A stretch of 60,578 bases of DNA from Planctomycetota bacterium. Its GTDB lineage: Bacteria; Planctomycetota; Planctomycetia; Pirellulales; Pirellulaceae. Shown here in pieces: positions 1 through 60,578 of the stretch. The notes under the pieces were generated by a model. It was not told where the DNA came from. It saw nothing but the letters and a program-made list of their open reading frames with translations, and ran no database searches. How positions within the stretch are numbered: position 1 is the first letter of the stretch; each line of letters opens with the position of its first letter. The stretch covers positions 1 through 60,578 of the forward strand of contig JAQCHP010000012.1 in assembly GCA_027619595.1 (NCBI GenBank), read 5' to 3'. The translations under genes were made by a program, and so were the position numbers.

Positions 1-2
1 GA

Positions 3-248
3 GACAGTGTCTTTGACGCAGTAAAACAAGCAGTTTCCTGGGGTTTGCAGCATCGACATTTGAACGGAATCGAGGCCATCGGCGTAGATGAGGTGCAATG
101 GCATCGAGGACACAAGTACCAAACCGTGGTCTATCAATTAGACGAAGGAAGCAAGCGTCTATTGTGGGTCGGTGCCGACCGAACATCCAAAACGCTTCTG
201 CGTTTTTTCCGCTTTTTAGGCCAGGACCGCACGGGGAAACTCGACTAA
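3..248 (+). pseudogene. ISL3-family transposase fragment
   Basis: The reading frame is open from the left edge of the window to the TAA at 246-248. Its product contains the catalytic-domain stretch typical of ISL3 transposases: IGVDEVQWHRGHKYQTVVYQ, then RRLLW-like LLWVGADRTSKTLLRFF. The D of IGVDE fits the first residue of the DDE triad. The frame stops soon after this block, so the rest of the catalytic domain is missing and the copy cannot be active. Its stop overlaps the stop of the convergent chimeric gene at 245, which suggests that a rearrangement cut the transposase here. How far the gene extends upstream cannot be seen. Confidence 0.8.
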
Positions 249-826
249 TCGGCCAATGCCTTTTTGAGTGCGGCATCTCCTTTGACTGCATCGGCCTGGG
301 CTTTGACGGCCTCGCCGATAGGCTTCACGTCCACCGTAACCTTCAGGATCTTGCCGGTGAAGGCATTGTCGCGTTCCTTGTAGTCGTTGGTGACCGGGGT
401 GGCGTCATCGATGCCGACTCCCGCGGTTTCATCAGCGGAGAAGATCGCTGGTTGGGTGCGTTCGATACGGCCGCTGGCGACCCTTTCGCCGTTGACCAGG
501 ATGGTCGCGATGCCGCCCTTGCCGACCCCGCCTCCGTCGTAGTCGAAGTTCATGCGGATGGTAGCCTTGCCCGGAGCAACCGGTTTCGTGGCCGCAACCT
601 TGTATTCCTCAAGCCCGATGAAGCTGTAGGCGTAGGAAGGCTTGCCGTCCTTGAGATACAGGCTCCATCCACCGAAGCGACGATACAAGGCTCCCAGCTC
701 TTGCTTGCTGCAGCGATCTGCCTCCTCCAGGATGCGTTGCTTGTATTCCTTCGTAAATCGCCGACGAGAAGCCTTTTCACTGACTTCAGGCGATTTTTCT
801 TCAACTTTTTTTAACGGTTCCAACAT
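245..826 (-). pseudogene. Chimeric ORF: IS3 transposase OrfA start fused to arylsulfatase end
   Basis: This 193-codon frame joins two unrelated parts. About residues 1-50 resemble the start of an IS3-type OrfA: RRRFTKEYKQRILEEADRC followed by LGALYRR, the helix-turn-helix region. From GGWSLYLKDGKP onward it matches the C-terminal beta domain of planctomycete arylsulfatases, including DYDGGGVGKGGIATILVNG, the FSADETAGVGID motif and a TGKILKVTVDV strand. The sulfatase catalytic domain (CxPxR motif) is absent. The ATG at 826 is chosen because GGAG lies seven bases upstream; a TTG at 847 is also possible. The junction is in frame with no internal stop, so a protein could be made, but with no enzymatic function that I can infer. 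It is most simply a deletion or insertion scar. Confidence 0.75.
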
Positions 827-994
827 CAAAGTTCTCCAAGCCCTCAAGCTTAATAAAAAACTTCAATATTGTCTCACCTATAGTGGCACAGAGGGGTATT
901 TCCAACTCACGCATTCTTATTTATAACTCGAAGTCAGTCAATCCAACTCGCCAATGAAGATGCGGCCATTTCGACTTAGCTCGTAACCAGTTTT

Positions 995-1327
995 ATGCCA
1001 ACCAAATCGTTCATCTTCTTAGCATTGCTTTTGATTGGTTGCGGTAGACCAGCACCCAACCAACCGGCTCGCCCGGACGCAAATCAGCAATCCGTCGCAG
1101 CATCGGAATCGATCTCAATTCTGGCGTGGAATGTTGAGTCTGTTTGCAGTAGTCCATTTGCTCATCCGACTTGTTTCGGGAGAGCTTTGACACTCGTGAC
1201 AACACAATCGCCTAGAATATTTTGCAATGCCAATGTTGGAACCGACCAGAACCGGCTATACTGCTTGCTCAATTATGAAGAACACATTACTGTGCATCTG
1301 AGTTTCCGAAAGAAACGGTTATTATGA
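995..1327 (+). pseudogene. Truncated lipoprotein, endonuclease/exonuclease/phosphatase-like start
   Basis: The frame begins with a lipoprotein signal peptide (MPTKSFIFLALLLIGCG; lipobox LIGC, lipidated Cys at residue 16). A Pro/Gln-rich spacer follows, then SISILAWNVES, which looks like the first strand of the endonuclease/exonuclease/phosphatase fold. After that the sequence is Cys-rich and no longer resembles the family, and the frame ends at 110 codons where a full enzyme would need about 250-300. I read it as a 5' fragment fused to unrelated sequence. It overlaps the next gene by four bases (ATGA), which may be chance. The family call rests on one short motif. Confidence 0.45.
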
Positions 1328-1887
1328 AATCAACCTACAAGTTCTCGTTCCTGATGTTGACGCTGATCGCAACACTTCCCGTCCATGCCGCCCAGCCGAA
1401 GCCGATCACTGAAGCTGAAGTGAATGCGGCTCAGCAGGCATGGTGCGATGGACTCCTGAAAATTGGACAAGTCCATAAAGAGGGGGGCGATTACCGTGCG
1501 ATTGCCAGCATTCTGATCGACGACTTGTATGACTACAAGGAAGGCAAGGTATTCTTCAAGCCAACGCTCGCCTTCGATAAGAACACGTTCCGCAGCAGCA
1601 AGAAAGGTGCTCTCTCCTATTTCGTCGGTGGTGATAAAGACTACCCGGAAGATACCGGCTTCGCCCTCAAGCATTGGATTAAGGCCCGTTATGATAACAA
1701 TGCAGCCGAGAACGGCATCCAAATCCACGGCGATCTCGCCATCACGATGGGGAATGTCTACTTTACGAACAGCAAGGGCGAAGAAGTGATGGTGGATAAA
1801 ACGTTCGTGTTCCGTCGCTGTTCTGACGGCAAGCTCCGGTTGTGTGTCCACAAGTCGTCGTTGCCCTTCGATCCCGCAGGCAAATAA
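1324..1887 (+). CDS. Secreted NTF2-like protein (small-ligand or enzyme fold, function unknown)
   Basis: A 187-residue protein with a clear Sec signal peptide (MKSTYKFSFLMLTLIATLPVHA, cleavage after HAA near residue 23). The mature part reads like the family of exported SnoaL/NTF2-like proteins often mislabelled phosphoribosyl-AMP cyclohydrolase: EAEVNAAQQAWCDGL, a repeated FKPT..F pattern, GALSYFVGGDKDYPEDTGFAL, and the final strand KLRLCVHKSSLPFDP. It probably acts outside the cytoplasm. No ligand or reaction can be inferred. Length and ends look complete. It sits among decayed genes but shows no damage itself. Confidence 0.7.
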   Translation: MKSTYKFSFLMLTLIATLPVHAAQPKPITEAEVNAAQQAWCDGLLKIGQVHKEGGDYRAIASILIDDLYDYKEGKVFFKPTLAFDKNTFRSSKKGALSYFVGGDKDYPEDTGFALKHWIKARYDNNAAENGIQIHGDLAITMGNVYFTNSKGEEVMVDKTFVFRRCSDGKLRLCVHKSSLPFDPAGK

Positions 1888-1898
1888 ACTCGATTTAA

Positions 1899-2210
1899 GT
1901 CACCGAATGGAGCAAAGGTAGAAGACGCCACCGTTACTCCCGAAACCTTGTGTTGGAAGGACAGCCTCGTTCGGTCCTGCATCGAGTATTGAGTTTCGCA
2001 ACCGAGGTTGGCCTGCCGATCACCCTCGCCGACATCGGCCTGACTGAGTTGCCCAAAGAAGTCCTGCAAAAGATCGCCGTTCGTGCAACCGCCGAGAACG
2101 ACACGATCCACAACGAGCCGTTTGAAGTGCGGCCCGATAGGGTGGCCGATGCGATCATGGCGGCAGATGCGATGGGACGAGCGTGGAAGAAGGACTGCAG
2201 CCCGCAGTAG
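1899..2210 (+). pseudogene. gldA: Glycerol dehydrogenase C-terminal fragment
   Basis: The frame opens after a stop at 1896-1898. From the GTG at 1950 it encodes the last helical part of an iron-type glycerol dehydrogenase: LEGQPRSVLHRVLSFATEVG, then LPITLADIGL, and a terminal helix ending [10 protein letters not shown]. The NAD-binding and metal-binding domains that should precede it (about 280 residues) are absent upstream, where unrelated DNA lies instead. This is therefore a 3' remnant rather than a working gene. The family is fairly recognisable from the LADIGL segment. Confidence 0.65.
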
Positions 2211-2367
2211 GAAATGGGCTGAATCAAGTCGCCCCCCTGAATTTCTAGCGAATACGCACGGCAATCAACTGAGTCGAACCCAGATTGTTAAGAGCGGTGG
2301 GTATTTTTCGGTTAAACCGGGCTTAGCCCGAAGCCAGTCAAAAACCCACGAAGCAGAGAAAAGAACC

Positions 2368-3183
2368 TTGAATCAACTTCAGAAGATCGAACAACGGCTG
2401 GCTCCACTCAAGAACGCATTGCTCAACCACCGCATCTACGGCGAAATTGATCGCGTTGATGTGTTGCGACTTTTCATGGAACACCACGTCTTCGCTGTGT
2501 GGGATTTCATGTCTTTGCTCAAGGTGCTGCAACGACGAATCTGCTGCGTCGAAGTGCCGTGGGTGCCCCCCGCCGACCCGCAGGCGTGCCACTTCATCAA
2601 CGAGATCGTGCTTGCCGAGGAATCCGACGATGATGGCCGAGGCGGAATCGCCAGCCATTTCGAGCTTTATCATCGCTCGATGAAACAATGCGGGGCCAGC
2701 ACCACTGGCATTGATGGATTGCTCTGTGATCTTCGCCGGGGCATTCCAGTGCTGACAGCACTCGCTTCGCCGACAGTCCCCGTAGCGGCTCGGCATTTTG
2801 TGCAAGAGACGTTCAAAATCATCGGTAGCGGCGATCTGTGTGCGATAGCCTCGGCCTTCACCTATGGTCGAGAAGATTTGTTGCCGGATGTTTTTCAACG
2901 CGTCGTCGACAAACTCAACATGGAAGCTGGCGGGCAACTAGAATATTTCCAGTATTACCTTCAGCGGCATATCGGTCTGGATGGGGACGAGCATGGCCCA
3001 ATCGCTACCCGTCTGCTTCAGTCTCTTTGTGGTGCCGACGATGCACTTTGGGAAAAGGCTGAACAAGCAGCGGTTGATTGTTTGCTCGCTCGGCAAGAAC
3101 TTTGGACAGGAATCTACGATGCGATCAGCAGTAAAGGTGCGTCGTTAGGCAACCTCGATCCAGCCGCCCCTGCACCGCAATAA
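2368..3183 (+). CDS. DUF3050 family protein (haem-oxygenase-like fold)
   Basis: The product matches the DUF3050 family in length (about 271 residues) and pattern. It starts [21 protein letters not shown], continues with [17 protein letters not shown] (the paired His and WDFM typical of the haem-oxygenase-like bundle), has [20 protein letters not shown], and later [18 protein letters not shown]. Family members are helical bundle proteins of unknown biochemical role. The open frame extends upstream to 2083, but that part is Arg/Ser-rich and unlike the family, so I place the start at the TTG at 2368, preceded by a purine-rich AGAGAAAAGAA. No ATG fits. It lies 20 bases before the next gene and may share its transcript. 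Confidence 0.7.
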
Positions 3184-3203
3184 AAACTCTCTCAAGGACT
3201 ACG

Positions 3204-3731
3204 ATGAATACCACTTTGCCTGAAGCTGAAATGATTCGCCTGTGGGAGTTGCACACCCAGCTTGAATTCGCCACGAAGGACGCATCGGCGACCGTCGCCA
3301 CGATGACGCCGGATAATGATGTGAACCATGTTCCCGTCATGACCGGGGGCCGTGGCCATGACGAGATGATCGAATTTTACGGCAAGCATTTCATTCCGAA
3401 GATGCCCGCCGATACGTCACTTCGCCTTCTTGCCCGAACGGTGGGGAAAGACCGGCTCATTGACGAGTTCGTTTTTTCGTTTACCCATGACATCGAAATG
3501 GACTGGATGCTGCCGGGGATTCAGCCGACCCACCAGAAAGTTGAAATTCCGATGGTGGTCGTGGTGCAGTTCGATGGGGACAAGATCGCCTGCGAACGCA
3601 TCTATTGGGATCAGGCTTCGGTCCTCTTGCAGATCGGCGTGCTAGATCGATCCTCGTTGCCAGTCACGGGCGTCGAACAGGCTCGCAAGTTTGAGAATCC
3701 GCAACTGCCGTCGAACGAGTTGATGCGGTAA
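3204..3731 (+). CDS. SnoaL-like/NTF2-fold protein, carboxymethylenebutenolidase-associated type
   Basis: A 175-residue cytoplasmic protein without signal peptide. Visible features are an N-terminal helix with LWELHTQLEFATKDASATVA, NHVPVMTGGRGHDEMIEFY, VGKDRLIDEFVFSFTHDIEMD and a C-terminal IACERIYWDQASVLLQIG. This arrangement is typical of SnoaL-like NTF2-fold proteins found near dienelactone hydrolases. The ATG at 3204 is supported by AAGG six bases upstream. It follows the DUF3050 gene by 20 bases, suggesting co-transcription. Substrate is unknown. The similarity to the other NTF2-like protein at 1324 is only at fold level. Confidence 0.75.
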   Translation: MNTTLPEAEMIRLWELHTQLEFATKDASATVATMTPDNDVNHVPVMTGGRGHDEMIEFYGKHFIPKMPADTSLRLLARTVGKDRLIDEFVFSFTHDIEMDWMLPGIQPTHQKVEIPMVVVVQFDGDKIACERIYWDQASVLLQIGVLDRSSLPVTGVEQARKFENPQLPSNELMR

Positions 3732-4493
3732 GCCACGATGGCAGGATCGCTGAAACCAAGAGGACAGTGAATGGTTCCCAGCCTATGCGAATAACAGAAG
3801 TCGCCAAAAACCACCCATTCGGGTGTATTTCCGAATGTTTTTCCGATACCCGAAAGCAGCCGTATTCAAACTTTGCGGTCGCAACCTGCTACCGAAACCG
3901 CTGTATTGTGGCAATTCCAGGGCCGGATGTGTCGATCGTAGGTACCTTCAGAAAACGGAAAAGCGGCCTTTCGTTTGCTTCGTTTACTGCTTCGACTGCA
4001 AATGACGGCGTCGATCTTTCCGCCGATGGCCAACCGGCGACGCGCCCTGTCGGACGTGGGAGTCGGGGCCGGGATTTTTGCCGCGTTAGTCAGCTCGGTA
4101 TGCTGTGGGTCTCGCAGCGACGAGGGTTCGCCGAAACAATCGGTGCGGGAACAATCGGTGCCACCCACAGGGAAATCGCATGTTAGGCTGCGTTAACCTC
4201 TAACAGGAACGAGTGATGCCAAGACCATGAAACGACGACGGCGTTGCCAGCCGCCACAGCGTTCACCCGCCAGTCGTTTTTCCGCAACTTTCTCTCGGGC
4301 ACCGAGAGCAACCGGGTTGTTAAGGAACAACGCTTGTTAACGAGAGAGTCAGAGAGTTCGAAAGGGTTGCTCCCGGGGTCCGAGCCCAACCTCCATGGTT
4401 GCTTCCGGACACTGAGAGCAACCCGTTCGGAACTGAGAGTCGCGACTCACGACCAGCATCGCCGCAAACCCTTGGAAAACTGGCCTTTAACGC
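3732..4493. other. Intergenic region without a convincing gene
   Basis: No frame here has a believable protein. Frames of 60-140 codons exist on both strands, but they are Arg/Ser-rich and unlike known families. Between 4300 and 4440 there are imperfect repeats of GAGAGCAACC and related AGAGTC strings. The stretch joins the accessory region to the tRNA. Confidence 0.6.
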
Positions 4494-4523
4494 AAAAAGC
4501 CGAGAGCATTCACTCTCGGCTTT
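4494..4523 (-). terminator. Rho-independent terminator of tRNA-Asn
   Basis: Read on the minus strand, a perfect 8 bp stem GCCGAGAG/CTCTCGGC (4513-4520 with 4499-4506) with a six-base loop is followed by TTTTTGCG. It lies about 45 bases downstream of the 3' end of the minus-strand tRNA, so it should end that transcript. On the plus strand the following bases are TTTCTGTG, so weaker action in that direction is possible. Confidence 0.75.
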
Positions 4524-4568
4524 CTGTGTTAACTGGTTAACAGGCTCTTTCCGAGCCAAAAATCTCAG

Positions 4569-4641
4569 CTCCCCCGGTAGGACTCGAACCTACGACCCGG
4601 CGGTTAACAGCCGCCTGCTCTACCAACTGAGCTACAGGGGA
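4569..4641 (-). tRNA. tRNA-Asn (GTT anticodon)
   Basis: The minus strand folds into a full cloverleaf of 73 nt. The acceptor stem TCCCCTG pairs with CGGGGGA, with one G-U pair and discriminator G. The D arm is GCTC/GAGC, the anticodon stem GGCGG/CCGCC carries loop CTGTTAA with anticodon GTT, and the T arm is GTAGG TTCGAGT CCTAC. CCA is not encoded. It decodes AAC and AAU. A terminator follows. The tRNA lies at the boundary between the decayed accessory region and more normal genes, but I see no attachment-site duplication. Confidence 0.97.
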
Positions 4642-5022
4642 TCAGAAGCACTTGGTAGGAATTCACCAATTTAGCTCCGGGGTTGGCTGCCTGCAAGGAG
4701 TCCACTCGCTGTATCCAAGGCGAATCGGCCTCCCTTGCTACGTCGGACCGCGCAACCCGCAGAATCGTAACTACCTCGCTCGGTTAGACTTCCAGCTCTG
4801 CCCGGGATGCCCCGGAACAAGAAATCCAAGCGGCAACGGGTGCCGCCTCAACCAAACTATGGTGCTCGCCACGCGAATCCGGTATTATGACAACTGCGGG
4901 CGAAAACCGACCGCGCGACCGGTATCTGGGTCTCGGTCGGCTTGAGGCAAAATTTTTTTTGGGGCAGAGATTTTCCAGGCAACGGTCTGAACACCGTGGC
5001 AATCTTACAAGGGAACAAATTT
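4642..5022. other. Intergenic region upstream of the DUF1559 gene
   Basis: No convincing gene. It should hold the promoter of the minus-strand tRNA at its left end and the promoter and leader of the plus-strand DUF1559 gene at its right end. A 7 bp inverted repeat CCGACCG/CGGTCGG (4907-4913 and 4934-4940) is followed ten bases later by an A/T run (4951-4958). This could be a leader hairpin or weak terminator. Confidence 0.4.
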
Positions 5023-6087
5023 ATGAGGCAGATCAAGCATCGCACGGCGTTCACCCTCGTCGAATTGCTCGTGGTGATCGCAATTATTGGGATCTTGGTT
5101 GGGTTGCTTGTACCTGCCGTCAACGCCGCACGCGATGCAGCGCGGAGAGCCCAAAATGAGAACAACTTGAAACAAATCGGATTGGCGCTTGCTAGTTTTG
5201 AGACTTCTCACAAGGCATACCCTCCCGCCTACAAGATCAAGAACGAAGTCGTACAGTCCGCCGGTGGCGTGACTCCTGCCGCCATGGCGTACGCGGTGTC
5301 GTGGGCATTTGCCCTTCTTCCTAACCTGGAAGGCCAAAACCAGTACGATTTGTGGGACAGTACTAAGACCGTTGAAGTCAATGCGGCAGCAGGCAATCGC
5401 AGCCCATTTGCAAGTAGTATCCCGTCTTTCAAGAATCCGCGTGCGGCACGGGCCGAAGGCACCTTGTGTGGCATTTACCCCTTTCACGCCCATCCAGATC
5501 CGAATTCGCTCAATAACATGCCACCTTTCGCGGATCAAAAAGGGTTAGGGGCATGCCTGGACTACGCCGCGAATCGGGGGAGTTGGGGACTGTGGAAAGT
5601 AGACCCATTCAAAACAAAAGCAACTCCCGGCACACAGCAACAGTGGTGGGACACCGCCTACAATCCTCGATTCGGATATTTCCAAGGTCCATTTGGCATG
5701 GCCAATGCCGGAGTACCCAACTCCGCGTGCACAGACGGCGCGACCAAGATTATTGCGGTCGGTGACCGCTGGACTCCTGATCCTTCTGAGGGTGCGCCTA
5801 CTGGATTCGCGAACGTGGACCTTGACTCTTGCGGACTCGTCGGCACGGTCCCCATCGGTACGATCCGGGGAGCTCACGTGGACCCTTTGAATAATCCTGA
5901 ACCTATTCAAGGTTTGGCTAGGAACAGGAATGACCTGCTGCTGGGGAAATACGGCAGCACCCGGGGCGACTCAGCTGCATTTGTGTTTCTCGATGGCCAC
6001 GTCCAGTGGTTCCAACATGAAACGTCACCTGAGGTAATAGTGAAACTATGCGCAATTGCCGACGGGCAAACCGTAAATGATCAGTAG
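5023..6087 (+). CDS. DUF1559 family prepilin-like secreted protein
   Basis: A 354-residue protein of the planctomycete DUF1559 (SBP_bac_10) family. It starts with a type IV prepilin-like signal: a short basic leader, then [18 protein letters not shown], a prepilin peptidase site before F and Glu at position +5. The conserved [10 protein letters not shown]-like segment ([18 protein letters not shown]) and the C-terminal [11 protein letters not shown] block of the family are present. Such proteins occur in many copies per planctomycete genome; their role is not known, but they are thought to be exported to the cell surface by pilin-type machinery. The ATG at 5023 has AAGGGA about ten bases upstream. 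A strong terminator follows, so it is probably a single-gene transcript. It could be a substrate or pseudopilin for the type II-like system at 18-28 kb; that is inference. Confidence 0.9.
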
Positions 6088-6137
6088 GCGAGCTAATAGG
6101 CAGACGGAAGGCGTTGAGACGTCTGCGAACGACCGCG

Positions 6138-6177
6138 AAAAAAAGGGGGCCGCGTTTCAGTCGCTGCCCCTTTTTTG
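6138..6177 (+). terminator. Rho-independent terminator after the DUF1559 gene
   Basis: A-rich, then GGGGGC, a short spacer, then GCCCC and six T residues. The stem (AAAAAAGGGGC with GCCCCTTTTTT) is about 11 bp and sits 50 bases after the stop codon of the DUF1559 gene. The flanking A and T runs would let it act in both directions. Confidence 0.85.
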
Positions 6178-6296
6178 TTCGCTAAACTGGTTGAGTTGTC
6201 CTATCTCCAATCGGGCAGAAGTACGTAGATTTAATTGCACCGTGAAATCGTGACGTGTGGGTGGCGCAGGTTCGGCTACGGCGAATCGAATCCACT

Positions 6297-6315
6297 CCTT
6301 TCGCGGAGCGAAAGG
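6297..6315 (+). promoter_or_regulatory. Perfect hairpin covering the ribosome binding site of the WYL regulator
   Basis: CCTTTCGC and GCGAAAGG form a perfect 8 bp stem with a three-base GGA loop, ending five bases before the ATG at 6321. The only Shine-Dalgarno-like bases (AAAGG) are inside the 3' arm, so folding would hide them. The same palindrome in DNA could instead be an operator. Which of the two applies is not decided by the sequence. Confidence 0.55.
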
Positions 6316-6320
6316 CGACC

Positions 6321-7370
6321 ATGGCACGTAACGAACAGCTCATCCGGCAGCATCGTATCTTGCAAATCCTTGAACGATTCCGGTTCGGAGTTCCGCTCGA
6401 AGAACTGCGCGATATGTTGGTGGAAGAGTTGGGGCTTTCAGCGTTGCACACACGCAGCGTCCGCCGTGACCTAGCGGCGCTCCAGGCTTCGGGAATCGAT
6501 GTCGACGTAGAAGACAATCCTCGCGGTCGTGTGTGGAAGTTGGGGCCGCGTTTTAAGGGCACTCATACGATTGCCGCCTCAGCTACGGAACTCATCGCAC
6601 TGTCGCTTGGGCGTGACCTCTTGCTGCCGCTTGTCGGTACGCCGTTCTGGATGGGCATCGAGTCATTTTGGACCAAGGTCCAAGAAAGTCTTCCCGACGG
6701 CGTTTGGAGTCACTATCAGCGCTATCGCCGCGTTTTACATGTGCTCGGATTGCCGACAAAATCGTACGCGGACCAACAAGGGACCCTCAAGACTATCAAT
6801 CGAGCAATCCTCGAACACCGTGTCTTGGAGGCGGAATACCAATCGCTACAAGAGGCCAAACCAAGTCTGCGACAACTCGCACCGTACGGGCTCGTACTCT
6901 ACCAGGGGAGTCTGTATGTCGTCGCTGAAAACTACCCTCAGGTTCCCCAAGCGAAGATGAAACATTTTAAGCTCGACCGCTTTCGTAAAGCGACGGCGCT
7001 CGACAACTGGTTCGATCCGCAAGCAGATTTTTCACTCGAAGAATACTTGCAAGGGAGCATGAGTATTTTCAGTGGCGGCCAACCACAGAAATTTTGCATC
7101 CGCGTTTCGGCATATGCGTTACCGTGGTTATTGGAAGATCCTTGGCATAAGGAACAAAAGGTCGATCCGCTGGACGATGGTGGCGGCATTATTACTCTGC
7201 ACGCCGCTCATCCCCTGGAAATTCTACCGCGTGTCTTGGCACTCGGCAGTCAGGCCGAAGTCCTGGAGCCGCAATCGTGCCGAGAAACTTTGGCGCGAAT
7301 CGCTCGGGATATGCTCGAAAAGTACGCGCCAACCGGTTCGGAGTCGCTCAATCAAACGCTGACCAAATGA
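6321..7370 (+). CDS. HTH-WYL domain transcriptional regulator
   Basis: A 349-residue regulator of the WYL (YafY/PafC-like) family. Residues 1-65 form a winged helix-turn-helix: RQHRILQILERFRFGVPLEEL, then TRSVRRDLAALQASGIDVDV. The middle (about 140-220) is a WYL-type domain with NRAILEHRVLEAEYQS, APYGLVLYQGSLYVVAEN and the FKLDRFRKA strand. The end is a WCX-like oligomerisation domain. The canonical W-Y-L triplet reads A-P-Y-G-L here, within normal family variation. WYL regulators often respond to nucleic acid or nucleotide ligands in DNA-damage or phage-defence contexts. The first ATG after an in-frame upstream extension is chosen, as the HTH then starts at its usual place. A perfect hairpin covers its ribosome binding site, suggesting control of its own synthesis. 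Confidence 0.88.
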   Translation: MARNEQLIRQHRILQILERFRFGVPLEELRDMLVEELGLSALHTRSVRRDLAALQASGIDVDVEDNPRGRVWKLGPRFKGTHTIAASATELIALSLGRDLLLPLVGTPFWMGIESFWTKVQESLPDGVWSHYQRYRRVLHVLGLPTKSYADQQGTLKTINRAILEHRVLEAEYQSLQEAKPSLRQLAPYGLVLYQGSLYVVAENYPQVPQAKMKHFKLDRFRKATALDNWFDPQADFSLEEYLQGSMSIFSGGQPQKFCIRVSAYALPWLLEDPWHKEQKVDPLDDGGGIITLHAAHPLEILPRVLALGSQAEVLEPQSCRETLARIARDMLEKYAPTGSESLNQTLTK

Positions 7371-7435
7371 CGAAGCATGGCTGAGATACCGCAAGTGGCT
7401 CACCATTTATCTGCTCCGAAATTGCTGGCCGTGAC

Positions 7436-8055
7436 GCGCAGGAGCACGCTGGAAATAGCGTTCAATTCAGGGCAGACCAAACCAGCGGGCTACGGAGATG
7501 TGCGCGCAATCGACGTTGCAGTGATTGGACGCCGGTAGCAGAGGCACGCCATCGTCTCCGGAGATGGCCGAGTTACGCGATTGGTGATGGCAAGTTTGCG
7601 CCGGCCATCTCCTCCTTGATCGTTTAACCGCGACGCGGAGGAGTCCGCTGCTAACCAAACGATCATCTCAGTCCAGACGCAATCAGCGGACTCCGAAGAC
7701 GAGCCCGCAATCGACGTTGCAGTGATTGAACGCCGGTACCAGAGGCACGCGCTCGTCTCCGGAGATGGCCGGTCGATAGCGGTGTGTGGTGGTAGGCTCT
7801 ATCCCGGCCATCTCCTCCGCGTCGCGGTTAAACGAGCGCGCAGGAGCCCGCTGGAAATGGCGTTCGAGTCAGGGCAGACCAAATCAGCGGGCTACGGAGA
7901 TGTGCGCGCAATCGACGTTGCAGTGATTGGACGCCGGTACCAGAGGCACGCGCTCGTCTCCGGAGCTGGCCGGTCGATAGCGGTGTGTGGCGGTAGGCTC
8001 TATTCCGGCCATCTCCTCCGCGTCGCGGTTAAACGACGACGTAGGCGCCCGCTGG
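7436..8055. repeat. Tandem array of ~201 bp units with two alternating stem-loops
   Basis: About three units of roughly 201 bp lie between the convergent WYL and MMPL genes. Marker strings recur at 7511, 7712 and 7913 (CGACGTTGCAGTGATTG). Hairpin A recurs at 7560, 7761 and 7962 (GGAGATGGCC with GGCCATCTCC; 10 bp perfect in unit 1, 12 bp perfect in unit 2, one mismatch in unit 3). Hairpin B recurs at about 7441, 7640 and 7844 (GAGCCCGCTG-type arm with CAGCGGGCT-type arm). In the middle copy of hairpin B the arms read GGAGTCCGCTG and CAGCGGACTCC, so one C-G pair has become T-A on both sides. The GTCGCGGTTAAACG element next to hairpin A in units 2 and 3 is inverted in unit 1. The array ends six bases before the stop of the MMPL gene. 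Confidence 0.85.
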
Positions 8056-8060
8056 CGACA

Positions 8061-10355
8061 CTAGGTTGCTTTCCTTGGCCCAAACATCGATAGCAGCGCC
8101 GGTAAAATCACAAGGTCGCCGAAAAGAGCTGAACTAACGGCGATGGCACACATGGTAGCGAAAATGTGGTGGTCTCGTGAATCACTGAATGCCACCGTCG
8201 CAAACCCGGCCACCAGCACCGTCGTCGTCATAATCATCGCCACGCCAACACCAGAAAATGCCTGTCGAATCGCGGTGTTGTTATCTCCGGACGTTGGCCG
8301 TGTTTCCACATAACGTGACAGGAAATGGGTCGTATCGTCGACGACGACCCCTAAAGAGACGGTCAGAGCACACACACTCACAATCTCTAGCGAGTAACCG
8401 GCGACCACCAGGTAGGTCCCGGTCAATGCCAACGGAAAAACAGTTGGAATCACGGCAATGACGCCAAGGCGCCATGATCGGTAGCAGAGTCCCAATGTCA
8501 CGAAAATAATAATCGCCGCTGCCCCGAGACTTCTCGCCAAATCGACCACGATTCGATACAGATGACGCCACCGCCAAACCACGTCCCCGTCCAAGAACAA
8601 ACGAAAGGAAGGATACGATGACAGAATTTCACGCAGCTTATGTTCAATCCGTTCAAAGGTAGGACCCAACTCCGCGATTCCTCGATCTCGCACGCGGAAG
8701 CGGACGACCGCGTGCCGATCCTCGACCGAAAAAAATTCTCGTTTAATCGGGGGTGGCAGCAACTCCATCATCGACAAGTCGTCAGTAAGGTTTCGCTCGC
8801 CGGGCAAAGTAGCAATAAGATTGCGAATTGACAGTGGATTGTGGACCTCCGTTTCTGATTGCAAGAATTCATCAACAGCACGGATGATCTCTAGTAATTG
8901 TTTTGCGGCTGTGGCGGGAGCAATATCGTCGTCCCAGCGAACCCTCACCTCAGCAAATTCGATCCCGCCGATCGAACGGTCAATCTGAAGCAGACCGCGG
9001 TAGGCTTCGCTCTGTTCTGGCAGGTCATTCGACCGCTTATGGTCGGGTCGCAACAAAAGTGATATGCCGACCAGTACCAGAGTGCTGATGATTCCAGCGA
9101 TTCCGACGAATCGGCTCCGGGGTAGTACCCATTCGAGCAGATAGCGGACCTGTCCAAGGTTCCGATCGATGAGACTTTTTTCATGACCCAAGTGCAGACT
9201 ACGACCCAGCGACGTCGAACACAAAAGTGGAATGGTCGCCAGTACGGAGACAAACGTAACAAAAATCCCAAGGACACTGCACCAGCCAAAGTCTTGGACC
9301 GCGCGATTGTGTGCTAATGCCAAGGACCCCATACCAATCGCCGTAGTAAGCGAGGTGAGCATACAAGCCCAACCGACATCCTTAACAGTAGCCTGAGATG
9401 CATCACGTACATCGAGTCCAGCAGCTCGCAACTGTCGGAAGCGGACCATGAGGTGCACACCATCGGTAAAGCCGACCAAACTGACCATAATCGGAAGAAT
9501 GACCTCGTTGAATGGGTTGTCTTGCAGGTCAAAGAACCGCAAGAATCCGATTGTCCAATAGACTCCCAATGCCGGTCCAAGTGCAACAATCAATACGGCA
9601 CGGATACCGCGAAAAAGCACTACGGCCATCAGCAAGATGATTCCATAACCAATGACCTGGTATTTTAGTCGATTGGCCTCGTGGGCTCGAAGCGCAGTGA
9701 TTAGTGATGGGATATTCCCAGTTACAGTAAAATTCATCGGAACGCTTGGATACTCTCGCGCTACGCGCTCCGCCACCTGTCGCAGTTCCGACGTACACTG
9801 TTCATCGCTGCGAACAGTTTCGAAATCAAAGCTCACAAGCAACAGTAACGTCTGCCCGTCACGCGACAATAATTGCCCCCCCACAAATGGATGTTGTAGG
9901 GCCGTCGCGCGTGCCGCCGCAAACCGCTCGGATGAATTATCAGAACGTGGAAACAAGGGATCGGACAGACCGAAGATATTCAGGTTGGGGATACGATCCA
10001 TCCAAAGAACGTCTCGCACATACTCCAGGCCTTCAATTGCCGCAACAACATGCCGCAGCGCGTCGGCACCACCGGGCGTGAAAAACTCAGTGGATGTGAC
10101 GACCAGTATCGCGTCGCCCCCAAAGAGGGACAGAGGATCTGATTTGGATCGAGACGTGGTCGCGTTAGAATTCTTAACTTGTACGGTTTTATCGGTTTCG
10201 GTCGCGACCGAGTCGATCCACCATGCTCGTACCAGTCCCGGGTCAACGTAGCCAATGGTCGCCATAACTGTCATGCAAAAGAGTAGGACGGTCACCGCAA
10301 ACCGGTGCACCACCATCGAAGCCATCGCTCGATCGAACGCCGACTTCATACGCAT
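8061..10355 (-). CDS. RND superfamily (MMPL-type) exporter
   Basis: A 764-residue membrane protein with the layout of MMPL/HpnN-like RND exporters: one N-terminal membrane helix (VVHRFAVTVLLFCMTVMATIG), a large periplasmic domain, five membrane helices around residues 225-400, a second periplasmic domain, and five more helices at the end. Recognisable parts are FNEVILPIMVSLVGFTDGVH in the first half and VCALTVSLGVVVDDTTHFLS in the second. Acidic residues in the helices (GFTDG, VVDDTTHF) fit proton coupling. Family substrates include lipids, hopanoids and sterol-like molecules. The ATG at 10355 is the first that leaves the upstream gene intact; no strong ribosome site is visible. It starts 29 bases after the stop of the copper-monooxygenase gene and is probably the last gene of that operon. 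Confidence 0.88.
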   Translation of the reverse strand: MRMKSAFDRAMASMVVHRFAVTVLLFCMTVMATIGYVDPGLVRAWWIDSVATETDKTVQVKNSNATTSRSKSDPLSLFGGDAILVVTSTEFFTPGGADALRHVVAAIEGLEYVRDVLWMDRIPNLNIFGLSDPLFPRSDNSSERFAAARATALQHPFVGGQLLSRDGQTLLLLVSFDFETVRSDEQCTSELRQVAERVAREYPSVPMNFTVTGNIPSLITALRAHEANRLKYQVIGYGIILLMAVVLFRGIRAVLIVALGPALGVYWTIGFLRFFDLQDNPFNEVILPIMVSLVGFTDGVHLMVRFRQLRAAGLDVRDASQATVKDVGWACMLTSLTTAIGMGSLALAHNRAVQDFGWCSVLGIFVTFVSVLATIPLLCSTSLGRSLHLGHEKSLIDRNLGQVRYLLEWVLPRSRFVGIAGIISTLVLVGISLLLRPDHKRSNDLPEQSEAYRGLLQIDRSIGGIEFAEVRVRWDDDIAPATAAKQLLEIIRAVDEFLQSETEVHNPLSIRNLIATLPGERNLTDDLSMMELLPPPIKREFFSVEDRHAVVRFRVRDRGIAELGPTFERIEHKLREILSSYPSFRLFLDGDVVWRWRHLYRIVVDLARSLGAAAIIIFVTLGLCYRSWRLGVIAVIPTVFPLALTGTYLVVAGYSLEIVSVCALTVSLGVVVDDTTHFLSRYVETRPTSGDNNTAIRQAFSGVGVAMIMTTTVLVAGFATVAFSDSRDHHIFATMCAIAVSSALFGDLVILPALLSMFGPRKAT

Positions 10356-10383
10356 GGCCCGAGCAACAAAGAAACTTCTTGTA

Positions 10384-12402
10384 TCATTGTGAATGACGCC
10401 GTTCGGCGACGGCCTGAACTTCGGCCCGCTCAATCTTCAAATCGTTGTTGGTATCAAACCGCCAGAAGTTGAACCGAACAACGACCGGTGCTTCGGCGCG
10501 GTGCACCACACCGTCGCCGTTCGCGTCGAGCTTTTGAAAGAACTCGTCCACAAATTGTTGCACGCGTTGCTGACGGTCGACCGTCGCCTCTAATTTCACC
10601 GACGGTTCTGCTGTCTCGGACGGTACTTCCGCAACTTCCGGCTGGAGTGGCACGGCCACTTCGAGAAAGGCGACCGCCATCTCTTCCCATGTCTGATCGC
10701 CCCAGTGGACCCATTGCGACGGGTCGGGGTTCACGGGATTTTCAGCAGAATTATCAAACGATGCTGCGAAGCGAATTCGATCGAATTCGCGGAGAGGCCG
10801 CGGCGTTGACAGCTCATACGAATGCTGCCAGTTGAAATCGTATTTTGGTACATGCAGCAATATTTCGGTCGTACCTTGATGATCGCCAAATAAAGTGAAC
10901 GCTCTTCCGCGGATATGCATATGAGGTGCCACCGCCAATAAATGTCCATCACCCGGAATCCACTGAACCTCACCTGAAACGATGTGATTTTTGGCGTGCG
11001 GCGGAATCTCGAATTCTTGGTCCAAAGCGATCAAAGTGATCATTTCATGGGTCACGAGCGAACGGTCGATCCGAGTGAGACCGACACGTGTAAGATCACG
11101 CTGTGGAGCCCCATTCGTGGTATAGTGCATCTGGAAAACGAACTTCGACCCGGCAGGTATCTTTCGCGCATATCCTTGCGGAATATTGGGCAAACGCTGA
11201 CCCGGCACGTAGGCAGTCAGCCAACCGACACCCCGCACGTCGCTGCCGTCAGGTGGCCGAATGAATACAATAGCATGGTGCACGACACTGCGATTTCCAG
11301 GAATGATTTGCGCCTCCGCAACCCACTGGTCTTCCGTAAATTTTGGATCGACGACAAAGTATTGGTATTCCACCGTCCCTTCAGCCGGAACGTCGTACGG
11401 CTGCTCTCGCATGCTAAAGACATGATCGGGTTGGCTTTCAAGTTGCCACTCGAGTGACTGCGACCGTTCCGGAGGTAATACATCCGCGTCCCCTTTTGGC
11501 ATCCCTGAGGCGACCCAATTTCGGATCAAGGTTTTCTCCTGTTCGGACATAATCCGCGCATTGGCAAAACTACCAACCGCCGGGTCGGCATGCCACGGAG
11601 GCATGCGTCCGTTGTCGATCACTTCGACGATTGTATCTCCCCAACCAAGAGTTTCCTCATATCGTTCCATAGCAAACGGACCGATTTCTCCAGGACGGTG
11701 ACAGTCAACACAGAACTTTTCCAGAATAGGTCTGACGTCGTGACTATAGTTGACGCCCACGGGTGCAGTGACGACAGTCTCTTGCTTGATCCTACCGATC
11801 TTACAGCCGACGGCTTCGGTGCGCTGAATCTCGACCGACTTGCCAGCCAGTAATTGTTCCAAAGCGATTCGCAGGTCGTGTCGTGTGGCGGACGCCCGTT
11901 TCACTCCTGGTTGAAATTGATCATCGATCCGTCCCTGGTATTGCAGGCTGAGTTGGCGGTCGAGAACAAATACCTCGGGAGTACGAGTCGCTCCGTAGCG
12001 ATCCGCAATCGTACTGCCAACATCTCGCACCACAGGGAACGACCATGAATGTTCTTCTGAAAATTGCATGATGTCAGACGAAGAGTCCTGAGAGTTGCTA
12101 TTCACGGCAAAGAACGCGACCCCCTGTGGAACAAACCCTTCGACAAGCTCATTCATTCTCTTCGCATATAGGTGTGCTAGGGGGCATTCAGTCCCAAAGA
12201 AGAGTACCACGGTGGCTCGAACGTCTTGATTCGCTCCGACAACTGCCTCTTGTTGTCCGATCGTCGCGGTTTCAAATGCATACGGACTGATGCTGGCCGT
12301 GGAAAAACTCGCCTCATTCGCTTCAGAAATTGCAGCCGCGAGGGCAGTAATCCAGGCCAACGTGCCTGCAGATATCGCCAATACAATACGTAGTGTCCCC
12401 AT
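10384..12402 (-). CDS. Exported redoxin / haem-c / copper monooxygenase-like / EF-hand fusion protein
   Basis: A 672-residue planctomycete fusion protein with a signal peptide. Domains in order: a redoxin-like part (about 50-190) with FFGTECPLAHLYAKR, having one Cys where thioredoxins have two; a cytochrome-like segment with the haem motif CVDCH at about 232-236 and the NGRMPPWHADP signature; a copper type II ascorbate-dependent monooxygenase-like beta sandwich (about 330-590) with likely copper ligands in SVVHHAIVF, FQMHYTTNG and APHMHIRG; and a C-terminal EF-hand pair (DANGDGVVHRAE and DTNNDLKIERAE). It should work outside the cytoplasm in redox or copper chemistry; the substrate is unknown. 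The ATG at 12402 places the signal peptide correctly. It is followed closely by the MMPL exporter. Confidence 0.85.
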   Translation of the reverse strand: MGTLRIVLAISAGTLAWITALAAAISEANEASFSTASISPYAFETATIGQQEAVVGANQDVRATVVLFFGTECPLAHLYAKRMNELVEGFVPQGVAFFAVNSNSQDSSSDIMQFSEEHSWSFPVVRDVGSTIADRYGATRTPEVFVLDRQLSLQYQGRIDDQFQPGVKRASATRHDLRIALEQLLAGKSVEIQRTEAVGCKIGRIKQETVVTAPVGVNYSHDVRPILEKFCVDCHRPGEIGPFAMERYEETLGWGDTIVEVIDNGRMPPWHADPAVGSFANARIMSEQEKTLIRNWVASGMPKGDADVLPPERSQSLEWQLESQPDHVFSMREQPYDVPAEGTVEYQYFVVDPKFTEDQWVAEAQIIPGNRSVVHHAIVFIRPPDGSDVRGVGWLTAYVPGQRLPNIPQGYARKIPAGSKFVFQMHYTTNGAPQRDLTRVGLTRIDRSLVTHEMITLIALDQEFEIPPHAKNHIVSGEVQWIPGDGHLLAVAPHMHIRGRAFTLFGDHQGTTEILLHVPKYDFNWQHSYELSTPRPLREFDRIRFAASFDNSAENPVNPDPSQWVHWGDQTWEEMAVAFLEVAVPLQPEVAEVPSETAEPSVKLEATVDRQQRVQQFVDEFFQKLDANGDGVVHRAEAPVVVRFNFWRFDTNNDLKIERAEVQAVAERRHSQ

Positions 12403-12535
12403 CCCCGGATCCTGAACCTTTTCTCGATGCACCTGTACAGCGTATGTTAGGGCCGATCTCAAAAATTGACAATGTCGGCCAGTTGTGCTGGCTCGCCATT
12501 GAACTCGCCCCATGAACTGAAGGAGGTTCGGTCGA

Positions 12536-13468
12536 TCAGCGTGCCGAGAAAGTTCCGTGCAGTTGCGTCATAGAGACGATCACGTTTTCGAGGCTCCCAA
12601 CGATAACGTAAGAGCGAAAGTTGTATACGGCAGCAGGATTGTTGACGCGAAAGACGTTATTCCACTTTACTACGTTTTGGCTGGCAAATCTCCAACGACC
12701 GTAACCGATTGTCGGCCAGTTGCTTTGGGGGGAGTCAGGCGAATAGATGCCCATGGCATGACTCCCGGTGCTTGTCGCGAAAATGATGGGCAAGGACTGT
12801 TCACCGGGCCCATCCGACAAGGGCACCACGTTTGTCACTCTATTTCGCACGTCCAACGTATAGAAATTTTTGAAGTCCGGTGGCATGTAACCGGTCACCA
12901 CTTCGAACACCGCGTGTGAGTGTGTTTCATTGGATGGCAAGGAAAATTGCGTGAGGTACTCAATCACGTGGGGCATCCCTGGCATCCCAATCGTGACCCG
13001 TTTGTTCAAGACATGATTCGACCTTGTCTGGCCGCCCACCGATTTCCAAAAAGCCATCTTGTTCTGCGTCGCGAAGATGTTGTGAACACCGTTATTTTTG
13101 TTACTCGCCGTCCAGAGACCTTGCAACAGGCTGCTACTAGGGCGTGGATTGTGTCCATCGGCAAGCGAACCGGCTTCCGTCGGGTTAAACGCTTCCCCCA
13201 ATCCATCGAAGCTTGAAGCGGACTGTAGTTGTCGCCCGTGGTCGAAATCGTCAATGAACTGTTTGTTCCGCCAAGTGAGCGAAGCAATGGCCCCAGCATC
13301 GTGTGCGGCCGTCCTAATTGTGATGGGCCACGGACCGGCCATCGCGGAAATCGTGGCGTCCCCCCAAGCTGCCAGTGCGGATCGCTCGGCACACGCCAGC
13401 GTGACCATAACGAGTACCAAAGCGTAACAGCATCTTCCGCGTATTGGACTTGTCATATCAACGTGCAT
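12536..13468 (-). CDS. Secreted protein of unknown function
   Basis: About 310 residues with a signal peptide (hydrophobic YALVLVMVTLACA, cleavage near SALAAW). The mature part is rich in beta-type segments and aromatic residues: ASLTWRNKQFIDDFDHGRQL, SLADGHNPRPSSSLLQGLW, VFEVVTGYMPPDF and GIYSPDSPQSNWPTIGYG. I do not recognise a named family, although the FIDDFDHGRQLQ segment recalls exported sugar-binding or glycan-related proteins of planctomycetes. The ATG at 13468 is used; a GTG at 13486 that overlaps the previous stop codon (TAGTG) is an alternative and would couple translation. It lies between the DUF1501 and copper-monooxygenase genes in the same direction. Confidence 0.7.
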   Translation of the reverse strand: MHVDMTSPIRGRCCYALVLVMVTLACAERSALAAWGDATISAMAGPWPITIRTAAHDAGAIASLTWRNKQFIDDFDHGRQLQSASSFDGLGEAFNPTEAGSLADGHNPRPSSSLLQGLWTASNKNNGVHNIFATQNKMAFWKSVGGQTRSNHVLNKRVTIGMPGMPHVIEYLTQFSLPSNETHSHAVFEVVTGYMPPDFKNFYTLDVRNRVTNVVPLSDGPGEQSLPIIFATSTGSHAMGIYSPDSPQSNWPTIGYGRWRFASQNVVKWNNVFRVNNPAAVYNFRSYVIVGSLENVIVSMTQLHGTFSAR

Positions 13469-13485
13469 AGCGTAGGAGTCGGCCA

Positions 13486-14916
13486 CTAAGCGACAATTTT
13501 ATTAATAATTTTTCCATGCACATCGGTCAGGCGAAAATCGCGGCCTTGAAAACGGTACGTGAGTTGCGTGTGATCAAATCCCAATAGATGCAAAAGAGTC
13601 GCCTGCAGATCATGCACATGGACTGGATCGTCGGCGATATTAAACCCAAGGTCGTCGGATTGCCCATGTGTATAACCCTGCTTAATGCCCCCTCCGGCGA
13701 CCCACATACTGAAACAACGATTGTGGTGATCCCGTCCGTCATTCCCCCCCTGCACCATCGGTGTCCGGCCGAATTCTCCGCCCCAAACGACTAAGGTATC
13801 GTGCAGTAAACCGCGTTGACGGAGGTCATTTACCAGGGCAGCGCTCGCCTGGTCGGTACTCCCTGCGTTGACTCTCACGCCGCTTGTCAAATTGCTGTGC
13901 TGATCCCAAGCTTCATGAAACAATTGAACGAATCGAACGCCGCGTTCGATCAGTCGCCGTGACAACAGACAGTTTCTGGCGTAGCTAGGTTCTTTCGGAT
14001 CCTTAATTCCGTACATTTGAAACGTTTCAGCGGATTCGTCGCTGAGGTCCATCAGTTCCGGAGCGCTTGTTTGTAGGCGGTAGGCCATTTCATAACTTTG
14101 AATGCGGGCAGCCGTTTCGGGGTCTCCGGCCGCTTGAAAAGCTAAATCATTGAGAACGTTCAAAGCATCCAGGGATGCACGTTGCGTTTCACCGTCGATT
14201 CCACTGGGATTTGACAGGTATAGCATCGGGTCGCCCACGCTACGGAAGGGGATGCCGCCGTAAACAGTAGGTAGGAATCCACAGCCATAGTTACTGGCAC
14301 CGCCACTTGTACCCTTCCCACTGGTCAAGACGACGTACCCGGGCAAATTCGCGGACTCACTTCCAAGTCCATACAGAGTCCATGCCCCGAAGCTCGGACG
14401 CCCAAACTGTTGTGATCCGGTATTCATCATGATTTGGGCTGGCGCATGATTTACGGCATCGGTGTGCATTGTGCGAATGAGGCAAATTTCGTCGGCCACT
14501 CTCGCGGTGTAGGGTAACACTTCGCTTAATTCCATTCCGCACTTCCCTTGGCGAGCGAACTTGAACTTGCCTCCTAACAGAGCTGAATTGGGATTGATAA
14601 ATGCGGAACGATAACCCTTCAAGAGGTCGGCGGGGGGTAACTGTCCGTTACGTTTCGTGAGTTCTGGCTTGTTATCATAAAGTTCTAATTGACTGGGAGC
14701 CCCAGCATTGAACATATAAATCACACGCTGCGCTCGTGCCGAGAAATGCGGAAATCGCGGCGCCAGCGGATTCTGCACTTGTGATGTTGCACTACCGTCA
14801 TTGGCAAGCAGCGTGTTGGCCGCAATTCCGGCCAGGCCGAGACCGCAATCGCGCAAGAACCAACGACGACGCAGGAGTTTGGCCTGAGCCTGCTGAACCT
14901 GAGCTAATACGTTCAT
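13486..14916 (-). CDS. DUF1501 family protein with twin-arginine-type signal
   Basis: A 476-residue DUF1501 protein, related to the alkaline phosphatase/sulfatase superfamily. The N-terminus carries [19 protein letters not shown], a twin-arginine-like export signal followed by a hydrophobic stretch. Typical family blocks follow: [86 protein letters not shown] and [15 protein letters not shown]. In planctomycetes DUF1501 genes are nearly always next to DUF1549/DUF1553 genes, as here, and the pair is thought to act in extracellular polymer degradation; no activity is proven. The ATG at 14916 has AGGAAA nine bases upstream. It follows the DUF1553 gene by 13 bases. Confidence 0.95.
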
Positions 14917-14929
14917 GTCGATCGCTTTC

Positions 14930-17900
14930 CTAGTTCTTTGAGACGGTTTCATCGAGATTCAATAGGACACGTGCAGCCAGAGTCCAAGCGGCAGCGTCCT
15001 GTGGGGTTGCATGCGCTGGAAGTTCTGGGAGTCGCTGCGGATCCCCCGTAACAATATCTCGCACATTCAACCAACCGTCGGCAATTCTTTGCCGCCGTGT
15101 TTGCAACAGGTCGAGCACAGCAGCCCGTTCCGGCGGAGTCGGTGGCCTCAACATACAAAGTTGGAACGCATAATCAGCACGCTCTTGATCGCTCGTCCCG
15201 CCCTCGCGCAAAATCCTTAAACCAAGCGCACGTGCTGCTTCTACGAAAATTGGCTCATTGAACACGGTCAGCGCGGCAAGCGGTGTATTTGAACGGATAC
15301 GACGTGCGCACGCGAAATCTGCGTTAGGTGAATCCAAGGTCGAAAGTGCAGGGTCTGGCATCGACCGCTTGCGGAACAAGTACAGCGAGCGACGATACCG
15401 ATCGGGCCCCTCGGTGGCGATCCAGTAGGTCGGATAGGTAAAGTTATAGTCAAGTACGTTTTTGGGCACCGGCGGAAAAATCGCCTCGCCGCCCAGTTGG
15501 TTGGTAAGGAGTCCCGATACCGACAAGGCTATGTCACGCACTACTTCTGCTTCGGCTCGAAAACGCGGTCCCCGGGCTAACCACCGATTACGCGGATCGA
15601 GTTCGCGAGCAGCCAAGTCCGCCTGCGACGTCTGACGGTAGGTTTGGCTCGTGACAATGAATTCGATGAGATGTTTGTGGCTCCACCCATGCTCCATAAA
15701 ATCTACCGCCAGCCAATCCAATAACTCGAGTTGCTCAGGCACAGACGCACGTGTCCCAAAGTCCTCAGAGGTCTCGACCAGGCCGTCGCCAAACATGGCT
15801 TGCCAAACTCGATTCACCGCAACTCGGGCAGCTAAGGGCGACCGTCGATCGACGAGCCACCGCGCGAATCGGAGACGATCTGGGCTGTCATCTTCCGCCA
15901 TCGGAAAGAACGACCCCGGCGTGTGGGGCTGGACCGTCTCACGCGGCTGATCCCACTCGCCACGATCGAGGCGTTGGGTCACACGCATTTTCCCCAGTTC
16001 GCGTTCCTTGAGATGCAAAATCGTGGTTTCAGCCACAGGAAATTTCTGCCACAACGCGTTTACTTCTTCAGTCAGCGGAGCGTAATCGGGCCGACTGGCG
16101 TACCAGGCTTTGAATATCGATTCCTGTTGAGCCATTGTTCGTTCTGTTACGGGAATATCCAGTGCAAGTTGAGCGGAATGCGCGATGGGCAGCGTTGACG
16201 GTGACGTGTCTTTGGTGACGCTTAAGCGGCAACAACCGACCATTGCCTCTTGAATCCATTTGAAGTCTACCCGGAACTGCGTACCGGGCGGCACGTCGAG
16301 AGGTTTTTCGAATTGAAACACGGCTACTGATGACTGGTTACGACGGCCAACGCCGCGGTCGGCGCGCCACGCCGTCGCTTCGTTCTCATCAATCGCGAAA
16401 TTAACGGACCCACCTACTTGCTTGCCATCCGCCGATTTTTGATCAGGCTCCGAGAAATCGGCCGTGGCATTGACGAGCTTTAGTTTCTCCCAAGCATCCG
16501 ACGAAGGTTTCTTGAGCGAAACTTTAAGCTCGCTGAGCGCGAAAGCCCCGATCGGTCCACGACCCGGACCGTTCAAAGGGAGGTCGCCGTGCGTGAGCAC
16601 CTCCAGCCGAATTCCAGTCACTCCCAGTAATTCCGGGGTCGCAATCATGAAAGCGTCGCCACTTGGATGCCCCAAGAACAAGAGGGACTTATCGTCTTCC
16701 TGCGTTGGGTGAAGGAGTCCGCTGTCACAACCCAACTCCGTAGCAGCGAGGTACTGCCAATTCGGCGTTTTCGCCTTGGTCTCGGCTTCCCAGCTAGAAA
16801 GCTGCTGCCGCCAATTCGGCGTTTGTGTCCGCAGGCGTTCTTCCACCGTGCGAGTACCCAAATGGATGCGATCAATCTCCTGAAGTTGTTCGTTTGTGTA
16901 AACCCACGACTTGGCCTCGTAAGAGTTATTGAGGCAGGCGAACATTCCGTAGTATTCTGTCTGCGTAATTGGATCGAATTTGTGCGTATGGCATTGAGCA
17001 CATTGGGTCGTTAGCCCGAGCACAGCCTTTCCGACGCAATCGATGCGATCGAACATCTCCACCTTGCGGAATTGCTCCGCAACAATCGCTCCTTCCTCAT
17101 TAATCATGCTATTGCGCAGAAATCCAGTTGCGACAATTTGGTCCTGATTCGCGTTTGGAAGTAGATCGCCGGCAATTTGCTCAACGATAAACTGATCATA
17201 GGGCACGTCTTGATTGAGAGCGCGAACGACCCAATCGCGCCATGCCCACTGTTCGCGCCGAACGTCTTTTTCGTATCCGTTGCTGTCAGAATAGCGGGCA
17301 ACATCGAGCCAGTGTCGGGCCCATTTCTCACCGTATCGTTCGCTCTGAAGAAGACGTTGCACGGTTGCCTGATGTCCAGTCGCTCGATACTCAGCAAGTT
17401 CATCTAGCGATGGGGGTAGCCCAATCAAATCTAGGTACAACCGGCGGCAAAGAGTCGCATCATCTGCTGGAGGTGATGGCTGGAGACCCAACGGGTCCAA
17501 CTGTTCTCGGACAAGCTCATCGATGGGATGCAATGTACTGCTCATCGACAGTTGTTTTTTTGCGGGAGGCTGAAATGACCAATGGACAGCATAGGGTGCC
17601 CCTTGGGCGATCCACTGGTTCAATACTTCCTTCTGCTCCGGGGAAAGCGGTTTGTTGTAATGCGGTGGAGGCATTTGTTCGTCCGGATCGGATGAAGTAG
17701 CCCGTCGTATAATTTCGCTGTTATCGGGCTTTCCAGGAACAATTGCTGGCAAACCCGATTCACCCCCCTTCAATGCATACTCGCGTAAATCTAACCGCAA
17801 CGCAGCTTGACGCGCACCCGAATCAACTCCGTGACATTGCGCACAATGCTCCGACAGAATCGGCTGAATGTCTCGTTGGTAATCGATTTCTCGCGAGTGG

Positions 17901-18007
17901 AGTGAGTGATTTGCCAGGAGTGTCATTGCCATACCCAGGATAGCCAAACGACAGGCCGGCCGGCCCCACGGGGGCAAGGCACTTAACAAACATGTCACTT
18001 TCGTCAT
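14930..18007 (-). CDS. PSCyt1-DUF1549-DUF1553 planctomycete cytochrome protein
   Basis: A 1025-residue exported protein. After the signal peptide comes a PSCyt1 haem-c-like domain with CAQCHG at about residue 55-60, then [12 protein letters not shown] and [14 protein letters not shown]1549 follows ([50 protein letters not shown]) with a second haem motif [12 protein letters not shown] middle insert of about 300 residues looks like a beta-rich carbohydrate-binding domain. DUF1553 closes the protein ([50 protein letters not shown]). Such proteins are found almost only in planctomycetes and relatives and are paired with DUF1501. They may pass electrons or cut polysaccharides; this is not established. 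It is probably the first gene of the minus-strand operon that ends with the MMPL exporter. Confidence 0.93.
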
Positions 18008-18228
18008 GGCATTTTCACTCTGTCGAGAATTTAACACTAACCCGATGGCAATTTAGGTTGGAAGGTGAACTCTGGGAGCGGATTTGACGCACTGCGGGGC
18101 AGGATCTGTGTGGCATTATACCATGCGATGGCTCGCTGTAACTGCCCCACCAACCGGACGGTACCATTGAACGAGTCCGACGAGTCGAAAGCCTCAGGAA
18201 ATGGTCACAGGGTGGCCAACCGGTGCCC

Positions 18229-19389
18229 TCATTCGGGCAAGACGCTTGCCAGCGATTGACCCAAACGTAACGTGACCTGGCGGTCGCCCAACAGTAGTTC
18301 CAGGTCGCGCGAGTTGACTCTTAGCACGGATGCGGAAACCGACCCGATGTGCAGTGAGTCCCCGGCTTTGAGCAGATGCAGGACGCCGGTCGTGCGAACT
18401 TGTAGCCAGGCATTTGTTTCGTCGTCGCCCGACGTCATGCCGCAAAAATAGGCCTGCTTCGCATCGTCCAAAGCAAACTGTGACCGATCTTTGGAAGTGG
18501 CAGCATGGACGTTGACCGTGATTTTTTGCAATGCGTTCAGTGGGGGACTCCCGTCATCTTGCACCCGAACGGTTAAATCCAATTGCCCCTCCTTCGCTGG
18601 TTGCCACTTAATTTCGCCGGTGGTGGCGTCGATCGTGGCCTCGTTCGGGGGATCGACTAGTTCGAACCGCAATTTGTCACCGGGATCGGGGTCTTTCCCG
18701 GTCGCTTGAAGGGTCAACGTGGCGCCTAATTCGTGCGTGGCAAGGGCGGGGACATCGAGCGTGGGAGGATGATTGGGCGGCACAAAAAAGTTACGAGCCA
18801 TAATCAGTTCGGCAGATTCGCGCTGCGCTTCCAGTGCGCGTGGCGGTCCATCAGCGACTTCACGATCCGTCGCGGCGGCCATCGCATAGACTTCGACGGT
18901 CGCTTCGATCTTGAGTCGTCGCGTACCTTCCTGGGGCGTCAAGGTTACGTTGCGCATCAGGTGTAAGCGTTCGAGCGAGTAAAATTCCTGCCACCACGCA
19001 AGGCATTCGGGCAAAGTCCCATTGGCACCCAGACGAAAACTAAGGACAACATCCCCATTTTTTCTTGCGGACGGATTATTCGATTGGACATAGGCGCCAT
19101 CAAGACCGCAACGGTTCACCCGGTCTAACAACCATTGTTGATACCGTGTTTGTGACTGGTCGACACCCTGCCCAGCGCGGAGCGCCCGCGATTCCAGGCT
19201 GCGTAGTGTTTGAAGCGCGATTTTACCTTGACGCACTTCGGCTTGCCTCGCCCGGATGTTTTCTTGGATTTTCTGTTCGGCGTCGGTACGCTTCTGGAAT
19301 TCAGAACGCACGTAACTGAACACTGAAAAGAGCACCAACAGTAGGATGGCCGCCGCGCCAGCAGACGCCAGTAGTTTTTCTCGCTTCAT
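18229..19389 (-). CDS. gspM: GspM/PilO-like protein fused to Ig-like and GspC/PilP-like domains
   Basis: A 386-residue inner-membrane protein at the end of the type II secretion-like cluster. Residues 8-27 are a membrane helix, followed by a coiled coil (30-70) and a GspM/PilO-type ferredoxin-like domain (about 80-175, VVLSFRLGANGTLPECLAWW). Residues 206-295 form an Ig-like or cadherin-like domain (NHPPTLDVP, ATGKDPDPGDKLRFEL, IDATTGEIKWQP, VRVQDDGSPPLN). The last part (305-382) has the look of the GspC homology region or PilP: LLKAGDSLHIGSVSASVL, then LELLLGDRQVTLRLGQ. In standard systems GspC or PilP is a separate gene that contacts the secretin. Its start overlaps the end of gspL (ATGA). 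Domain 1 is supported by position; the last domain is inference. Confidence 0.65.
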   Translation of the reverse strand: MKREKLLASAGAAAILLLVLFSVFSYVRSEFQKRTDAEQKIQENIRARQAEVRQGKIALQTLRSLESRALRAGQGVDQSQTRYQQWLLDRVNRCGLDGAYVQSNNPSARKNGDVVLSFRLGANGTLPECLAWWQEFYSLERLHLMRNVTLTPQEGTRRLKIEATVEVYAMAAATDREVADGPPRALEAQRESAELIMARNFFVPPNHPPTLDVPALATHELGATLTLQATGKDPDPGDKLRFELVDPPNEATIDATTGEIKWQPAKEGQLDLTVRVQDDGSPPLNALQKITVNVHAATSKDRSQFALDDAKQAYFCGMTSGDDETNAWLQVRTTGVLHLLKAGDSLHIGSVSASVLRVNSRDLELLLGDRQVTLRLGQSLASVLPE

Positions 19390-20909
19390 TTGGATGTGGC
19401 CTCTCGCGCAGCTGGGGGCTCAACGGCGGCGGACGACTTGGTGCCGCTCGGCGGCGCCGGTGACCGGGGACTGGGCGTCGGACTCCCAACATCAGCAACG
19501 AATGGCGTAGGATTAACAAACACATTTTCATTGAACGACCACACGTAATGTTTCGCATCGGCCAACTGAATTCGACCTTCACTCGACGGATGCAACGACT
19601 CGCCGCGCAGGTTGTTCTCCATTATTTCCAATGTATCTGGCTTGTCGACCCGACCCTCTAATCGGATCACGCCCCCTTCTCCAGTTGCAGTGGCCAAAAC
19701 TTTCGATAACAGCACTTGATCGGCCGGTGGCAATGCGCGCGCCACTTGTCCCAGACGTTCAAGCCAATTAGCGTGTCCCTTAGCCCAACGTTCCACCTCG
19801 CCCAAATGGCTTCGAATTTTCTTATAACCGTCGGCCTCTTTCTTGAGGCTCTGTAGGTCCCTTTGCAGCGACAAGTTGTGTTCGTCGCAAACCCCAAGTC
19901 GCCACCAAAAAAGTGCTACGGCGGCCGCCACGCTGGCCGCCAGACCGAGAACTATCTGCCGCGTACGTGCGTGAGCGTCTTTAGGGACCGGACGGTGTCG
20001 TGAATGAAGAAAGTCGAGCAACGGTGGACGGTCTCGGACAATCTCATAAGCAGCGCCGATTAATGCGGCGCTGAGAAGGGTGGTGTCGCACTGGCCGGCC
20101 TTCGCTGACGCAGGGTTAGGAATTATATGCAATCGCTCTTTGCCGAGTGAATCAAATCGCTCCTGATAGGCTCGTCGAATAGGTTCGGATCCGCAGAGCA
20201 CGATGTCGCGTACGTCGGAACGGTCGGCCGGAGCAGCGGCCCGCGTGCGAAGTCGTTCTCGTTCCAAAGCGGCAACACCATCAAGAAGTTCGGACGTGTC
20301 CCATCGGGCTGATCGAGTCAAGAGGATTCGATCGTCGTCGACCAGCGTGATTTCCGCTTGCTCATTTTGAATGTCCAAGAGCCAGTACGGATTTACCGTT
20401 AGCGATGCAGCCTTTGCGGCATGCACAGCAGCTGAGGGTCGCGGGCAAATGTGCTCCAGCCGTAGACCGATATCGCCAGCGAGCGTGACCAACGCATCGC
20501 GTGCTTGTTTCGAAATTGCCGCTGCCAGGACTTGTGTTCCAAGATGGCTACTGGACTCCAGTGGCGTAAAGTCGACAACACCATCGTCACGTAGTGTTGT
20601 AAAGTGCTGCAACGACTGGAACGCGACCATGTCGGGCCATTCGACCTCGGGAGCCGGGGGCAGCGACATGGGCTGCAGCTCGTAGAATTCCCGCCCCAAA
20701 AGGATCACGGTGCGCGATCTTCGAAGTCCCTTCGCATTGACAACCGCTGCTAGTGGTTCTTGCGCTGCGGCGATGGATGCGAGCGACGAACTACCACTCG
20801 GCAGCCCGTCTACGACAAACGTCTCGTACAGGTCACCGGAATTGTTATCGTTGGTAATCAAACCTACCAAGCGATCGGCACGCCAATCGAGGATGAGTTG
20901 TCTTGCCAT
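19386..20909 (-). CDS. gspL: GspL/PilM-like type II secretion assembly platform protein
   Basis: A 507-residue protein with the GspL layout. The first 300 residues form an actin-like cytoplasmic domain (LILDWRADRLVGLI at the start, VILLGREFYELQPMSLPPAP, LLDIQNEQAEITLVDDDRIL, RDIVLCGSEPIRRAYQ). A membrane helix follows near 330-350 (IVLGLAASVAAAVALFWW), then a periplasmic coiled coil and a small ferredoxin-like domain. The last 40 residues are Pro/Ser-rich. In type II systems GspL recruits the ATPase GspE to the membrane. The ATG at 20909 is chosen because the actin-like strand begins directly there; the open frame runs further upstream without family resemblance. It is 59 bases after gspK and overlaps the next gene by four bases. 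Confidence 0.8.
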   Translation of the reverse strand: MARQLILDWRADRLVGLITNDNNSGDLYETFVVDGLPSGSSSLASIAAAQEPLAAVVNAKGLRRSRTVILLGREFYELQPMSLPPAPEVEWPDMVAFQSLQHFTTLRDDGVVDFTPLESSSHLGTQVLAAAISKQARDALVTLAGDIGLRLEHICPRPSAAVHAAKAASLTVNPYWLLDIQNEQAEITLVDDDRILLTRSARWDTSELLDGVAALERERLRTRAAAPADRSDVRDIVLCGSEPIRRAYQERFDSLGKERLHIIPNPASAKAGQCDTTLLSAALIGAAYEIVRDRPPLLDFLHSRHRPVPKDAHARTRQIVLGLAASVAAAVALFWWRLGVCDEHNLSLQRDLQSLKKEADGYKKIRSHLGEVERWAKGHANWLERLGQVARALPPADQVLLSKVLATATGEGGVIRLEGRVDKPDTLEIMENNLRGESLHPSSEGRIQLADAKHYVWSFNENVFVNPTPFVADVGSPTPSPRSPAPPSGTKSSAAVEPPAAREATSK

Positions 20910-20968
20910 AGCGAAACTTTCAATTCGGGAATCAAAGAAACGTGTCGGGAGCTGGCCTTCAACGGATT

Positions 20969-22501
20969 CTATGGAGGTAGTGTGCCAGACATCTGTTGCG
21001 TTAGCACCGACCCGACTTGTCCGCCGGCAGAGGTCATCTCTTTCCACAGTAATACGCGAGGAGCGTTTTGGGTAGCATCTACGACCACTTCGGCTCGCGA
21101 TTCCACACCCGTCACCTGTGTCCCCACGATTTGAGCTCGGTAAACGCTCCCCCCGCCGGTCACATAGGGATAAATGGCCTTCATTTCTTCGAGACTTAGA
21201 ATTCCCTGCGTGAACAGCCAAGTGGGAAACCACTGCGTTTCGTCTGAAGCAATTGGGTCGACGATCCTTTGTGACAGAATCAAGCTGATTTTGGTTGGAT
21301 CCAGGCCAGGCAGTGTCGCCAAGACCGAAAAAGGAGCCTGGTTTACATTGATTCGGCCTGGGAAGTTCGATTGACCGTCGACCGCAACCGCGTCGAGCAG
21401 CCTGACAAGGTAACTTGCCGCTTGGGCGGGATCGGCTGAAAAAGGTGATTTCAGAACGGTCGGTTGTTTCTCCCCCGGAAACGTAACCTGGACCCGCGCA
21501 CCGATGAGACTGAGTACATTGTCAATTTTTTGCTGCCCGCCAGAATTGAGGTCAACGGAACGCCCGTTCATTGTTTCACCCGGATCGGCACCGGCATAAG
21601 CCTGTCCCACGCGAAAGGCGAGAATAAATGCAACCCACTCGGAGTCCAGCACTGCACTCAAATCGGTCGACAGTTGCTGCAAGTCACTCCCATTGAGGTC
21701 AATCCGAGGAAGTCCAAACTGATTGACATTTTTTTCGGCGCTCCAGATTGTAAGGTACGGATACCATCCGAAGTCCATGGAACCACTGACGTTGTCTGTA
21801 CTGCTAGAAGTGTTCGATATGGCCTCGCTCTCGGAAATTACTCCATCCCGATTTTGGTCAAGACCGAACATCAACGCCGGCGTAATACCGCGAACTAACA
21901 ATAACTCTTCCACCGATTTCAAAGGACCGTTGCGTGCTTGGTAGGGCTGCGCCAAGCTGGTGTAGTAATCGGATTCACAACCTTCGGGGCGCGATTCGTT
22001 GTCGGAATCCAGCCAATCTAAAATGGCTTGAGCCACAGGCGATGTCATCCCTGGTAGCGCTAACAGCGCTGTTTCTTGCTGTTGCTTGTCAGAGAAATGC
22101 TGGACCAGCGTATTCAAATTGAGCTTTGAAGACTCGTCCCATAATCCGTATCGCAGTCCCGAATAACTTCCAGTCATTTGTATGATGGGGGATACCACTG
22201 ACAGGAGACAGGCATCTGAAGTTTCCGTGATTCCGGACGGCACAGACTGTTGTGCAAAGCGGGCCGGGTTGTTGTATACACCGCCATTCACGGCCACGAT
22301 CGACGGGGAGTCGGCCAACATCACCTGAATCGCGGCGACCCCTGCGTGTAACGCTTGCCTCGATTGGGCTTGTTGTGTCGCAAAACGGACAGCCCTCTGT
22401 TCCACCAACATGCGGTCCACAAATCCATAAATTGATGCCGACAATACAGCTACCAAGACCAAGACGACAATGAGGACAATCCCCGAATGACGCACACTCA
22501 T
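20969..22501 (-). CDS. gspK: GspK-like minor pseudopilin
   Basis: A 510-residue protein of the GspK family. The start MSVRHSGIVLIVVLVLVAVLSASIYGF is a prepilin-like signal in which the usual Glu5 is replaced, as is normal for GspK. Long family members carry an alpha domain inserted between strands: here WDESSKLNLNTL, then ALLALPGMTSPVAQAILDWLD with SDNES, and SVEELLLVRGITPALMFG. A second helix-hairpin-helix-like part lies near RINVNQAPFSVLATLPGLDP. An EF-hand-like loop DQNRDGVISESE is present; GspK proteins bind calcium. GspK caps the pseudopilus tip with GspI and GspJ. Its start overlaps the end of gspJ by four bases. Confidence 0.9.
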   Translation of the reverse strand: MSVRHSGIVLIVVLVLVAVLSASIYGFVDRMLVEQRAVRFATQQAQSRQALHAGVAAIQVMLADSPSIVAVNGGVYNNPARFAQQSVPSGITETSDACLLSVVSPIIQMTGSYSGLRYGLWDESSKLNLNTLVQHFSDKQQQETALLALPGMTSPVAQAILDWLDSDNESRPEGCESDYYTSLAQPYQARNGPLKSVEELLLVRGITPALMFGLDQNRDGVISESEAISNTSSSTDNVSGSMDFGWYPYLTIWSAEKNVNQFGLPRIDLNGSDLQQLSTDLSAVLDSEWVAFILAFRVGQAYAGADPGETMNGRSVDLNSGGQQKIDNVLSLIGARVQVTFPGEKQPTVLKSPFSADPAQAASYLVRLLDAVAVDGQSNFPGRINVNQAPFSVLATLPGLDPTKISLILSQRIVDPIASDETQWFPTWLFTQGILSLEEMKAIYPYVTGGGSVYRAQIVGTQVTGVESRAEVVVDATQNAPRVLLWKEMTSAGGQVGSVLTQQMSGTLPP

Positions 22502-23685
22502 CGCCCACCTCCCTGTCGGCTAGGGTCTGCAGGCGTGTCGTCCGATGATTGATCACCGTCCAACAAATCGGAAATTGCCGATCGGTCGCCGTCAGAAGCA
22601 CCATCGTCGCCTAAGGATCCACCATTCGAATCAGTCGCCGTGGACGCGCCTGTACCTCCAGAATTCGTGACGGCAGTGCTTCCACCGCCAGGAACCTGAG
22701 TAACTGGAAAGGACACTACCAAAGAGAAGACATGCCCGAGGTTTTCACTACCCTCAGAATTTGATGAGATTTCGGAGCGCAATTGGGCCGGCGGTTCCAA
22801 TTGTGAATCATCGTCAGCGTCGACCCACAGCAAGATTTGCATGGCTATCGGCAAGCCTTTCATAACAATCATATCCCATGACGTAAGCCATTGTGTGCCA
22901 TCAAAGTACCAGAATTCGACTTTCCGCACGGAGGGCGCGAAGCTCTGAGCGTTAGCAGGCAACGGGGGTTCATTCCCCAGACTCAATTGCCAAGCACTTG
23001 ACGCTTGAGGCATCGCTGCACGTAGCAAATGGGGCGTTGTCGCCTCTGCGCTCGCAACGTCCAACGCTGGCGTGGCATTCTGAGGAATATCAACGAGATA
23101 AAGAACCGATTGCGTGTCCGGCAGGACGGGACCTGCCAATCCGAACGAAACGTCCTGTGTTGCCTGAAGTTGGGACAGGAACGAAGGAACGAAATGTGTG
23201 TCAATTTGTACCTGCGAAGATGTACCGTAGATGCCGGACATCATGGTAGCCGTAGTCGATACGGCTGAACTACTACCCGAAGAAGCACTGGTGGCTGCGG
23301 AAGTACTGCCGGCTGCCGAAGAATCACTGGACCCGTTGCTAGTGACGGAATTCGTGCCGCCCGTTGATCCGGTCGTGGCGCCGGCATCGGTGCCATTTGT
23401 GTTATTTCCGCCGGCAGAGGTTCCGTCACTGTTGGACGTACTGGTTCCCGTCGCTGCCGAGGTATTTCCGTCTGCCGATAAAGCGACATTGCGCAGGTCA
23501 CGTGCTATTTGGTCGAGGACCACTCGGGCCGTCTGAGATTCAACAATCGCGCGATGACGGTTGTCAGCCACATGTCCCTGCCAGGTTACGAAGTAGCCCA
23601 ATCCCATGAAGATGATACCACTCAGCGCAACAGCAAGCGTGACTTCCAGCAACGTGAATCCGCGAGCGGTTGTTTGCCCCAACAT
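22498..23685 (-). CDS. gspJ: GspJ-like minor pseudopilin with long Ser/Thr/Gly insert
   Basis: A 395-residue protein beginning with a prepilin signal (RGFTLLEVTLAVALSGIIFMG; cleavage before F, Glu5 present). GspJ proteins are usually about 200-250 residues. The extra length comes from a low-complexity Ser/Thr/Gly/Asn/Ala segment at residues 71-148, placed between the N-terminal helix and the globular part, and a Gly/Ser/Asp-rich tail of about 65 residues after SFPVTQVPGG. The core contains the VEFWYFDGTQWLTSWD block and LPIAMQILLWVD strand of the family. Start codon and previous stop share a base (TGATG). It forms the pseudopilus tip with GspI and GspK. Confidence 0.85.
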   Translation of the reverse strand: MLGQTTARGFTLLEVTLAVALSGIIFMGLGYFVTWQGHVADNRHRAIVESQTARVVLDQIARDLRNVALSADGNTSAATGTSTSNSDGTSAGGNNTNGTDAGATTGSTGGTNSVTSNGSSDSSAAGSTSAATSASSGSSSAVSTTATMMSGIYGTSSQVQIDTHFVPSFLSQLQATQDVSFGLAGPVLPDTQSVLYLVDIPQNATPALDVASAEATTPHLLRAAMPQASSAWQLSLGNEPPLPANAQSFAPSVRKVEFWYFDGTQWLTSWDMIVMKGLPIAMQILLWVDADDDSQLEPPAQLRSEISSNSEGSENLGHVFSLVVSFPVTQVPGGGSTAVTNSGGTGASTATDSNGGSLGDDGASDGDRSAISDLLDGDQSSDDTPADPSRQGGGR

Positions 23686-24176
23686 CACTGAGCGTCTCCG
23701 TCGGTAGCATCGGTGCCGCTTCCAGTATTCGAATTCGAACTTTGGGCCGCCGTTCCGCCATCCATCGTAGTTGAGGCCGTCGTTTGAAATCTTGAATCGG
23801 ATGGATCGATGATCCATCGCGTCATCGTCACCGATGCCGTATCCAGCAATTGTCCTTTTCGTTTGACATTTGCGATTGCTTCCAACAGTCCGACGTAGGC
23901 GCCGGGCCGCACATCGATCGAATAGACCCATGCGTCATCTTCCGGTAGGGGAATGTCCGCTACGGAAATGGGCGCAAGGATACCGGCGGACAATTCCTCC
24001 AAACGACTCTCACACCACAGGACAGCTCGTGGTTCGTCACGGGCTACTGCTGCACTGCGGAGCCCCAATTGCATAAGCTGGCTCAACAGCGTCGCAGCAG
24101 TTGCCAGGATCGCCAGGGCCAGAATTACTTCCAACAGACTGAGGGCTGTCCGCATTCTGAGGTTCGATCGTCTCAT
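23685..24176 (-). CDS. gspI: GspI-like minor pseudopilin
   Basis: A 163-residue protein with a prepilin-type N-terminus (LSLLEVILALAILATAATLL, Glu5 present) and the CESRLEELSAG segment that fits the GspI family pattern in which the chain after the helix begins with a conserved residue cluster. The last 35 residues are a Ser/Thr/Asn/Gly-rich tail. GspI begins pseudopilus assembly with GspJ and GspK. The gene overlaps gspH at its start (ATGA) and gspJ at its end (TGATG), so all three are probably translated together. Confidence 0.8.
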   Translation of the reverse strand: MRRSNLRMRTALSLLEVILALAILATAATLLSQLMQLGLRSAAVARDEPRAVLWCESRLEELSAGILAPISVADIPLPEDDAWVYSIDVRPGAYVGLLEAIANVKRKGQLLDTASVTMTRWIIDPSDSRFQTTASTTMDGGTAAQSSNSNTGSGTDATDGDAQ

Positions 24177-24691
24177 GGGGGAGAGTTCGATTCAATCGAG
24201 CCAATGCCTCCAAGGCTGCAGCTGCACGTTATCCCGTGCAACTGAATACGAATACCTTCAGAGTTTTCATTGCGCAATGTGACACTAGCATCCATCGACG
24301 TACCATCTGGGTAAAAGAGAATTTGCTGCAATTCTGTTGCTCCAACAGCATCATTGAGCGTCAGGGTCGGGACTGACAGTTGATGCACAACAATTCCTTC
24401 GGGCAGAGATATGGTTTCTACACCAGCGGTGTCCTGAGTGGGACCGATGGGAGACCAAGGAGCGACCGATAGACTATCCGAATCCGCCTGTACCGCGACG
24501 GCATACGCGCGACGGTGCCGAATGGCGTGATTGCGAGCGTTGGCCAATGTAGTGCGCAGTACGTCGCAACCGGTACGCAATCGCTGTGCAGAAAGTGGAG
24601 CCCTGAGCGTTATGATCGTCGCACTTACCAGTACAACCACCAAGGCGACAACGATCAGTAACTCCAAGAGGGTAAACGCACTACGTCGCAT
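24173..24691 (-). CDS. gspH: GspH-like minor pseudopilin
   Basis: A 172-residue protein with prepilin signal MRRSAFTLLELLIVVALVVV (cleavage before F, Glu5). The following part, LRTGCDVLRTTLANARNHAIRH, fits the GspH/FimT family, in which a helix with conserved Arg and Ala leads into a beta sandwich. The C-terminal IRIQLHGITCSCS completes the fold. GspH links the main GspG pilus to the tip complex. It starts eight bases after gspG and overlaps gspI. Confidence 0.85.
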   Translation of the reverse strand: MRRSAFTLLELLIVVALVVVLVSATIITLRAPLSAQRLRTGCDVLRTTLANARNHAIRHRRAYAVAVQADSDSLSVAPWSPIGPTQDTAGVETISLPEGIVVHQLSVPTLTLNDAVGATELQQILFYPDGTSMDASVTLRNENSEGIRIQLHGITCSCSLGGIGSIESNSPP

Positions 24692-24699
24692 AAATTTTT

Positions 24700-25173
24700 C
24701 TATTTAACGTCAGTAGAAACGTCATCCTCATTTCCGTCTACTCCGTCGGGTCCGTAGCACCAAATTCGGTAGTTGTTTTCAGTGCGCAATTCGTAGTTGT
24801 AGTCACGCCCCCACGGATCCAGGGGAATTTTGACGGCGGCAAGGTAGGGGGTGGTCCCCCATTTCTCAGGATTGGGCAGATCTGCCGGTGCGGTTAACAG
24901 TGCGTTCAGCCCCTGCTCCGATGTAGGGTAGGAATTCACGTTGATTTGAAACAACTCGATCGCTTCCTTAAAGATGCCAATTTGGGTCCGGGCAGTATCT
25001 TGCATCGCTTTTTGTTGTATGCCACGGTAATAGACGAGGGTCGTGGAACCAAGAACGGCCAAAATCACTAGGACCAATAAGACTTCCATGAGCGTGAAAG
25101 CTTGGCGAGTTTGGGTCGTGAACGGATCTCTTTTCGTTGTCATAGTCAACTCCGTGTTGATTGTTATGTCCAT
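24700..25173 (-). CDS. gspG: GspG-like major pseudopilin
   Basis: A 157-residue major pseudopilin. The prepilin signal is QAFTLMEVLLVLVILAVLGS, with Glu5. The rest follows GspG closely: LFQINVNSYPTSEQGLNALL, LPNPEKWGTTPYLA, PLDPWGRDYNYE, and a calcium-loop-like end GPDGVDGNEDDV. It forms the pseudopilus that pushes substrates through the secretin. Two starts are possible: the ATG at 25173 (GGAGG eight bases upstream) and the in-frame ATG at 25143 (GGAG six bases upstream). Both would give a normal cleaved product, as the leader is removed. The dual ribosome sites could raise production of this abundant subunit. Confidence 0.95.
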   Translation of the reverse strand: MDITINTELTMTTKRDPFTTQTRQAFTLMEVLLVLVILAVLGSTTLVYYRGIQQKAMQDTARTQIGIFKEAIELFQINVNSYPTSEQGLNALLTAPADLPNPEKWGTTPYLAAVKIPLDPWGRDYNYELRTENNYRIWCYGPDGVDGNEDDVSTDVK

Positions 25174-25271
25174 GCTTGTTGCCTCCGATTCGAAATTTCA
25201 CTACACCCGCGTCACGATTTGCATGAGGGGGAGTTCACGGGATATCGGTAACCGATTAGGAAGCCGGTACA

Positions 25272-25309
25272 GGTACTCGTGACGGGCCCTAGGGTACTCG
25301 TGACGGGCC
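25272..25309. repeat. Two direct copies of GGTACTCGTGACGGGCC
   Basis: The 17-base string occurs at 25272-25288 and 25293-25309, a period of 21 bases, in the 197-base gap between gspG and gspF. A shortened form (GGTACTCGTGA) is found again just after ribD at about 50975. All lie a short way past the stop codon of a minus-strand gene. Confidence 0.8.
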
Positions 25310-25370
25310 AGGAGACCCGTCCTACCTTTTATCTCCTCGTGCGGGGGTACTTCGTGCTTGCTGTGGGCCA

Positions 25371-26573
25371 TTATACCATACTTCCCATTTTCAAAATGGG
25401 GAGTAACAGTGCCAAGACCATAGTCAAAATCAGGCCTGCCATGACGAGTAACATTAGCGGTTCGAGAAGCCTTACTAACAGATCAAGTCGTCGATACGTG
25501 CGTCTTTCGAGACTATCCGCAATATCGATTAAGACCTTTTCGAGCGTATTCGATTCTTCGGCGACGGCAATCATTTCGACCGATTCACGTGGAAAGTGTC
25601 CACTCTGTGCTAGCGGCTTCGCCAATGATTGCCCCGCCGTCACATTAATAGACGCGTCGGCCACCGCCTGTGATAAGACACGATTGCCGGCGCTTTGGCG
25701 ACTGATGTCAAGCGACTTCAGCAAAGGGACACCGTTCTTGAGTAACGTACCGAGAATACGACAAAATCGGGCGACCGCTAGACTTTCATAGATTTTTCCT
25801 GCCAGGGGCAAACGGAGTCGCAAGTAATCCAACCGCAACTGGTTTTCTTCGCTCATAAGCTGTTGACGAAAAAAGAAAAACAAAACGACCAGACTCAACA
25901 CAAGCCAATGCCCCCATTGCCGCACGACGGAACTCGTCGCCAGCAGCCAATCGGTCATCACGGGCAACTCACCCTTTTCTCGCATGACACCGAACATCAC
26001 CTCACATTGTGGCACGACGAACAGCAACAGCCCGACAAGCACGGCGGTGCCAACCACTGCCAAGAAAATAGGATAGGCCACGGCACCCAACGCACGCCCT
26101 TTGAGATCCTCTTCCTGTTCGGTGAAAAGTGCAACTCGCTCCAAGGCATCTTCAAGGAATCCTCCTTCGCCTCCGGCGCGTACAATATTGATGGCCATAC
26201 TTCGAAAGACGAACCGGTGTCGATCCATGGCTTCCGCTAGACTTGCTCCGTCTTCCACGCGCTGATAGACATCGGAGAGTACCTCCGATAGGCGAGAATT
26301 GGACGACATTTCGCGCAAGAGGTTTAAGGAGCGCAGGAGGGGTACGCCACTGCGCAACAAACCGGCAAGTTGGGCATAGAGAGTAGCCAACGCTTGGGGC
26401 GATATTCGACGTTGCCACAAAGATTGCTTTGGACCTTGGTCCTCAGCCAACGATACGGGAAAGAGCGCACGAGCGGCCAACATAGAGGCCGCCTCACGTG
26501 ACGACGGAGCGGCGATCACACCGGCCGACTGGCGACCTGTTGCGTCACGCGCTATATATTGGAAATCCGGCAT
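25371..26573 (-). CDS. gspF: GspF-like inner-membrane platform protein
   Basis: A 400-residue polytopic protein of the GspF/PilC family with two copies of the cytoplasmic GspF domain. It begins PDFQYIARDATGRQSAG, the family start. The first domain has LATLYAQLAGLLRSGVPLLR and MAINIVRAGGEGGFLEDALE; the second has VARFCRILGTLLKNGVPLL and EMIAVAEESNTLEKVLIDIA. Membrane helices follow each domain (VGTAVLVGLLLFVVP and the C-terminal LLVMAGLILTMVLALLLP). GspF is the membrane hub that the GspE ATPase turns or pushes. The ATG at 26573 is chosen from the family start. It lies 35 bases after gspE. Confidence 0.93.
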   Translation of the reverse strand: MPDFQYIARDATGRQSAGVIAAPSSREAASMLAARALFPVSLAEDQGPKQSLWQRRISPQALATLYAQLAGLLRSGVPLLRSLNLLREMSSNSRLSEVLSDVYQRVEDGASLAEAMDRHRFVFRSMAINIVRAGGEGGFLEDALERVALFTEQEEDLKGRALGAVAYPIFLAVVGTAVLVGLLLFVVPQCEVMFGVMREKGELPVMTDWLLATSSVVRQWGHWLVLSLVVLFFFFRQQLMSEENQLRLDYLRLRLPLAGKIYESLAVARFCRILGTLLKNGVPLLKSLDISRQSAGNRVLSQAVADASINVTAGQSLAKPLAQSGHFPRESVEMIAVAEESNTLEKVLIDIADSLERRTYRRLDLLVRLLEPLMLLVMAGLILTMVLALLLPILKMGSMV

Positions 26574-26608
26574 TGTGGTCCAACCGCGCCTCATGGATTA
26601 AAAATTGA

Positions 26609-28315
26609 CTACGCCATGACAAGGTCACTCTTGGCGACTCGTAATACCTCGCCCACGCTGGTGTCACCATCGAGAACACGTCGCCATCCGTCTTGCCGCA
26701 ACGTGAGCATGCCACACGCCACCGCTGCTTGTTTGATGGACCAAGAACTAGCCCGATCATGTGCCAATTGACGCACTTCCGGTGTTGCGACGAGTAGTTC
26801 GTAGATCCCGGTCCGTCCTCGAAAACCCAAGCCACGACAATGACGGCAACCTTGGCTTTCAAAAATTGGCCGGCCGGCCGACTTGTATTCATCCCAGGGG
26901 AAATCGCGAGGGAGGTCAAGTTGTGCGGGGGATACTTCCACGCGACACTCCAAACACAATTTACGCAACAACCGCTGGGCCAATACCGCTTCCACGGTAC
27001 TTGCGACCAGAAACGGCTCCACGCCCATATCGACCATGCGTGTGAACGCGCTGGCCGAATCGTTGGTGTGCAGTGTGCTGAACACCAGGTGCCCGGTAAG
27101 CGACGCTTGAATGGCGTTCTCGGCGGTCTCCAGATCACGAATTTCGCCGACCAATATGACGTCGGGGTCGTGGCGCAAGATCGATCGCAATGAATTGGCG
27201 AATGTCAATCCGATTCGTGTGTGAACTTGGATCTGGTTGATGCCGTCCAATTGGTATTCGACCGGGTCTTCGGTCGTAATTATTTTTGTGGCGTCGCTGC
27301 GGATTTGCAGCAACGAACTATAGAGGGTCGTGGTTTTACCCGATCCCGTGGGACCTGTAACCAGGAGTATCCCGTGCGGTAACGTAATCAATTCGCGAAA
27401 AAACGAATAGACATGTTCTCCCATCCCAAGGCTTCGCAATTCGAAGACCATGGAGGCTTTGTCAAGGATCCGCATGACAATTCCTTCACCATGAATCATC
27501 GGAATGACGGAAAGGCGGATATCGACTTCACGACCTGATACCTTCAGCTTGATGCGACCATCTTGCGGCAGTCGCTTTTCGGCGATGTTCAGGTGCGCCA
27601 TGATCTTGAGTCGGCTGATGATCGCGGACTGAAAGCGGCTAATCTCCGGCGGAGCTGGTTGCGACTGAAGGATGCCGTCAATACGATATCGAATCACGAT
27701 TCCAGCGGATTGCGGCTCGATATGCACGTCGCTCGCACGAGTATCGATGGCCTCAATGAGAATTTCATTGACGAGCCGCACGACGGACGCTTCCTGAGCC
27801 AATTCGGCCTGTTCAGAGCCGTCCAACTGGATCTCTTCCAGTAGTTCGACGCGTTCGTTGGACTGCGCGATCAGACCGTCAATCGTTTCGCCACCGACAC
27901 CCAAGTGCGTCTTGATCAGTTTGGCTATTTCGCTGCGAGTCGCTAAGACTGGCTGAACCGATTTATCGGTCGAAGCGCTGACCTGATCCAAGGCATAGAT
28001 ATCGAATGGGTTGCTGGTGGCGATGACCAACGATCCGTTGTCGCGCGCCAGCGGAAAAAGCTGGCGACGATAGACAAGTTTCGCAGGAAACTCATTGAGC
28101 AAGCTCACATCGGGTTGATATCCGTTCAGATCAATGAACTCGATCCCCAACTCTTCGCCCACGGCACGCAGGGCAACCTCTTCAGAAATACCGAGACCGA
28201 CAACGGCATCGAGCGGATGTGCGCTATCGTCGTGCGGCAATAGGAGCGCATCGTGCCGCTGTTGTGAGGTAAGCAGGTCGCGGTCCACCAAAATTTTGAT
28301 GATACGGGAAGTCAT
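26609..28315 (-). CDS. gspE: GspE-like secretion ATPase
   Basis: A 568-residue type II secretion/type IV pilus assembly ATPase. Residues 1-140 form the N1 domain (MshEN-like). The N2 domain follows at about 175-290 with SDVHIEPQ and the QDGRIKLKVSGREVDIRLS block. The Walker A motif GPTGSGKT is at 321-328, with an Asp box ITTEDPVEYQL, Walker B ILVGEIRDLETAE and His box TGHLVFSTLHTNDSA after it. A four-cysteine zinc site is visible in CLEC and CRHC near the end. It powers pseudopilus growth. ATG at 28315 is chosen over an upstream TTG. It is the first gene of the minus-strand secretion cluster and divergent from the helicase gene. Confidence 0.95.
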   Translation of the reverse strand: MTSRIIKILVDRDLLTSQQRHDALLLPHDDSAHPLDAVVGLGISEEVALRAVGEELGIEFIDLNGYQPDVSLLNEFPAKLVYRRQLFPLARDNGSLVIATSNPFDIYALDQVSASTDKSVQPVLATRSEIAKLIKTHLGVGGETIDGLIAQSNERVELLEEIQLDGSEQAELAQEASVVRLVNEILIEAIDTRASDVHIEPQSAGIVIRYRIDGILQSQPAPPEISRFQSAIISRLKIMAHLNIAEKRLPQDGRIKLKVSGREVDIRLSVIPMIHGEGIVMRILDKASMVFELRSLGMGEHVYSFFRELITLPHGILLVTGPTGSGKTTTLYSSLLQIRSDATKIITTEDPVEYQLDGINQIQVHTRIGLTFANSLRSILRHDPDVILVGEIRDLETAENAIQASLTGHLVFSTLHTNDSASAFTRMVDMGVEPFLVASTVEAVLAQRLLRKLCLECRVEVSPAQLDLPRDFPWDEYKSAGRPIFESQGCRHCRGLGFRGRTGIYELLVATPEVRQLAHDRASSWSIKQAAVACGMLTLRQDGWRRVLDGDTSVGEVLRVAKSDLVMA

Positions 28316-28569
28316 AATCAATCAATTGGGGTCAGACGAATTGCGCCGACTCATTGCACCGCGCGAGTAGGTACCAGTCAAGTAGAAACGGAAGGACAGT
28401 GGATCGATCTACATCTACCATAGTCCGTCGAGCGGCTTGAAACTACCGAGTCGATCACTTTAGGCTACCGAAAGCTAAAGGGACCGTCGACGGCTGGTCG
28501 ACGGCTTCGCTGGCCTGCGAACCTGCTATGATTTCCCGATTCTTTCCCCCTTGAACGGACGCATCGCCG

Positions 28570-30885
28570 ATGAATCGCGAGGATTTGGCCAATAAGTACT
28601 TCGAACAGCTGCCGTTTACCCCCTATCCCGTCCAAGAAGAGGCCTTGCTGGCGTGGTATACGAGTGAAAATGGAGTGCTGGTATGTGCGCCAACGGGTAC
28701 GGGCAAGACGCTTATTGCGGAGGCCGCACTCTATGAAGCCTTGCATACGGGAAAACGGGCCTACTACACGACCCCCCTCATCGCCCTGACAGAACAGAAG
28801 TTACAGGAGATGCGTGCAGCGGCGGAACGATGGGGTTTTTCACCGGAGCATGTGGGCCTCGTCACAGGCAACCGTCGCGTCAACGCCGACGCCCCAATTC
28901 TGGTGGTCGTGGCTGAAATCCTCTTCAATCGACTGCTGCATACCGACCAATTCCCGTTCGACGACGTGTCAGCTGTGGTAATGGACGAATTCCATAGTTT
29001 TAATGATCCGGAACGGGGTATCGTCTGGGAATTTTCGCTGGGCCTGTTGCCACCCCACGTCCGACTTCTGTTGCTGTCAGCGACTGTCGGCAACGCCCAA
29101 GAATTCGTGAATTGGCTTAAGTTCCATCACCACCGACCGATGGAACTCGTGCAGAGTAACGAGCGTAAGGTCCCGCTGACCTTTCAATGGGTTGGCGACG
29201 CGTTGCTCAATGAACACCTGGAAGAAATGGCAGAAGGACGACATACGGAATACCGCCGTACCCCTGCTCTGGTATTTTGCTTCAATCGGGACGAGTGCTG
29301 GACGGTAGCAGAGCAATTAAAAGGGAAGAAAATGATCTCGCCCGACCAGCAAAAGGAGATCTCTCGACGTTTGGATGAATTCGACTGGTCGCAAGGCGCC
29401 GGTCCGAAGCTCAAGCAAATCCTCTTACGAGGCGTCGGAGTTCACCATGCGGGAATCTTGACGAAATACAAGCGGGTCATCGAAGCACTCTACAATGACA
29501 AACTCCTTTCCATCGTAGTGTGCACGGAAACTTTGGCGGCGGGAATTAACCTTCCGGCACGTAGCGTGGTGCTGCCGAGCCTGCTGAAGGGACCTCCCAA
29601 CAAGAAGACGCTTGTCGATCCGAGCGCTGCTCATCAAATTTTTGGCCGTGCGGGGCGACCACAATTTGATTCGGAAGGATTTGTTTACTCTTTGGCGCAC
29701 GAAGACGATGTAAAGATTCTTCGTTGGCGGGAAAAATATGATCAGATTCCGGAGGATACCAAAGATCCACAACTGATCAAGGCGAAGAAGGCCATGAAGA
29801 AGAAGATGCCGACTCGTCGCACCAATCAACAATACTGGTCAGAGGCGCAATTTGAAAAGTTGCGTTCAGCCCCAGCCGGCAAATTGCAAAGTCGAGCGGA
29901 CATACCTTGGCGATTCCTCGTCCACATGCTGCAGGAGTCACCCGATATCGATCTCATCCGGAAGCTGATTCGGAAACGACTGATGGTCGGGAAACAGGTA
30001 GACGATGCCATCGCTGAGTTAGACCGCATGCTGCTTACGCTGTGGACCGCCGGCTATGTGCAATTAGAACCGGCGCCCCGCATACCATCCATCGCATCAA
30101 CACCGCCGAACTCCACGCATCTGACAGCACAAGCGGCGAGGCACTCCGGCGAGTCGACAGATCCGCCGGTCAGCTACGTCATCGAAAAGGCGATCGTTCA
30201 GCCTTCAGCCTTGCGTTTATCGACATTTCGTAGCGTGAATCCGCTGTACGGCGTGTTTGTCGCCAACCAGCTGGATATCGCCGACGAATGCGAAAGAATT
30301 CAGGCGTTGGAAAGTATGCTCGAAATGCCGGGCTCGGTGGCGAGGTACGTGCGGGTGCCTGGGCATGACCAGCTACCGCCTGGCCCGCTCGCCGTCACAC
30401 GACTCGATCCACATCTGTTGCGAACGGGATTAGCCACCGCCGAAGAACTTGGCGGAACATCCTTGGCGGAAGAGGAAGACATTGAGGATGATGGATACGA
30501 TGCGTGGACCGATGAGCCGCCGGTGAGAATCTTGTCTTTAGGGGACAAATTGAGGCGCTGGTTCGACCAGGACTTTCCGCACGTGAACGGATTGTTTACG
30601 CAGCCAGTTTGGGCGGCGGGCGAAGTGCTTGAATTCGGCGGCGACTTCAATCGCTACATCACAACTCGCAGACTACAAAAGCAAGAGGGAATTATCTTTC
30701 GACATCTTCTGCGTTTGATTCTCTTGTTGGGCGAATTCGCACAAATTCCGCCACCAGAGATCGAACAAGAATTGTGGCGCAGCGACTTGATGTCCATTCG
30801 CGAACGTTTGATTCAAGCATGCCACCAAGTCGATCCACTCAGCACCGACGAGGCAAGCCGCATACCGGACAAAGAGCTTCTTTAG
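28570..30885 (+). CDS. Ski2-like superfamily II helicase
   Basis: A 771-residue DExH helicase. Motif I APTGTGKT is at residues 40-47; motif Ia YYTTPLIALTEQK; motif II DEFH (AVVMDEFHSFND); motif III LSATVGN; motif IV region ALVFCFNRDECW; motif V TETLAAGINLPARSVVLPS; motif VI QIFGRAGRP. These fit the Ski2/Brr2/Hel308 group, as does the reading GVGVHHAGILTKYKRVIE. The C-terminal 300 residues have no clear domain and contain a Pro/Ser-rich linker and an acidic patch. Bacterial relatives are thought to unwind RNA or DNA; the partner is not known. The ATG lies directly before the helicase part. It is transcribed away from the secretion cluster from a 254-base shared intergenic stretch. Confidence 0.92.
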   Translation: MNREDLANKYFEQLPFTPYPVQEEALLAWYTSENGVLVCAPTGTGKTLIAEAALYEALHTGKRAYYTTPLIALTEQKLQEMRAAAERWGFSPEHVGLVTGNRRVNADAPILVVVAEILFNRLLHTDQFPFDDVSAVVMDEFHSFNDPERGIVWEFSLGLLPPHVRLLLLSATVGNAQEFVNWLKFHHHRPMELVQSNERKVPLTFQWVGDALLNEHLEEMAEGRHTEYRRTPALVFCFNRDECWTVAEQLKGKKMISPDQQKEISRRLDEFDWSQGAGPKLKQILLRGVGVHHAGILTKYKRVIEALYNDKLLSIVVCTETLAAGINLPARSVVLPSLLKGPPNKKTLVDPSAAHQIFGRAGRPQFDSEGFVYSLAHEDDVKILRWREKYDQIPEDTKDPQLIKAKKAMKKKMPTRRTNQQYWSEAQFEKLRSAPAGKLQSRADIPWRFLVHMLQESPDIDLIRKLIRKRLMVGKQVDDAIAELDRMLLTLWTAGYVQLEPAPRIPSIASTPPNSTHLTAQAARHSGESTDPPVSYVIEKAIVQPSALRLSTFRSVNPLYGVFVANQLDIADECERIQALESMLEMPGSVARYVRVPGHDQLPPGPLAVTRLDPHLLRTGLATAEELGGTSLAEEEDIEDDGYDAWTDEPPVRILSLGDKLRRWFDQDFPHVNGLFTQPVWAAGEVLEFGGDFNRYITTRRLQKQEGIIFRHLLRLILLLGEFAQIPPPEIEQELWRSDLMSIRERLIQACHQVDPLSTDEASRIPDKELL

Positions 30886-30958
30886 CGCTCGCGATACGTC
30901 ACGAATATCTATCGCAAACCAGCGCAAGAACCGGGTGCTAATGCACGTCGGAAGGTGG

Positions 30959-31456
30959 CTAACCAAAGAATTGACCGAATCCTACCGATTCAAAGGCGTT
31001 GACGAAATGTCGAATTTGCGGATCCAATGATTCGTTCCCCACAACCACGCTGACCACATCAAATCTGGCCGGATGCTCCAGCAGATGAAATTGTTTGAGA
31101 AAAGCGAGTGCCGCCTGAGTCAGTCGCTGTTGCTTTTGCAGATCAACTGCCTCCGAAGGGTCTTCGCTGATTGGTAGCGAACGGCATTGCGTCCAGGTCT
31201 TTACTTCCACGAAGACGACGACATTGGCGTGAAGTGCGACAAGATCGATTTCGCCAAACCGATTACGATATCTCTTCGTGAGGATCCGGAAACCGTTTCG
31301 CTGCAAGTAGCGGGCGGCAACCTCTTCGCCTTCCCGGCCGATTTGCGTACGCGAAAAGACTTTCGCGATGCGGCCCGGCCAGAAATAACAGAGCCATGAA
31401 TAACAGAGCGACCACTTACCGATTACGTGCTGTGCCTTCCTGAGCCAGTGCTTCAC
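30959..31456 (-). CDS. yraN: YraN family (UPF0102) endonuclease-like protein
   Basis: About 165 residues. The core matches UPF0102: GREGEEVAARYLQRNGFRIL, then RFGEIDLVALHANVVVFVEVKT, a PD-(D/E)xK-type nuclease fold with the E-x(9)-D and ExK residues in GEIDLVA and VEVKT, and QKQQRLTQAALAFL. Around 30 extra residues lie before the family start. No ATG is available in frame near it; a GTG at 31456 is my choice, and the start is uncertain. It is the last gene of ffh-rpsP-trmD-rplS-yraN, a usual location, except that rnhB is commonly found between rplS and yraN and is not present. Confidence 0.85.
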   Translation of the reverse strand: MKHWLRKAQHVIGKWSLCYSWLCYFWPGRIAKVFSRTQIGREGEEVAARYLQRNGFRILTKRYRNRFGEIDLVALHANVVVFVEVKTWTQCRSLPISEDPSEAVDLQKQQRLTQAALAFLKQFHLLEHPARFDVVSVVVGNESLDPQIRHFVNAFESVGFGQFFG

Positions 31457-31589
31457 AGACAGGAATTGACACGCTGCATGGCGACATCCCGACAGGAAGT
31501 TGGTTGGCCGGCGCGAAGTTGTCACGTGCCCCAACTCCCGCCGCACAGATTGTGGCACTTCGGAGGGCTTTACGGATTAAGCATGGCAA

Positions 31590-31943
31590 CTACTTGCCGC
31601 GTCGTTCCTTCAGACGGACAGCCTTGCCGATACGATCTCGCAGGAAGTACAGTTTGGCGCGTCGGACGACACCCTTGCGTTTTACTTCCACTTTTTCGAT
31701 ACGTGGCGAATGGAGGGGAAACTTGCGTTCCACGCCTTCCCCGGCCACGATACGTCGCACGACGAACATCTCGCGAGTCCCGGCTCCACTACGAGCAATG
31801 ACGACCCCCGAAAAAATCTGAATTCGTTCTTTATCCCCTTCAAGAATGCGGGTATGCACGTCCACCGTGTCACCGATCTCAAACTCGGGAGGAGACGCTT
31901 TGAGGGAACTTTGCTCAACCAAACGAATTAAATCGTGGTTCAT
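31590..31943 (-). CDS. rplS: Ribosomal protein L19
   Basis: 117 residues with the full L19 pattern: EFEIGDTVDVHTRILEGDKE, then ERIQIFSGVVIARSGAG and the C-terminal ERKFPLHSPRIEKVEVKR and VRRAKLYFLRDRIGK. It sits at the 30S-50S interface of the ribosome. Length is normal. The 154-base stretch between trmD and this gene contains a 12-base palindrome CAGCCTAGGCTG at about 32017-32028 flanked by two copies of GGGCCGTTGC; it could be a leader element. Confidence 0.98.
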   Translation of the reverse strand: MNHDLIRLVEQSSLKASPPEFEIGDTVDVHTRILEGDKERIQIFSGVVIARSGAGTREMFVVRRIVAGEGVERKFPLHSPRIEKVEVKRKGVVRRAKLYFLRDRIGKAVRLKERRGK

Positions 31944-32097
31944 GGTAAATCAAGCCTTCTTCCAAAAACCTGCGAGAATTATGTGACATCATCCTAAGCC
32001 CTAGCACGGGCCGTTGCCAGCCTAGGCTGGGCCGTTGCGATTCTATTTTTTTACAGGAGCCGGGTCCGCCCCCCAAGAAGTGACAGGTTATACCGGC

Positions 32098-32784
32098 TTA
32101 TCGATCTTTCAGCAAGTCAGCTCGACGTTCGCGTGTTCGTTGCTCCGCCTGTTCGTCTCGCCAGAGGGAAATAGCCTCGTGATTGCCGCTGAGCAGGATT
32201 TCGGGGACGAGGCGTCCCCGGTACTCCCTGGGCCGGGTGTACTGGGCATGTTCCAGGCCGCGATTTCCTGAGGAAAACGAATCCTGCCGCGCGCTCTCCT
32301 CGTGGCCGAGCACTTGGGGTACGAGCCGTATCACCGTGTCGATCACGGCCATGGCCGCTACTTCGCCACCATTCAGGACAAAGTCCCCTAGCGAAATCTC
32401 CTCGGGTTCGAGAATATCGATTACCCGCTGATCAAAACCCTCGTAGCGTCCGCACAGCAAAATCAAACGGGGAGACGCGGCGAGCCGTTCTACTACAGTC
32501 TGGTCCAACCTTTTGCCTTGGGGCGTAAGGAGGACGACGTGCCCGTGCGGCATCTCCTGTTGAAGTTGTTCCACACATTCCACGACCGGCGGTGCCATCA
32601 AGACCATGCCAGGCCCGCCGCCGAATGGGCGATCGTCTACGGATTGATGTTTCGACGTGGCCCAATCTCGGAGATTGACCAGATTAACTGATACAAGCTG
32701 CCGGTCGATCGCTTTGGCGAGCAAACTCTGCTGCAAGTATCCCGCCAGCATTTGCGGGAACAGTGTAACAACATCAAAACGCAT
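32098..32784 (-). CDS. trmD: tRNA (guanine37-N1)-methyltransferase
   Basis: 228 residues matching TrmD. It starts MRFDVVTLFPQML, has the DDRPFGGGPGMVLM loop, the knot motifs LLCGRYEGFDQRVID and EISLGDFVLNGGEVAAM, and the C-terminal HEESARQDSFSSG and PEILLSGNHEAISLWR. It uses S-adenosylmethionine to methylate G37 of tRNAs, which prevents frameshifts. It follows rpsP by 20 bases; rimM, commonly between rpsP and trmD, is absent. Confidence 0.98.
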   Translation of the reverse strand: MRFDVVTLFPQMLAGYLQQSLLAKAIDRQLVSVNLVNLRDWATSKHQSVDDRPFGGGPGMVLMAPPVVECVEQLQQEMPHGHVVLLTPQGKRLDQTVVERLAASPRLILLCGRYEGFDQRVIDILEPEEISLGDFVLNGGEVAAMAVIDTVIRLVPQVLGHEESARQDSFSSGNRGLEHAQYTRPREYRGRLVPEILLSGNHEAISLWRDEQAEQRTRERRADLLKDR

Positions 32785-32804
32785 CGATCACTTGGCTTAC
32801 GGGC

Positions 32805-33212
32805 TTATTCGCTTGCCGATTCTCCATCGTTACTCGATTCCGCAGCGGTCGATTCGGCAACAGCCACGGGCTCCGGCTTCGGAATTTCAATTTTCACGGG
32901 TGGCGGCGCTTGCGGCTTGATCTTCATACGTTCAAAAGCCAATTGCTGAGCTTGCAAGTGAGTCCCCTGGGTACCGTATTTTTTAATAAGAACACGTACT
33001 TTTTCCGAGGGCTGAGCACCGACACCGATCCAGTAGTCAATACGTTCGGCATTGAGTACGGCGCGGGCATCAGTTTCCCGGACCATGGGATCATAGAATC
33101 CCAATTCTTCGATGGCTTTACCATCCCGGGGCGAGCGTGCATCCATGGCGCACACGCGATAAAATGGACGATGTGTCCTTCCCATACGTTTAAGACGAAT
33201 ACGTACTGCCAC
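32805..33212 (-). CDS. rpsP: Ribosomal protein S16 with acidic C-terminal extension
   Basis: 135 residues. The first 85 match S16: MAVRIRLKRMGRTHRPFYRV, ARSPRDGKAIEELGFYDPM and RIDYWIGVGAQPSEKVR. The remaining 50 residues form a Pro/Ala/Glu-rich tail ending in an acidic Ser/Glu run, as in several large-genome bacteria. It binds 16S rRNA in the small subunit. It lies between ffh and trmD. Confidence 0.98.
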   Translation of the reverse strand: MAVRIRLKRMGRTHRPFYRVCAMDARSPRDGKAIEELGFYDPMVRETDARAVLNAERIDYWIGVGAQPSEKVRVLIKKYGTQGTHLQAQQLAFERMKIKPQAPPPVKIEIPKPEPVAVAESTAAESSNDGESASE

Positions 33213-33274
33213 GCGAATTTCTCCTCTAATAGACCGAACTGTGAACTGTAAAATGTGAATACTGAAACAAAAAG

Positions 33275-34744
33275 TTAATCGGACCGGCGTTTCTTGCGCC
33301 GACGTTCTCTTTCAAGTTGGCGGGCGTGTTGTTCTCGTTCTGAGTTGGTAAGCCGCTTTCCGGTACTCTGCTTGGGCTTTGCCAAGCGTCCTCCCGGATC
33401 GAACAGTCCCTGCTTTTGAATGTCCTGCGCCATTTTGAGTCGGTCGCCCATCCCTTTTCCGGCCATACTCTTCATGAGGCCAGCCATACCATCGAATTGC
33501 TTGAGCAATTCGTTGACGGCCTGGGGTTCCGCACCAGCCCCTTTGGCAATGCGGATCCGTCGACTTTGATCGATGATTTGGGGATTTCTACGCTCACGGG
33601 GTGTCATGGCATCGATAATCCCGAACAGGCCTTTCATGTCCCGTTCGGCATCAACACCATCCATCATTTTCTTCAGATCTCCCATGCCGGGAATCAACCC
33701 CAACATTTTTTGGAGCAGGCCGGGGCGAGCGATTTGATCGAGATGCTTGCGAAAATCTTCGAGGTTAAACTCACCCTGGCGCAGACGTTCTTCGGTCTGC
33801 CGCATTTGATCCTGATCAAATGTCTCCTGAGCCGTGCGGAACATCTCGACGATGTCCCCCATCCCCAAAATTCGTCCTGCCATCCCCTCGGGCCGGAATG
33901 GTTCTAACGCATCGAACCGTTCACCTGTCCCGATGAATTTAATCGGAACCCCAGTCACGTGCTTAACCGACAGCACGGCTCCACCGCGTGCATCGCCATC
34001 AAGCTTTGTCATGATGAGTCCGTCCAATTCGAGGGCCGAATTGAACGCGCGCGCACTTTCGACAGCGTCCTGGCCAGTCATCCCATCCACAACCAAGTAA
34101 GCCTGGTCGGGATGAACGTGACGGTCGATATTGGAAAGCTGTTGCATCAACTCTTGATCGATGGCCAATCGCCCGGCCGTGTCAAGGATCACGACCGGCA
34201 AATGTTGACTGCGGGCCAGCTGAACGGCTTTCTGGCAAACTTTGACGGGATCCTTTTCATTCCGATCAGAATAGACTTCGACTCCCAACTGCTCGCCAAT
34301 GACATGTAGCTGGTCGATGGCAGCTGGTCGCTGCAGATCGGCTGCCACGAGCAGTACCTTTTTCCCTTGCCCTTGAATGAGCCGGGCCAGTTTTCCACAG
34401 GTCGTTGTTTTTCCGGAACCCTGTAGACCGCACATCATGAAAACGGTGAGGTCCCCCTTCAGGTTCAACGAAGGGTCGACAGGTCCCATGACGTTGATCA
34501 GGTGCTGATGGACAATCCCCACCAACTGCTGACCGGGGTCCAAAGCGCCGAGCACCTTTTGCCCCAGCGCCTCCTGAGTCACCCGGGCCATGAAATCCTG
34601 AATCACGGAATAGCTAACGTCGGCCTCGAGCATCGACTGTTCGACGAGCCGCAGGCCTTCCCGCATATTGGCTTCAGTTAGTTTTCCCTTGCCGCGCAAG
34701 GACTTAAACGCAGCCTGGAGTCCTTCCTGAAGGGATTCAAACAT
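33275..34744 (-). CDS. ffh: Signal recognition particle protein Ffh
   Basis: 489 residues. The N domain (1-95) is followed by the G domain with G1 GLQGSGKT at 106-113, DTAGRL, TKLDGDARGG and FIGTGER. The M domain follows (GRILGMGDIVEMF, LIPGMGDLKKMM) with the RNA-binding segment RRNPQIIDQSRRIRIAKGAG. It binds 4.5S RNA and signal sequences and delivers nascent membrane and secreted proteins to FtsY. ATG at 34744 is chosen from the family start MFESLQEGLQ. First gene of the ffh-rpsP-trmD-rplS-yraN set. I did not see the 4.5S RNA gene in the window. Confidence 0.98.
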   Translation of the reverse strand: MFESLQEGLQAAFKSLRGKGKLTEANMREGLRLVEQSMLEADVSYSVIQDFMARVTQEALGQKVLGALDPGQQLVGIVHQHLINVMGPVDPSLNLKGDLTVFMMCGLQGSGKTTTCGKLARLIQGQGKKVLLVAADLQRPAAIDQLHVIGEQLGVEVYSDRNEKDPVKVCQKAVQLARSQHLPVVILDTAGRLAIDQELMQQLSNIDRHVHPDQAYLVVDGMTGQDAVESARAFNSALELDGLIMTKLDGDARGGAVLSVKHVTGVPIKFIGTGERFDALEPFRPEGMAGRILGMGDIVEMFRTAQETFDQDQMRQTEERLRQGEFNLEDFRKHLDQIARPGLLQKMLGLIPGMGDLKKMMDGVDAERDMKGLFGIIDAMTPRERRNPQIIDQSRRIRIAKGAGAEPQAVNELLKQFDGMAGLMKSMAGKGMGDRLKMAQDIQKQGLFDPGGRLAKPKQSTGKRLTNSEREQHARQLERERRRKKRRSD

Positions 34745-35116
34745 ACCTCGGTCGCCTCGACGCACCTACCGCGCAACATCAACGGATCGCTCTACATTGA
34801 ACCAGGGGCAACCGATCGCACCACCCGGCAAAAGTACAGAATCCACCAGTGTAACGTATCCTCGGCCGGGTTGTAAATCGGGTGCGTCCGATGGGAAGGG
34901 GAGTGGAACCAGCAACCAGAGCATCCAATCGCTGAAGTCCGAACCTCTCTTGGCATATACTACTAGACAAATAGCCTTTCAACCGCATCGAATTTGCTGT
35001 TTTTGCTTTCTGGGAAAAGTCTAGCGGATAATTCTCCGATATCGATTATGAGGGCGTCGCACTCCCAGTAAAGGTTGCGCGACGGAGACTGCGTCAGCGG
35101 GGGGGGGGACTTCGAA
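34745..35116. other. Divergent intergenic region between ffh and LEPR-XLL gene 1
   Basis: No convincing gene. It must hold the promoters of both the minus-strand ffh operon and the plus-strand surface protein gene. A run of nine G residues lies at about 35101-35109, just before the second gene, and could make its reading length or expression variable. I cannot define promoters with confidence. Confidence 0.5.
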
Positions 35117-38100
35117 ATGCTATTCCGCTTGGGATTTTGGAATTTAGCGCAACGCCTTGGTGGGCAGCGTCGGGGATGGATGCGTCCCGGGAATCATCGC
35201 CAGCGATTGGCAAGCCGTTCACGACGGCTATTTCGGGAGACGCTTGAGACACGAGCGATGTTAGCCGTCTCCGGAACTGAGCCGGCCATCATCGGTACTG
35301 TCTTCCGCGACGCAAATGGTAACGGCGTATTTTCTAATAGTGAGGGGCTCGCAGGAGTTGCCGTACAGCTCTTCCGTGATGATGGCGACAGCCTCTTCGA
35401 AACAGACGGAAGCGACGTTCAAATCGGACCCGATTTCGTCACGCTGGCGGGTGGAATTTATGAATTTGACAATCTCGACGCAGACGCCAGGTACTTTGTG
35501 CGTCAGCAAGCACAAACCGTCAGTGGAAATTCGCTCGGACTTAAAGTTTCGCCGCTGACCGCGCCGGGGGTTCCCGGGATTACCATCGATTCGTTTTCGA
35601 CAAGTCATAATACCAGCGCAAGTCCCGCAGACCCAACTCCCGCTGAAAGTCGCATCGCAGCGGCGGAAGCGCTCGGCGGCGAACGCGACATCGCGGCGGT
35701 CTGGACGACGGGGTCTAATTCTTTCGACGTGGAAGTGAGCCCATTTGCGTCCGACTCGCTGCAAATATCAACGGGTCCCGGCGTGAATGGTCTAGGGACC
35801 GTAGTCTGGGACGGAATCGATACGGTCGATCACCAAATCGCGATGGGCCTCAATGGTGTGGATTTAACTACCGGAGGCAACACCGGATTTGTCGTGAGAT
35901 TAGGTGCAGAACCCGCGGGCGCTACTCTGAACCTAAGAATCTACAACGGGAACGTCGGGAATTTCTCCGAAGTCTCCGCACCGATCCCCAACACCGGAGG
36001 CGGCACAGCCTCTGAATTTTTGATAATTCCGTTTAGTGGATTGGTCGGAGCGGTCACACCATTCGATGTTGACGCCATACGCATGACGATCGACGGTGGC
36101 GGAGCGGCCGCTGACACCGGGGTAAGCCTCTTTGGGACCATCGGCGCGAAGGTGGTCAATTTCCAAAACGAAGCACGGATCGACCTCACCATCACGAAGG
36201 ACGACTCGGTAGCAATCGTAAACCCATTGCAACAGGTCAATTATACGGTTCGCGTGACAAATCTGGGGCCGAGCGACGTGATCGACGCAAACGTCGTGGA
36301 TAATTTCCCGAGTAGCCTGACACTCGTTAGCTACACGACTACAACCACCGGAACGGTTTCGGGCCAAAGCACCAGTGGTACTGGAAACATTAACGACTTG
36401 GTCAATATGGCAGCTGGCAGCACCCTGACTTACAACGTCATCGCGACCGTTGCGGCAAATGCGTCGGGACAACTCGTGAACACCGCCACAGTAACTGCCC
36501 CCAGCGGTGTACTGGATATTAACGTCTCGAACAACTCAGATACCGATATAGACACCATCCAAACTACCGTCGACTTGCAAATTACCAAGACTGACGGGCT
36601 CAGCACAGTACGCCAGGGGCAACAGATCACTTACATCATCGTAGTGAGCAATGCTGGTCCCAGTGACATTTTAGGAGCTGCCGTTACCGACACGTTCCCT
36701 AATTCATTGACCAATGTTACGTTCACGAGCAGTACCACGACGGGCACCGTCTCGGGTAACACGGCGTCGGGCACAGGACATATTAACGATCTGATTAACA
36801 TTTCGGCCAATAGTTCGGTAACCTATACGGTCAACGCGACGGTCTCACCGACGGCAACCGGGAGTATTTCAAATACGGCCATCGTCAGTCCACCCATCAA
36901 CGTGACCGACATCGATACGGACAACAACTCGGCTGTCGACACCGACGTTGTCGTACCCGTCGCAGATCTTTCCATTACGAAAACGGATGGACAGACCCAG
37001 GTGACACCGGGCCAAGTTTTGACCTACACGATTACTGTAAACAATCAAGGACCCAGCGCGGTCACGGGGGCCACGGTGGCCGATACATTTCCTGCCGGTC
37101 TAACGGCGGTGAGCTTCACTAGTATCGCGGCGGGCGGCGCCACGGGAAATTCGGCCACGGGAACGAATGCGATTAATGATACCGTGAACCTGCCCAATGG
37201 TGGATCCATTGTTTACACAGTTACGGCCACCGTAGCGAACAATGCTGCCGGCACGATCGAGAATACAGCGACCGTCCTATCGCCAAACGGCGTTGACGAC
37301 CCGACACCGATCAACAATACGGCGGTAGATACCGACACGGTCCAACCGTTGGTCGACTTATCGGTCACAAAAACTGACGGAGTTACCACTGCGGTTCCCG
37401 GACAAAACGTTACTTACACCATCGTCGTGTCAAACGCTGGGCCAAGCATTGCGACGGGAGCTACGTTTACAGACACGTTCCCAGCGGCACTGCAGAACCC
37501 CACCTTTACGAGCATCGCAGCCGGCGGCGCCAGCGGAAACACAGCCAGCGGATCGGGGAACCTAAATCAAACGCTCAACCTGCCGGTTGGAGCGTCGGTA
37601 ACTTATACGGTGTCGGGCACAGTGTCTCCCAATGCAACTGTTTCGCTCGCCAACACGGCGACCGTAACCGCGCCGACGGGGGCTGCGGAAACCGTTACGA
37701 TCAATAACACGGCGACAGACACCGATACACTCAATCCAACCGCTGATCTGTCGGTGACAAAGACGAACAATGTCAATTCGGTCGTGCCAGGTCAGTCGAC
37801 AACGTATGTCATCGTGGTATCCAACGCCGGTCCAAGCACTGTGGCGGGTGCAGCGTTTACGGATACTTTTCCCGCGAACTTACAAAACGTCACGTTCACG
37901 AGTTCGGCTTTGGGGGGCGCCACCGGCAACACGGCGAGTGGCTCCGAAAACTTGAACCAAACGCTCACCATGCCACCCAACAGCTCGGTAACGTACAACG
38001 TGACCGGGACAGTGAGTTCCAGTGCGACGGGGAGTCTCGCCAACACAGCAACGGTCACAGCACCTTCCGGAGTAACGGAAGTTAACACATCCAACAACAC

Positions 38101-39313
38101 TGCTACCGACACGGATCCGCTAAATCCGCAGGTAGATCTCGCGATCACCAAGACTGACGGTCAAACCACGGCCGTCCCAGGGCAGGCACTTACGTATACC
38201 ATCGTCGTCTCGAATACTGGCCCCAGCGCCGTCACCGGCGCGACGGTAGCCGACACGTTTCCTGCAACGTTGACGAATGTGACCTACACGAGCACCACTT
38301 TGGGCGGCGCCACCGGCAATACCGCGGCGGGAAGCGGTAACATTAGCAATACGGTCAACATGCCCGTAGGAAGTTCCATTACCTACACCGTCACCGGTAC
38401 GGTCTCCGCAGCGGCAACTGGGTCAATTGCAAATACGGCAACGGTGACACCGCCGGCAGGGGTCACCGACTCCAACAACGTCAATAATTCCGCCACAGAC
38501 ACCGATACCCTGACTCCGAGGGTCGACCTTTCGATTACCAAGACGAACGGTGTCACACAAGTCACCGCTGGGCAATCAACCACGTATACGATTGTTGTAA
38601 GCAACGCAGGTCCGAGTAGCGTAACAGGGGCAACGGTAGTCGATACATTTCCCACCGGCCTCACAAACGTAACATTCACAAGTTCAGCCGCCGGAGGTGC
38701 GACTGGAAACCGGGCGTCGGGTACAGGCAACCTCAACGAAACGCTGAACCTTCCCGTCGGAAGCTCGGTAACCTACGCGATTACCGGTACGGTGGCCGTG
38801 TCCACAACCAGCCCGCTCGCCAATACAGCCACCGTAACGGCACCTGCGGGCGTGACAGAATCGAACACTGTGAACAACACGGCCACCGATAGTGATACCG
38901 TCCTGCCAGCACCCGCCAGCCTAACGGGGAGTGTCTATGTTGATTCCAACGCCAACGGCGTGCGGGACGCCTCGGAGCCCGGCATCGCTGGAGTCGTCGT
39001 TACGTTAGCACCTCAAGCCGGCGGGAATGCACGGACCGCGACGACCGATGCGAGCGGAAACTATTCCTTCACCGGACTAAGTCCTGGTGCTTACAACGTA
39101 ACTGCATCGACCCCTACAGGGTTCAGGGACGGAAGTGAAAGTCTCGGCACGGGTTCCACCTCCGCCCAAGTATCTGCCAACGATCAGTTCTTTATAGAAC
39201 TTGCTTCGGGCAACAACGCTACTGCATTCAACTTCGGTGAGCTACGATCGGCGATCTCGAAACGCGATCTGCTCGCATCGGCGTTTGCGAATACGGCAGC
39301 CGCAAATGCGTAG
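35117..39313 (+). CDS. LEPR-XLL surface protein with SdrD_B domains and seven DUF11 repeats
   Basis: A 1398-residue exported protein. The N-terminus is basic and ends in LETRAMLAVSG, a form of the LEPR-XLL motif that marks planctomycete exported proteins. SdrD_B domain 1 follows (about 57-120, GTVFRDANGNG). A domain of about 200 residues of unknown fold, shared with the next gene, comes next (about 155-350). Seven DUF11 modules of 130 residues run from about 356 to 1270, each starting like DLSITKTDG and containing TYTIVVSNAGPS. A second SdrD_B domain follows (GSVYVDSNANGVRDASEPG), and the end is ISKRDLLASAF plus ten residues. It probably forms part of the cell surface or an adhesin. ATG at 35117 is chosen as the start of the LEPR-XLL leader. 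Confidence 0.9.
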   Translation: MLFRLGFWNLAQRLGGQRRGWMRPGNHRQRLASRSRRLFRETLETRAMLAVSGTEPAIIGTVFRDANGNGVFSNSEGLAGVAVQLFRDDGDSLFETDGSDVQIGPDFVTLAGGIYEFDNLDADARYFVRQQAQTVSGNSLGLKVSPLTAPGVPGITIDSFSTSHNTSASPADPTPAESRIAAAEALGGERDIAAVWTTGSNSFDVEVSPFASDSLQISTGPGVNGLGTVVWDGIDTVDHQIAMGLNGVDLTTGGNTGFVVRLGAEPAGATLNLRIYNGNVGNFSEVSAPIPNTGGGTASEFLIIPFSGLVGAVTPFDVDAIRMTIDGGGAAADTGVSLFGTIGAKVVNFQNEARIDLTITKDDSVAIVNPLQQVNYTVRVTNLGPSDVIDANVVDNFPSSLTLVSYTTTTTGTVSGQSTSGTGNINDLVNMAAGSTLTYNVIATVAANASGQLVNTATVTAPSGVLDINVSNNSDTDIDTIQTTVDLQITKTDGLSTVRQGQQITYIIVVSNAGPSDILGAAVTDTFPNSLTNVTFTSSTTTGTVSGNTASGTGHINDLINISANSSVTYTVNATVSPTATGSISNTAIVSPPINVTDIDTDNNSAVDTDVVVPVADLSITKTDGQTQVTPGQVLTYTITVNNQGPSAVTGATVADTFPAGLTAVSFTSIAAGGATGNSATGTNAINDTVNLPNGGSIVYTVTATVANNAAGTIENTATVLSPNGVDDPTPINNTAVDTDTVQPLVDLSVTKTDGVTTAVPGQNVTYTIVVSNAGPSIATGATFTDTFPAALQNPTFTSIAAGGASGNTASGSGNLNQTLNLPVGASVTYTVSGTVSPNATVSLANTATVTAPTGAAETVTINNTATDTDTLNPTADLSVTKTNNVNSVVPGQSTTYVIVVSNAGPSTVAGAAFTDTFPANLQNVTFTSSALGGATGNTASGSENLNQTLTMPPNSSVTYNVTGTVSSSATGSLANTATVTAPSGVTEVNTSNNTATDTDPLNPQVDLAITKTDGQTTAVPGQALTYTIVVSNTGPSAVTGATVADTFPATLTNVTYTSTTLGGATGNTAAGSGNISNTVNMPVGSSITYTVTGTVSAAATGSIANTATVTPPAGVTDSNNVNNSATDTDTLTPRVDLSITKTNGVTQVTAGQSTTYTIVVSNAGPSSVTGATVVDTFPTGLTNVTFTSSAAGGATGNRASGTGNLNETLNLPVGSSVTYAITGTVAVSTTSPLANTATVTAPAGVTESNTVNNTATDSDTVLPAPASLTGSVYVDSNANGVRDASEPGIAGVVVTLAPQAGGNARTATTDASGNYSFTGLSPGAYNVTASTPTGFRDGSESLGTGSTSAQVSANDQFFIELASGNNATAFNFGELRSAISKRDLLASAFANTAAANA
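36182..38914 (+). repeat. Seven in-frame DUF11 modules of 390 bp
   Basis: The codons for the module start occur at 36182, 36572, 36965, 37355, 37745, 38135 and 38525. The spacing is 390 bases except for one of 393. The modules are similar in protein but clearly diverged in DNA, so the expansion is not recent and they should not be prone to slippage. Confidence 0.9.
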
Positions 39314-39527
39314 GCCATTTCCAAGAGTTTGCAACGCTGGCAATGGCAAGTCGTCGCTAGCAAGATGCACAATGTGATAACTGTTTGTCCCTCGGTTGGG
39401 GAACGTTACGCTTGGGCTTGCGTTGAACGGCAATTCCGGGGAAAGTCTCCGCAAATTTCCACCGATACACTTACTAACTTGGCTCTGCGCGGGCCTGGTG
39501 GGCCAACACCCGGAGGATTTGCCGTCG

Positions 39528-41330
39528 ATGAAATTCCCACAGAACATCTTGAGCCTCTGGAAAAGCAATCGATCGGATATGCGCCGCCCGCAAGTGCAGC
39601 GAAGTCTTCGCACAGAGTCGCTGGAAGTCCGTGCCCTGCTGGCCGTGTCGGGAACTGAACCGGCGATTGTCGGAACGGTCTTTGTGGACAACAACGGAAA
39701 TAGCCAACTCGACACTGGCGAGGGAATTCAAGGCGTTTCCGTCCGACTGTTTCGCGACGACGGGGATAGCACCTTCGAATCCAATGGCAGTGACGTGCAG
39801 GTTAATTCTCTGCAGTTAACGAATTCCAGCGGTGTTTACGAATTCGACAACCTCGATCCGGACGCGAGCTATTTCGTAGAACAAGCCGCGCAAACGGTGG
39901 GAGGCGTTGGATTGACGGCGCAAGTCTCGGCGTTACTACGCCCGGGAGTGGCTGGCATTGTCATCGACGAATTTACGACGTCACAGTCAAGCCAAGCGAC
40001 GCCGAGCGCCCCGAATCCGACCGAAACGCGTGTCTTGGCCAGCGAGGCTATTGGAGGACAGCGTGACTTAGACTCCCAGTGGAACGCCGGTTCCAACACA
40101 TTTAACGTCGAATCGAACCCGTTCAATTCGGCAACACTGCAGGTATCGGCTGGGCCAGGCGTAGACGGTCTGGCGACGATCGTTTGGGACGGTGTTGACT
40201 CGGTGGACAACCAAATTTCGATGGGGTTAAATGGTGTCGACCTGACCGCCGGCGGAAATACAGGAATCATGTTGCGTCTCGGTGCTGAACCGGCGTCAGC
40301 CACGCTCACGCTGCGAATCTACCAAAACAGTGACAGCAATTTTTCTCAGGCCACGGTAACCGTGCCACAAACTTCCGGCGGAACGGCATCGGAGTTTGTC
40401 GTGGTACCTTTCTCCACCTTCGCGGGAAATGTTCAACCATCCGACGTGGACGCGATTCGAATGACAATCGATGCCGGCACAGCAGCCACCGACACCGAAG
40501 TCGCCGTGATTGGCGCCATCGGTGCTAAGGTAGCAAATTTTCGTAACGATCGCCGAACCGACCTCGAAATCACGAAGACCGACAATTCGACTTCGATTCA
40601 GCCTTTACAGGATCTCACGTACACAATTCGCGTGTCTAACCTTGGGCCAAGCGATGTGCAGGGAGCGCGCGTTGTCGACAACTTTCCATCGAGCCTAACC
40701 AACGTCCGCTACACTTCTGCGCCCACCGGCACGGTGACTGGCCATACGCCAACCGGAACCGGTAACATCAACGATACGATCAACATTACAACCGGCTCGG
40801 CACTCACTTACACCGTCCAAGCCACCGTTGCAGCAACCGCAACAGGCACGATTGAGAACACAGCAACCGTAACAGCGCCGGCGGGGATCTCAGAAATTTC
40901 GCTTTCCAACAATTCGGCCACCGACTCCACGGCCATCGTCCAGCCGATCCCGGCAAGCCTCAGTGGTCGCGTCTATTTCGACGTCAACAACAACGGATCG
41001 AAAGAGACCTCCGAACCTGGAATCGAGGGTGTTCTGGTAACATTAACGCCGCAAGCGGGCGGCACCGCGAGAACTACGAACACGGATTCCGCGGGTGCTT
41101 ATTCCTTTACCGGGCTGACTGCCGGTTCTTACCGGGTACGACAAACCCAGCCCACAGCGTTTCGAGACGGGGCGGAAAGTGTCGGAATCGGAGCGGTACG
41201 CGGAGAAGCTACCGCCAATGATGAATTCTTTGCTGAACTGGCGTCCGGAAACAATGCTACTGTGTTTGATTTCGGCGAAGTACGAGCGGCAATCTCGAAA
41301 CGCGACCTGTTGGCATCGGCATTTCGGTAG
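39528..41330 (+). CDS. LEPR-XLL surface protein with SdrD_B domains and one DUF11 repeat
   Basis: A 600-residue paralogue of the previous gene with the same domain order: basic leader with LEVRALLAVSG (LEPR-XLL type, about residue 33), SdrD_B (GTVFVDNNGNSQLDTGEG), the shared 200-residue domain (QRDLDSQWNAGSNTFNVES, TIVWDGVDSVDNQISMGLNG), one DUF11 module from about residue 344, a final SdrD_B domain (GRVYFDVNNNGSKETSEPG), and the end ISKRDLLASAFR. The shared 11-residue end suggests a sorting or anchoring role; that is inference. The ATG at 39528 has GGAGG eleven bases upstream. The gene begins 214 bases after its paralogue and arose by tandem duplication. Confidence 0.9.
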   Translation: MKFPQNILSLWKSNRSDMRRPQVQRSLRTESLEVRALLAVSGTEPAIVGTVFVDNNGNSQLDTGEGIQGVSVRLFRDDGDSTFESNGSDVQVNSLQLTNSSGVYEFDNLDPDASYFVEQAAQTVGGVGLTAQVSALLRPGVAGIVIDEFTTSQSSQATPSAPNPTETRVLASEAIGGQRDLDSQWNAGSNTFNVESNPFNSATLQVSAGPGVDGLATIVWDGVDSVDNQISMGLNGVDLTAGGNTGIMLRLGAEPASATLTLRIYQNSDSNFSQATVTVPQTSGGTASEFVVVPFSTFAGNVQPSDVDAIRMTIDAGTAATDTEVAVIGAIGAKVANFRNDRRTDLEITKTDNSTSIQPLQDLTYTIRVSNLGPSDVQGARVVDNFPSSLTNVRYTSAPTGTVTGHTPTGTGNINDTINITTGSALTYTVQATVAATATGTIENTATVTAPAGISEISLSNNSATDSTAIVQPIPASLSGRVYFDVNNNGSKETSEPGIEGVLVTLTPQAGGTARTTNTDSAGAYSFTGLTAGSYRVRQTQPTAFRDGAESVGIGAVRGEATANDEFFAELASGNNATVFDFGEVRAAISKRDLLASAFR

Positions 41331-41338
41331 GCTAGAGC

Positions 41339-42073
41339 CTAAGATTTGACACCGACGCCGAGCAGCTTGAGGACAGCCTCGCTTGGCCGAGGAATCACGT
41401 GGGCGGCGATGAGTTTGCCCAATTCAGGTACCCTCGCCTTACCAGCTTCGACGGCAGCGTTGACTGCCGCAACGTCCCCCTTGATCAGGATCGTAATATA
41501 TCCGCCACCTAACTTCTCTTTGCCCAAGACCTCTACGTTGGCCGCTTTGCACGCCGTATCAATGGCTTCAATGACAGCGGTAAACCCTTGTGTCTCAAGA
41601 AGGCCGATCGCAAAAGGAGCTGGAGAATTCATCGTTTTATTCCCTATTCCGGTGTCTGTTTTACTCTGTTTAGTTTTATCGGTTGCACGTTGCTCGTGAG
41701 AATTCTTGGACCGCTCACTGGCTACCTTGCCTGAATCAACACCGTCTGCGGTATCAGCAAACGCGTAAACGATGTTCTGTTCAATCAGCGGATTGTACTC
41801 TACGGGGGAGAGAATTCCTGCCCACGCCCGTGCGTCGGGAGCCTCAATGACCGTGCTGAGACACTTGGCTTGTAGCGTATCCGCAACGCGTTGCGCAACG
41901 TCCACGGCGGTCTGCAACGCTCCAGCGTCACCAGCGATTTTGAGGACGAACCCGTAATAGTCGTTGAGTTCGGCTTGTATCAATCGGATCGACGCCGCTT
42001 TTTCGGCCTGGTCCAAAATAACCAAGGCCGCCCCGAGGGCCGTAATCTCCAGAATGGCAATACCTTCTCGCAT
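41339..42073 (-). CDS. Tandem-BMC-domain microcompartment shell-like protein
   Basis: A 244-residue protein with two bacterial microcompartment domains. Domain 1 (about 3-95) is divergent: AILEITALGAALVILDQAEK, DYYGFVLKIAGDAGALQTAVD. A hydrophilic linker of about 60 residues rich in Lys, Asp and Thr follows. Domain 2 (about 150-240) is canonical: FAIGLLETQGFTAVIEAIDTA, EVLGKEKLGGGYITILIKGD, HVIPRPSEAVLKLLG. Most two-domain shell proteins (BMC-T) have a short linker and form pseudohexamers. An ATG at 41632, eight bases after AGGGA, could start a stand-alone 97-residue BMC-H form of domain 2. No pentamer protein or microcompartment enzyme lies in the window. ATG at 42073 is my choice; GTG codons lie just upstream. 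Confidence 0.8.
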   Translation of the reverse strand: MREGIAILEITALGAALVILDQAEKAASIRLIQAELNDYYGFVLKIAGDAGALQTAVDVAQRVADTLQAKCLSTVIEAPDARAWAGILSPVEYNPLIEQNIVYAFADTADGVDSGKVASERSKNSHEQRATDKTKQSKTDTGIGNKTMNSPAPFAIGLLETQGFTAVIEAIDTACKAANVEVLGKEKLGGGYITILIKGDVAAVNAAVEAGKARVPELGKLIAAHVIPRPSEAVLKLLGVGVKS

Positions 42074-42213
42074 GCACACCACTATGGCGCATCGGGCCAC
42101 GGGTCGTCAAGCAGTCGAATGGAATCGATTCGCCGCGGCCGTCAATGGCGATCTTAATGATTCTGGGAATTCGCGGCTAACAACAGGGTTATCTAATTTT
42201 CCATGTCGGGCAC

Positions 42214-43671
42214 CTACCGTGTCGGGAGCTGGATTCCCCACACCGACCCGCGGGTACGATTGCGTCGGATGGGGTTCTGTTGAGCGGCCAGGCGGGCGGC
42301 CGGGTGGATGCCCACCAGTTGGAGACTTCCGCCGTTTGATTCCGCAATCGCTTGTAACCGACGACCCGACAGGGGATCAGGAACAGTAAGTCCAACGGCA
42401 TTCAGAATGAATGTACGTCGCTCCGACTGCAAGATGTGCGCCATCGCCTTCTCGCTTTGAATCACTCCGTCCGACAACAGATAAACGGTGTCCGGACCAA
42501 GTTTTTCGGCGAACTCGAACGCCTTAAGAAGTTGTCCACCCGTGCACATTTCCACCGTGGAAAGCCAGCTAGAAAACCGCTGCTTGTTGTCACGCGTCGC
42601 AGGAATAAGGTCGGCAGCTGTGGCCGGATGAAAGAGTCCATAGGCAGTATCACTGTAGAAGATCACGTAAAACGATTGATCGGTCGATAAAGCCATGACG
42701 CTTCGATGGAGCTCCGCTAAAGCCGTTTCAAACCGACCAGAATGCATACTATTGGAGTTATCGACAAGATAAACGACTCGTTGCGACGTGCTACGCGTGC
42801 CAAAGAATTCAACTGAGAGCCCCTTCTTTCGCCGCATTCGTGATTCGCGACGACGACGCTCCGAGTCTCGGTCAACCGCGCGTGGTGGAGGTGATGCTGC
42901 ATCATTGTCCGTCGAGGTTTTTGCCGGGGATGCAATTGGCGATTCCAGTGGAACAGGAACAGTCGGAGTCAACTCTTCCACCCAATTCGAGTCCAAGATC
43001 TCAGCGTCGGCGGAAAATACCTTGGTCAGATCGACTTCGGGCGGGACCGCTTCTTCCGGCACGGGAATCTCGGGTAGTTGTGGTTGCTCGATTGTCGCGA
43101 ACTCGACAACGGCTAGCTCCAATGGCTCAGAATGTGCCGCCTGCAGCAAGAGGTTGACCGGATTGAGTTCGCCTCGACTTGTGATCGTCCAACAGGCAAG
43201 AATCACAAGAATACTGGCGTGCAACATGATGCTGACCACCCAGCTCTTGTTGCTTTTCTCTGACCAGCGCCGTTTAACGTACTGGGCGGCAGCCACGAGC
43301 CAAGGGACGACCAGGCGCGAGCGACGTCTCTGGTTCGAGCGTCGAGATTGAGTCAAACGGTTCAATTGGATGCGGATCGTTTGGCCAGTCGACTCTTCCG
43401 CGCTCTTGAATCCAGGTGGTGTCGAGACTTTTTGTGGTGACGGAAGATGTTTCTTGGGACGGTCGGGACCACCTGGGGAACTTTTCGCCGGCTGCGGACG
43501 GTCACTTTTCGTCGCATTCGGATGCGGCGCCGGAAAATCACGGTGACTCGGCTGGCGTTCCAAGTCATCGAGCCCCGTCTCAAGCTGTTCGACGTGCCTT
43601 TGCAGGCGGTCCAGCTCACCCTTTAAGTCGGAGAGCCTGTACCGTAGCGATGGCAATTTGGGTTGGTTCAT
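42214..43671 (-). CDS. Membrane-anchored VWA domain protein
   Basis: A 485-residue protein. The start has a coiled coil (RYRLSDLKGELDRLQRHVEQLE), then a Pro/Lys-rich linker and one membrane helix near residues 145-165 (SIMLHASILVILACWTI). A long Pro/Glu/Val-rich segment leads to an Arg-rich patch (ERRRRESRMRRKK) and a VWA domain from about 300 (VVYLVDNSNSMHSGRFETAL, the metal-site DxSxS; TVYLLSDGVI later). Cytoplasmic N-terminus and exported VWA domain are likely. VWA proteins of this layout are common in planctomycetes; the role is unknown. ATG at 43671 places the coiled coil at the start. It is 140 bases upstream of the BMC gene on the same strand. Confidence 0.82.
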   Translation of the reverse strand: MNQPKLPSLRYRLSDLKGELDRLQRHVEQLETGLDDLERQPSHRDFPAPHPNATKSDRPQPAKSSPGGPDRPKKHLPSPQKVSTPPGFKSAEESTGQTIRIQLNRLTQSRRSNQRRRSRLVVPWLVAAAQYVKRRWSEKSNKSWVVSIMLHASILVILACWTITSRGELNPVNLLLQAAHSEPLELAVVEFATIEQPQLPEIPVPEEAVPPEVDLTKVFSADAEILDSNWVEELTPTVPVPLESPIASPAKTSTDNDAASPPPRAVDRDSERRRRESRMRRKKGLSVEFFGTRSTSQRVVYLVDNSNSMHSGRFETALAELHRSVMALSTDQSFYVIFYSDTAYGLFHPATAADLIPATRDNKQRFSSWLSTVEMCTGGQLLKAFEFAEKLGPDTVYLLSDGVIQSEKAMAHILQSERRTFILNAVGLTVPDPLSGRRLQAIAESNGGSLQLVGIHPAARLAAQQNPIRRNRTRGSVWGIQLPTR

Positions 43672-44143
43672 GGGCACAGCTCCTGTCAACAAATCCCCGG
43701 AAAACGATCACAAACCTTTGCCGCTTATCACCACGACGCAAAGGACGCCCGAAACCGAACACGTGACAGGCAAAATTTTCGAAAACTTTGCCAAAAAGAA
43801 GAATCCGGAAAATTGCGAGATAGTAGGTGCGGGTTACGATTTTCTGGAATATCAGCCCAGAGCTAGTTAAGAAGGTCGAGGGGCAAAGATAGCGGTGGCA
43901 GCAATTATTTCGCCGGAAGTGTACTCTATTCCGCCGAAAGCGTGTCAAATTCTTGACCACGAAGGACCGTTCGACTCAAATGGAAAGCATGCGGGTTGTG
44001 CTCGCGAAATGAGGCAACGCAACGGTTGCTATGGAGATGGCCCACGGGCGCTGTGGACGAATCTCGCAAGAAGGTAACGCACCAAGAGCGGCGTAGGTAA
44101 GTTACGATAATCGGTCACAGGGTCTACTACCGAGAAGCAGAGC
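43672..44143. other. Divergent intergenic region, VWA gene and haloperoxidase gene
   Basis: No convincing gene. Two plus-strand frames of about 67-70 codons overlap at 43658-43870, but they have no family resemblance and lie over the likely promoter of the minus-strand VWA gene. The region should hold promoters for both flanking genes. Confidence 0.5.
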
Positions 44144-46375
44144 ATGAAGATGGAACAATCGTCTAAGTCGACCAAGACTCGCACACGCCGAATTTCCCCG
44201 ACCAGTTGGTATCGAGTCGCAAGCTGGTCGTTCGTAGTTGCGCTCGGGATCTGTTGTTCGTTGGGTAGCGTCAACGCCCAACAATCGGCTGCCCGCAGGT
44301 GGAATGAGGCCATCCTGAGTGCCATCCGGATCGACACGCCTCGGCCTCCCGTTCACGCACGTAATCTCTACCACGTCTCTGCCGCCATGTACGATGCCTG
44401 GGCCTCATTCGACGCTACCGCGAAAGGGAGTTTCGTGGGTGAAAAGAATGTTGCGGGGGACGTCGAAGCAGCTCGCAATGAAGCGGTCAGCTACGCCGCT
44501 TATCGTGTTTTATCGGATCGCTATACACTTTCCGCGAGCGCAGCGGCATCCCAGACAATTTTTGACAATCTCCTCGCGAGTCAAGGCTATAACAAAAACG
44601 TTACAACGACCGTGGGAAGCTCGCCGGCTGCGGTTGGCAATCGGATTGCCCAGCAGATACTTAATCAGACCCTGAATGATGGATCGAATGAGTCCAATAA
44701 CTACGCCGACAATTCAGGATACGCGTCGGTGAATACGCCGATGATCTCAGGTTTTCCCACCGCCACGAACCAAGCCAATACTCCGCTCACCGACCCGAAT
44801 CGTTGGCAACCTCTGTACATCAACAACCTCACGTCTAAAAACGGTCAAGTCCAGCCGTCCGATCTGCAAGCGTACATAGCTCCCCATTGGGGCCCCGTCA
44901 CAACGTTTGCGTTAAAGTCGACTGGACCGCACAGTTGGTCGAGCGTCGACCCAGGTCCTCCGCCGCAACTCAATGGGGTCGGTGACGCAGCCTATCGGGC
45001 GGGCGTCATGGATATGATTCGAAAATCGGCTTCACTGAATCCACAGCAGGGCGCGGGGGCGCAGCTCATCAATATTTCCCCCCGCGTATATGGCAACCGG
45101 CCACTCGGTACCCACACGAATCTAGGGCACGCGGTTAACCCTATCACGGGCGCACCGTTTGTGGATCAGTTTGTGAAACAGGCCGACCATGCCCGTGTCT
45201 TGGCCGAGTATTGGGCCGATGGCCCTCATTCCGAGACACCACCGGGTCATTGGAACGTGATCGCCAATCAAGTCGCCGACAGCGCCCTCGTCGCAAAAAA
45301 AATTGGGGGGACCGGTCCTGTCATCACCAACTTAGAATGGGACGTTAAGACGTACCTAGCTCTCAATGGCGCCACCCACGATGCTGCCATTGCCGCATGG
45401 GGTGCCAAACGAGCGTACGACTCCGCGCGGCCGATCACCATGGTGCGTTACATGGGGAGTCAAGGGCAATCCTCCAATGCATTACTTCCGTCTTTTAGTC
45501 CGGATGGTCTGCCACTTGAAACTGAATTGATAGAACTCATCACAGCGGAATCGATCGCGCCGGGTGGGCGACACCGTAACGTGTACGATCAAGCCAACGT
45601 GGATAGCTTTGGAGACTTCTTTGCCTTTGCGGAATTCACCGAAGCCAACCTCGTGGGAAAGGTTGCCATCAAAACCTGGAACGGCGTCCCAGAGAATCCA
45701 ACAAACGAAGTTGGAACGACGGATTGGATTTTGGCAACTAGCTGGTTGCCGTACCAAATGGAAACTTTCGTAACTCCGGCCTTCCCGGGCTATGTTTCCG
45801 GGCACAGTACGTTCAGTCGCTCGGCCGCCGAAGTGCTGGCGGGGATTACGGGCAGCCCCTATTTCCCAGGGGGCCTTATGGAAGCTCAGTTCAACACCGA
45901 CTTCCTGAAGTTTGAAGATGGTCCCTCAGGCACGGTCAAACTGCAGTGGACAAGTTATTTCGATGCGGCAGATGAGGCGGGCATATCGCGGCTATGGGGC
46001 GGTATCCATCCCTCTTTTGACGATTTTCCCGCACGGATCATGGGGAGCGAAATCGGGAAGAATGCATTTCTTGTCGCCAAGAACCTGTTCATCGGTGCCG
46101 GCGATACCGACCTCAATGGCGATGGATCGATTGACGGAGCCGACGTGGCGATGCTCTTCAACAATTGGGCCGGAAGTGGCGTCGGGGATTGCACCGGAGA
46201 CGGCATCGTGGACGGTGCGGATCTTGCTTTGGTATTCGGCGATTGGACGGGCGATTCGAATCACTTGGCCTCAGTACCCGAACCATCCACGATGGCTCTC
46301 ACGTTACCCTTGGTCACTTTGCTCGCTGGCACCCTACGTCGCCGGAGCGGAACCAGCGGCTTGACATCCTGCTAG
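44144..46375 (+). CDS. Vanadium-haloperoxidase-like protein with dockerin and PEP-CTERM tail
   Basis: A 743-residue exported protein with a signal peptide (WSFVVALGICCSLGSVNA). The main body is a vanadium-dependent haloperoxidase/PAP2-like helical bundle. The phosphate or vanadate site is visible: KRAYDSARPITMVRY (Lys and Arg), SGHSTFSRSAAEVLAG and the RLWGGIHPSFDD motif with the catalytic His. A type I dockerin-like pair of calcium loops follows (DLNGDGSIDGADVAML and DCTGDGIVDGADLALV). The end VPEPSTMALTLPLVTLLAG plus RRR is a PEP-CTERM sorting signal, cleaved by exosortase. It may oxidise halides or act as a phosphatase at the cell surface; this is inferred. GAGAAG lies upstream of the ATG. 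Confidence 0.9.
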   Translation: MKMEQSSKSTKTRTRRISPTSWYRVASWSFVVALGICCSLGSVNAQQSAARRWNEAILSAIRIDTPRPPVHARNLYHVSAAMYDAWASFDATAKGSFVGEKNVAGDVEAARNEAVSYAAYRVLSDRYTLSASAAASQTIFDNLLASQGYNKNVTTTVGSSPAAVGNRIAQQILNQTLNDGSNESNNYADNSGYASVNTPMISGFPTATNQANTPLTDPNRWQPLYINNLTSKNGQVQPSDLQAYIAPHWGPVTTFALKSTGPHSWSSVDPGPPPQLNGVGDAAYRAGVMDMIRKSASLNPQQGAGAQLINISPRVYGNRPLGTHTNLGHAVNPITGAPFVDQFVKQADHARVLAEYWADGPHSETPPGHWNVIANQVADSALVAKKIGGTGPVITNLEWDVKTYLALNGATHDAAIAAWGAKRAYDSARPITMVRYMGSQGQSSNALLPSFSPDGLPLETELIELITAESIAPGGRHRNVYDQANVDSFGDFFAFAEFTEANLVGKVAIKTWNGVPENPTNEVGTTDWILATSWLPYQMETFVTPAFPGYVSGHSTFSRSAAEVLAGITGSPYFPGGLMEAQFNTDFLKFEDGPSGTVKLQWTSYFDAADEAGISRLWGGIHPSFDDFPARIMGSEIGKNAFLVAKNLFIGAGDTDLNGDGSIDGADVAMLFNNWAGSGVGDCTGDGIVDGADLALVFGDWTGDSNHLASVPEPSTMALTLPLVTLLAGTLRRRSGTSGLTSC

Positions 46376-46420
46376 ACAGCCCTCATGGCATGAATTTTGC
46401 TGCTAAATGGTTGCCGTAGG

Positions 46421-46450
46421 CTACGAACTTTTTTTAAGATGTGTTCGTAG
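46421..46450. repeat. Inverted repeat CTACGAAC/GTTCGTAG
   Basis: A perfect 8 bp inverted repeat with a 14-base loop containing a run of seven T residues, 45 bases after the haloperoxidase stop and 40 bases before the small ORF. The T run lies in the loop, so it does not look like a normal intrinsic terminator. An operator is possible. Confidence 0.55.
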
Positions 46451-46489
46451 AATGCCCGTCGGTTACAGAGCAAGCAAGAGGGGTGTTTT

Positions 46490-46714
46490 ATGGTATCGCT
46501 GCAAATTCCCGGACCTCAAGTTATTCGAAGTGAATGCCAGGAAATCCGTCGGGCGTGGACCAGCTTAGAATGGAAGCGTCGAGCGGAAAACGCCGTGCGT
46601 CGCCAGGCTGAATTCATGGCTCTATTGGATGAAATCGAATTGGGCGAGCGTACTTCGTCTCCCCCCGTTCAGGAGCCCCACCAGTTCCCGATCGTGGCTG
46701 CGGCGACCGTATAG
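46490..46714 (+). CDS. Small hypothetical protein, planctomycete type
   Basis: A 74-residue basic to neutral protein: IPGPQVIRSECQEIRRAWTS, then EWKRRAENAVRRQAEFMALLDE and a Pro-rich end. The middle is a long amphipathic helix with many Arg residues. Small proteins of this kind are frequent in planctomycete genomes; I do not know their role. GAGGGGTG lies before the ATG. After the stop there are two small inverted repeats (AATCGCC/GGCGATT at 46742-46766 and CCGAGTC/GACTCGG at 46775-46805) followed by a T run at about 46824, which may end the transcript. Confidence 0.6.
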   Translation: MVSLQIPGPQVIRSECQEIRRAWTSLEWKRRAENAVRRQAEFMALLDEIELGERTSSPPVQEPHQFPIVAAATV

Positions 46715-46913
46715 TGCAAATCTGGCCTGAATTGGGTGCAAAATCGCCTATTTCCGCGCGGCGATTCCAGTGGACCGAGTCACGGAGCGACTTGAAGCGA
46801 CTCGGACTGGATTCGAGTGGGCATTTTTTTTTCGATTCTCCCAGGGAGGGTATCGCGGCGGACGGTGCCGGAGGTTATCGTGCTGTTCGGCGGACAAGTG
46901 GTCTGCCGCTGCT

Positions 46914-46996
46914 ACACAGTACTGCTGCGCAGCACCCACACTGCGCAGCACCCACACTGCGCACCCCCCACACTGCGCAGCACCGTTACTGTGTAA
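46914..46996. repeat. Short tandem repeat CACACTGCGCAGCACC flanked by inverted repeat
   Basis: About three and a half copies of a 13-18 base unit with core CACTGCGCAGCAC lie between 46918 and 46985. The array is bracketed by ACACAGTA (46914-46921) and TACTGTGT (46987-46994), so the whole element could fold into one large hairpin with TGCGCAGC arms. It lies 45 bases upstream of the mprF start. Copy number may vary between strains. Confidence 0.8.
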
Positions 46997-47038
46997 TGTT
47001 TTGGATCACTTGTTTCATTCTGCACGAACCGGAAAGCC

Positions 47039-49621
47039 ATGGGAGACACGTCCGCGACGAATCCAAGGGGAATCGCGCGGCTGGCTGGGCCGCTCTTCGT
47101 CCTGGCCATGCTGGTTGGGTCACTGCTGCTGCTGCAGCGAGAACTCGACAAGTACCATTTGCAGGACTTTCTGGACGGCCTGCAACAGATTCCGGCGCGA
47201 CGGGTCTGGTTGGCCTTGGGCCTAACGGTCCTTAACTACCTGATCCTGATTTTCTACGACGTCTTGGGCGTCCGTTACATTGGCCATTCGCTGCAACTTG
47301 TGCGGGTCGCCTTGGCTTCGTTTTTGGGGTACGCGATTGGCAACAACTTTGGCACGTTGTTTGGCGGTGCCACGATTCGGTATCGACTTTATTCTTCGTG
47401 GGGACTGTCAGCTGTTGACGTCATGAAGTTGGTGCTCATCCTGGGCGTCACTTTTTGGATTGGCCTGTTTGCCTTGGCGAGCGTCTTGTTCTTGGTGCAC
47501 CCACTGCAAATCCCCCCACGATTGGGGCTATTTCTTACCAATACGCGTCCGCTCGGGGCCATCTTGGCGGTACCAGCCCTGGGATATCTTGCAATTTGCG
47601 CCGGGTGGCGGGGGGTGCTCCGCATTGGTCGGTGGGAGTTTTATCCACCCCCGGTCGGTCTTTCCATCCTTCAGTACATTGTGGCCACGATTGACATTCT
47701 CGTCGCTGCGGCGGTCCCGTACCTGCTCCTACCCAATTCTGTGCAGACGGACTTTCCCCATTTTGTGTGCATCTACGTATTAGCGATTATCGCTGGCCTG
47801 ATGAGTCAAGTGCCGGGCGGTCTGGGAGTTCTCGAGTTAGTCATTGTCGTCCTGTTAGATCCGTCTGAGCCACAGGGTGTTATCAGTGCGATGCTGGCCT
47901 ACCGCGTGATCTACTATTTATTGCCATTGGCACTTGGTCTCATTCTGCTCACATCCCATGAATTGTCGTTACACGGCAAGCACGCTGCCCGAGCATTGTC
48001 GGTATTCGGTCGTTGGTCGCCCACGATTGCACCCACAGTTCTGGCATTATGTATCTTCATTTCGGGCTCGTTATTACTCTTCTCATCGACCACTCCGGCA
48101 TCCGCCACTCGAATGGCACTTTTGGGAAACGTTTTGCCACTCTGGGCGATTGAAACTTCGCATCTCCTCGGGAGCATCGCGGGCGTTCTGCTGATACTGC
48201 TGGCTCGCGGCATACAGCGACGAATCCGTACGGCCTATGCGGTCACTTGTGCCCTGTTACCCGTGGGAATCGCCACTTCGATTGTCAAGGGATTCGACAT
48301 TGAGGAGGCGGTCATTCTCAGCCTCGTGCTGCTGGCGTTAATTCCAAGTCGAAGCATTTTCTTCCGGCAGGGAAGTTTGCTCACTGAACGCTTTACTCCT
48401 CGCTGGCTTGTAGCTATCGCCTGTGTACTCTTGTGTTCGCTCTGGCTCATGTACTTTTCCTATAAGAACTCGCACACGGCATATACACATGAGTTGTGGT
48501 GGCAGATTTCTCTGGATGGTTTTGTATCGCGTTCGATGCGAGCCTTATTGGCAGCAGTTTTCACGGGTGCGATGGTGGTCTCCGTACGGTTGCTGAAACC
48601 GCCCGTTCGGCTCCCCGATATGCCGACTGCCCAGGACCTTGAACATGCGCACAACATCGCTGACAATTCCACACACACCGCCAGCCACTTAGCCCTGTTG
48701 GGAGATAAACACCTGCTGTTCAACTCGGAACGTACAGCGTTTGTCATGTACGGAATGGCCAATAACAGCTACATCGCCATGGGCGACCCGATTGGCTCAC
48801 CGGAAGCGGTCCAAGAACTTGCGTGGGAACTGGCGGAATTGAGCGACCTCAGTGGCCATTGGCCGGCCTTTTATCAAGTCGGCGAGGAGCATGTCTCCAC
48901 TTACGTCGACATGGGGATGTCGTTGATCAAGATTGGGGAAGAAGCGCGTGTCGACCTGGCGGCATTCGACCTGTCCCACCCGTTCCGCGACCGCCACCGG
49001 CAACTGCGAGAAAAATTGTCTGCCTTAGGTTGCGAGTTAGCGATCGTGGAGCCCCCGCATGTGGCGGCCATTCTCCCAAGATTGCGGGAAATTTCCGACC
49101 TTTGGCTGGTAGGAAAACAGCAACAAGAAAAAGGCTTTTCTCTGGGCTATTTTGACGAATCGTATTTTGCTTCCTGCCCTGTGGCGGTCGTTCGGCACCA
49201 CGGTGTGATTATTGGGTTTGCTGATCTTTGGCTCGGTGCTGGAAAAGAGGAACTCTCGATCGATTTGGTGCGATGCGATCCAGGAACGGACCAACCCACG
49301 ATGGAATTTCTTTTTATCGAGCTGATCCTGTGGGGCAAGCAGCATGGATATCGGTGGTTCAATTTAGGACTGGCCCCGCTGGCAGCGACGGAGTCGTCGC
49401 CCGACGATCCGCTATGGCAAGAAATTGCTGCGCTCACGTTCCAGCATTCGGAACACTTTTCGAATTATCAAGATGTGCGCGAATTCAAGAGCAGGTTCTC
49501 ACCGCAATGGTCCTCCAAGTACCTTGCATCGCCCGCTGGCATCGCCTTGTCGGCAGTGCTGGACAATGTGGCGGAGCTTATTGCGGGGCGAAAGTCACCG
49601 CCTCGTCGCATTACGCCCTAA
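47039..49621 (+). CDS. mprF: MprF-like phosphatidylglycerol aminoacyltransferase/flippase
   Basis: An 860-residue protein with the two-part MprF layout. The first 520 residues have about 12-14 membrane helices and the flippase pattern, including the LMSQVPGGLGVLELVIVVLLDP block. The last 330 residues form the cytoplasmic DUF2156 GNAT-like transferase domain: LLGDKHLLFNSERTAFVMYG, NSYIAMGDPIGSPEAVQELA, FYQVGEEHVSTYVDMGMSLI and GYRWFNLGLAPLA. MprF proteins transfer Lys or Ala from tRNA to phosphatidylglycerol and flip it, reducing negative surface charge and protecting against cationic peptides. The amino acid used cannot be told from the sequence. GGAAAG precedes the ATG. Confidence 0.93.
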   Translation: MGDTSATNPRGIARLAGPLFVLAMLVGSLLLLQRELDKYHLQDFLDGLQQIPARRVWLALGLTVLNYLILIFYDVLGVRYIGHSLQLVRVALASFLGYAIGNNFGTLFGGATIRYRLYSSWGLSAVDVMKLVLILGVTFWIGLFALASVLFLVHPLQIPPRLGLFLTNTRPLGAILAVPALGYLAICAGWRGVLRIGRWEFYPPPVGLSILQYIVATIDILVAAAVPYLLLPNSVQTDFPHFVCIYVLAIIAGLMSQVPGGLGVLELVIVVLLDPSEPQGVISAMLAYRVIYYLLPLALGLILLTSHELSLHGKHAARALSVFGRWSPTIAPTVLALCIFISGSLLLFSSTTPASATRMALLGNVLPLWAIETSHLLGSIAGVLLILLARGIQRRIRTAYAVTCALLPVGIATSIVKGFDIEEAVILSLVLLALIPSRSIFFRQGSLLTERFTPRWLVAIACVLLCSLWLMYFSYKNSHTAYTHELWWQISLDGFVSRSMRALLAAVFTGAMVVSVRLLKPPVRLPDMPTAQDLEHAHNIADNSTHTASHLALLGDKHLLFNSERTAFVMYGMANNSYIAMGDPIGSPEAVQELAWELAELSDLSGHWPAFYQVGEEHVSTYVDMGMSLIKIGEEARVDLAAFDLSHPFRDRHRQLREKLSALGCELAIVEPPHVAAILPRLREISDLWLVGKQQQEKGFSLGYFDESYFASCPVAVVRHHGVIIGFADLWLGAGKEELSIDLVRCDPGTDQPTMEFLFIELILWGKQHGYRWFNLGLAPLAATESSPDDPLWQEIAALTFQHSEHFSNYQDVREFKSRFSPQWSSKYLASPAGIALSAVLDNVAELIAGRKSPPRRITP

Positions 49622-49628
49622 TCACGCA

Positions 49629-50717
49629 TCACGGTTGAATCGACGAGATATAGCGTACCATGCGTAGGTCGAACATCTTGAGATCCGAACCGAAAACATC
49701 GGTAAAGTCTTTAAGACGCTCCGCAGGTTCGTAGGGTGTGAAGGCAGGCCGCCGGGCCGTCTTCTGGAGATATTCGGCGTATCTCGCTGTTTCGCGTTCG
49801 CTCAAATAGAACGTCAATGCCCAGGCGTTCGCGTACGCTGCCCGCCAATTCACGTTAAACAACTTATCATCCGCGATCAAGTGCGATAATGTATTCTCCG
49901 GCCGACTGGGCAATAATTTCATGAACTCCTTGAATCGATATTGATTGATGCGATCGGACAATTCACGATATCGATGCGAGTTGTGCACGCCGCGTGCCTC
50001 GAACAAAGTACCTACTCCCTCGACGACCCAAACGGGCGTGGTTCCAAATCTTGAATGGATTCCCGTATTGTAGGCAGTCTGATGGGCCGTTTCGTGAATG
50101 ACGACCGAGTAATCTTGTTCCCAATCGGGATCTCCACCGGCATCCCCCGTATCGAATACCAGAACACGATTCGACACAAGATGGTAAACCCCCATGGTGT
50201 TGCTGTCCAAGTTGCCCATGCCGAGCTGTCGAGCATATTTCATGAAGGCCGTTTGCGTTGGTAGCACCACGGCAATCAGCGGGAACTTTGGCTTTTCCAT
50301 TTCGATTCTGCGCGCCGTAAAATAGAAAACCATTTCACGATGCATATCTTCAAATCGCTGAGCCCAGATCGCTTTTTGCCCGACAGGATGCACGACGAGG
50401 TAGTTGCCAGTGCCTGAGACGTCGAATGACTTACCAAACTCTTCGACTAGTTGTGTCTTGAGTTCTGCTGCTGAGTAGCTGTCAAAAACGTCCGACACAT
50501 GCGAAAAATTGGTAGCCGCAGTGGGTGCAAACTGCCACAACGCACCATCGCGGCCCAAGAGACGCACGGTTTGCTGATCCGTTTGTAATGGAAAACCTTC
50601 AATACGTTTCCCCTTGAGGGACAGGGATAGCGTAAATTCCTGTGCGCTGGCAGTGGCCACCCACAGGACTTGCGCTGCCAACAGGACCCAGCGGAATCGA
50701 GAAACACTCACTGACAT
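49629..50717 (-). CDS. DUF1570 domain exported metalloprotease-like protein
   Basis: A 362-residue protein with a signal peptide (FRWVLLAAQVLWVATASAQ). An N-terminal beta domain of about 70 residues is followed by a DUF1570 catalytic-like domain. The zinc-binding HETAH motif is in YSVVIHETAHQTAYNTGIHS, and a third ligand Glu is likely in PVWVVEGVGTLFEARG. The pattern resembles gluzincin-type peptidases. The substrate is not known. The gene converges on mprF with a seven-base gap. Confidence 0.88.
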   Translation of the reverse strand: MSVSVSRFRWVLLAAQVLWVATASAQEFTLSLSLKGKRIEGFPLQTDQQTVRLLGRDGALWQFAPTAATNFSHVSDVFDSYSAAELKTQLVEEFGKSFDVSGTGNYLVVHPVGQKAIWAQRFEDMHREMVFYFTARRIEMEKPKFPLIAVVLPTQTAFMKYARQLGMGNLDSNTMGVYHLVSNRVLVFDTGDAGGDPDWEQDYSVVIHETAHQTAYNTGIHSRFGTTPVWVVEGVGTLFEARGVHNSHRYRELSDRINQYRFKEFMKLLPSRPENTLSHLIADDKLFNVNWRAAYANAWALTFYLSERETARYAEYLQKTARRPAFTPYEPAERLKDFTDVFGSDLKMFDLRMVRYISSIQP

Positions 50718-50848
50718 TGGCTTTGCCCAGTCCTAATCACGGTAACACGAAAGTCATGGAGGATACTGAAATCTAGGTCAGTACGTCCGACTCAGGTCCC
50801 ACCACAGGCTGATCGACATAGGCTTTACAATTGAGCGAAAGTCCGGAT

Positions 50849-50989
50849 TTACCGAATTCTCCGATTCGTCCGGCCAATCCACGGCAAGCCAAACACCACT
50901 GCCGGCCCTAACAAGGACGTGGCGGTAGGCTCAGGAACCGCCGGGAACTTGTAGAACGTTCCCTCAGTCCCAGGGGTACTCGTGATATA
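50849..50989 (-). pseudogene. PEP-CTERM coding remnant in frame after ribD stop
   Basis: Directly after the TGA of ribD, in the same frame, 46 sense codons run to a TAA at 50849-50851. They encode TEGTFYKFPAVPEPTATSLL, then a hydrophobic stretch GPAVVFGLPWIG and a basic end RTNRRIR. This is the layout of a PEP-CTERM exosortase signal: VPEP, hydrophobic helix, Arg cluster. There is no start codon. It may be the 3' end of a deleted exported-protein gene, or a tail of ribD reached by stop readthrough. The first is more likely. Confidence 0.6.
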
Positions 50990-52123
50990 TCAGTTCGATA
51001 TATCTTGTTCAGAGCCTGCTGCTTCCCAGTCAATCCGCCCCGTAAGATGAATATCGCCATCCAGCGTGTTGGTTGCTAGGTCGACGATTCGTATCGCGGA
51101 AGACATGGGAGTTCGACCTACTCCAGCCAAAGGGGAAATAGCCTGTTGGCCGCCGATCAATAGTGGAGCAACAAATATATGGACCTCATCGATCGCTTGG
51201 GCATCCCAGAAGCTTCCTGACAATCGCGCCCCACCTTCCAACAGCACGTTTGTAGCGCCTCGGTCGGCCAAGAGGGTCAAAGTTTCGTGTATCTGTTGCT
51301 CGGACAAGTGAGACTTTAATACAACGACCTCACAGCCTTTATTCTGCAATTCCAGGCAGGCGTCATGCGAGGCTTCGGAGTCGACCATGACCAGCGTGGG
51401 GAATTCGCCCGCCGTTGTGACGAGTTTCCCGTTGAGTGGCAAACGGGCGTGTCGATCGAGGATCACACGTAAGGCAGTACGCGGGCCGACCGGTCGGGCT
51501 GTCAGGAGTGGATCGTCGTCGATTGCGGTCTCCACGCCAATTACAATCGCATCGACAGATCCGCGTAGCTGATGGACATAGGCTCGGGAAAGTGAATTGG
51601 AAATCCACTGACTGCTGCGGTCTCGTGCGGCAATTTTTCCATCGGCGGTCATCGCCCATTTGGCGATCACCCAGGGCAGCTTTTTGGTTACACGTTTCAC
51701 AAACGGGGCGTTGAGACCGCGAGCTTCTCGTTGGCAAACGCCCATTTCGACGACAATTCCGGCGGCTTGCAGCAGGGAAAAACCACGTCCAGCGACGTCA
51801 GGAAACGGATCCTGCATCGCCGCGACCACGCGACGGACTCCCGACTTAATAATTGCCTCGGTGCAGGGCGGTGTCTTTCCATAATGACAACAGGGCTCGA
51901 GATTAACGTAGAGCGTCCCACCGCGGACCGATTGCGTCGCATTCTGCAGAGCGGCAATTTCGGCGTGCGGACCGCCGAAGGAAGCGTGCCACCCCTCTGC
52001 CACAACGTGCTCATCCTGAACGATTACACACCCTACGAGCGGATTAGGTTCAGCGTATCCCCGACCGCGAGCGGCCAGGGACAAGGCCCGCGACATATGC
52101 AATTCGTCGTGGGTAGACTTCAT
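50990..52123 (-). CDS. ribD: Bifunctional riboflavin biosynthesis deaminase/reductase
   Basis: A 377-residue RibD. The deaminase domain (1-145) has AEPNPLVGCVIV, the zinc site GPHAEIAALQNA and LEPCCHYGKTPPCTEAI. The reductase domain (about 150-365) has VIAKWAMTADGKIA, IGVETAIDDDPLLTARP and NVLLEGGARLSGSFWDA. It performs two successive steps, deaminating and then reducing the pyrimidine intermediate of riboflavin synthesis. The 3' end (QDISN then TGA) is normal in length. It is transcribed in line with, and 12 bases after, the SEC-C gene. Confidence 0.97.
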   Translation of the reverse strand: MKSTHDELHMSRALSLAARGRGYAEPNPLVGCVIVQDEHVVAEGWHASFGGPHAEIAALQNATQSVRGGTLYVNLEPCCHYGKTPPCTEAIIKSGVRRVVAAMQDPFPDVAGRGFSLLQAAGIVVEMGVCQREARGLNAPFVKRVTKKLPWVIAKWAMTADGKIAARDRSSQWISNSLSRAYVHQLRGSVDAIVIGVETAIDDDPLLTARPVGPRTALRVILDRHARLPLNGKLVTTAGEFPTLVMVDSEASHDACLELQNKGCEVVVLKSHLSEQQIHETLTLLADRGATNVLLEGGARLSGSFWDAQAIDEVHIFVAPLLIGGQQAISPLAGVGRTPMSSAIRIVDLATNTLDGDIHLTGRIDWEAAGSEQDISN

Positions 52124-52135
52124 TCGACGTGAACC

Positions 52136-54286
52136 TTACTCGGGCGAACCGGGTAGCCATAGTTTGGACGAGCTTCCACCCGCTGCCGATTGTGGCACAG
52201 CCGGTTCACCTGCGTCGGGTGTCCATAAATTGGCTGGACGGTCGGCATCCTGCGTATCGATCAGTTCAGGGTCAACGACCTCTTCTGACATACTCGAACG
52301 GATCCCAGAAAGGACCTGTTGCACCATCTCTTCCACGCCCGGCTCACGTATGTGTCGACGTTCAATTTCACGTAGTAGACGCTCCGCCTCGTTCATTTCA
52401 CGCCGCTCAAATCGCAACGAAAGTTCCAATACCAGCCACTGCGCTGGCGACACACCTTCCGCCACCGCTCGTTGTCTGGCCTTGTTGACCCACTGGAGCG
52501 ACTCGTCAAGATCCTGCGTCGTGTTGGTGAGTGCTGCGTAGATATCCTCCCATGTCACACCATCGATGCGCCCGTTGTTTGCTTCGCGATTCAATAGTTC
52601 GAGAGCGAAGCGACGCATCGACGCTAACATGCGGTAGTGACGGGCGATAGAAAACAAAGAAACCAAGATCTCATTCGACAAACCGTCGATTTCGATTCGG
52701 TTGAAATCGATCGGAGTGATGTTTGGCGCTTCGTCGTTATCAATCCGAATGGGCATCTCTACAGGGATTCCGAGGGAAGCGCGCAGGTGTTCAAAGTTTG
52801 TATGCAGACTGGAAACTGATTCAACTTCTAACAGTTTGATAGCCGCCGCAACTACACGTACTCCTTGCTTACCGCCCTGAGCCACTTCAGCAGGCGTGCG
52901 GTTTTGTAGACTGGGCAAGGGCGTCTTTTTCCAGCGCTCGAGCACGACGTGATCACGAATATCCCGCATGACCTCCTGGCAAGTTATGGGACTCAACCGT
53001 GGCGGCATCATCGGAAATACCTGCAAGATATGCTCGGCAACCGGAACGGCCCCTTCGGTGAGTTCCGAAAACTCGGGCCTCACAAAGGCCGCCATCATCT
53101 CCACGAGCGGCTGAATACTCACTTCGAACTGCTCATCGCGCACCCACCGAAATACAACTCGCGCCGGTCGATCGGTCTCTCGCCCGTAAACGGCGACAAG
53201 TCCTTCGACGAGCGGGATGTCGTTCCAATTCGCCTCGACCGCATCGCGATTCAGGGGTCGATCGATCACGCTATACACGGCCCGCGGTAAGACACCGTTT
53301 TCGTCGGCCAGCGATCGACGGTTCTCACTTTGACGGACGAGAACTGGACTGAGCCGAAACGATTCCAATAGGCCTTCGATATCGTGCACCTCATATTCAC
53401 GTTTGACAACGTCATACGTGGCACCCGCATCTGGCGGCGTCAGTTGTTGGGACATGACCTCGCCCCAAAGCGAATCCGCTTCGCTGACCAACCGGAGTTG
53501 CGAATACTTCCGGAATGTGGCGGCTGCATCGGCACGTTGATCGACCCAAGCTTGACAAAGCCCTAAAGCCTTCAAGAGCAGCGGTTGGTCGAGTACCCGC
53601 AGCGTCATTTTTTCTAAATAGTCGACCGCCCAACACCAAGCTCCACGGCCAATGGCTGCGTAGACCATCTGCATCTCGTTTCGCCACGATACTTTCTCCG
53701 GCAGGGGATCGAGCGGCCAATCGTATCGTTCCATCAGTGGGATTGTCGCACTGCGTTCCATCGCGTAGAGAAACTCGTCCCGTTCAGCGATCTCGTCTCG
53801 GCAATAGTGGTAGGAGAGTCGCAACAGGGCGAGAGCGGGCAAAATGGAGCGACGATCGGCGAGAATCCGGGATAACTTGACGAGATTCTCCGCAAATAGG
53901 ACGGGTAAATCCGAATTCTCCGTCAGCATTCCCTTTTCCAAAGTCTCCATCACGGCAAACGCGCCGTGTGGAACTGCCAGCATCGCCTGATAGCTTCTCG
54001 CCAGTGGATTGGTCGGCGCGGCGTCGACGAACTCTAGGATGGCCTTCTGGAGCAGCTGCACGTCCGCCAGGCTCGCAGCGACATCAACCTGGAGGGCTAA
54101 AAGGCAGTTTCTGCCGGGATATTGCCGGAGAAGGTGGTCCAGCCGGTCACGGGCAGCCTGCAGCTGCTCTCCGGCCATCATGCGATAGAGGCGTTCCAGA
54201 TCCTGAGTTAGGTCCTTGGAGCAACAAAACTTGATTTTTTTCCCGCATCCACCAGGACAGGGTTGGTATATGTCTATGCCGGCCAT
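52136..54286 (-). CDS. Large helical protein with N-terminal SEC-C zinc motif
   Basis: A 716-residue cytoplasmic protein. The N-terminus has YQPCPGGCGKKIKFCC, a form of the SEC-C zinc motif (CPCGSGKKFKxCC) with a Gly in place of the usual second Cys position and Cys four later. The rest is mostly helical and looks like TPR-type repeats in two blocks: about 30-290 (QLQAARDRLDHLLRQYPG, AWCWAVDYLEKMTLRVL) and 560-680 (YRMLASMRRFALELLNREAN). A middle domain with WNDIPLVEGLVAVYG is not recognised. SEC-C motifs occur on SecA and on many proteins of unknown role, where they bind zinc and may contact ribosomes or SecB. The ATG at 54286 is chosen for its AAGG spacing. It lies 12 bases before ribD. Confidence 0.75.
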   Translation of the reverse strand: MAGIDIYQPCPGGCGKKIKFCCSKDLTQDLERLYRMMAGEQLQAARDRLDHLLRQYPGRNCLLALQVDVAASLADVQLLQKAILEFVDAAPTNPLARSYQAMLAVPHGAFAVMETLEKGMLTENSDLPVLFAENLVKLSRILADRRSILPALALLRLSYHYCRDEIAERDEFLYAMERSATIPLMERYDWPLDPLPEKVSWRNEMQMVYAAIGRGAWCWAVDYLEKMTLRVLDQPLLLKALGLCQAWVDQRADAAATFRKYSQLRLVSEADSLWGEVMSQQLTPPDAGATYDVVKREYEVHDIEGLLESFRLSPVLVRQSENRRSLADENGVLPRAVYSVIDRPLNRDAVEANWNDIPLVEGLVAVYGRETDRPARVVFRWVRDEQFEVSIQPLVEMMAAFVRPEFSELTEGAVPVAEHILQVFPMMPPRLSPITCQEVMRDIRDHVVLERWKKTPLPSLQNRTPAEVAQGGKQGVRVVAAAIKLLEVESVSSLHTNFEHLRASLGIPVEMPIRIDNDEAPNITPIDFNRIEIDGLSNEILVSLFSIARHYRMLASMRRFALELLNREANNGRIDGVTWEDIYAALTNTTQDLDESLQWVNKARQRAVAEGVSPAQWLVLELSLRFERREMNEAERLLREIERRHIREPGVEEMVQQVLSGIRSSMSEEVVDPELIDTQDADRPANLWTPDAGEPAVPQSAAGGSSSKLWLPGSPE

Positions 54287-54681
54287 GATTTCCATGCCTT
54301 CGAGAAGGAAAAAGAGGTGCGTTCGAACCAGCATCCTAACAGAGGATTCCGCCTCTGTTTAGCCCTTGACGTCCTCGGCGGAACCTGCCGCATTGCCGAC
54401 CACGAGCGGTTCGGCCCTGGGTCGAGCAAAAACGGCCTATCAGCGAGGCAGAGTGCTAAATGGCCCCGGGCATCAAAGTCGGTTACCGCGAGTAGCATGT
54501 ACGCAAAAATGCGGGCAGACGCACGACAACCGACCAGGAAAAGATGGGGGGATTAGCACAAAAATAACGGTCCCGAAGATTATTTCTATTGTATCGATCC
54601 TGACGTGGCCGATGAACCCTTACGCCGGACACCGGCAGATTGGGCTCATTCCAGCTTTTGGTCCGTAGAGAAGCGAATGCC
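54287..54681. other. Divergent intergenic region between SEC-C gene and BBP7 gene
   Basis: No convincing gene. Several frames of 65-100 codons exist but lack family resemblance. The region should hold promoters for the two flanking genes. Confidence 0.5.
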
Positions 54682-56127
54682 ATGAGAACTAGGGCTTACA
54701 TATTTGTGCTGCTGGGAATTGTGGGCGGATGGAACGCACCGGTTTCCGCCCAACCGAGTCCCCGCAGTCGGGTAGCGCAAACTGCTGGTGACATTTCGCT
54801 GTCGCAGGCAATGGGCACGGCCTTATCGGAACCGCCCCCGGCCGGCCAGGAGATGCGAATTGGACCAAGTTCGGATTTAGAATCACTGCCAACACCGGAA
54901 TTTTCGTCCATTCCGTCAGCAGATGATATCAACGCAGAACCGCTGTTCGAACTCGACCAACCAATCCCGTTTGATGGCGCGTTCAATGACGCACTCGGCG
55001 CAAACATTGCTGAACCAACGGGCGTCCACGAAATCTACAGTACCGGATCGATGTACATGCGTGGGCAATGGTACTTCCAACAAGATGCCACCATTTTGGT
55101 TCGTTCGATCATGAAGGACCGCGCCATTGCGCGAGCGTATGAAGGGAACGCAGCGACACTGCATAGCCTCAATATGTCTTCAGCGCCACTGCGATTTCAA
55201 CCGGGTATGCGTGCCACACTTGGCCGAATTATCGGCATCGACACTGCAAAGCGACAACACTCGGTAGAATTATCCTTCCTGGGTCTTTTTAATTGGGACA
55301 ACTCACACACGATCCGCGATGTCCAATTCAACAACGCCGTTTCCCCAATACTCACGAACCGAGTCTCCACAGTGTTGGCGGGCGATCCCTTGACGATAGA
55401 CACACGGACTCGAATACGCGACACGGGTATTGTTGCACAGTTGATCAATGTCCCGGGATTTACGACGACGGACAATCACACCATCAATTATGCGGCCGAC
55501 TTTAATAACTATGAACTCAATTATCGACTGCTCGGGCGGCCAGCACGTGATCGAGCTGCACTGCAGCCCGATGGTGCGTGGGTCCGATTCGCAAGCTCTA
55601 GCCAAATCAAGTCGGTATTCGCGGGATTTCGTGGCACGACCCTCAACGAATCGTTCCTCTACACCTCAGCTGGAACAGGCACCGGCATCGACCGCCTTGA
55701 CCGGGGCTTGTACGAAGTGCGGCTCAACAATCGACTCGTGGGCTTTCAGATCGGCGGCCAGATCACAGAGCGGCACCACAACTGGAGTATGGGGCTGAAG
55801 GGCAAACTGGGCGGACTTGTCAACTTCTCACGTCGCAACAGTCTGTACGATGGCGTCGAAGGCATTTCTTCTACGGCCACCAACAGAGTTACTTTCCGTG
55901 AAGAACTGCACGATGAGCACCTGACGTTCTTGGGCGAAACCGGTGCGTATGCCACCTACATCCTGTTCCTGCAGTTGGCCCTTCGGGTTTCGTACGATGC
56001 CATTTACCTGTCAGGATTGGCAATGGCCACGCCGAATATTTCACTCGGAAACTCTTTCGGTCCCTTTAACATCGAAAGTGGACTGCTTCTTCACGGACTC
56101 TCGGCGGGATACGAAATGGTTTGGTAG
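54682..56127 (+). CDS. BBP7-like outer-membrane beta-barrel protein
   Basis: A 481-residue protein with a signal peptide (AYIFVLLGIVGGWNAPVSA). After an unordered Pro/Ser-rich stretch of about 80 residues comes a barrel-like part: RGQWYFQQDATILVRS, LRFQPGMRATLGRIIGID, alternating polar and nonpolar strands to the end, and a last strand with terminal aromatic (GLSAGYEMVW). This fits the planctomycete BBP7 family. Function in the outer membrane is unknown. ATG at 54682 is chosen at the signal peptide. It converges on the RNase HII-like gene with a 12-base gap. Confidence 0.75.
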   Translation: MRTRAYIFVLLGIVGGWNAPVSAQPSPRSRVAQTAGDISLSQAMGTALSEPPPAGQEMRIGPSSDLESLPTPEFSSIPSADDINAEPLFELDQPIPFDGAFNDALGANIAEPTGVHEIYSTGSMYMRGQWYFQQDATILVRSIMKDRAIARAYEGNAATLHSLNMSSAPLRFQPGMRATLGRIIGIDTAKRQHSVELSFLGLFNWDNSHTIRDVQFNNAVSPILTNRVSTVLAGDPLTIDTRTRIRDTGIVAQLINVPGFTTTDNHTINYAADFNNYELNYRLLGRPARDRAALQPDGAWVRFASSSQIKSVFAGFRGTTLNESFLYTSAGTGTGIDRLDRGLYEVRLNNRLVGFQIGGQITERHHNWSMGLKGKLGGLVNFSRRNSLYDGVEGISSTATNRVTFREELHDEHLTFLGETGAYATYILFLQLALRVSYDAIYLSGLAMATPNISLGNSFGPFNIESGLLLHGLSAGYEMVW

Positions 56128-56139
56128 TTCGACCGTATC

Positions 56140-57120
56140 CTAACGTTCGCGCCACACCGAAGCGCGTCCGATCTGCAAACCGGGCAAATGCGATTCGATC
56201 GCCGCGAAAAAGCGTTTTGCGTCCAGCGGATAGCCCGCTGTGGGGCGCAGCCCCGTGAGACGTCCGCACCAGAACTGATTCCAAGCCAGCATGGCTAACT
56301 CTCGGTGATATTTGGCACACATAGAAGCCAACGCCGTAGGCAATATCGTCTCACCCTGAGTACGAAATTCAACTTCCACGGTATTCGACTTATACTGAAA
56401 ACGATAGCGGCTGGATGCACGCGACTCGCCCAGTATTTGCACCTGCGGTAACTCGAAGACATCCTGTAGGAAATTGGCATACTGATTCCGCCCACCGTGT
56501 TTATCACAAACAACAACGGCCGATTCACCTATGAACTGTTCCAATAGGTCGCGCAACAGCTGCAGCGAATTCAACGAGAGTACGGCTCCTTTGGATTGGT
56601 ATTTCGCTACCTGTAGATTGAACTGACGTGGCTCGAGGCTCCGCACGTGTACGGTGAGCAGTTCGATGCCGACATCCGCGAGTCCCTGGCGGAATCTCTG
56701 GGACCGATGATGCAATTCCGACAAGTTGGCTTGCACCGGGAGCCGCTGATGCCAATCTGCGTACCAAGGTAACTCACGTCGAGCGTCGACCCCCGTTGGA
56801 TCCCATCCGTTCAAGAAATCGACTTGCGACCGTGGAAAATCGACGGTATTGGCCACCGCCGCGACGGGCAGGACTTCGTGCTCTAACCGGAGCAATCCTT
56901 GTTGGGATGAGTGAATCGTCTTGGAATCGGCGATCACAATACGGTCTGACGAAGGGGCAGGCGTGTCGACGTCGGTCAAGGTGCGACGGACAACTGCCTT
57001 CAGTGAATCGTAGAGATCAGTTGCTTGAGTGGCTTGCTGGACACGCCAGACGCTCGCTCCGATCACGAGAGGCCCCAAGTTGGGACCGTAGCCTGCTTCA
57101 TCCAATCCGATGAGGAACAT
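56140..57120 (-). CDS. Divergent ribonuclease HII-like protein
   Basis: A 326-residue protein with an RNase HII-type active-site order. Start: IGLDEAGYGPNLGPLVIGA, against GIDEAGRGPLAGPV in RNase HII. Next comes IADSKTIHSS (the DSK motif), then VVVCDKHGGRNQYANF (possible third Asp), then LASMCAKYHRELAM (as the ASIxAKxxRD helix). It is over 100 residues longer than RNase HII, with extra sequence between the DSK motif and the third Asp. RNase HII removes ribonucleotides from DNA. The Tyr in place of Arg in GxG could alter substrate choice. ATG at 57120 is preferred to a GTG at 57129. Confidence 0.75.
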   Translation of the reverse strand: MFLIGLDEAGYGPNLGPLVIGASVWRVQQATQATDLYDSLKAVVRRTLTDVDTPAPSSDRIVIADSKTIHSSQQGLLRLEHEVLPVAAVANTVDFPRSQVDFLNGWDPTGVDARRELPWYADWHQRLPVQANLSELHHRSQRFRQGLADVGIELLTVHVRSLEPRQFNLQVAKYQSKGAVLSLNSLQLLRDLLEQFIGESAVVVCDKHGGRNQYANFLQDVFELPQVQILGESRASSRYRFQYKSNTVEVEFRTQGETILPTALASMCAKYHRELAMLAWNQFWCGRLTGLRPTAGYPLDAKRFFAAIESHLPGLQIGRASVWRER

Positions 57121-57160
57121 CAAAGCCACCCAAGAACGTGCGAAGGCAGGAAACAGAAAA

Positions 57161-60100
57161 TCAATTGAACTGCAGTAGGTTCAAGCCAATGTACTCTCCG
57201 TTCCACTGGATTGCTGGCTGACTCGTCTGCACGTCGCGTTCCGGCACGGCCCGCACGGCACCGACAACCCACGGCGAACTGGGACTCGTTGCACCGAGTT
57301 CCTTCCAAGGGATTGCTGCTTCCACGCGCCAATTTTGATCGTCGCCGTCAGCAGCCACGAACCACGAAGGGTTCCACGACGGACTACCCAATAGCGATTC
57401 ACCCACCGACCCACGATAGTCCAGCACTAATTTCCAGGCAGATAGATAATCGCGATTCACGTCGAGAAAGAGTTCCACTCGATCACTCCCACGCAGATCC
57501 GGATCGCGGGTCCGATCGCGTGTTGGCGGTAGGTATTCATATCCGGGGGCGCGGGGACACTCAATGGCCAGATACAAAAACTCTTGATCTCCTGTCAACA
57601 GCAGTCGACTGGGATCTTGCGGCAGATCGGAAGATGTACTTACGAGTGGAATGATCGCTGCTGTGGACCAACATTTATCTTGCAACTTTCCATCCAGGAG
57701 CGGACGCTCGGCCAAGGTACGGAATGGGAGCAAGGGCCAGGGTGGCAAACCACGTCCGGTTTCGATCCAACGTTCGGCAGACACCATCGATTTCCATGGG
57801 CTGCTGAATGGCAATTGCAGGTTATCCAGCGACGGCCTGTCGCGCGCGGCGGTATCCTGACCACGAAACCACGCAGCATACGATAAGCGAACTTGGGGAT
57901 CGGAATCCCAATCGGCAAACCGCTGCCGACCGAGCTTCATCAACTGAGTCGGCCAGAACGCAGCGTTTTGTGGGGAAATAACTCGCGACGATCCAGTTGA
58001 CGGCGGATTGTTTGGCGTCGACAGATCCTGCCGTTTTTGGGTTTGCATGGCAGTTAAGAATTGCGCTTCGGCGCTGGTTTCCCAACGCCAAAGCCATTCA
58101 AGCGCTGGCCTTGCATACCCGTGGTTATCGCCGGTGCGCACAATTCCTCGCATGGTTTCCACGGCTAATTCAGCTGCACCTTGGCGTTGGTATTCCAAAC
58201 CGAGTCGATACAGAAACGGTCCGGCGTCCAACGGGTTCAGCGGTTCAGCGGCTTGCAATAGATGATTCCATGCGGCGATCTGCGTGGCCGATTCGTCGAT
58301 TTTCTCCAATTCCGCACGGGAGACCAGCTTCGAAAGGAGCGCGTGGGCGTTACGTTGCGAAGTAACGCGCTCGTGCCACTCGCGAGGATCACGATCGCTC
58401 AATGGAGGTGCAGGGAGTCGACCCGATGCGCCTCGGGCTAAGGCCACACCTTCAAGCATCCGCTTTGCCCCGTGCGGTGTTGCACTTGGCACGACGCGGC
58501 GGAAGCAAGCCATGTCATGTCCCGATTCCGATCGGGAAGCATTTCGCAGCATCAGGCGGGCTGCGTCCGATGCGCCCCCTACGGTGTCCTCATACAGAGG
58601 TCGAAGTTGCTGTCGCGTTACGCGCACGGTTGCCGACGGTTCGTCACAGGGGCATTGCGTCCACAATTCGCTTACCTTCCACGGGGTCAATTGGCCGGCA
58701 GACTGCAGAGACGGAATGTCGAGTGCCGCCAGCTCAATCGACCGGTGTAGCGATTGTTCGGTGAGCGTGGCTAGTGCGTTGGGCACGGTGGCACCGACCG
58801 TTACCATGGCCGAAGGCCGCCACTGGCGGATGGCTTGTGCGATCGTTTCGGACAGGACCACGTTGAGCGTTGAACTTTCGTCGCCTGGGAATTGATTTTG
58901 CACGGCTCCGGTTGGCAAAGAGAAAGAACTGACGGGCAATCGCCATCTTTGCCCCATCTCACCAGCCGTGGCACCAGTACGCAAAGACGCGGCATGCAAT
59001 GCGTGCGTAATTTCCTCGGCGTGGTCGGCCGGAGCGCACCAAGTGACGACGCGTGCTAGATAGTCCGATGCAGCGACATCCGCTAACAGCTCCCAAGGAA
59101 CATCGGCCGCGGATGGCACCACGGCCAAGACGGCGATCCGGTCGTGCCCCCCCAAAACTCGCTTCCACGTCTTGCCACCATCGGTGGTACGCAAGATATT
59201 CCCCAATGCACTGACAAAACACCCCACTTGATCCGCAGAAAACGCCATGGCGTGAATTGGCAAATTCCAACCGGTGGGTACCCGCGACCAAGTGCGCCCG
59301 AAATCTGGACTATGCCAAAGTTGTGATCCGGGACTACCGCCCAGCCACACGTTCGTCCCCCTGAAAGTGCCACACAGATAGTTGACCGTAGGGTCGACAA
59401 TGCGTCCGCGCCAAGAATTTTCCGACATGAGTTCGACCCGGCCGAATTCCCGTGCGATGAGCCACAAATCGTTTGCCGAATCGGAACCGGGGATCAGGAC
59501 GTGGGCGCGACAGTCGGTGCCATGCTCGATGGGATAGCCATTTGTACCAAGCATTGAAACGTTGACCTTGGTAGCACGAGCGAGGCTACCACCGCGACTC
59601 GCAAGCAGGAGCCCGCCACTGGCATCTAAGCTTCCCGCCGACCAAGTGTGGGGCGCCAAGCCCGGAAGAGATTGCCACGTCTGACCGCCATCCTTCGTAA
59701 AAAATACTCCGCTGGGGACGCCCGGAGCAGGACTCCCCCAAGCCCACCCCTGCTCGATGGTTTTCATAGCGATGCCACACATTGCCGGCCACAAGGGAAC
59801 CGACTGAGGCGACCACGTCTCGCCACCATCGGAGGTTTGCCACAGAACACCATGTGCGTGTCCGACAGTGTCGACCGAAGTTCCCACCACCCAACCGTTG
59901 AGTTGATCCAGAAAACACACGTCGCGCAAATGAGCCGCCGACAATGTCTTCTGACGGTTCCATGTGGCGCCTGCATCTTTGGAATGCCAAATCACGCCGT
60001 GATCACCTACGGCCCACGCATATTCCTGAACGAAACAGATATCCCAAAGATCGGCATGATCGGTTGGGACTCGTGATGCGGAGCATCGGTTCGGCAGGAG

Positions 60101-60232
60101 AAGCAATAGTGCCACGCCGACGAAGAAGGAACATGCCGCGACAAGTTTCCATGCGACTGCATTGGCAACCGCCAGTCGTCGAAGATCGGCTTGGAAATTG
60201 CGGGCCGAAATGCATTGCATCGCGTTCGACAT
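57161..60232 (-). CDS. Large exported Ycf48/BNR-repeat and CBM9-like protein
   Basis: A 1023-residue protein with a membrane helix or uncleaved signal near residues 28-45. Residues 60-370 contain Ycf48 or sialidase-type BNR repeats (AVGDHGVIWHSKDAGATWNR, LWQTSDGGETW, FFTKDGGQTWQS, SPDFGRTWSR, RTTDGGKTWKR). The part from about 375 to 540 (LAVVPSAADVPWELLADVAA, LRTGATAGEMGQRWRLP, IRQWRPSAMVTVG) has the strand and helix pattern of PIG-L/LmbE deacetylases, but the HPDD metal motif is missing, so it would be a degenerate form; this is tentative. The end (about 860-1020) is CBM9-like (PLLDGKLQDKCWSTA, DRVELFLDVNRDY, VEAAIPWKELG). The role may be in glycan binding. ATG at 60232 is used; 60220 is an alternative. 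Confidence 0.7.
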   Translation of the reverse strand: MSNAMQCISARNFQADLRRLAVANAVAWKLVAACSFFVGVALLLLLPNRCSASRVPTDHADLWDICFVQEYAWAVGDHGVIWHSKDAGATWNRQKTLSAAHLRDVCFLDQLNGWVVGTSVDTVGHAHGVLWQTSDGGETWSPQSVPLWPAMCGIAMKTIEQGWAWGSPAPGVPSGVFFTKDGGQTWQSLPGLAPHTWSAGSLDASGGLLLASRGGSLARATKVNVSMLGTNGYPIEHGTDCRAHVLIPGSDSANDLWLIAREFGRVELMSENSWRGRIVDPTVNYLCGTFRGTNVWLGGSPGSQLWHSPDFGRTWSRVPTGWNLPIHAMAFSADQVGCFVSALGNILRTTDGGKTWKRVLGGHDRIAVLAVVPSAADVPWELLADVAASDYLARVVTWCAPADHAEEITHALHAASLRTGATAGEMGQRWRLPVSSFSLPTGAVQNQFPGDESSTLNVVLSETIAQAIRQWRPSAMVTVGATVPNALATLTEQSLHRSIELAALDIPSLQSAGQLTPWKVSELWTQCPCDEPSATVRVTRQQLRPLYEDTVGGASDAARLMLRNASRSESGHDMACFRRVVPSATPHGAKRMLEGVALARGASGRLPAPPLSDRDPREWHERVTSQRNAHALLSKLVSRAELEKIDESATQIAAWNHLLQAAEPLNPLDAGPFLYRLGLEYQRQGAAELAVETMRGIVRTGDNHGYARPALEWLWRWETSAEAQFLTAMQTQKRQDLSTPNNPPSTGSSRVISPQNAAFWPTQLMKLGRQRFADWDSDPQVRLSYAAWFRGQDTAARDRPSLDNLQLPFSSPWKSMVSAERWIETGRGLPPWPLLPFRTLAERPLLDGKLQDKCWSTAAIIPLVSTSSDLPQDPSRLLLTGDQEFLYLAIECPRAPGYEYLPPTRDRTRDPDLRGSDRVELFLDVNRDYLSAWKLVLDYRGSVGESLLGSPSWNPSWFVAADGDDQNWRVEAAIPWKELGATSPSSPWVVGAVRAVPERDVQTSQPAIQWNGEYIGLNLLQFN

Positions 60233-60351
60233 CGATTCCCTCCCTGAACACGAACGGCCTATCCGGCAGGGGCATGCGCGGTCACAGCGGCAATTCACCT
60301 TCCACTCGACGGGCGAGCGCCATGCACAGTGAAGGCCGACCACGCGACCGA

Positions 60352-60578
60352 CTATTTGCGTCGCTTCATCGCGCGTTGCAGCGCATCACCCATATCGGCT
60401 GGGCTTTCCGCCACGACGATGCCTGCATCCTCTAGCGCGGCAACTTTCTCAGCGGCCGTCCCTTTCCCACCAGAAATGATTGCACCCGCATGTCCCATTC
60501 GCTTTCCGGGCGGAGCAGTGCGCCCGGCAATAAATGCTGCTACCGGCTTTGTGACGTGCTCTTTGACAAACTGCGCCG
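60352..60578 (-). CDS. sucD: Succinyl-CoA synthetase alpha subunit, C-terminal part
   Basis: The frame enters from the right edge and ends at the TAG at 60352-60354. The 75 residues visible are the SucD C-terminus: [20 protein letters not shown], then [20 protein letters not shown] and a final Lys/Arg-rich tail. The His of GHAGAI is the residue that carries phosphate in catalysis. The enzyme makes succinate, CoA and ATP or GTP from succinyl-CoA in the citric acid cycle. The 5' part and the partner sucB/sucC gene are outside the window. Confidence 0.97.

Follow-up and report, generated by a model that had tools for sequence, protein, structure and literature searches.

MITEs are short, non-coding and bounded by terminal inverted repeats. 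The element that we describe here is likewise short and non-coding, with terminal inverted repeats common to many copies and a variable core, but no autonomous parent was found for it at the two spaced motif pairs that were looked at. A further comparison is with REPINs, which parts of the work describing them (Bertels and Rainey 2011, PMC3116915) present as extragenic, inverted doublets of hairpin-forming repeats, with singlets as remnants. Our element resembles them in each of these respects, and also in the ordered tandem clusters of near-identical units, which the same passages describe for REPINs, although a REPIN need not have them. Nevertheless, the halves of the element are about 100 nt long, whereas the REPs of a REPIN are short in those passages, its common end of 13–18 bp closes a four-way junction, and no RAYT flanked by the element was seen in the scanned loci. 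Since this link to a RAYT was tested and not found, we consider the element to be REPIN-like in its working and do not file it as a REPIN.

The tagged REPs offer another point of comparison. In the sections of Di Nocera 2013 (PMC3733652) that concern them, CGTC REPs have stems of 8–9 bp and mostly loops of 4–5 nt, and GTAG/CGTC-tagged REPs lie between convergent or co-directional genes, near 3' ends, with many opposite pairs, as our element does. The stems of the element are longer (11–12 bp) than those given there, its loops are about 30 nt, and its constant part is the end motif. It has no short stem tagged by GTAG or CGTC; CGTC occurs in it, but inside the middle stem. Class 3 TnpA(Y1) genes, in the portion of PMC6006769 devoted to them, are accompanied by atypical hairpins, some of them multi-copy; the transposases themselves come principally from Planctomycetes, Acidobacteria and Proteobacteria, with Solibacter as a high-copy example. 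Our element also consists of atypical, multi-copy hairpins, but the class 3 structures of that account have a CnGA foot and lie on the flanks of their own transposase gene, and no such flanking was found for the element. The open-access literature that we searched held no description of these elements that we recognised, and looking up the end sequence letter by letter turned up papers on unrelated subjects, judging by their titles.

The locus lies in a window of 60,578 nucleotides, the whole stretch of DNA that was analysed. Three tandem units of 201 bp occupy 7435–8055 (TRF: period 201, 3.1 copies, 80% matches; the repeat finder agrees), and we interpret them as probably a tandem cluster of a non-autonomous, REPIN/MITE-like palindromic element. 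Both the three-unit array and its location, filling the gap between convergent genes at 6255–7370 (+) and 8061–10433 (−), agree with a preliminary description of this DNA. The features are listed below; our hairpin B is hairpin A of that description, and our hairpin A is its hairpin B.

6255–7370, + strand: gene for a WYL/WCX domain protein, convergent flank (Pfam)
7435–8055, no strand assigned: tandem array of three 201-bp units (TRF and repeat finder)
7440–7495, + strand: hairpin A of unit 1, with C-G where unit 2 has T-A, and one A.G mismatch
7560–7612, + strand: hairpin B of unit 1 (repeat finder and coordinates)
7609–7643, + strand: spacer between units 1 and 2, flipped terminal motif with CTCCT..GGAG arms, counterpart at 7812–7846 (inverted repeat)
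7620–7836, + strand: complete inverted-dimer element, a closed four-way junction when folded (DNA fold; same plan in the C247 copy)
7620–7632, + strand: terminal motif TCGTTTAACCGCG, left end of the complete element (exact match; common to relatives)
7640–7694, + strand: hairpin A of unit 2, arms GGAGTCCGCTG / CAGCGGACTCC (fold and coordinates)
7697–7758, + strand: middle stem AGACGAGC / GCTCGTCT with its loop (folds)
7761–7815, + strand: hairpin B of unit 2, arms GGAGATGGCCGG / CCGGCCATCTCC (repeat finder, coordinates)
7823–7835, − strand: terminal motif, right end of the complete element (coordinates)
7842–7897, + strand: hairpin A of unit 3
7962–8016, + strand: hairpin B of unit 3 (repeat finder and coordinates)
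8024–8036, − strand: terminal motif, right end of unit 3, with the RND gene's 3' end 24 nt away
8061–10433, − strand: gene for an MMPL/RND-type membrane protein, convergent flank (Pfam)

Elsewhere in the window, TRF reports a short tandem repeat at 46925–46984 (period 16, 3.8 copies). An assignment to a known Rfam RNA was rejected, the best match (17.8 bits against the 41 needed) lying at 8105–8182, outside the array. The scan for intrinsic terminators (GC stem plus T run, loops of 3–8) found none, with 0.8 expected in shuffles. The bidirectional terminator suggested in the preliminary description is thus not borne out, as 7300–8200 contains no T-tract terminator, and the position at gene 3' ends is compatible with such a function and not demonstrative of it.

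The two hairpins belong to a cycle, in which hairpin A is followed by the middle stem, then by hairpin B and lastly by a spacer whose arms are CTCCT and AGGAG-like. The left arms of hairpin B (GGAGATGGCCGG and two one-letter variants), at 7560, 7761 and 7962, are exactly 201 apart, as had been stated for the whole hairpin, but the right arms CCGGCCATCTCC, at 7601, 7804 and 8005, are separated by steps of 203 and 201. In hairpin A, the replacement of C-G by T-A in the middle unit (GAGTCCGCTG/CAGCGGACTC, against GAGCCCGCTG/CAGCGGGCT in unit 3) had already been seen; we find in addition that unit 1 (GAGCACGCTG/CAGCGGGCT) keeps the C-G pair and carries one A.G mismatch. The sub-element reported as inverted in unit 1 is the spacer between the CTCCT and AGGAG-like arms, which indeed has the sequence CGTTTAACCGC behind unit 1, and GCGGTTAAACG behind each of the other two units.

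In the complete element at 7620–7836, hairpin A, the middle stem and hairpin B follow one another between a left and a right end. These ends, of 18 bases each (TCGTTTAACCGCGACGCG and, as its reverse complement, CGCGTCGCGGTTAAACGA), close the four-way junction. Folded as single-stranded DNA, it reaches −66.6 kcal/mol (z −8.16), with none of 200 shuffles as good, and the C247 copy has its parts in the same order and, folded as RNA, shows the same plan. A covariance model built from 11 B-half copies identifies 21 places with E no higher than 1 in the host genome. On the opposite strand, this model picks up the A halves of C247 (65.5 bits) and of unit 2 in the window (7619–7720, 55.7 bits), and scores weaker on those of units 1 and 3 (24.5 and 23.8 bits), which shows that the element is an inverted dimer. 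The preliminary description had overlooked that the A half repeats the B half in inverted and diverged form.

The search for further copies proposed there was productive, since the array region matches 15 further loci in the host genome (5.18 Mb, 281 contigs), with a best E value of 2.1e-60, so that the array is not a chance pattern. The terminal 15-mer has 23 matches with at most one mismatch, compared to 0 for the reversed control, although a few of them (e.g. in C151 and C2) do not resemble element copies. Only two copies are complete, the one at 7620–7836 and C247. The others are mostly partial, some running from the last arm of hairpin B across the spacer to the first arm of hairpin A, and others from the right arm of the middle stem through hairpin B to the right end. 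At the DNA level, the 201-bp unit has homologues in the host genome only, that is, in 1 of 40 genomes and in none of the 39 others, and the exact pattern CCTNCGCGTCGCGGTTAAACG has no match in the GTDB r220 contigs, from which the host or very near genomes may be absent. We also observe a palindrome in host contig C97 (~35230–35310, in L082) with a TCGTTTAACCGCG end and a different core, so that several types of core may be present in the host genome.

Covariation was analysed in an alignment of 16 hand-cut hairpin halves, which omitted C196, C225, C267, C113, C197, C20 and C256, where one arm is missing or unaligned. The 12-pair stem is 91.7% paired in these halves, with 20 cells of two-sided change compared to 5.3 in shuffles, and the covariation score of 0.292 exceeds both the shuffles (0.107; reached by 0 of 500) and the slid versions (at most 0.104). 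The covariation check called for in the preliminary description is therefore positive, as was its copy search, although two of the five measures are unremarkable against shuffles; five pairs show a two-sided change, a number that 36 of 500 shuffles attain, while 424 of 500 attain the count of further pair types. Analysed alone, the 11 B copies show 5 two-sided cells, and the arm changes are concentrated in one block of three adjacent pairs.

The spacer takes one orientation at seven junctions (W1/2, C247-1, C196, C267, C225, C113 and C197) and the other at W2/3, C247-2 and C20, likewise at W3/end and in three B-only copies that were checked. The flanks of these junctions match on both sides, except in C113, whose left flank is different. 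The clearest flip is that between W1/2 and W2/3; each of the two spacers of C247 is at the same time just one end, left or right, of a single dimer. According to parts of PMC8604942, template switching at inverted repeats has two products, arm homogenisation and spacer inversion, and multi-base compensatory changes can arise by template switching, as stated in parts of PMC8794818. As both products are seen here, the covariation is no proof of an RNA, and it does not follow from the pair-preserving change, as had been suggested, that the structure matters. The two initial clues, the paired change and the flipped sub-element, thus share one mutational explanation. Caution is warranted, as paired changes in repeat hairpins, usually taken as a sign of RNA selection, here accompany spacer inversions.

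The terminal inverted repeat TCGTTTAACCGCG is common to some genomes of the same family, while the inner sequence varies between them. Exact places were found in 61 of 199 family genomes, with 554 in G221, 251 in G094, 207 in G006, 176 in G164, 32 each in G106 and G125, 23 in G082, 15 in the host genome, 11 in G095 and 0–7 in each of the remaining genomes, every palindromic element adding two to the count. The reversed control gives 0–1 in the nine top genomes and at most 3 in any family genome. Outside the family, the motif is at background level (10 of 290 genomes, with one place each, compared to 21 of 290 for the reversed control), and a similar CGTCGCGGCTAAACG is carried by G053 and G055, which represent two further families of the order. 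For one G006 gene, the highest-scoring relatives with a name are Rhodopirellula, Rubripirellula and their kin, and the family of the compared genomes is probably Pirellulaceae.

In these relatives, the same ends enclose other cores, as single palindromes or in tandem arrays. Palindromes of 67–96 bp with TCGTTTAACCGCG ends occur in G082, G106 (two, of which one is imperfect), G164, G015 and G023, and asymmetric units in tandem arrays occur in G006 and G221, where one of three G006 units folds into a branched structure. We observe many tandem arrays in G006:C1 and G221:C1, with a locus-specific period of about 96–164 bp, which suggests local amplification. In the genus of G221, 11 of the 13 sampled species have only 0–1 places compared to the 554 and 176 of the other two, a contrast that amounts to a natural experiment for tracing the responsible enzyme.

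We infer that copies of such an element would spread in trans through an enzyme recognising their ends, which would probably act on folded single-stranded DNA while the genome is replicated. Arrays would then grow locally by slippage or unequal exchange, and template switching at the inverted repeats would keep the arms matched and sometimes flip the spacer. The copies would persist mainly at gene 3' ends, either because they do the least harm there or because they provide a mild buffering of the 3' end. Of the two spaced motif pairs that were fetched, the one in G123 spans most of a 373-aa frame without a Pfam match, and in the one in G220 the motifs point outward. A search for an empty site retrieved 80 loci with relatives of a gene flanking the element in G006; the second flanking gene was not found in them, no synteny was seen, and none of the 80 holds the motif with at most one mismatch.

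The orientation of the copies was followed in G006, where each of the 18 clusters is uniform. The 18 loci are distributed as 6 (+) and 1 (−) before ~3.65 Mb, and 1 (+) and 10 (−) after it (Fisher p = 0.0025), a count that includes two (+) copies with other letters, one per half, and excludes two non-elements. Copies with the same end on both sides (near 5.387 Mb) cannot be oriented. The GC skew of G006 flips sign between 3.6 and 3.7 Mb, with 1 of 18 windows discordant, at 5.8 Mb. Element orientation follows the replichore in this one genome, with two exceptions and a break point picked post hoc. The coding bias of G006 is small (168,046 vs 123,779 bp), so that gene orientation alone does not readily explain the pattern. 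Copy orientation in the host genome shows no relation to local GC skew, and G221 was not used for this comparison, its motif places being on both strands in the same region. A broader, tentative possibility is that these sequences form a class of single-stranded DNA elements specific to one family, in which the conserved 13-bp end would close a hairpin or branched junction and a replication-coupled enzyme would multiply them, the cores turning over freely while the architecture persists. Such an enzyme would lead to the replichore orientation seen in G006.

Apart from a mobile element, the location of the copies might reflect a 3'-end element selected by the host, that is, a barrier working in both directions against read-through or 3' exonucleases, placed between convergent genes and multiplied to serve there. 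With gene calls from a simple codon-usage script, not an annotation, 8 of the 15 host loci with both neighbours lie in convergent gaps, compared to 27 convergent ones among the 188 adjacent gene pairs of those stretches (binomial p 4.5e-4; Fisher 2.1e-4). The TTAAACGA end faces a gene 3' end in 7 of 7 oriented host loci outside the window, at 0–271 bp, counting the loci with a called gene on that side (0.0078 for even odds). The sampled G006 windows, with 4 of 8 loci convergent compared to 34 of 189 pairs (p 0.04), and the stable folds also agree with this explanation. Nevertheless, there is no T-tract terminator, the C247 copy lies between divergent genes, and the other G006 loci comprise 2 co-directional and 2 divergent ones. 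Among 16 loci of G082, G106 and G164 (same-pair loci and G221 loci left out), only 3 of the 13 intergenic ones are convergent, compared to 9 co-directional and 1 divergent, and 3 lie inside called ORFs. Moreover, end-motif counts that range from 0 to 554 between relatives are unlike those of a housekeeping signal, and we consider a host-selected 3'-end element rather unlikely. A structured non-coding RNA conserved by selection, which had also been proposed, appears very unlikely. It is consistent with the arm covariation above shuffles and slides, which is statistically real, and with the fold of the single unit, for which the reverse strand beats 200 of 200 shuffles and the forward strand 198 of 200. 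However, the block changes and spacer flips fit template switching, the array has no Rfam match, the cores differ between relatives, and a scan covering sigma-70-like promoters found none.

The preliminary proposal of a REP/BIME-like mobile element holds in that the element is dispersed, intergenic, palindromic, an inverted doublet and tandemly clustered. In its strict sense, with mobilisation by a RAYT, we regard it as improbable. This anatomy matches that of REPINs as far as parts of PMC3116915 describe it, and Y1 transposase genes (PF01797) are present in the host genome and, among 16 chosen relatives, in 7 of 7 high-copy genomes, but they are also found in 6 of 9 low-copy genomes. The RAYT search that had been advised gave no RAYT flanked by the repeat among 35 Y1 transposase loci scanned for the motif. 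Allowing one mismatch, TCGTTTAACCGCG is absent from 30 Y1 loci of the relatives (of 79 matches), 19 of them from high-copy genomes, and from five Y1 loci of the host. A scan with short words took in seven host Y1 loci, and of the two beyond these five, one (L030) contains the bare 8-mer GGTTAAAC. The hairpins and loops are also far larger than those of the tagged CGTC REPs. Integron attC-like recombination sites were considered as well, as the GTTTAAC..GTTAAAC of the element presumably fits the R''/R' boxes of attC, and the host genome encodes a complete integron integrase (C27:5707–6657, L090; 446.5 bits vs a cut-off of 265). The motif (at most one mismatch) is nevertheless absent from the 16 kb surrounding this integrase, as it is from 12 kb surrounding one of G023's two integrases, and G006, with its 207 motif places, has no integron integrase above the cut-off. 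The identity with attC sites is thus largely refuted, and this origin is extremely improbable.

The host genome contains two relatives of Y1 transposases, L027 (C250:70505–72474) and L028 (C279:8965–12135, which reads in two frames), with the Pfam halves in reversed order. Profile positions 55–121, with the tyrosine, match residues 64–121 and are followed by positions 5–67, with DHVH, as a weak match (E = 0.014). From the order of these matches, the two genes could be circular permutations or fused pairs of half-degenerate domains. A second repeat family, CCGAGCTTGTCTCGGTAGGACGATGTTCACAACCAGA, with a period of 67–68, is arranged in inverted orientation around the genes of L027 and L028 (1210–2470) in a REPtron-like manner. 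It is also found at C221, C41, C46 and C104, and shares a fetched stretch with hairpin-B elements in 5 of 15 stretches.
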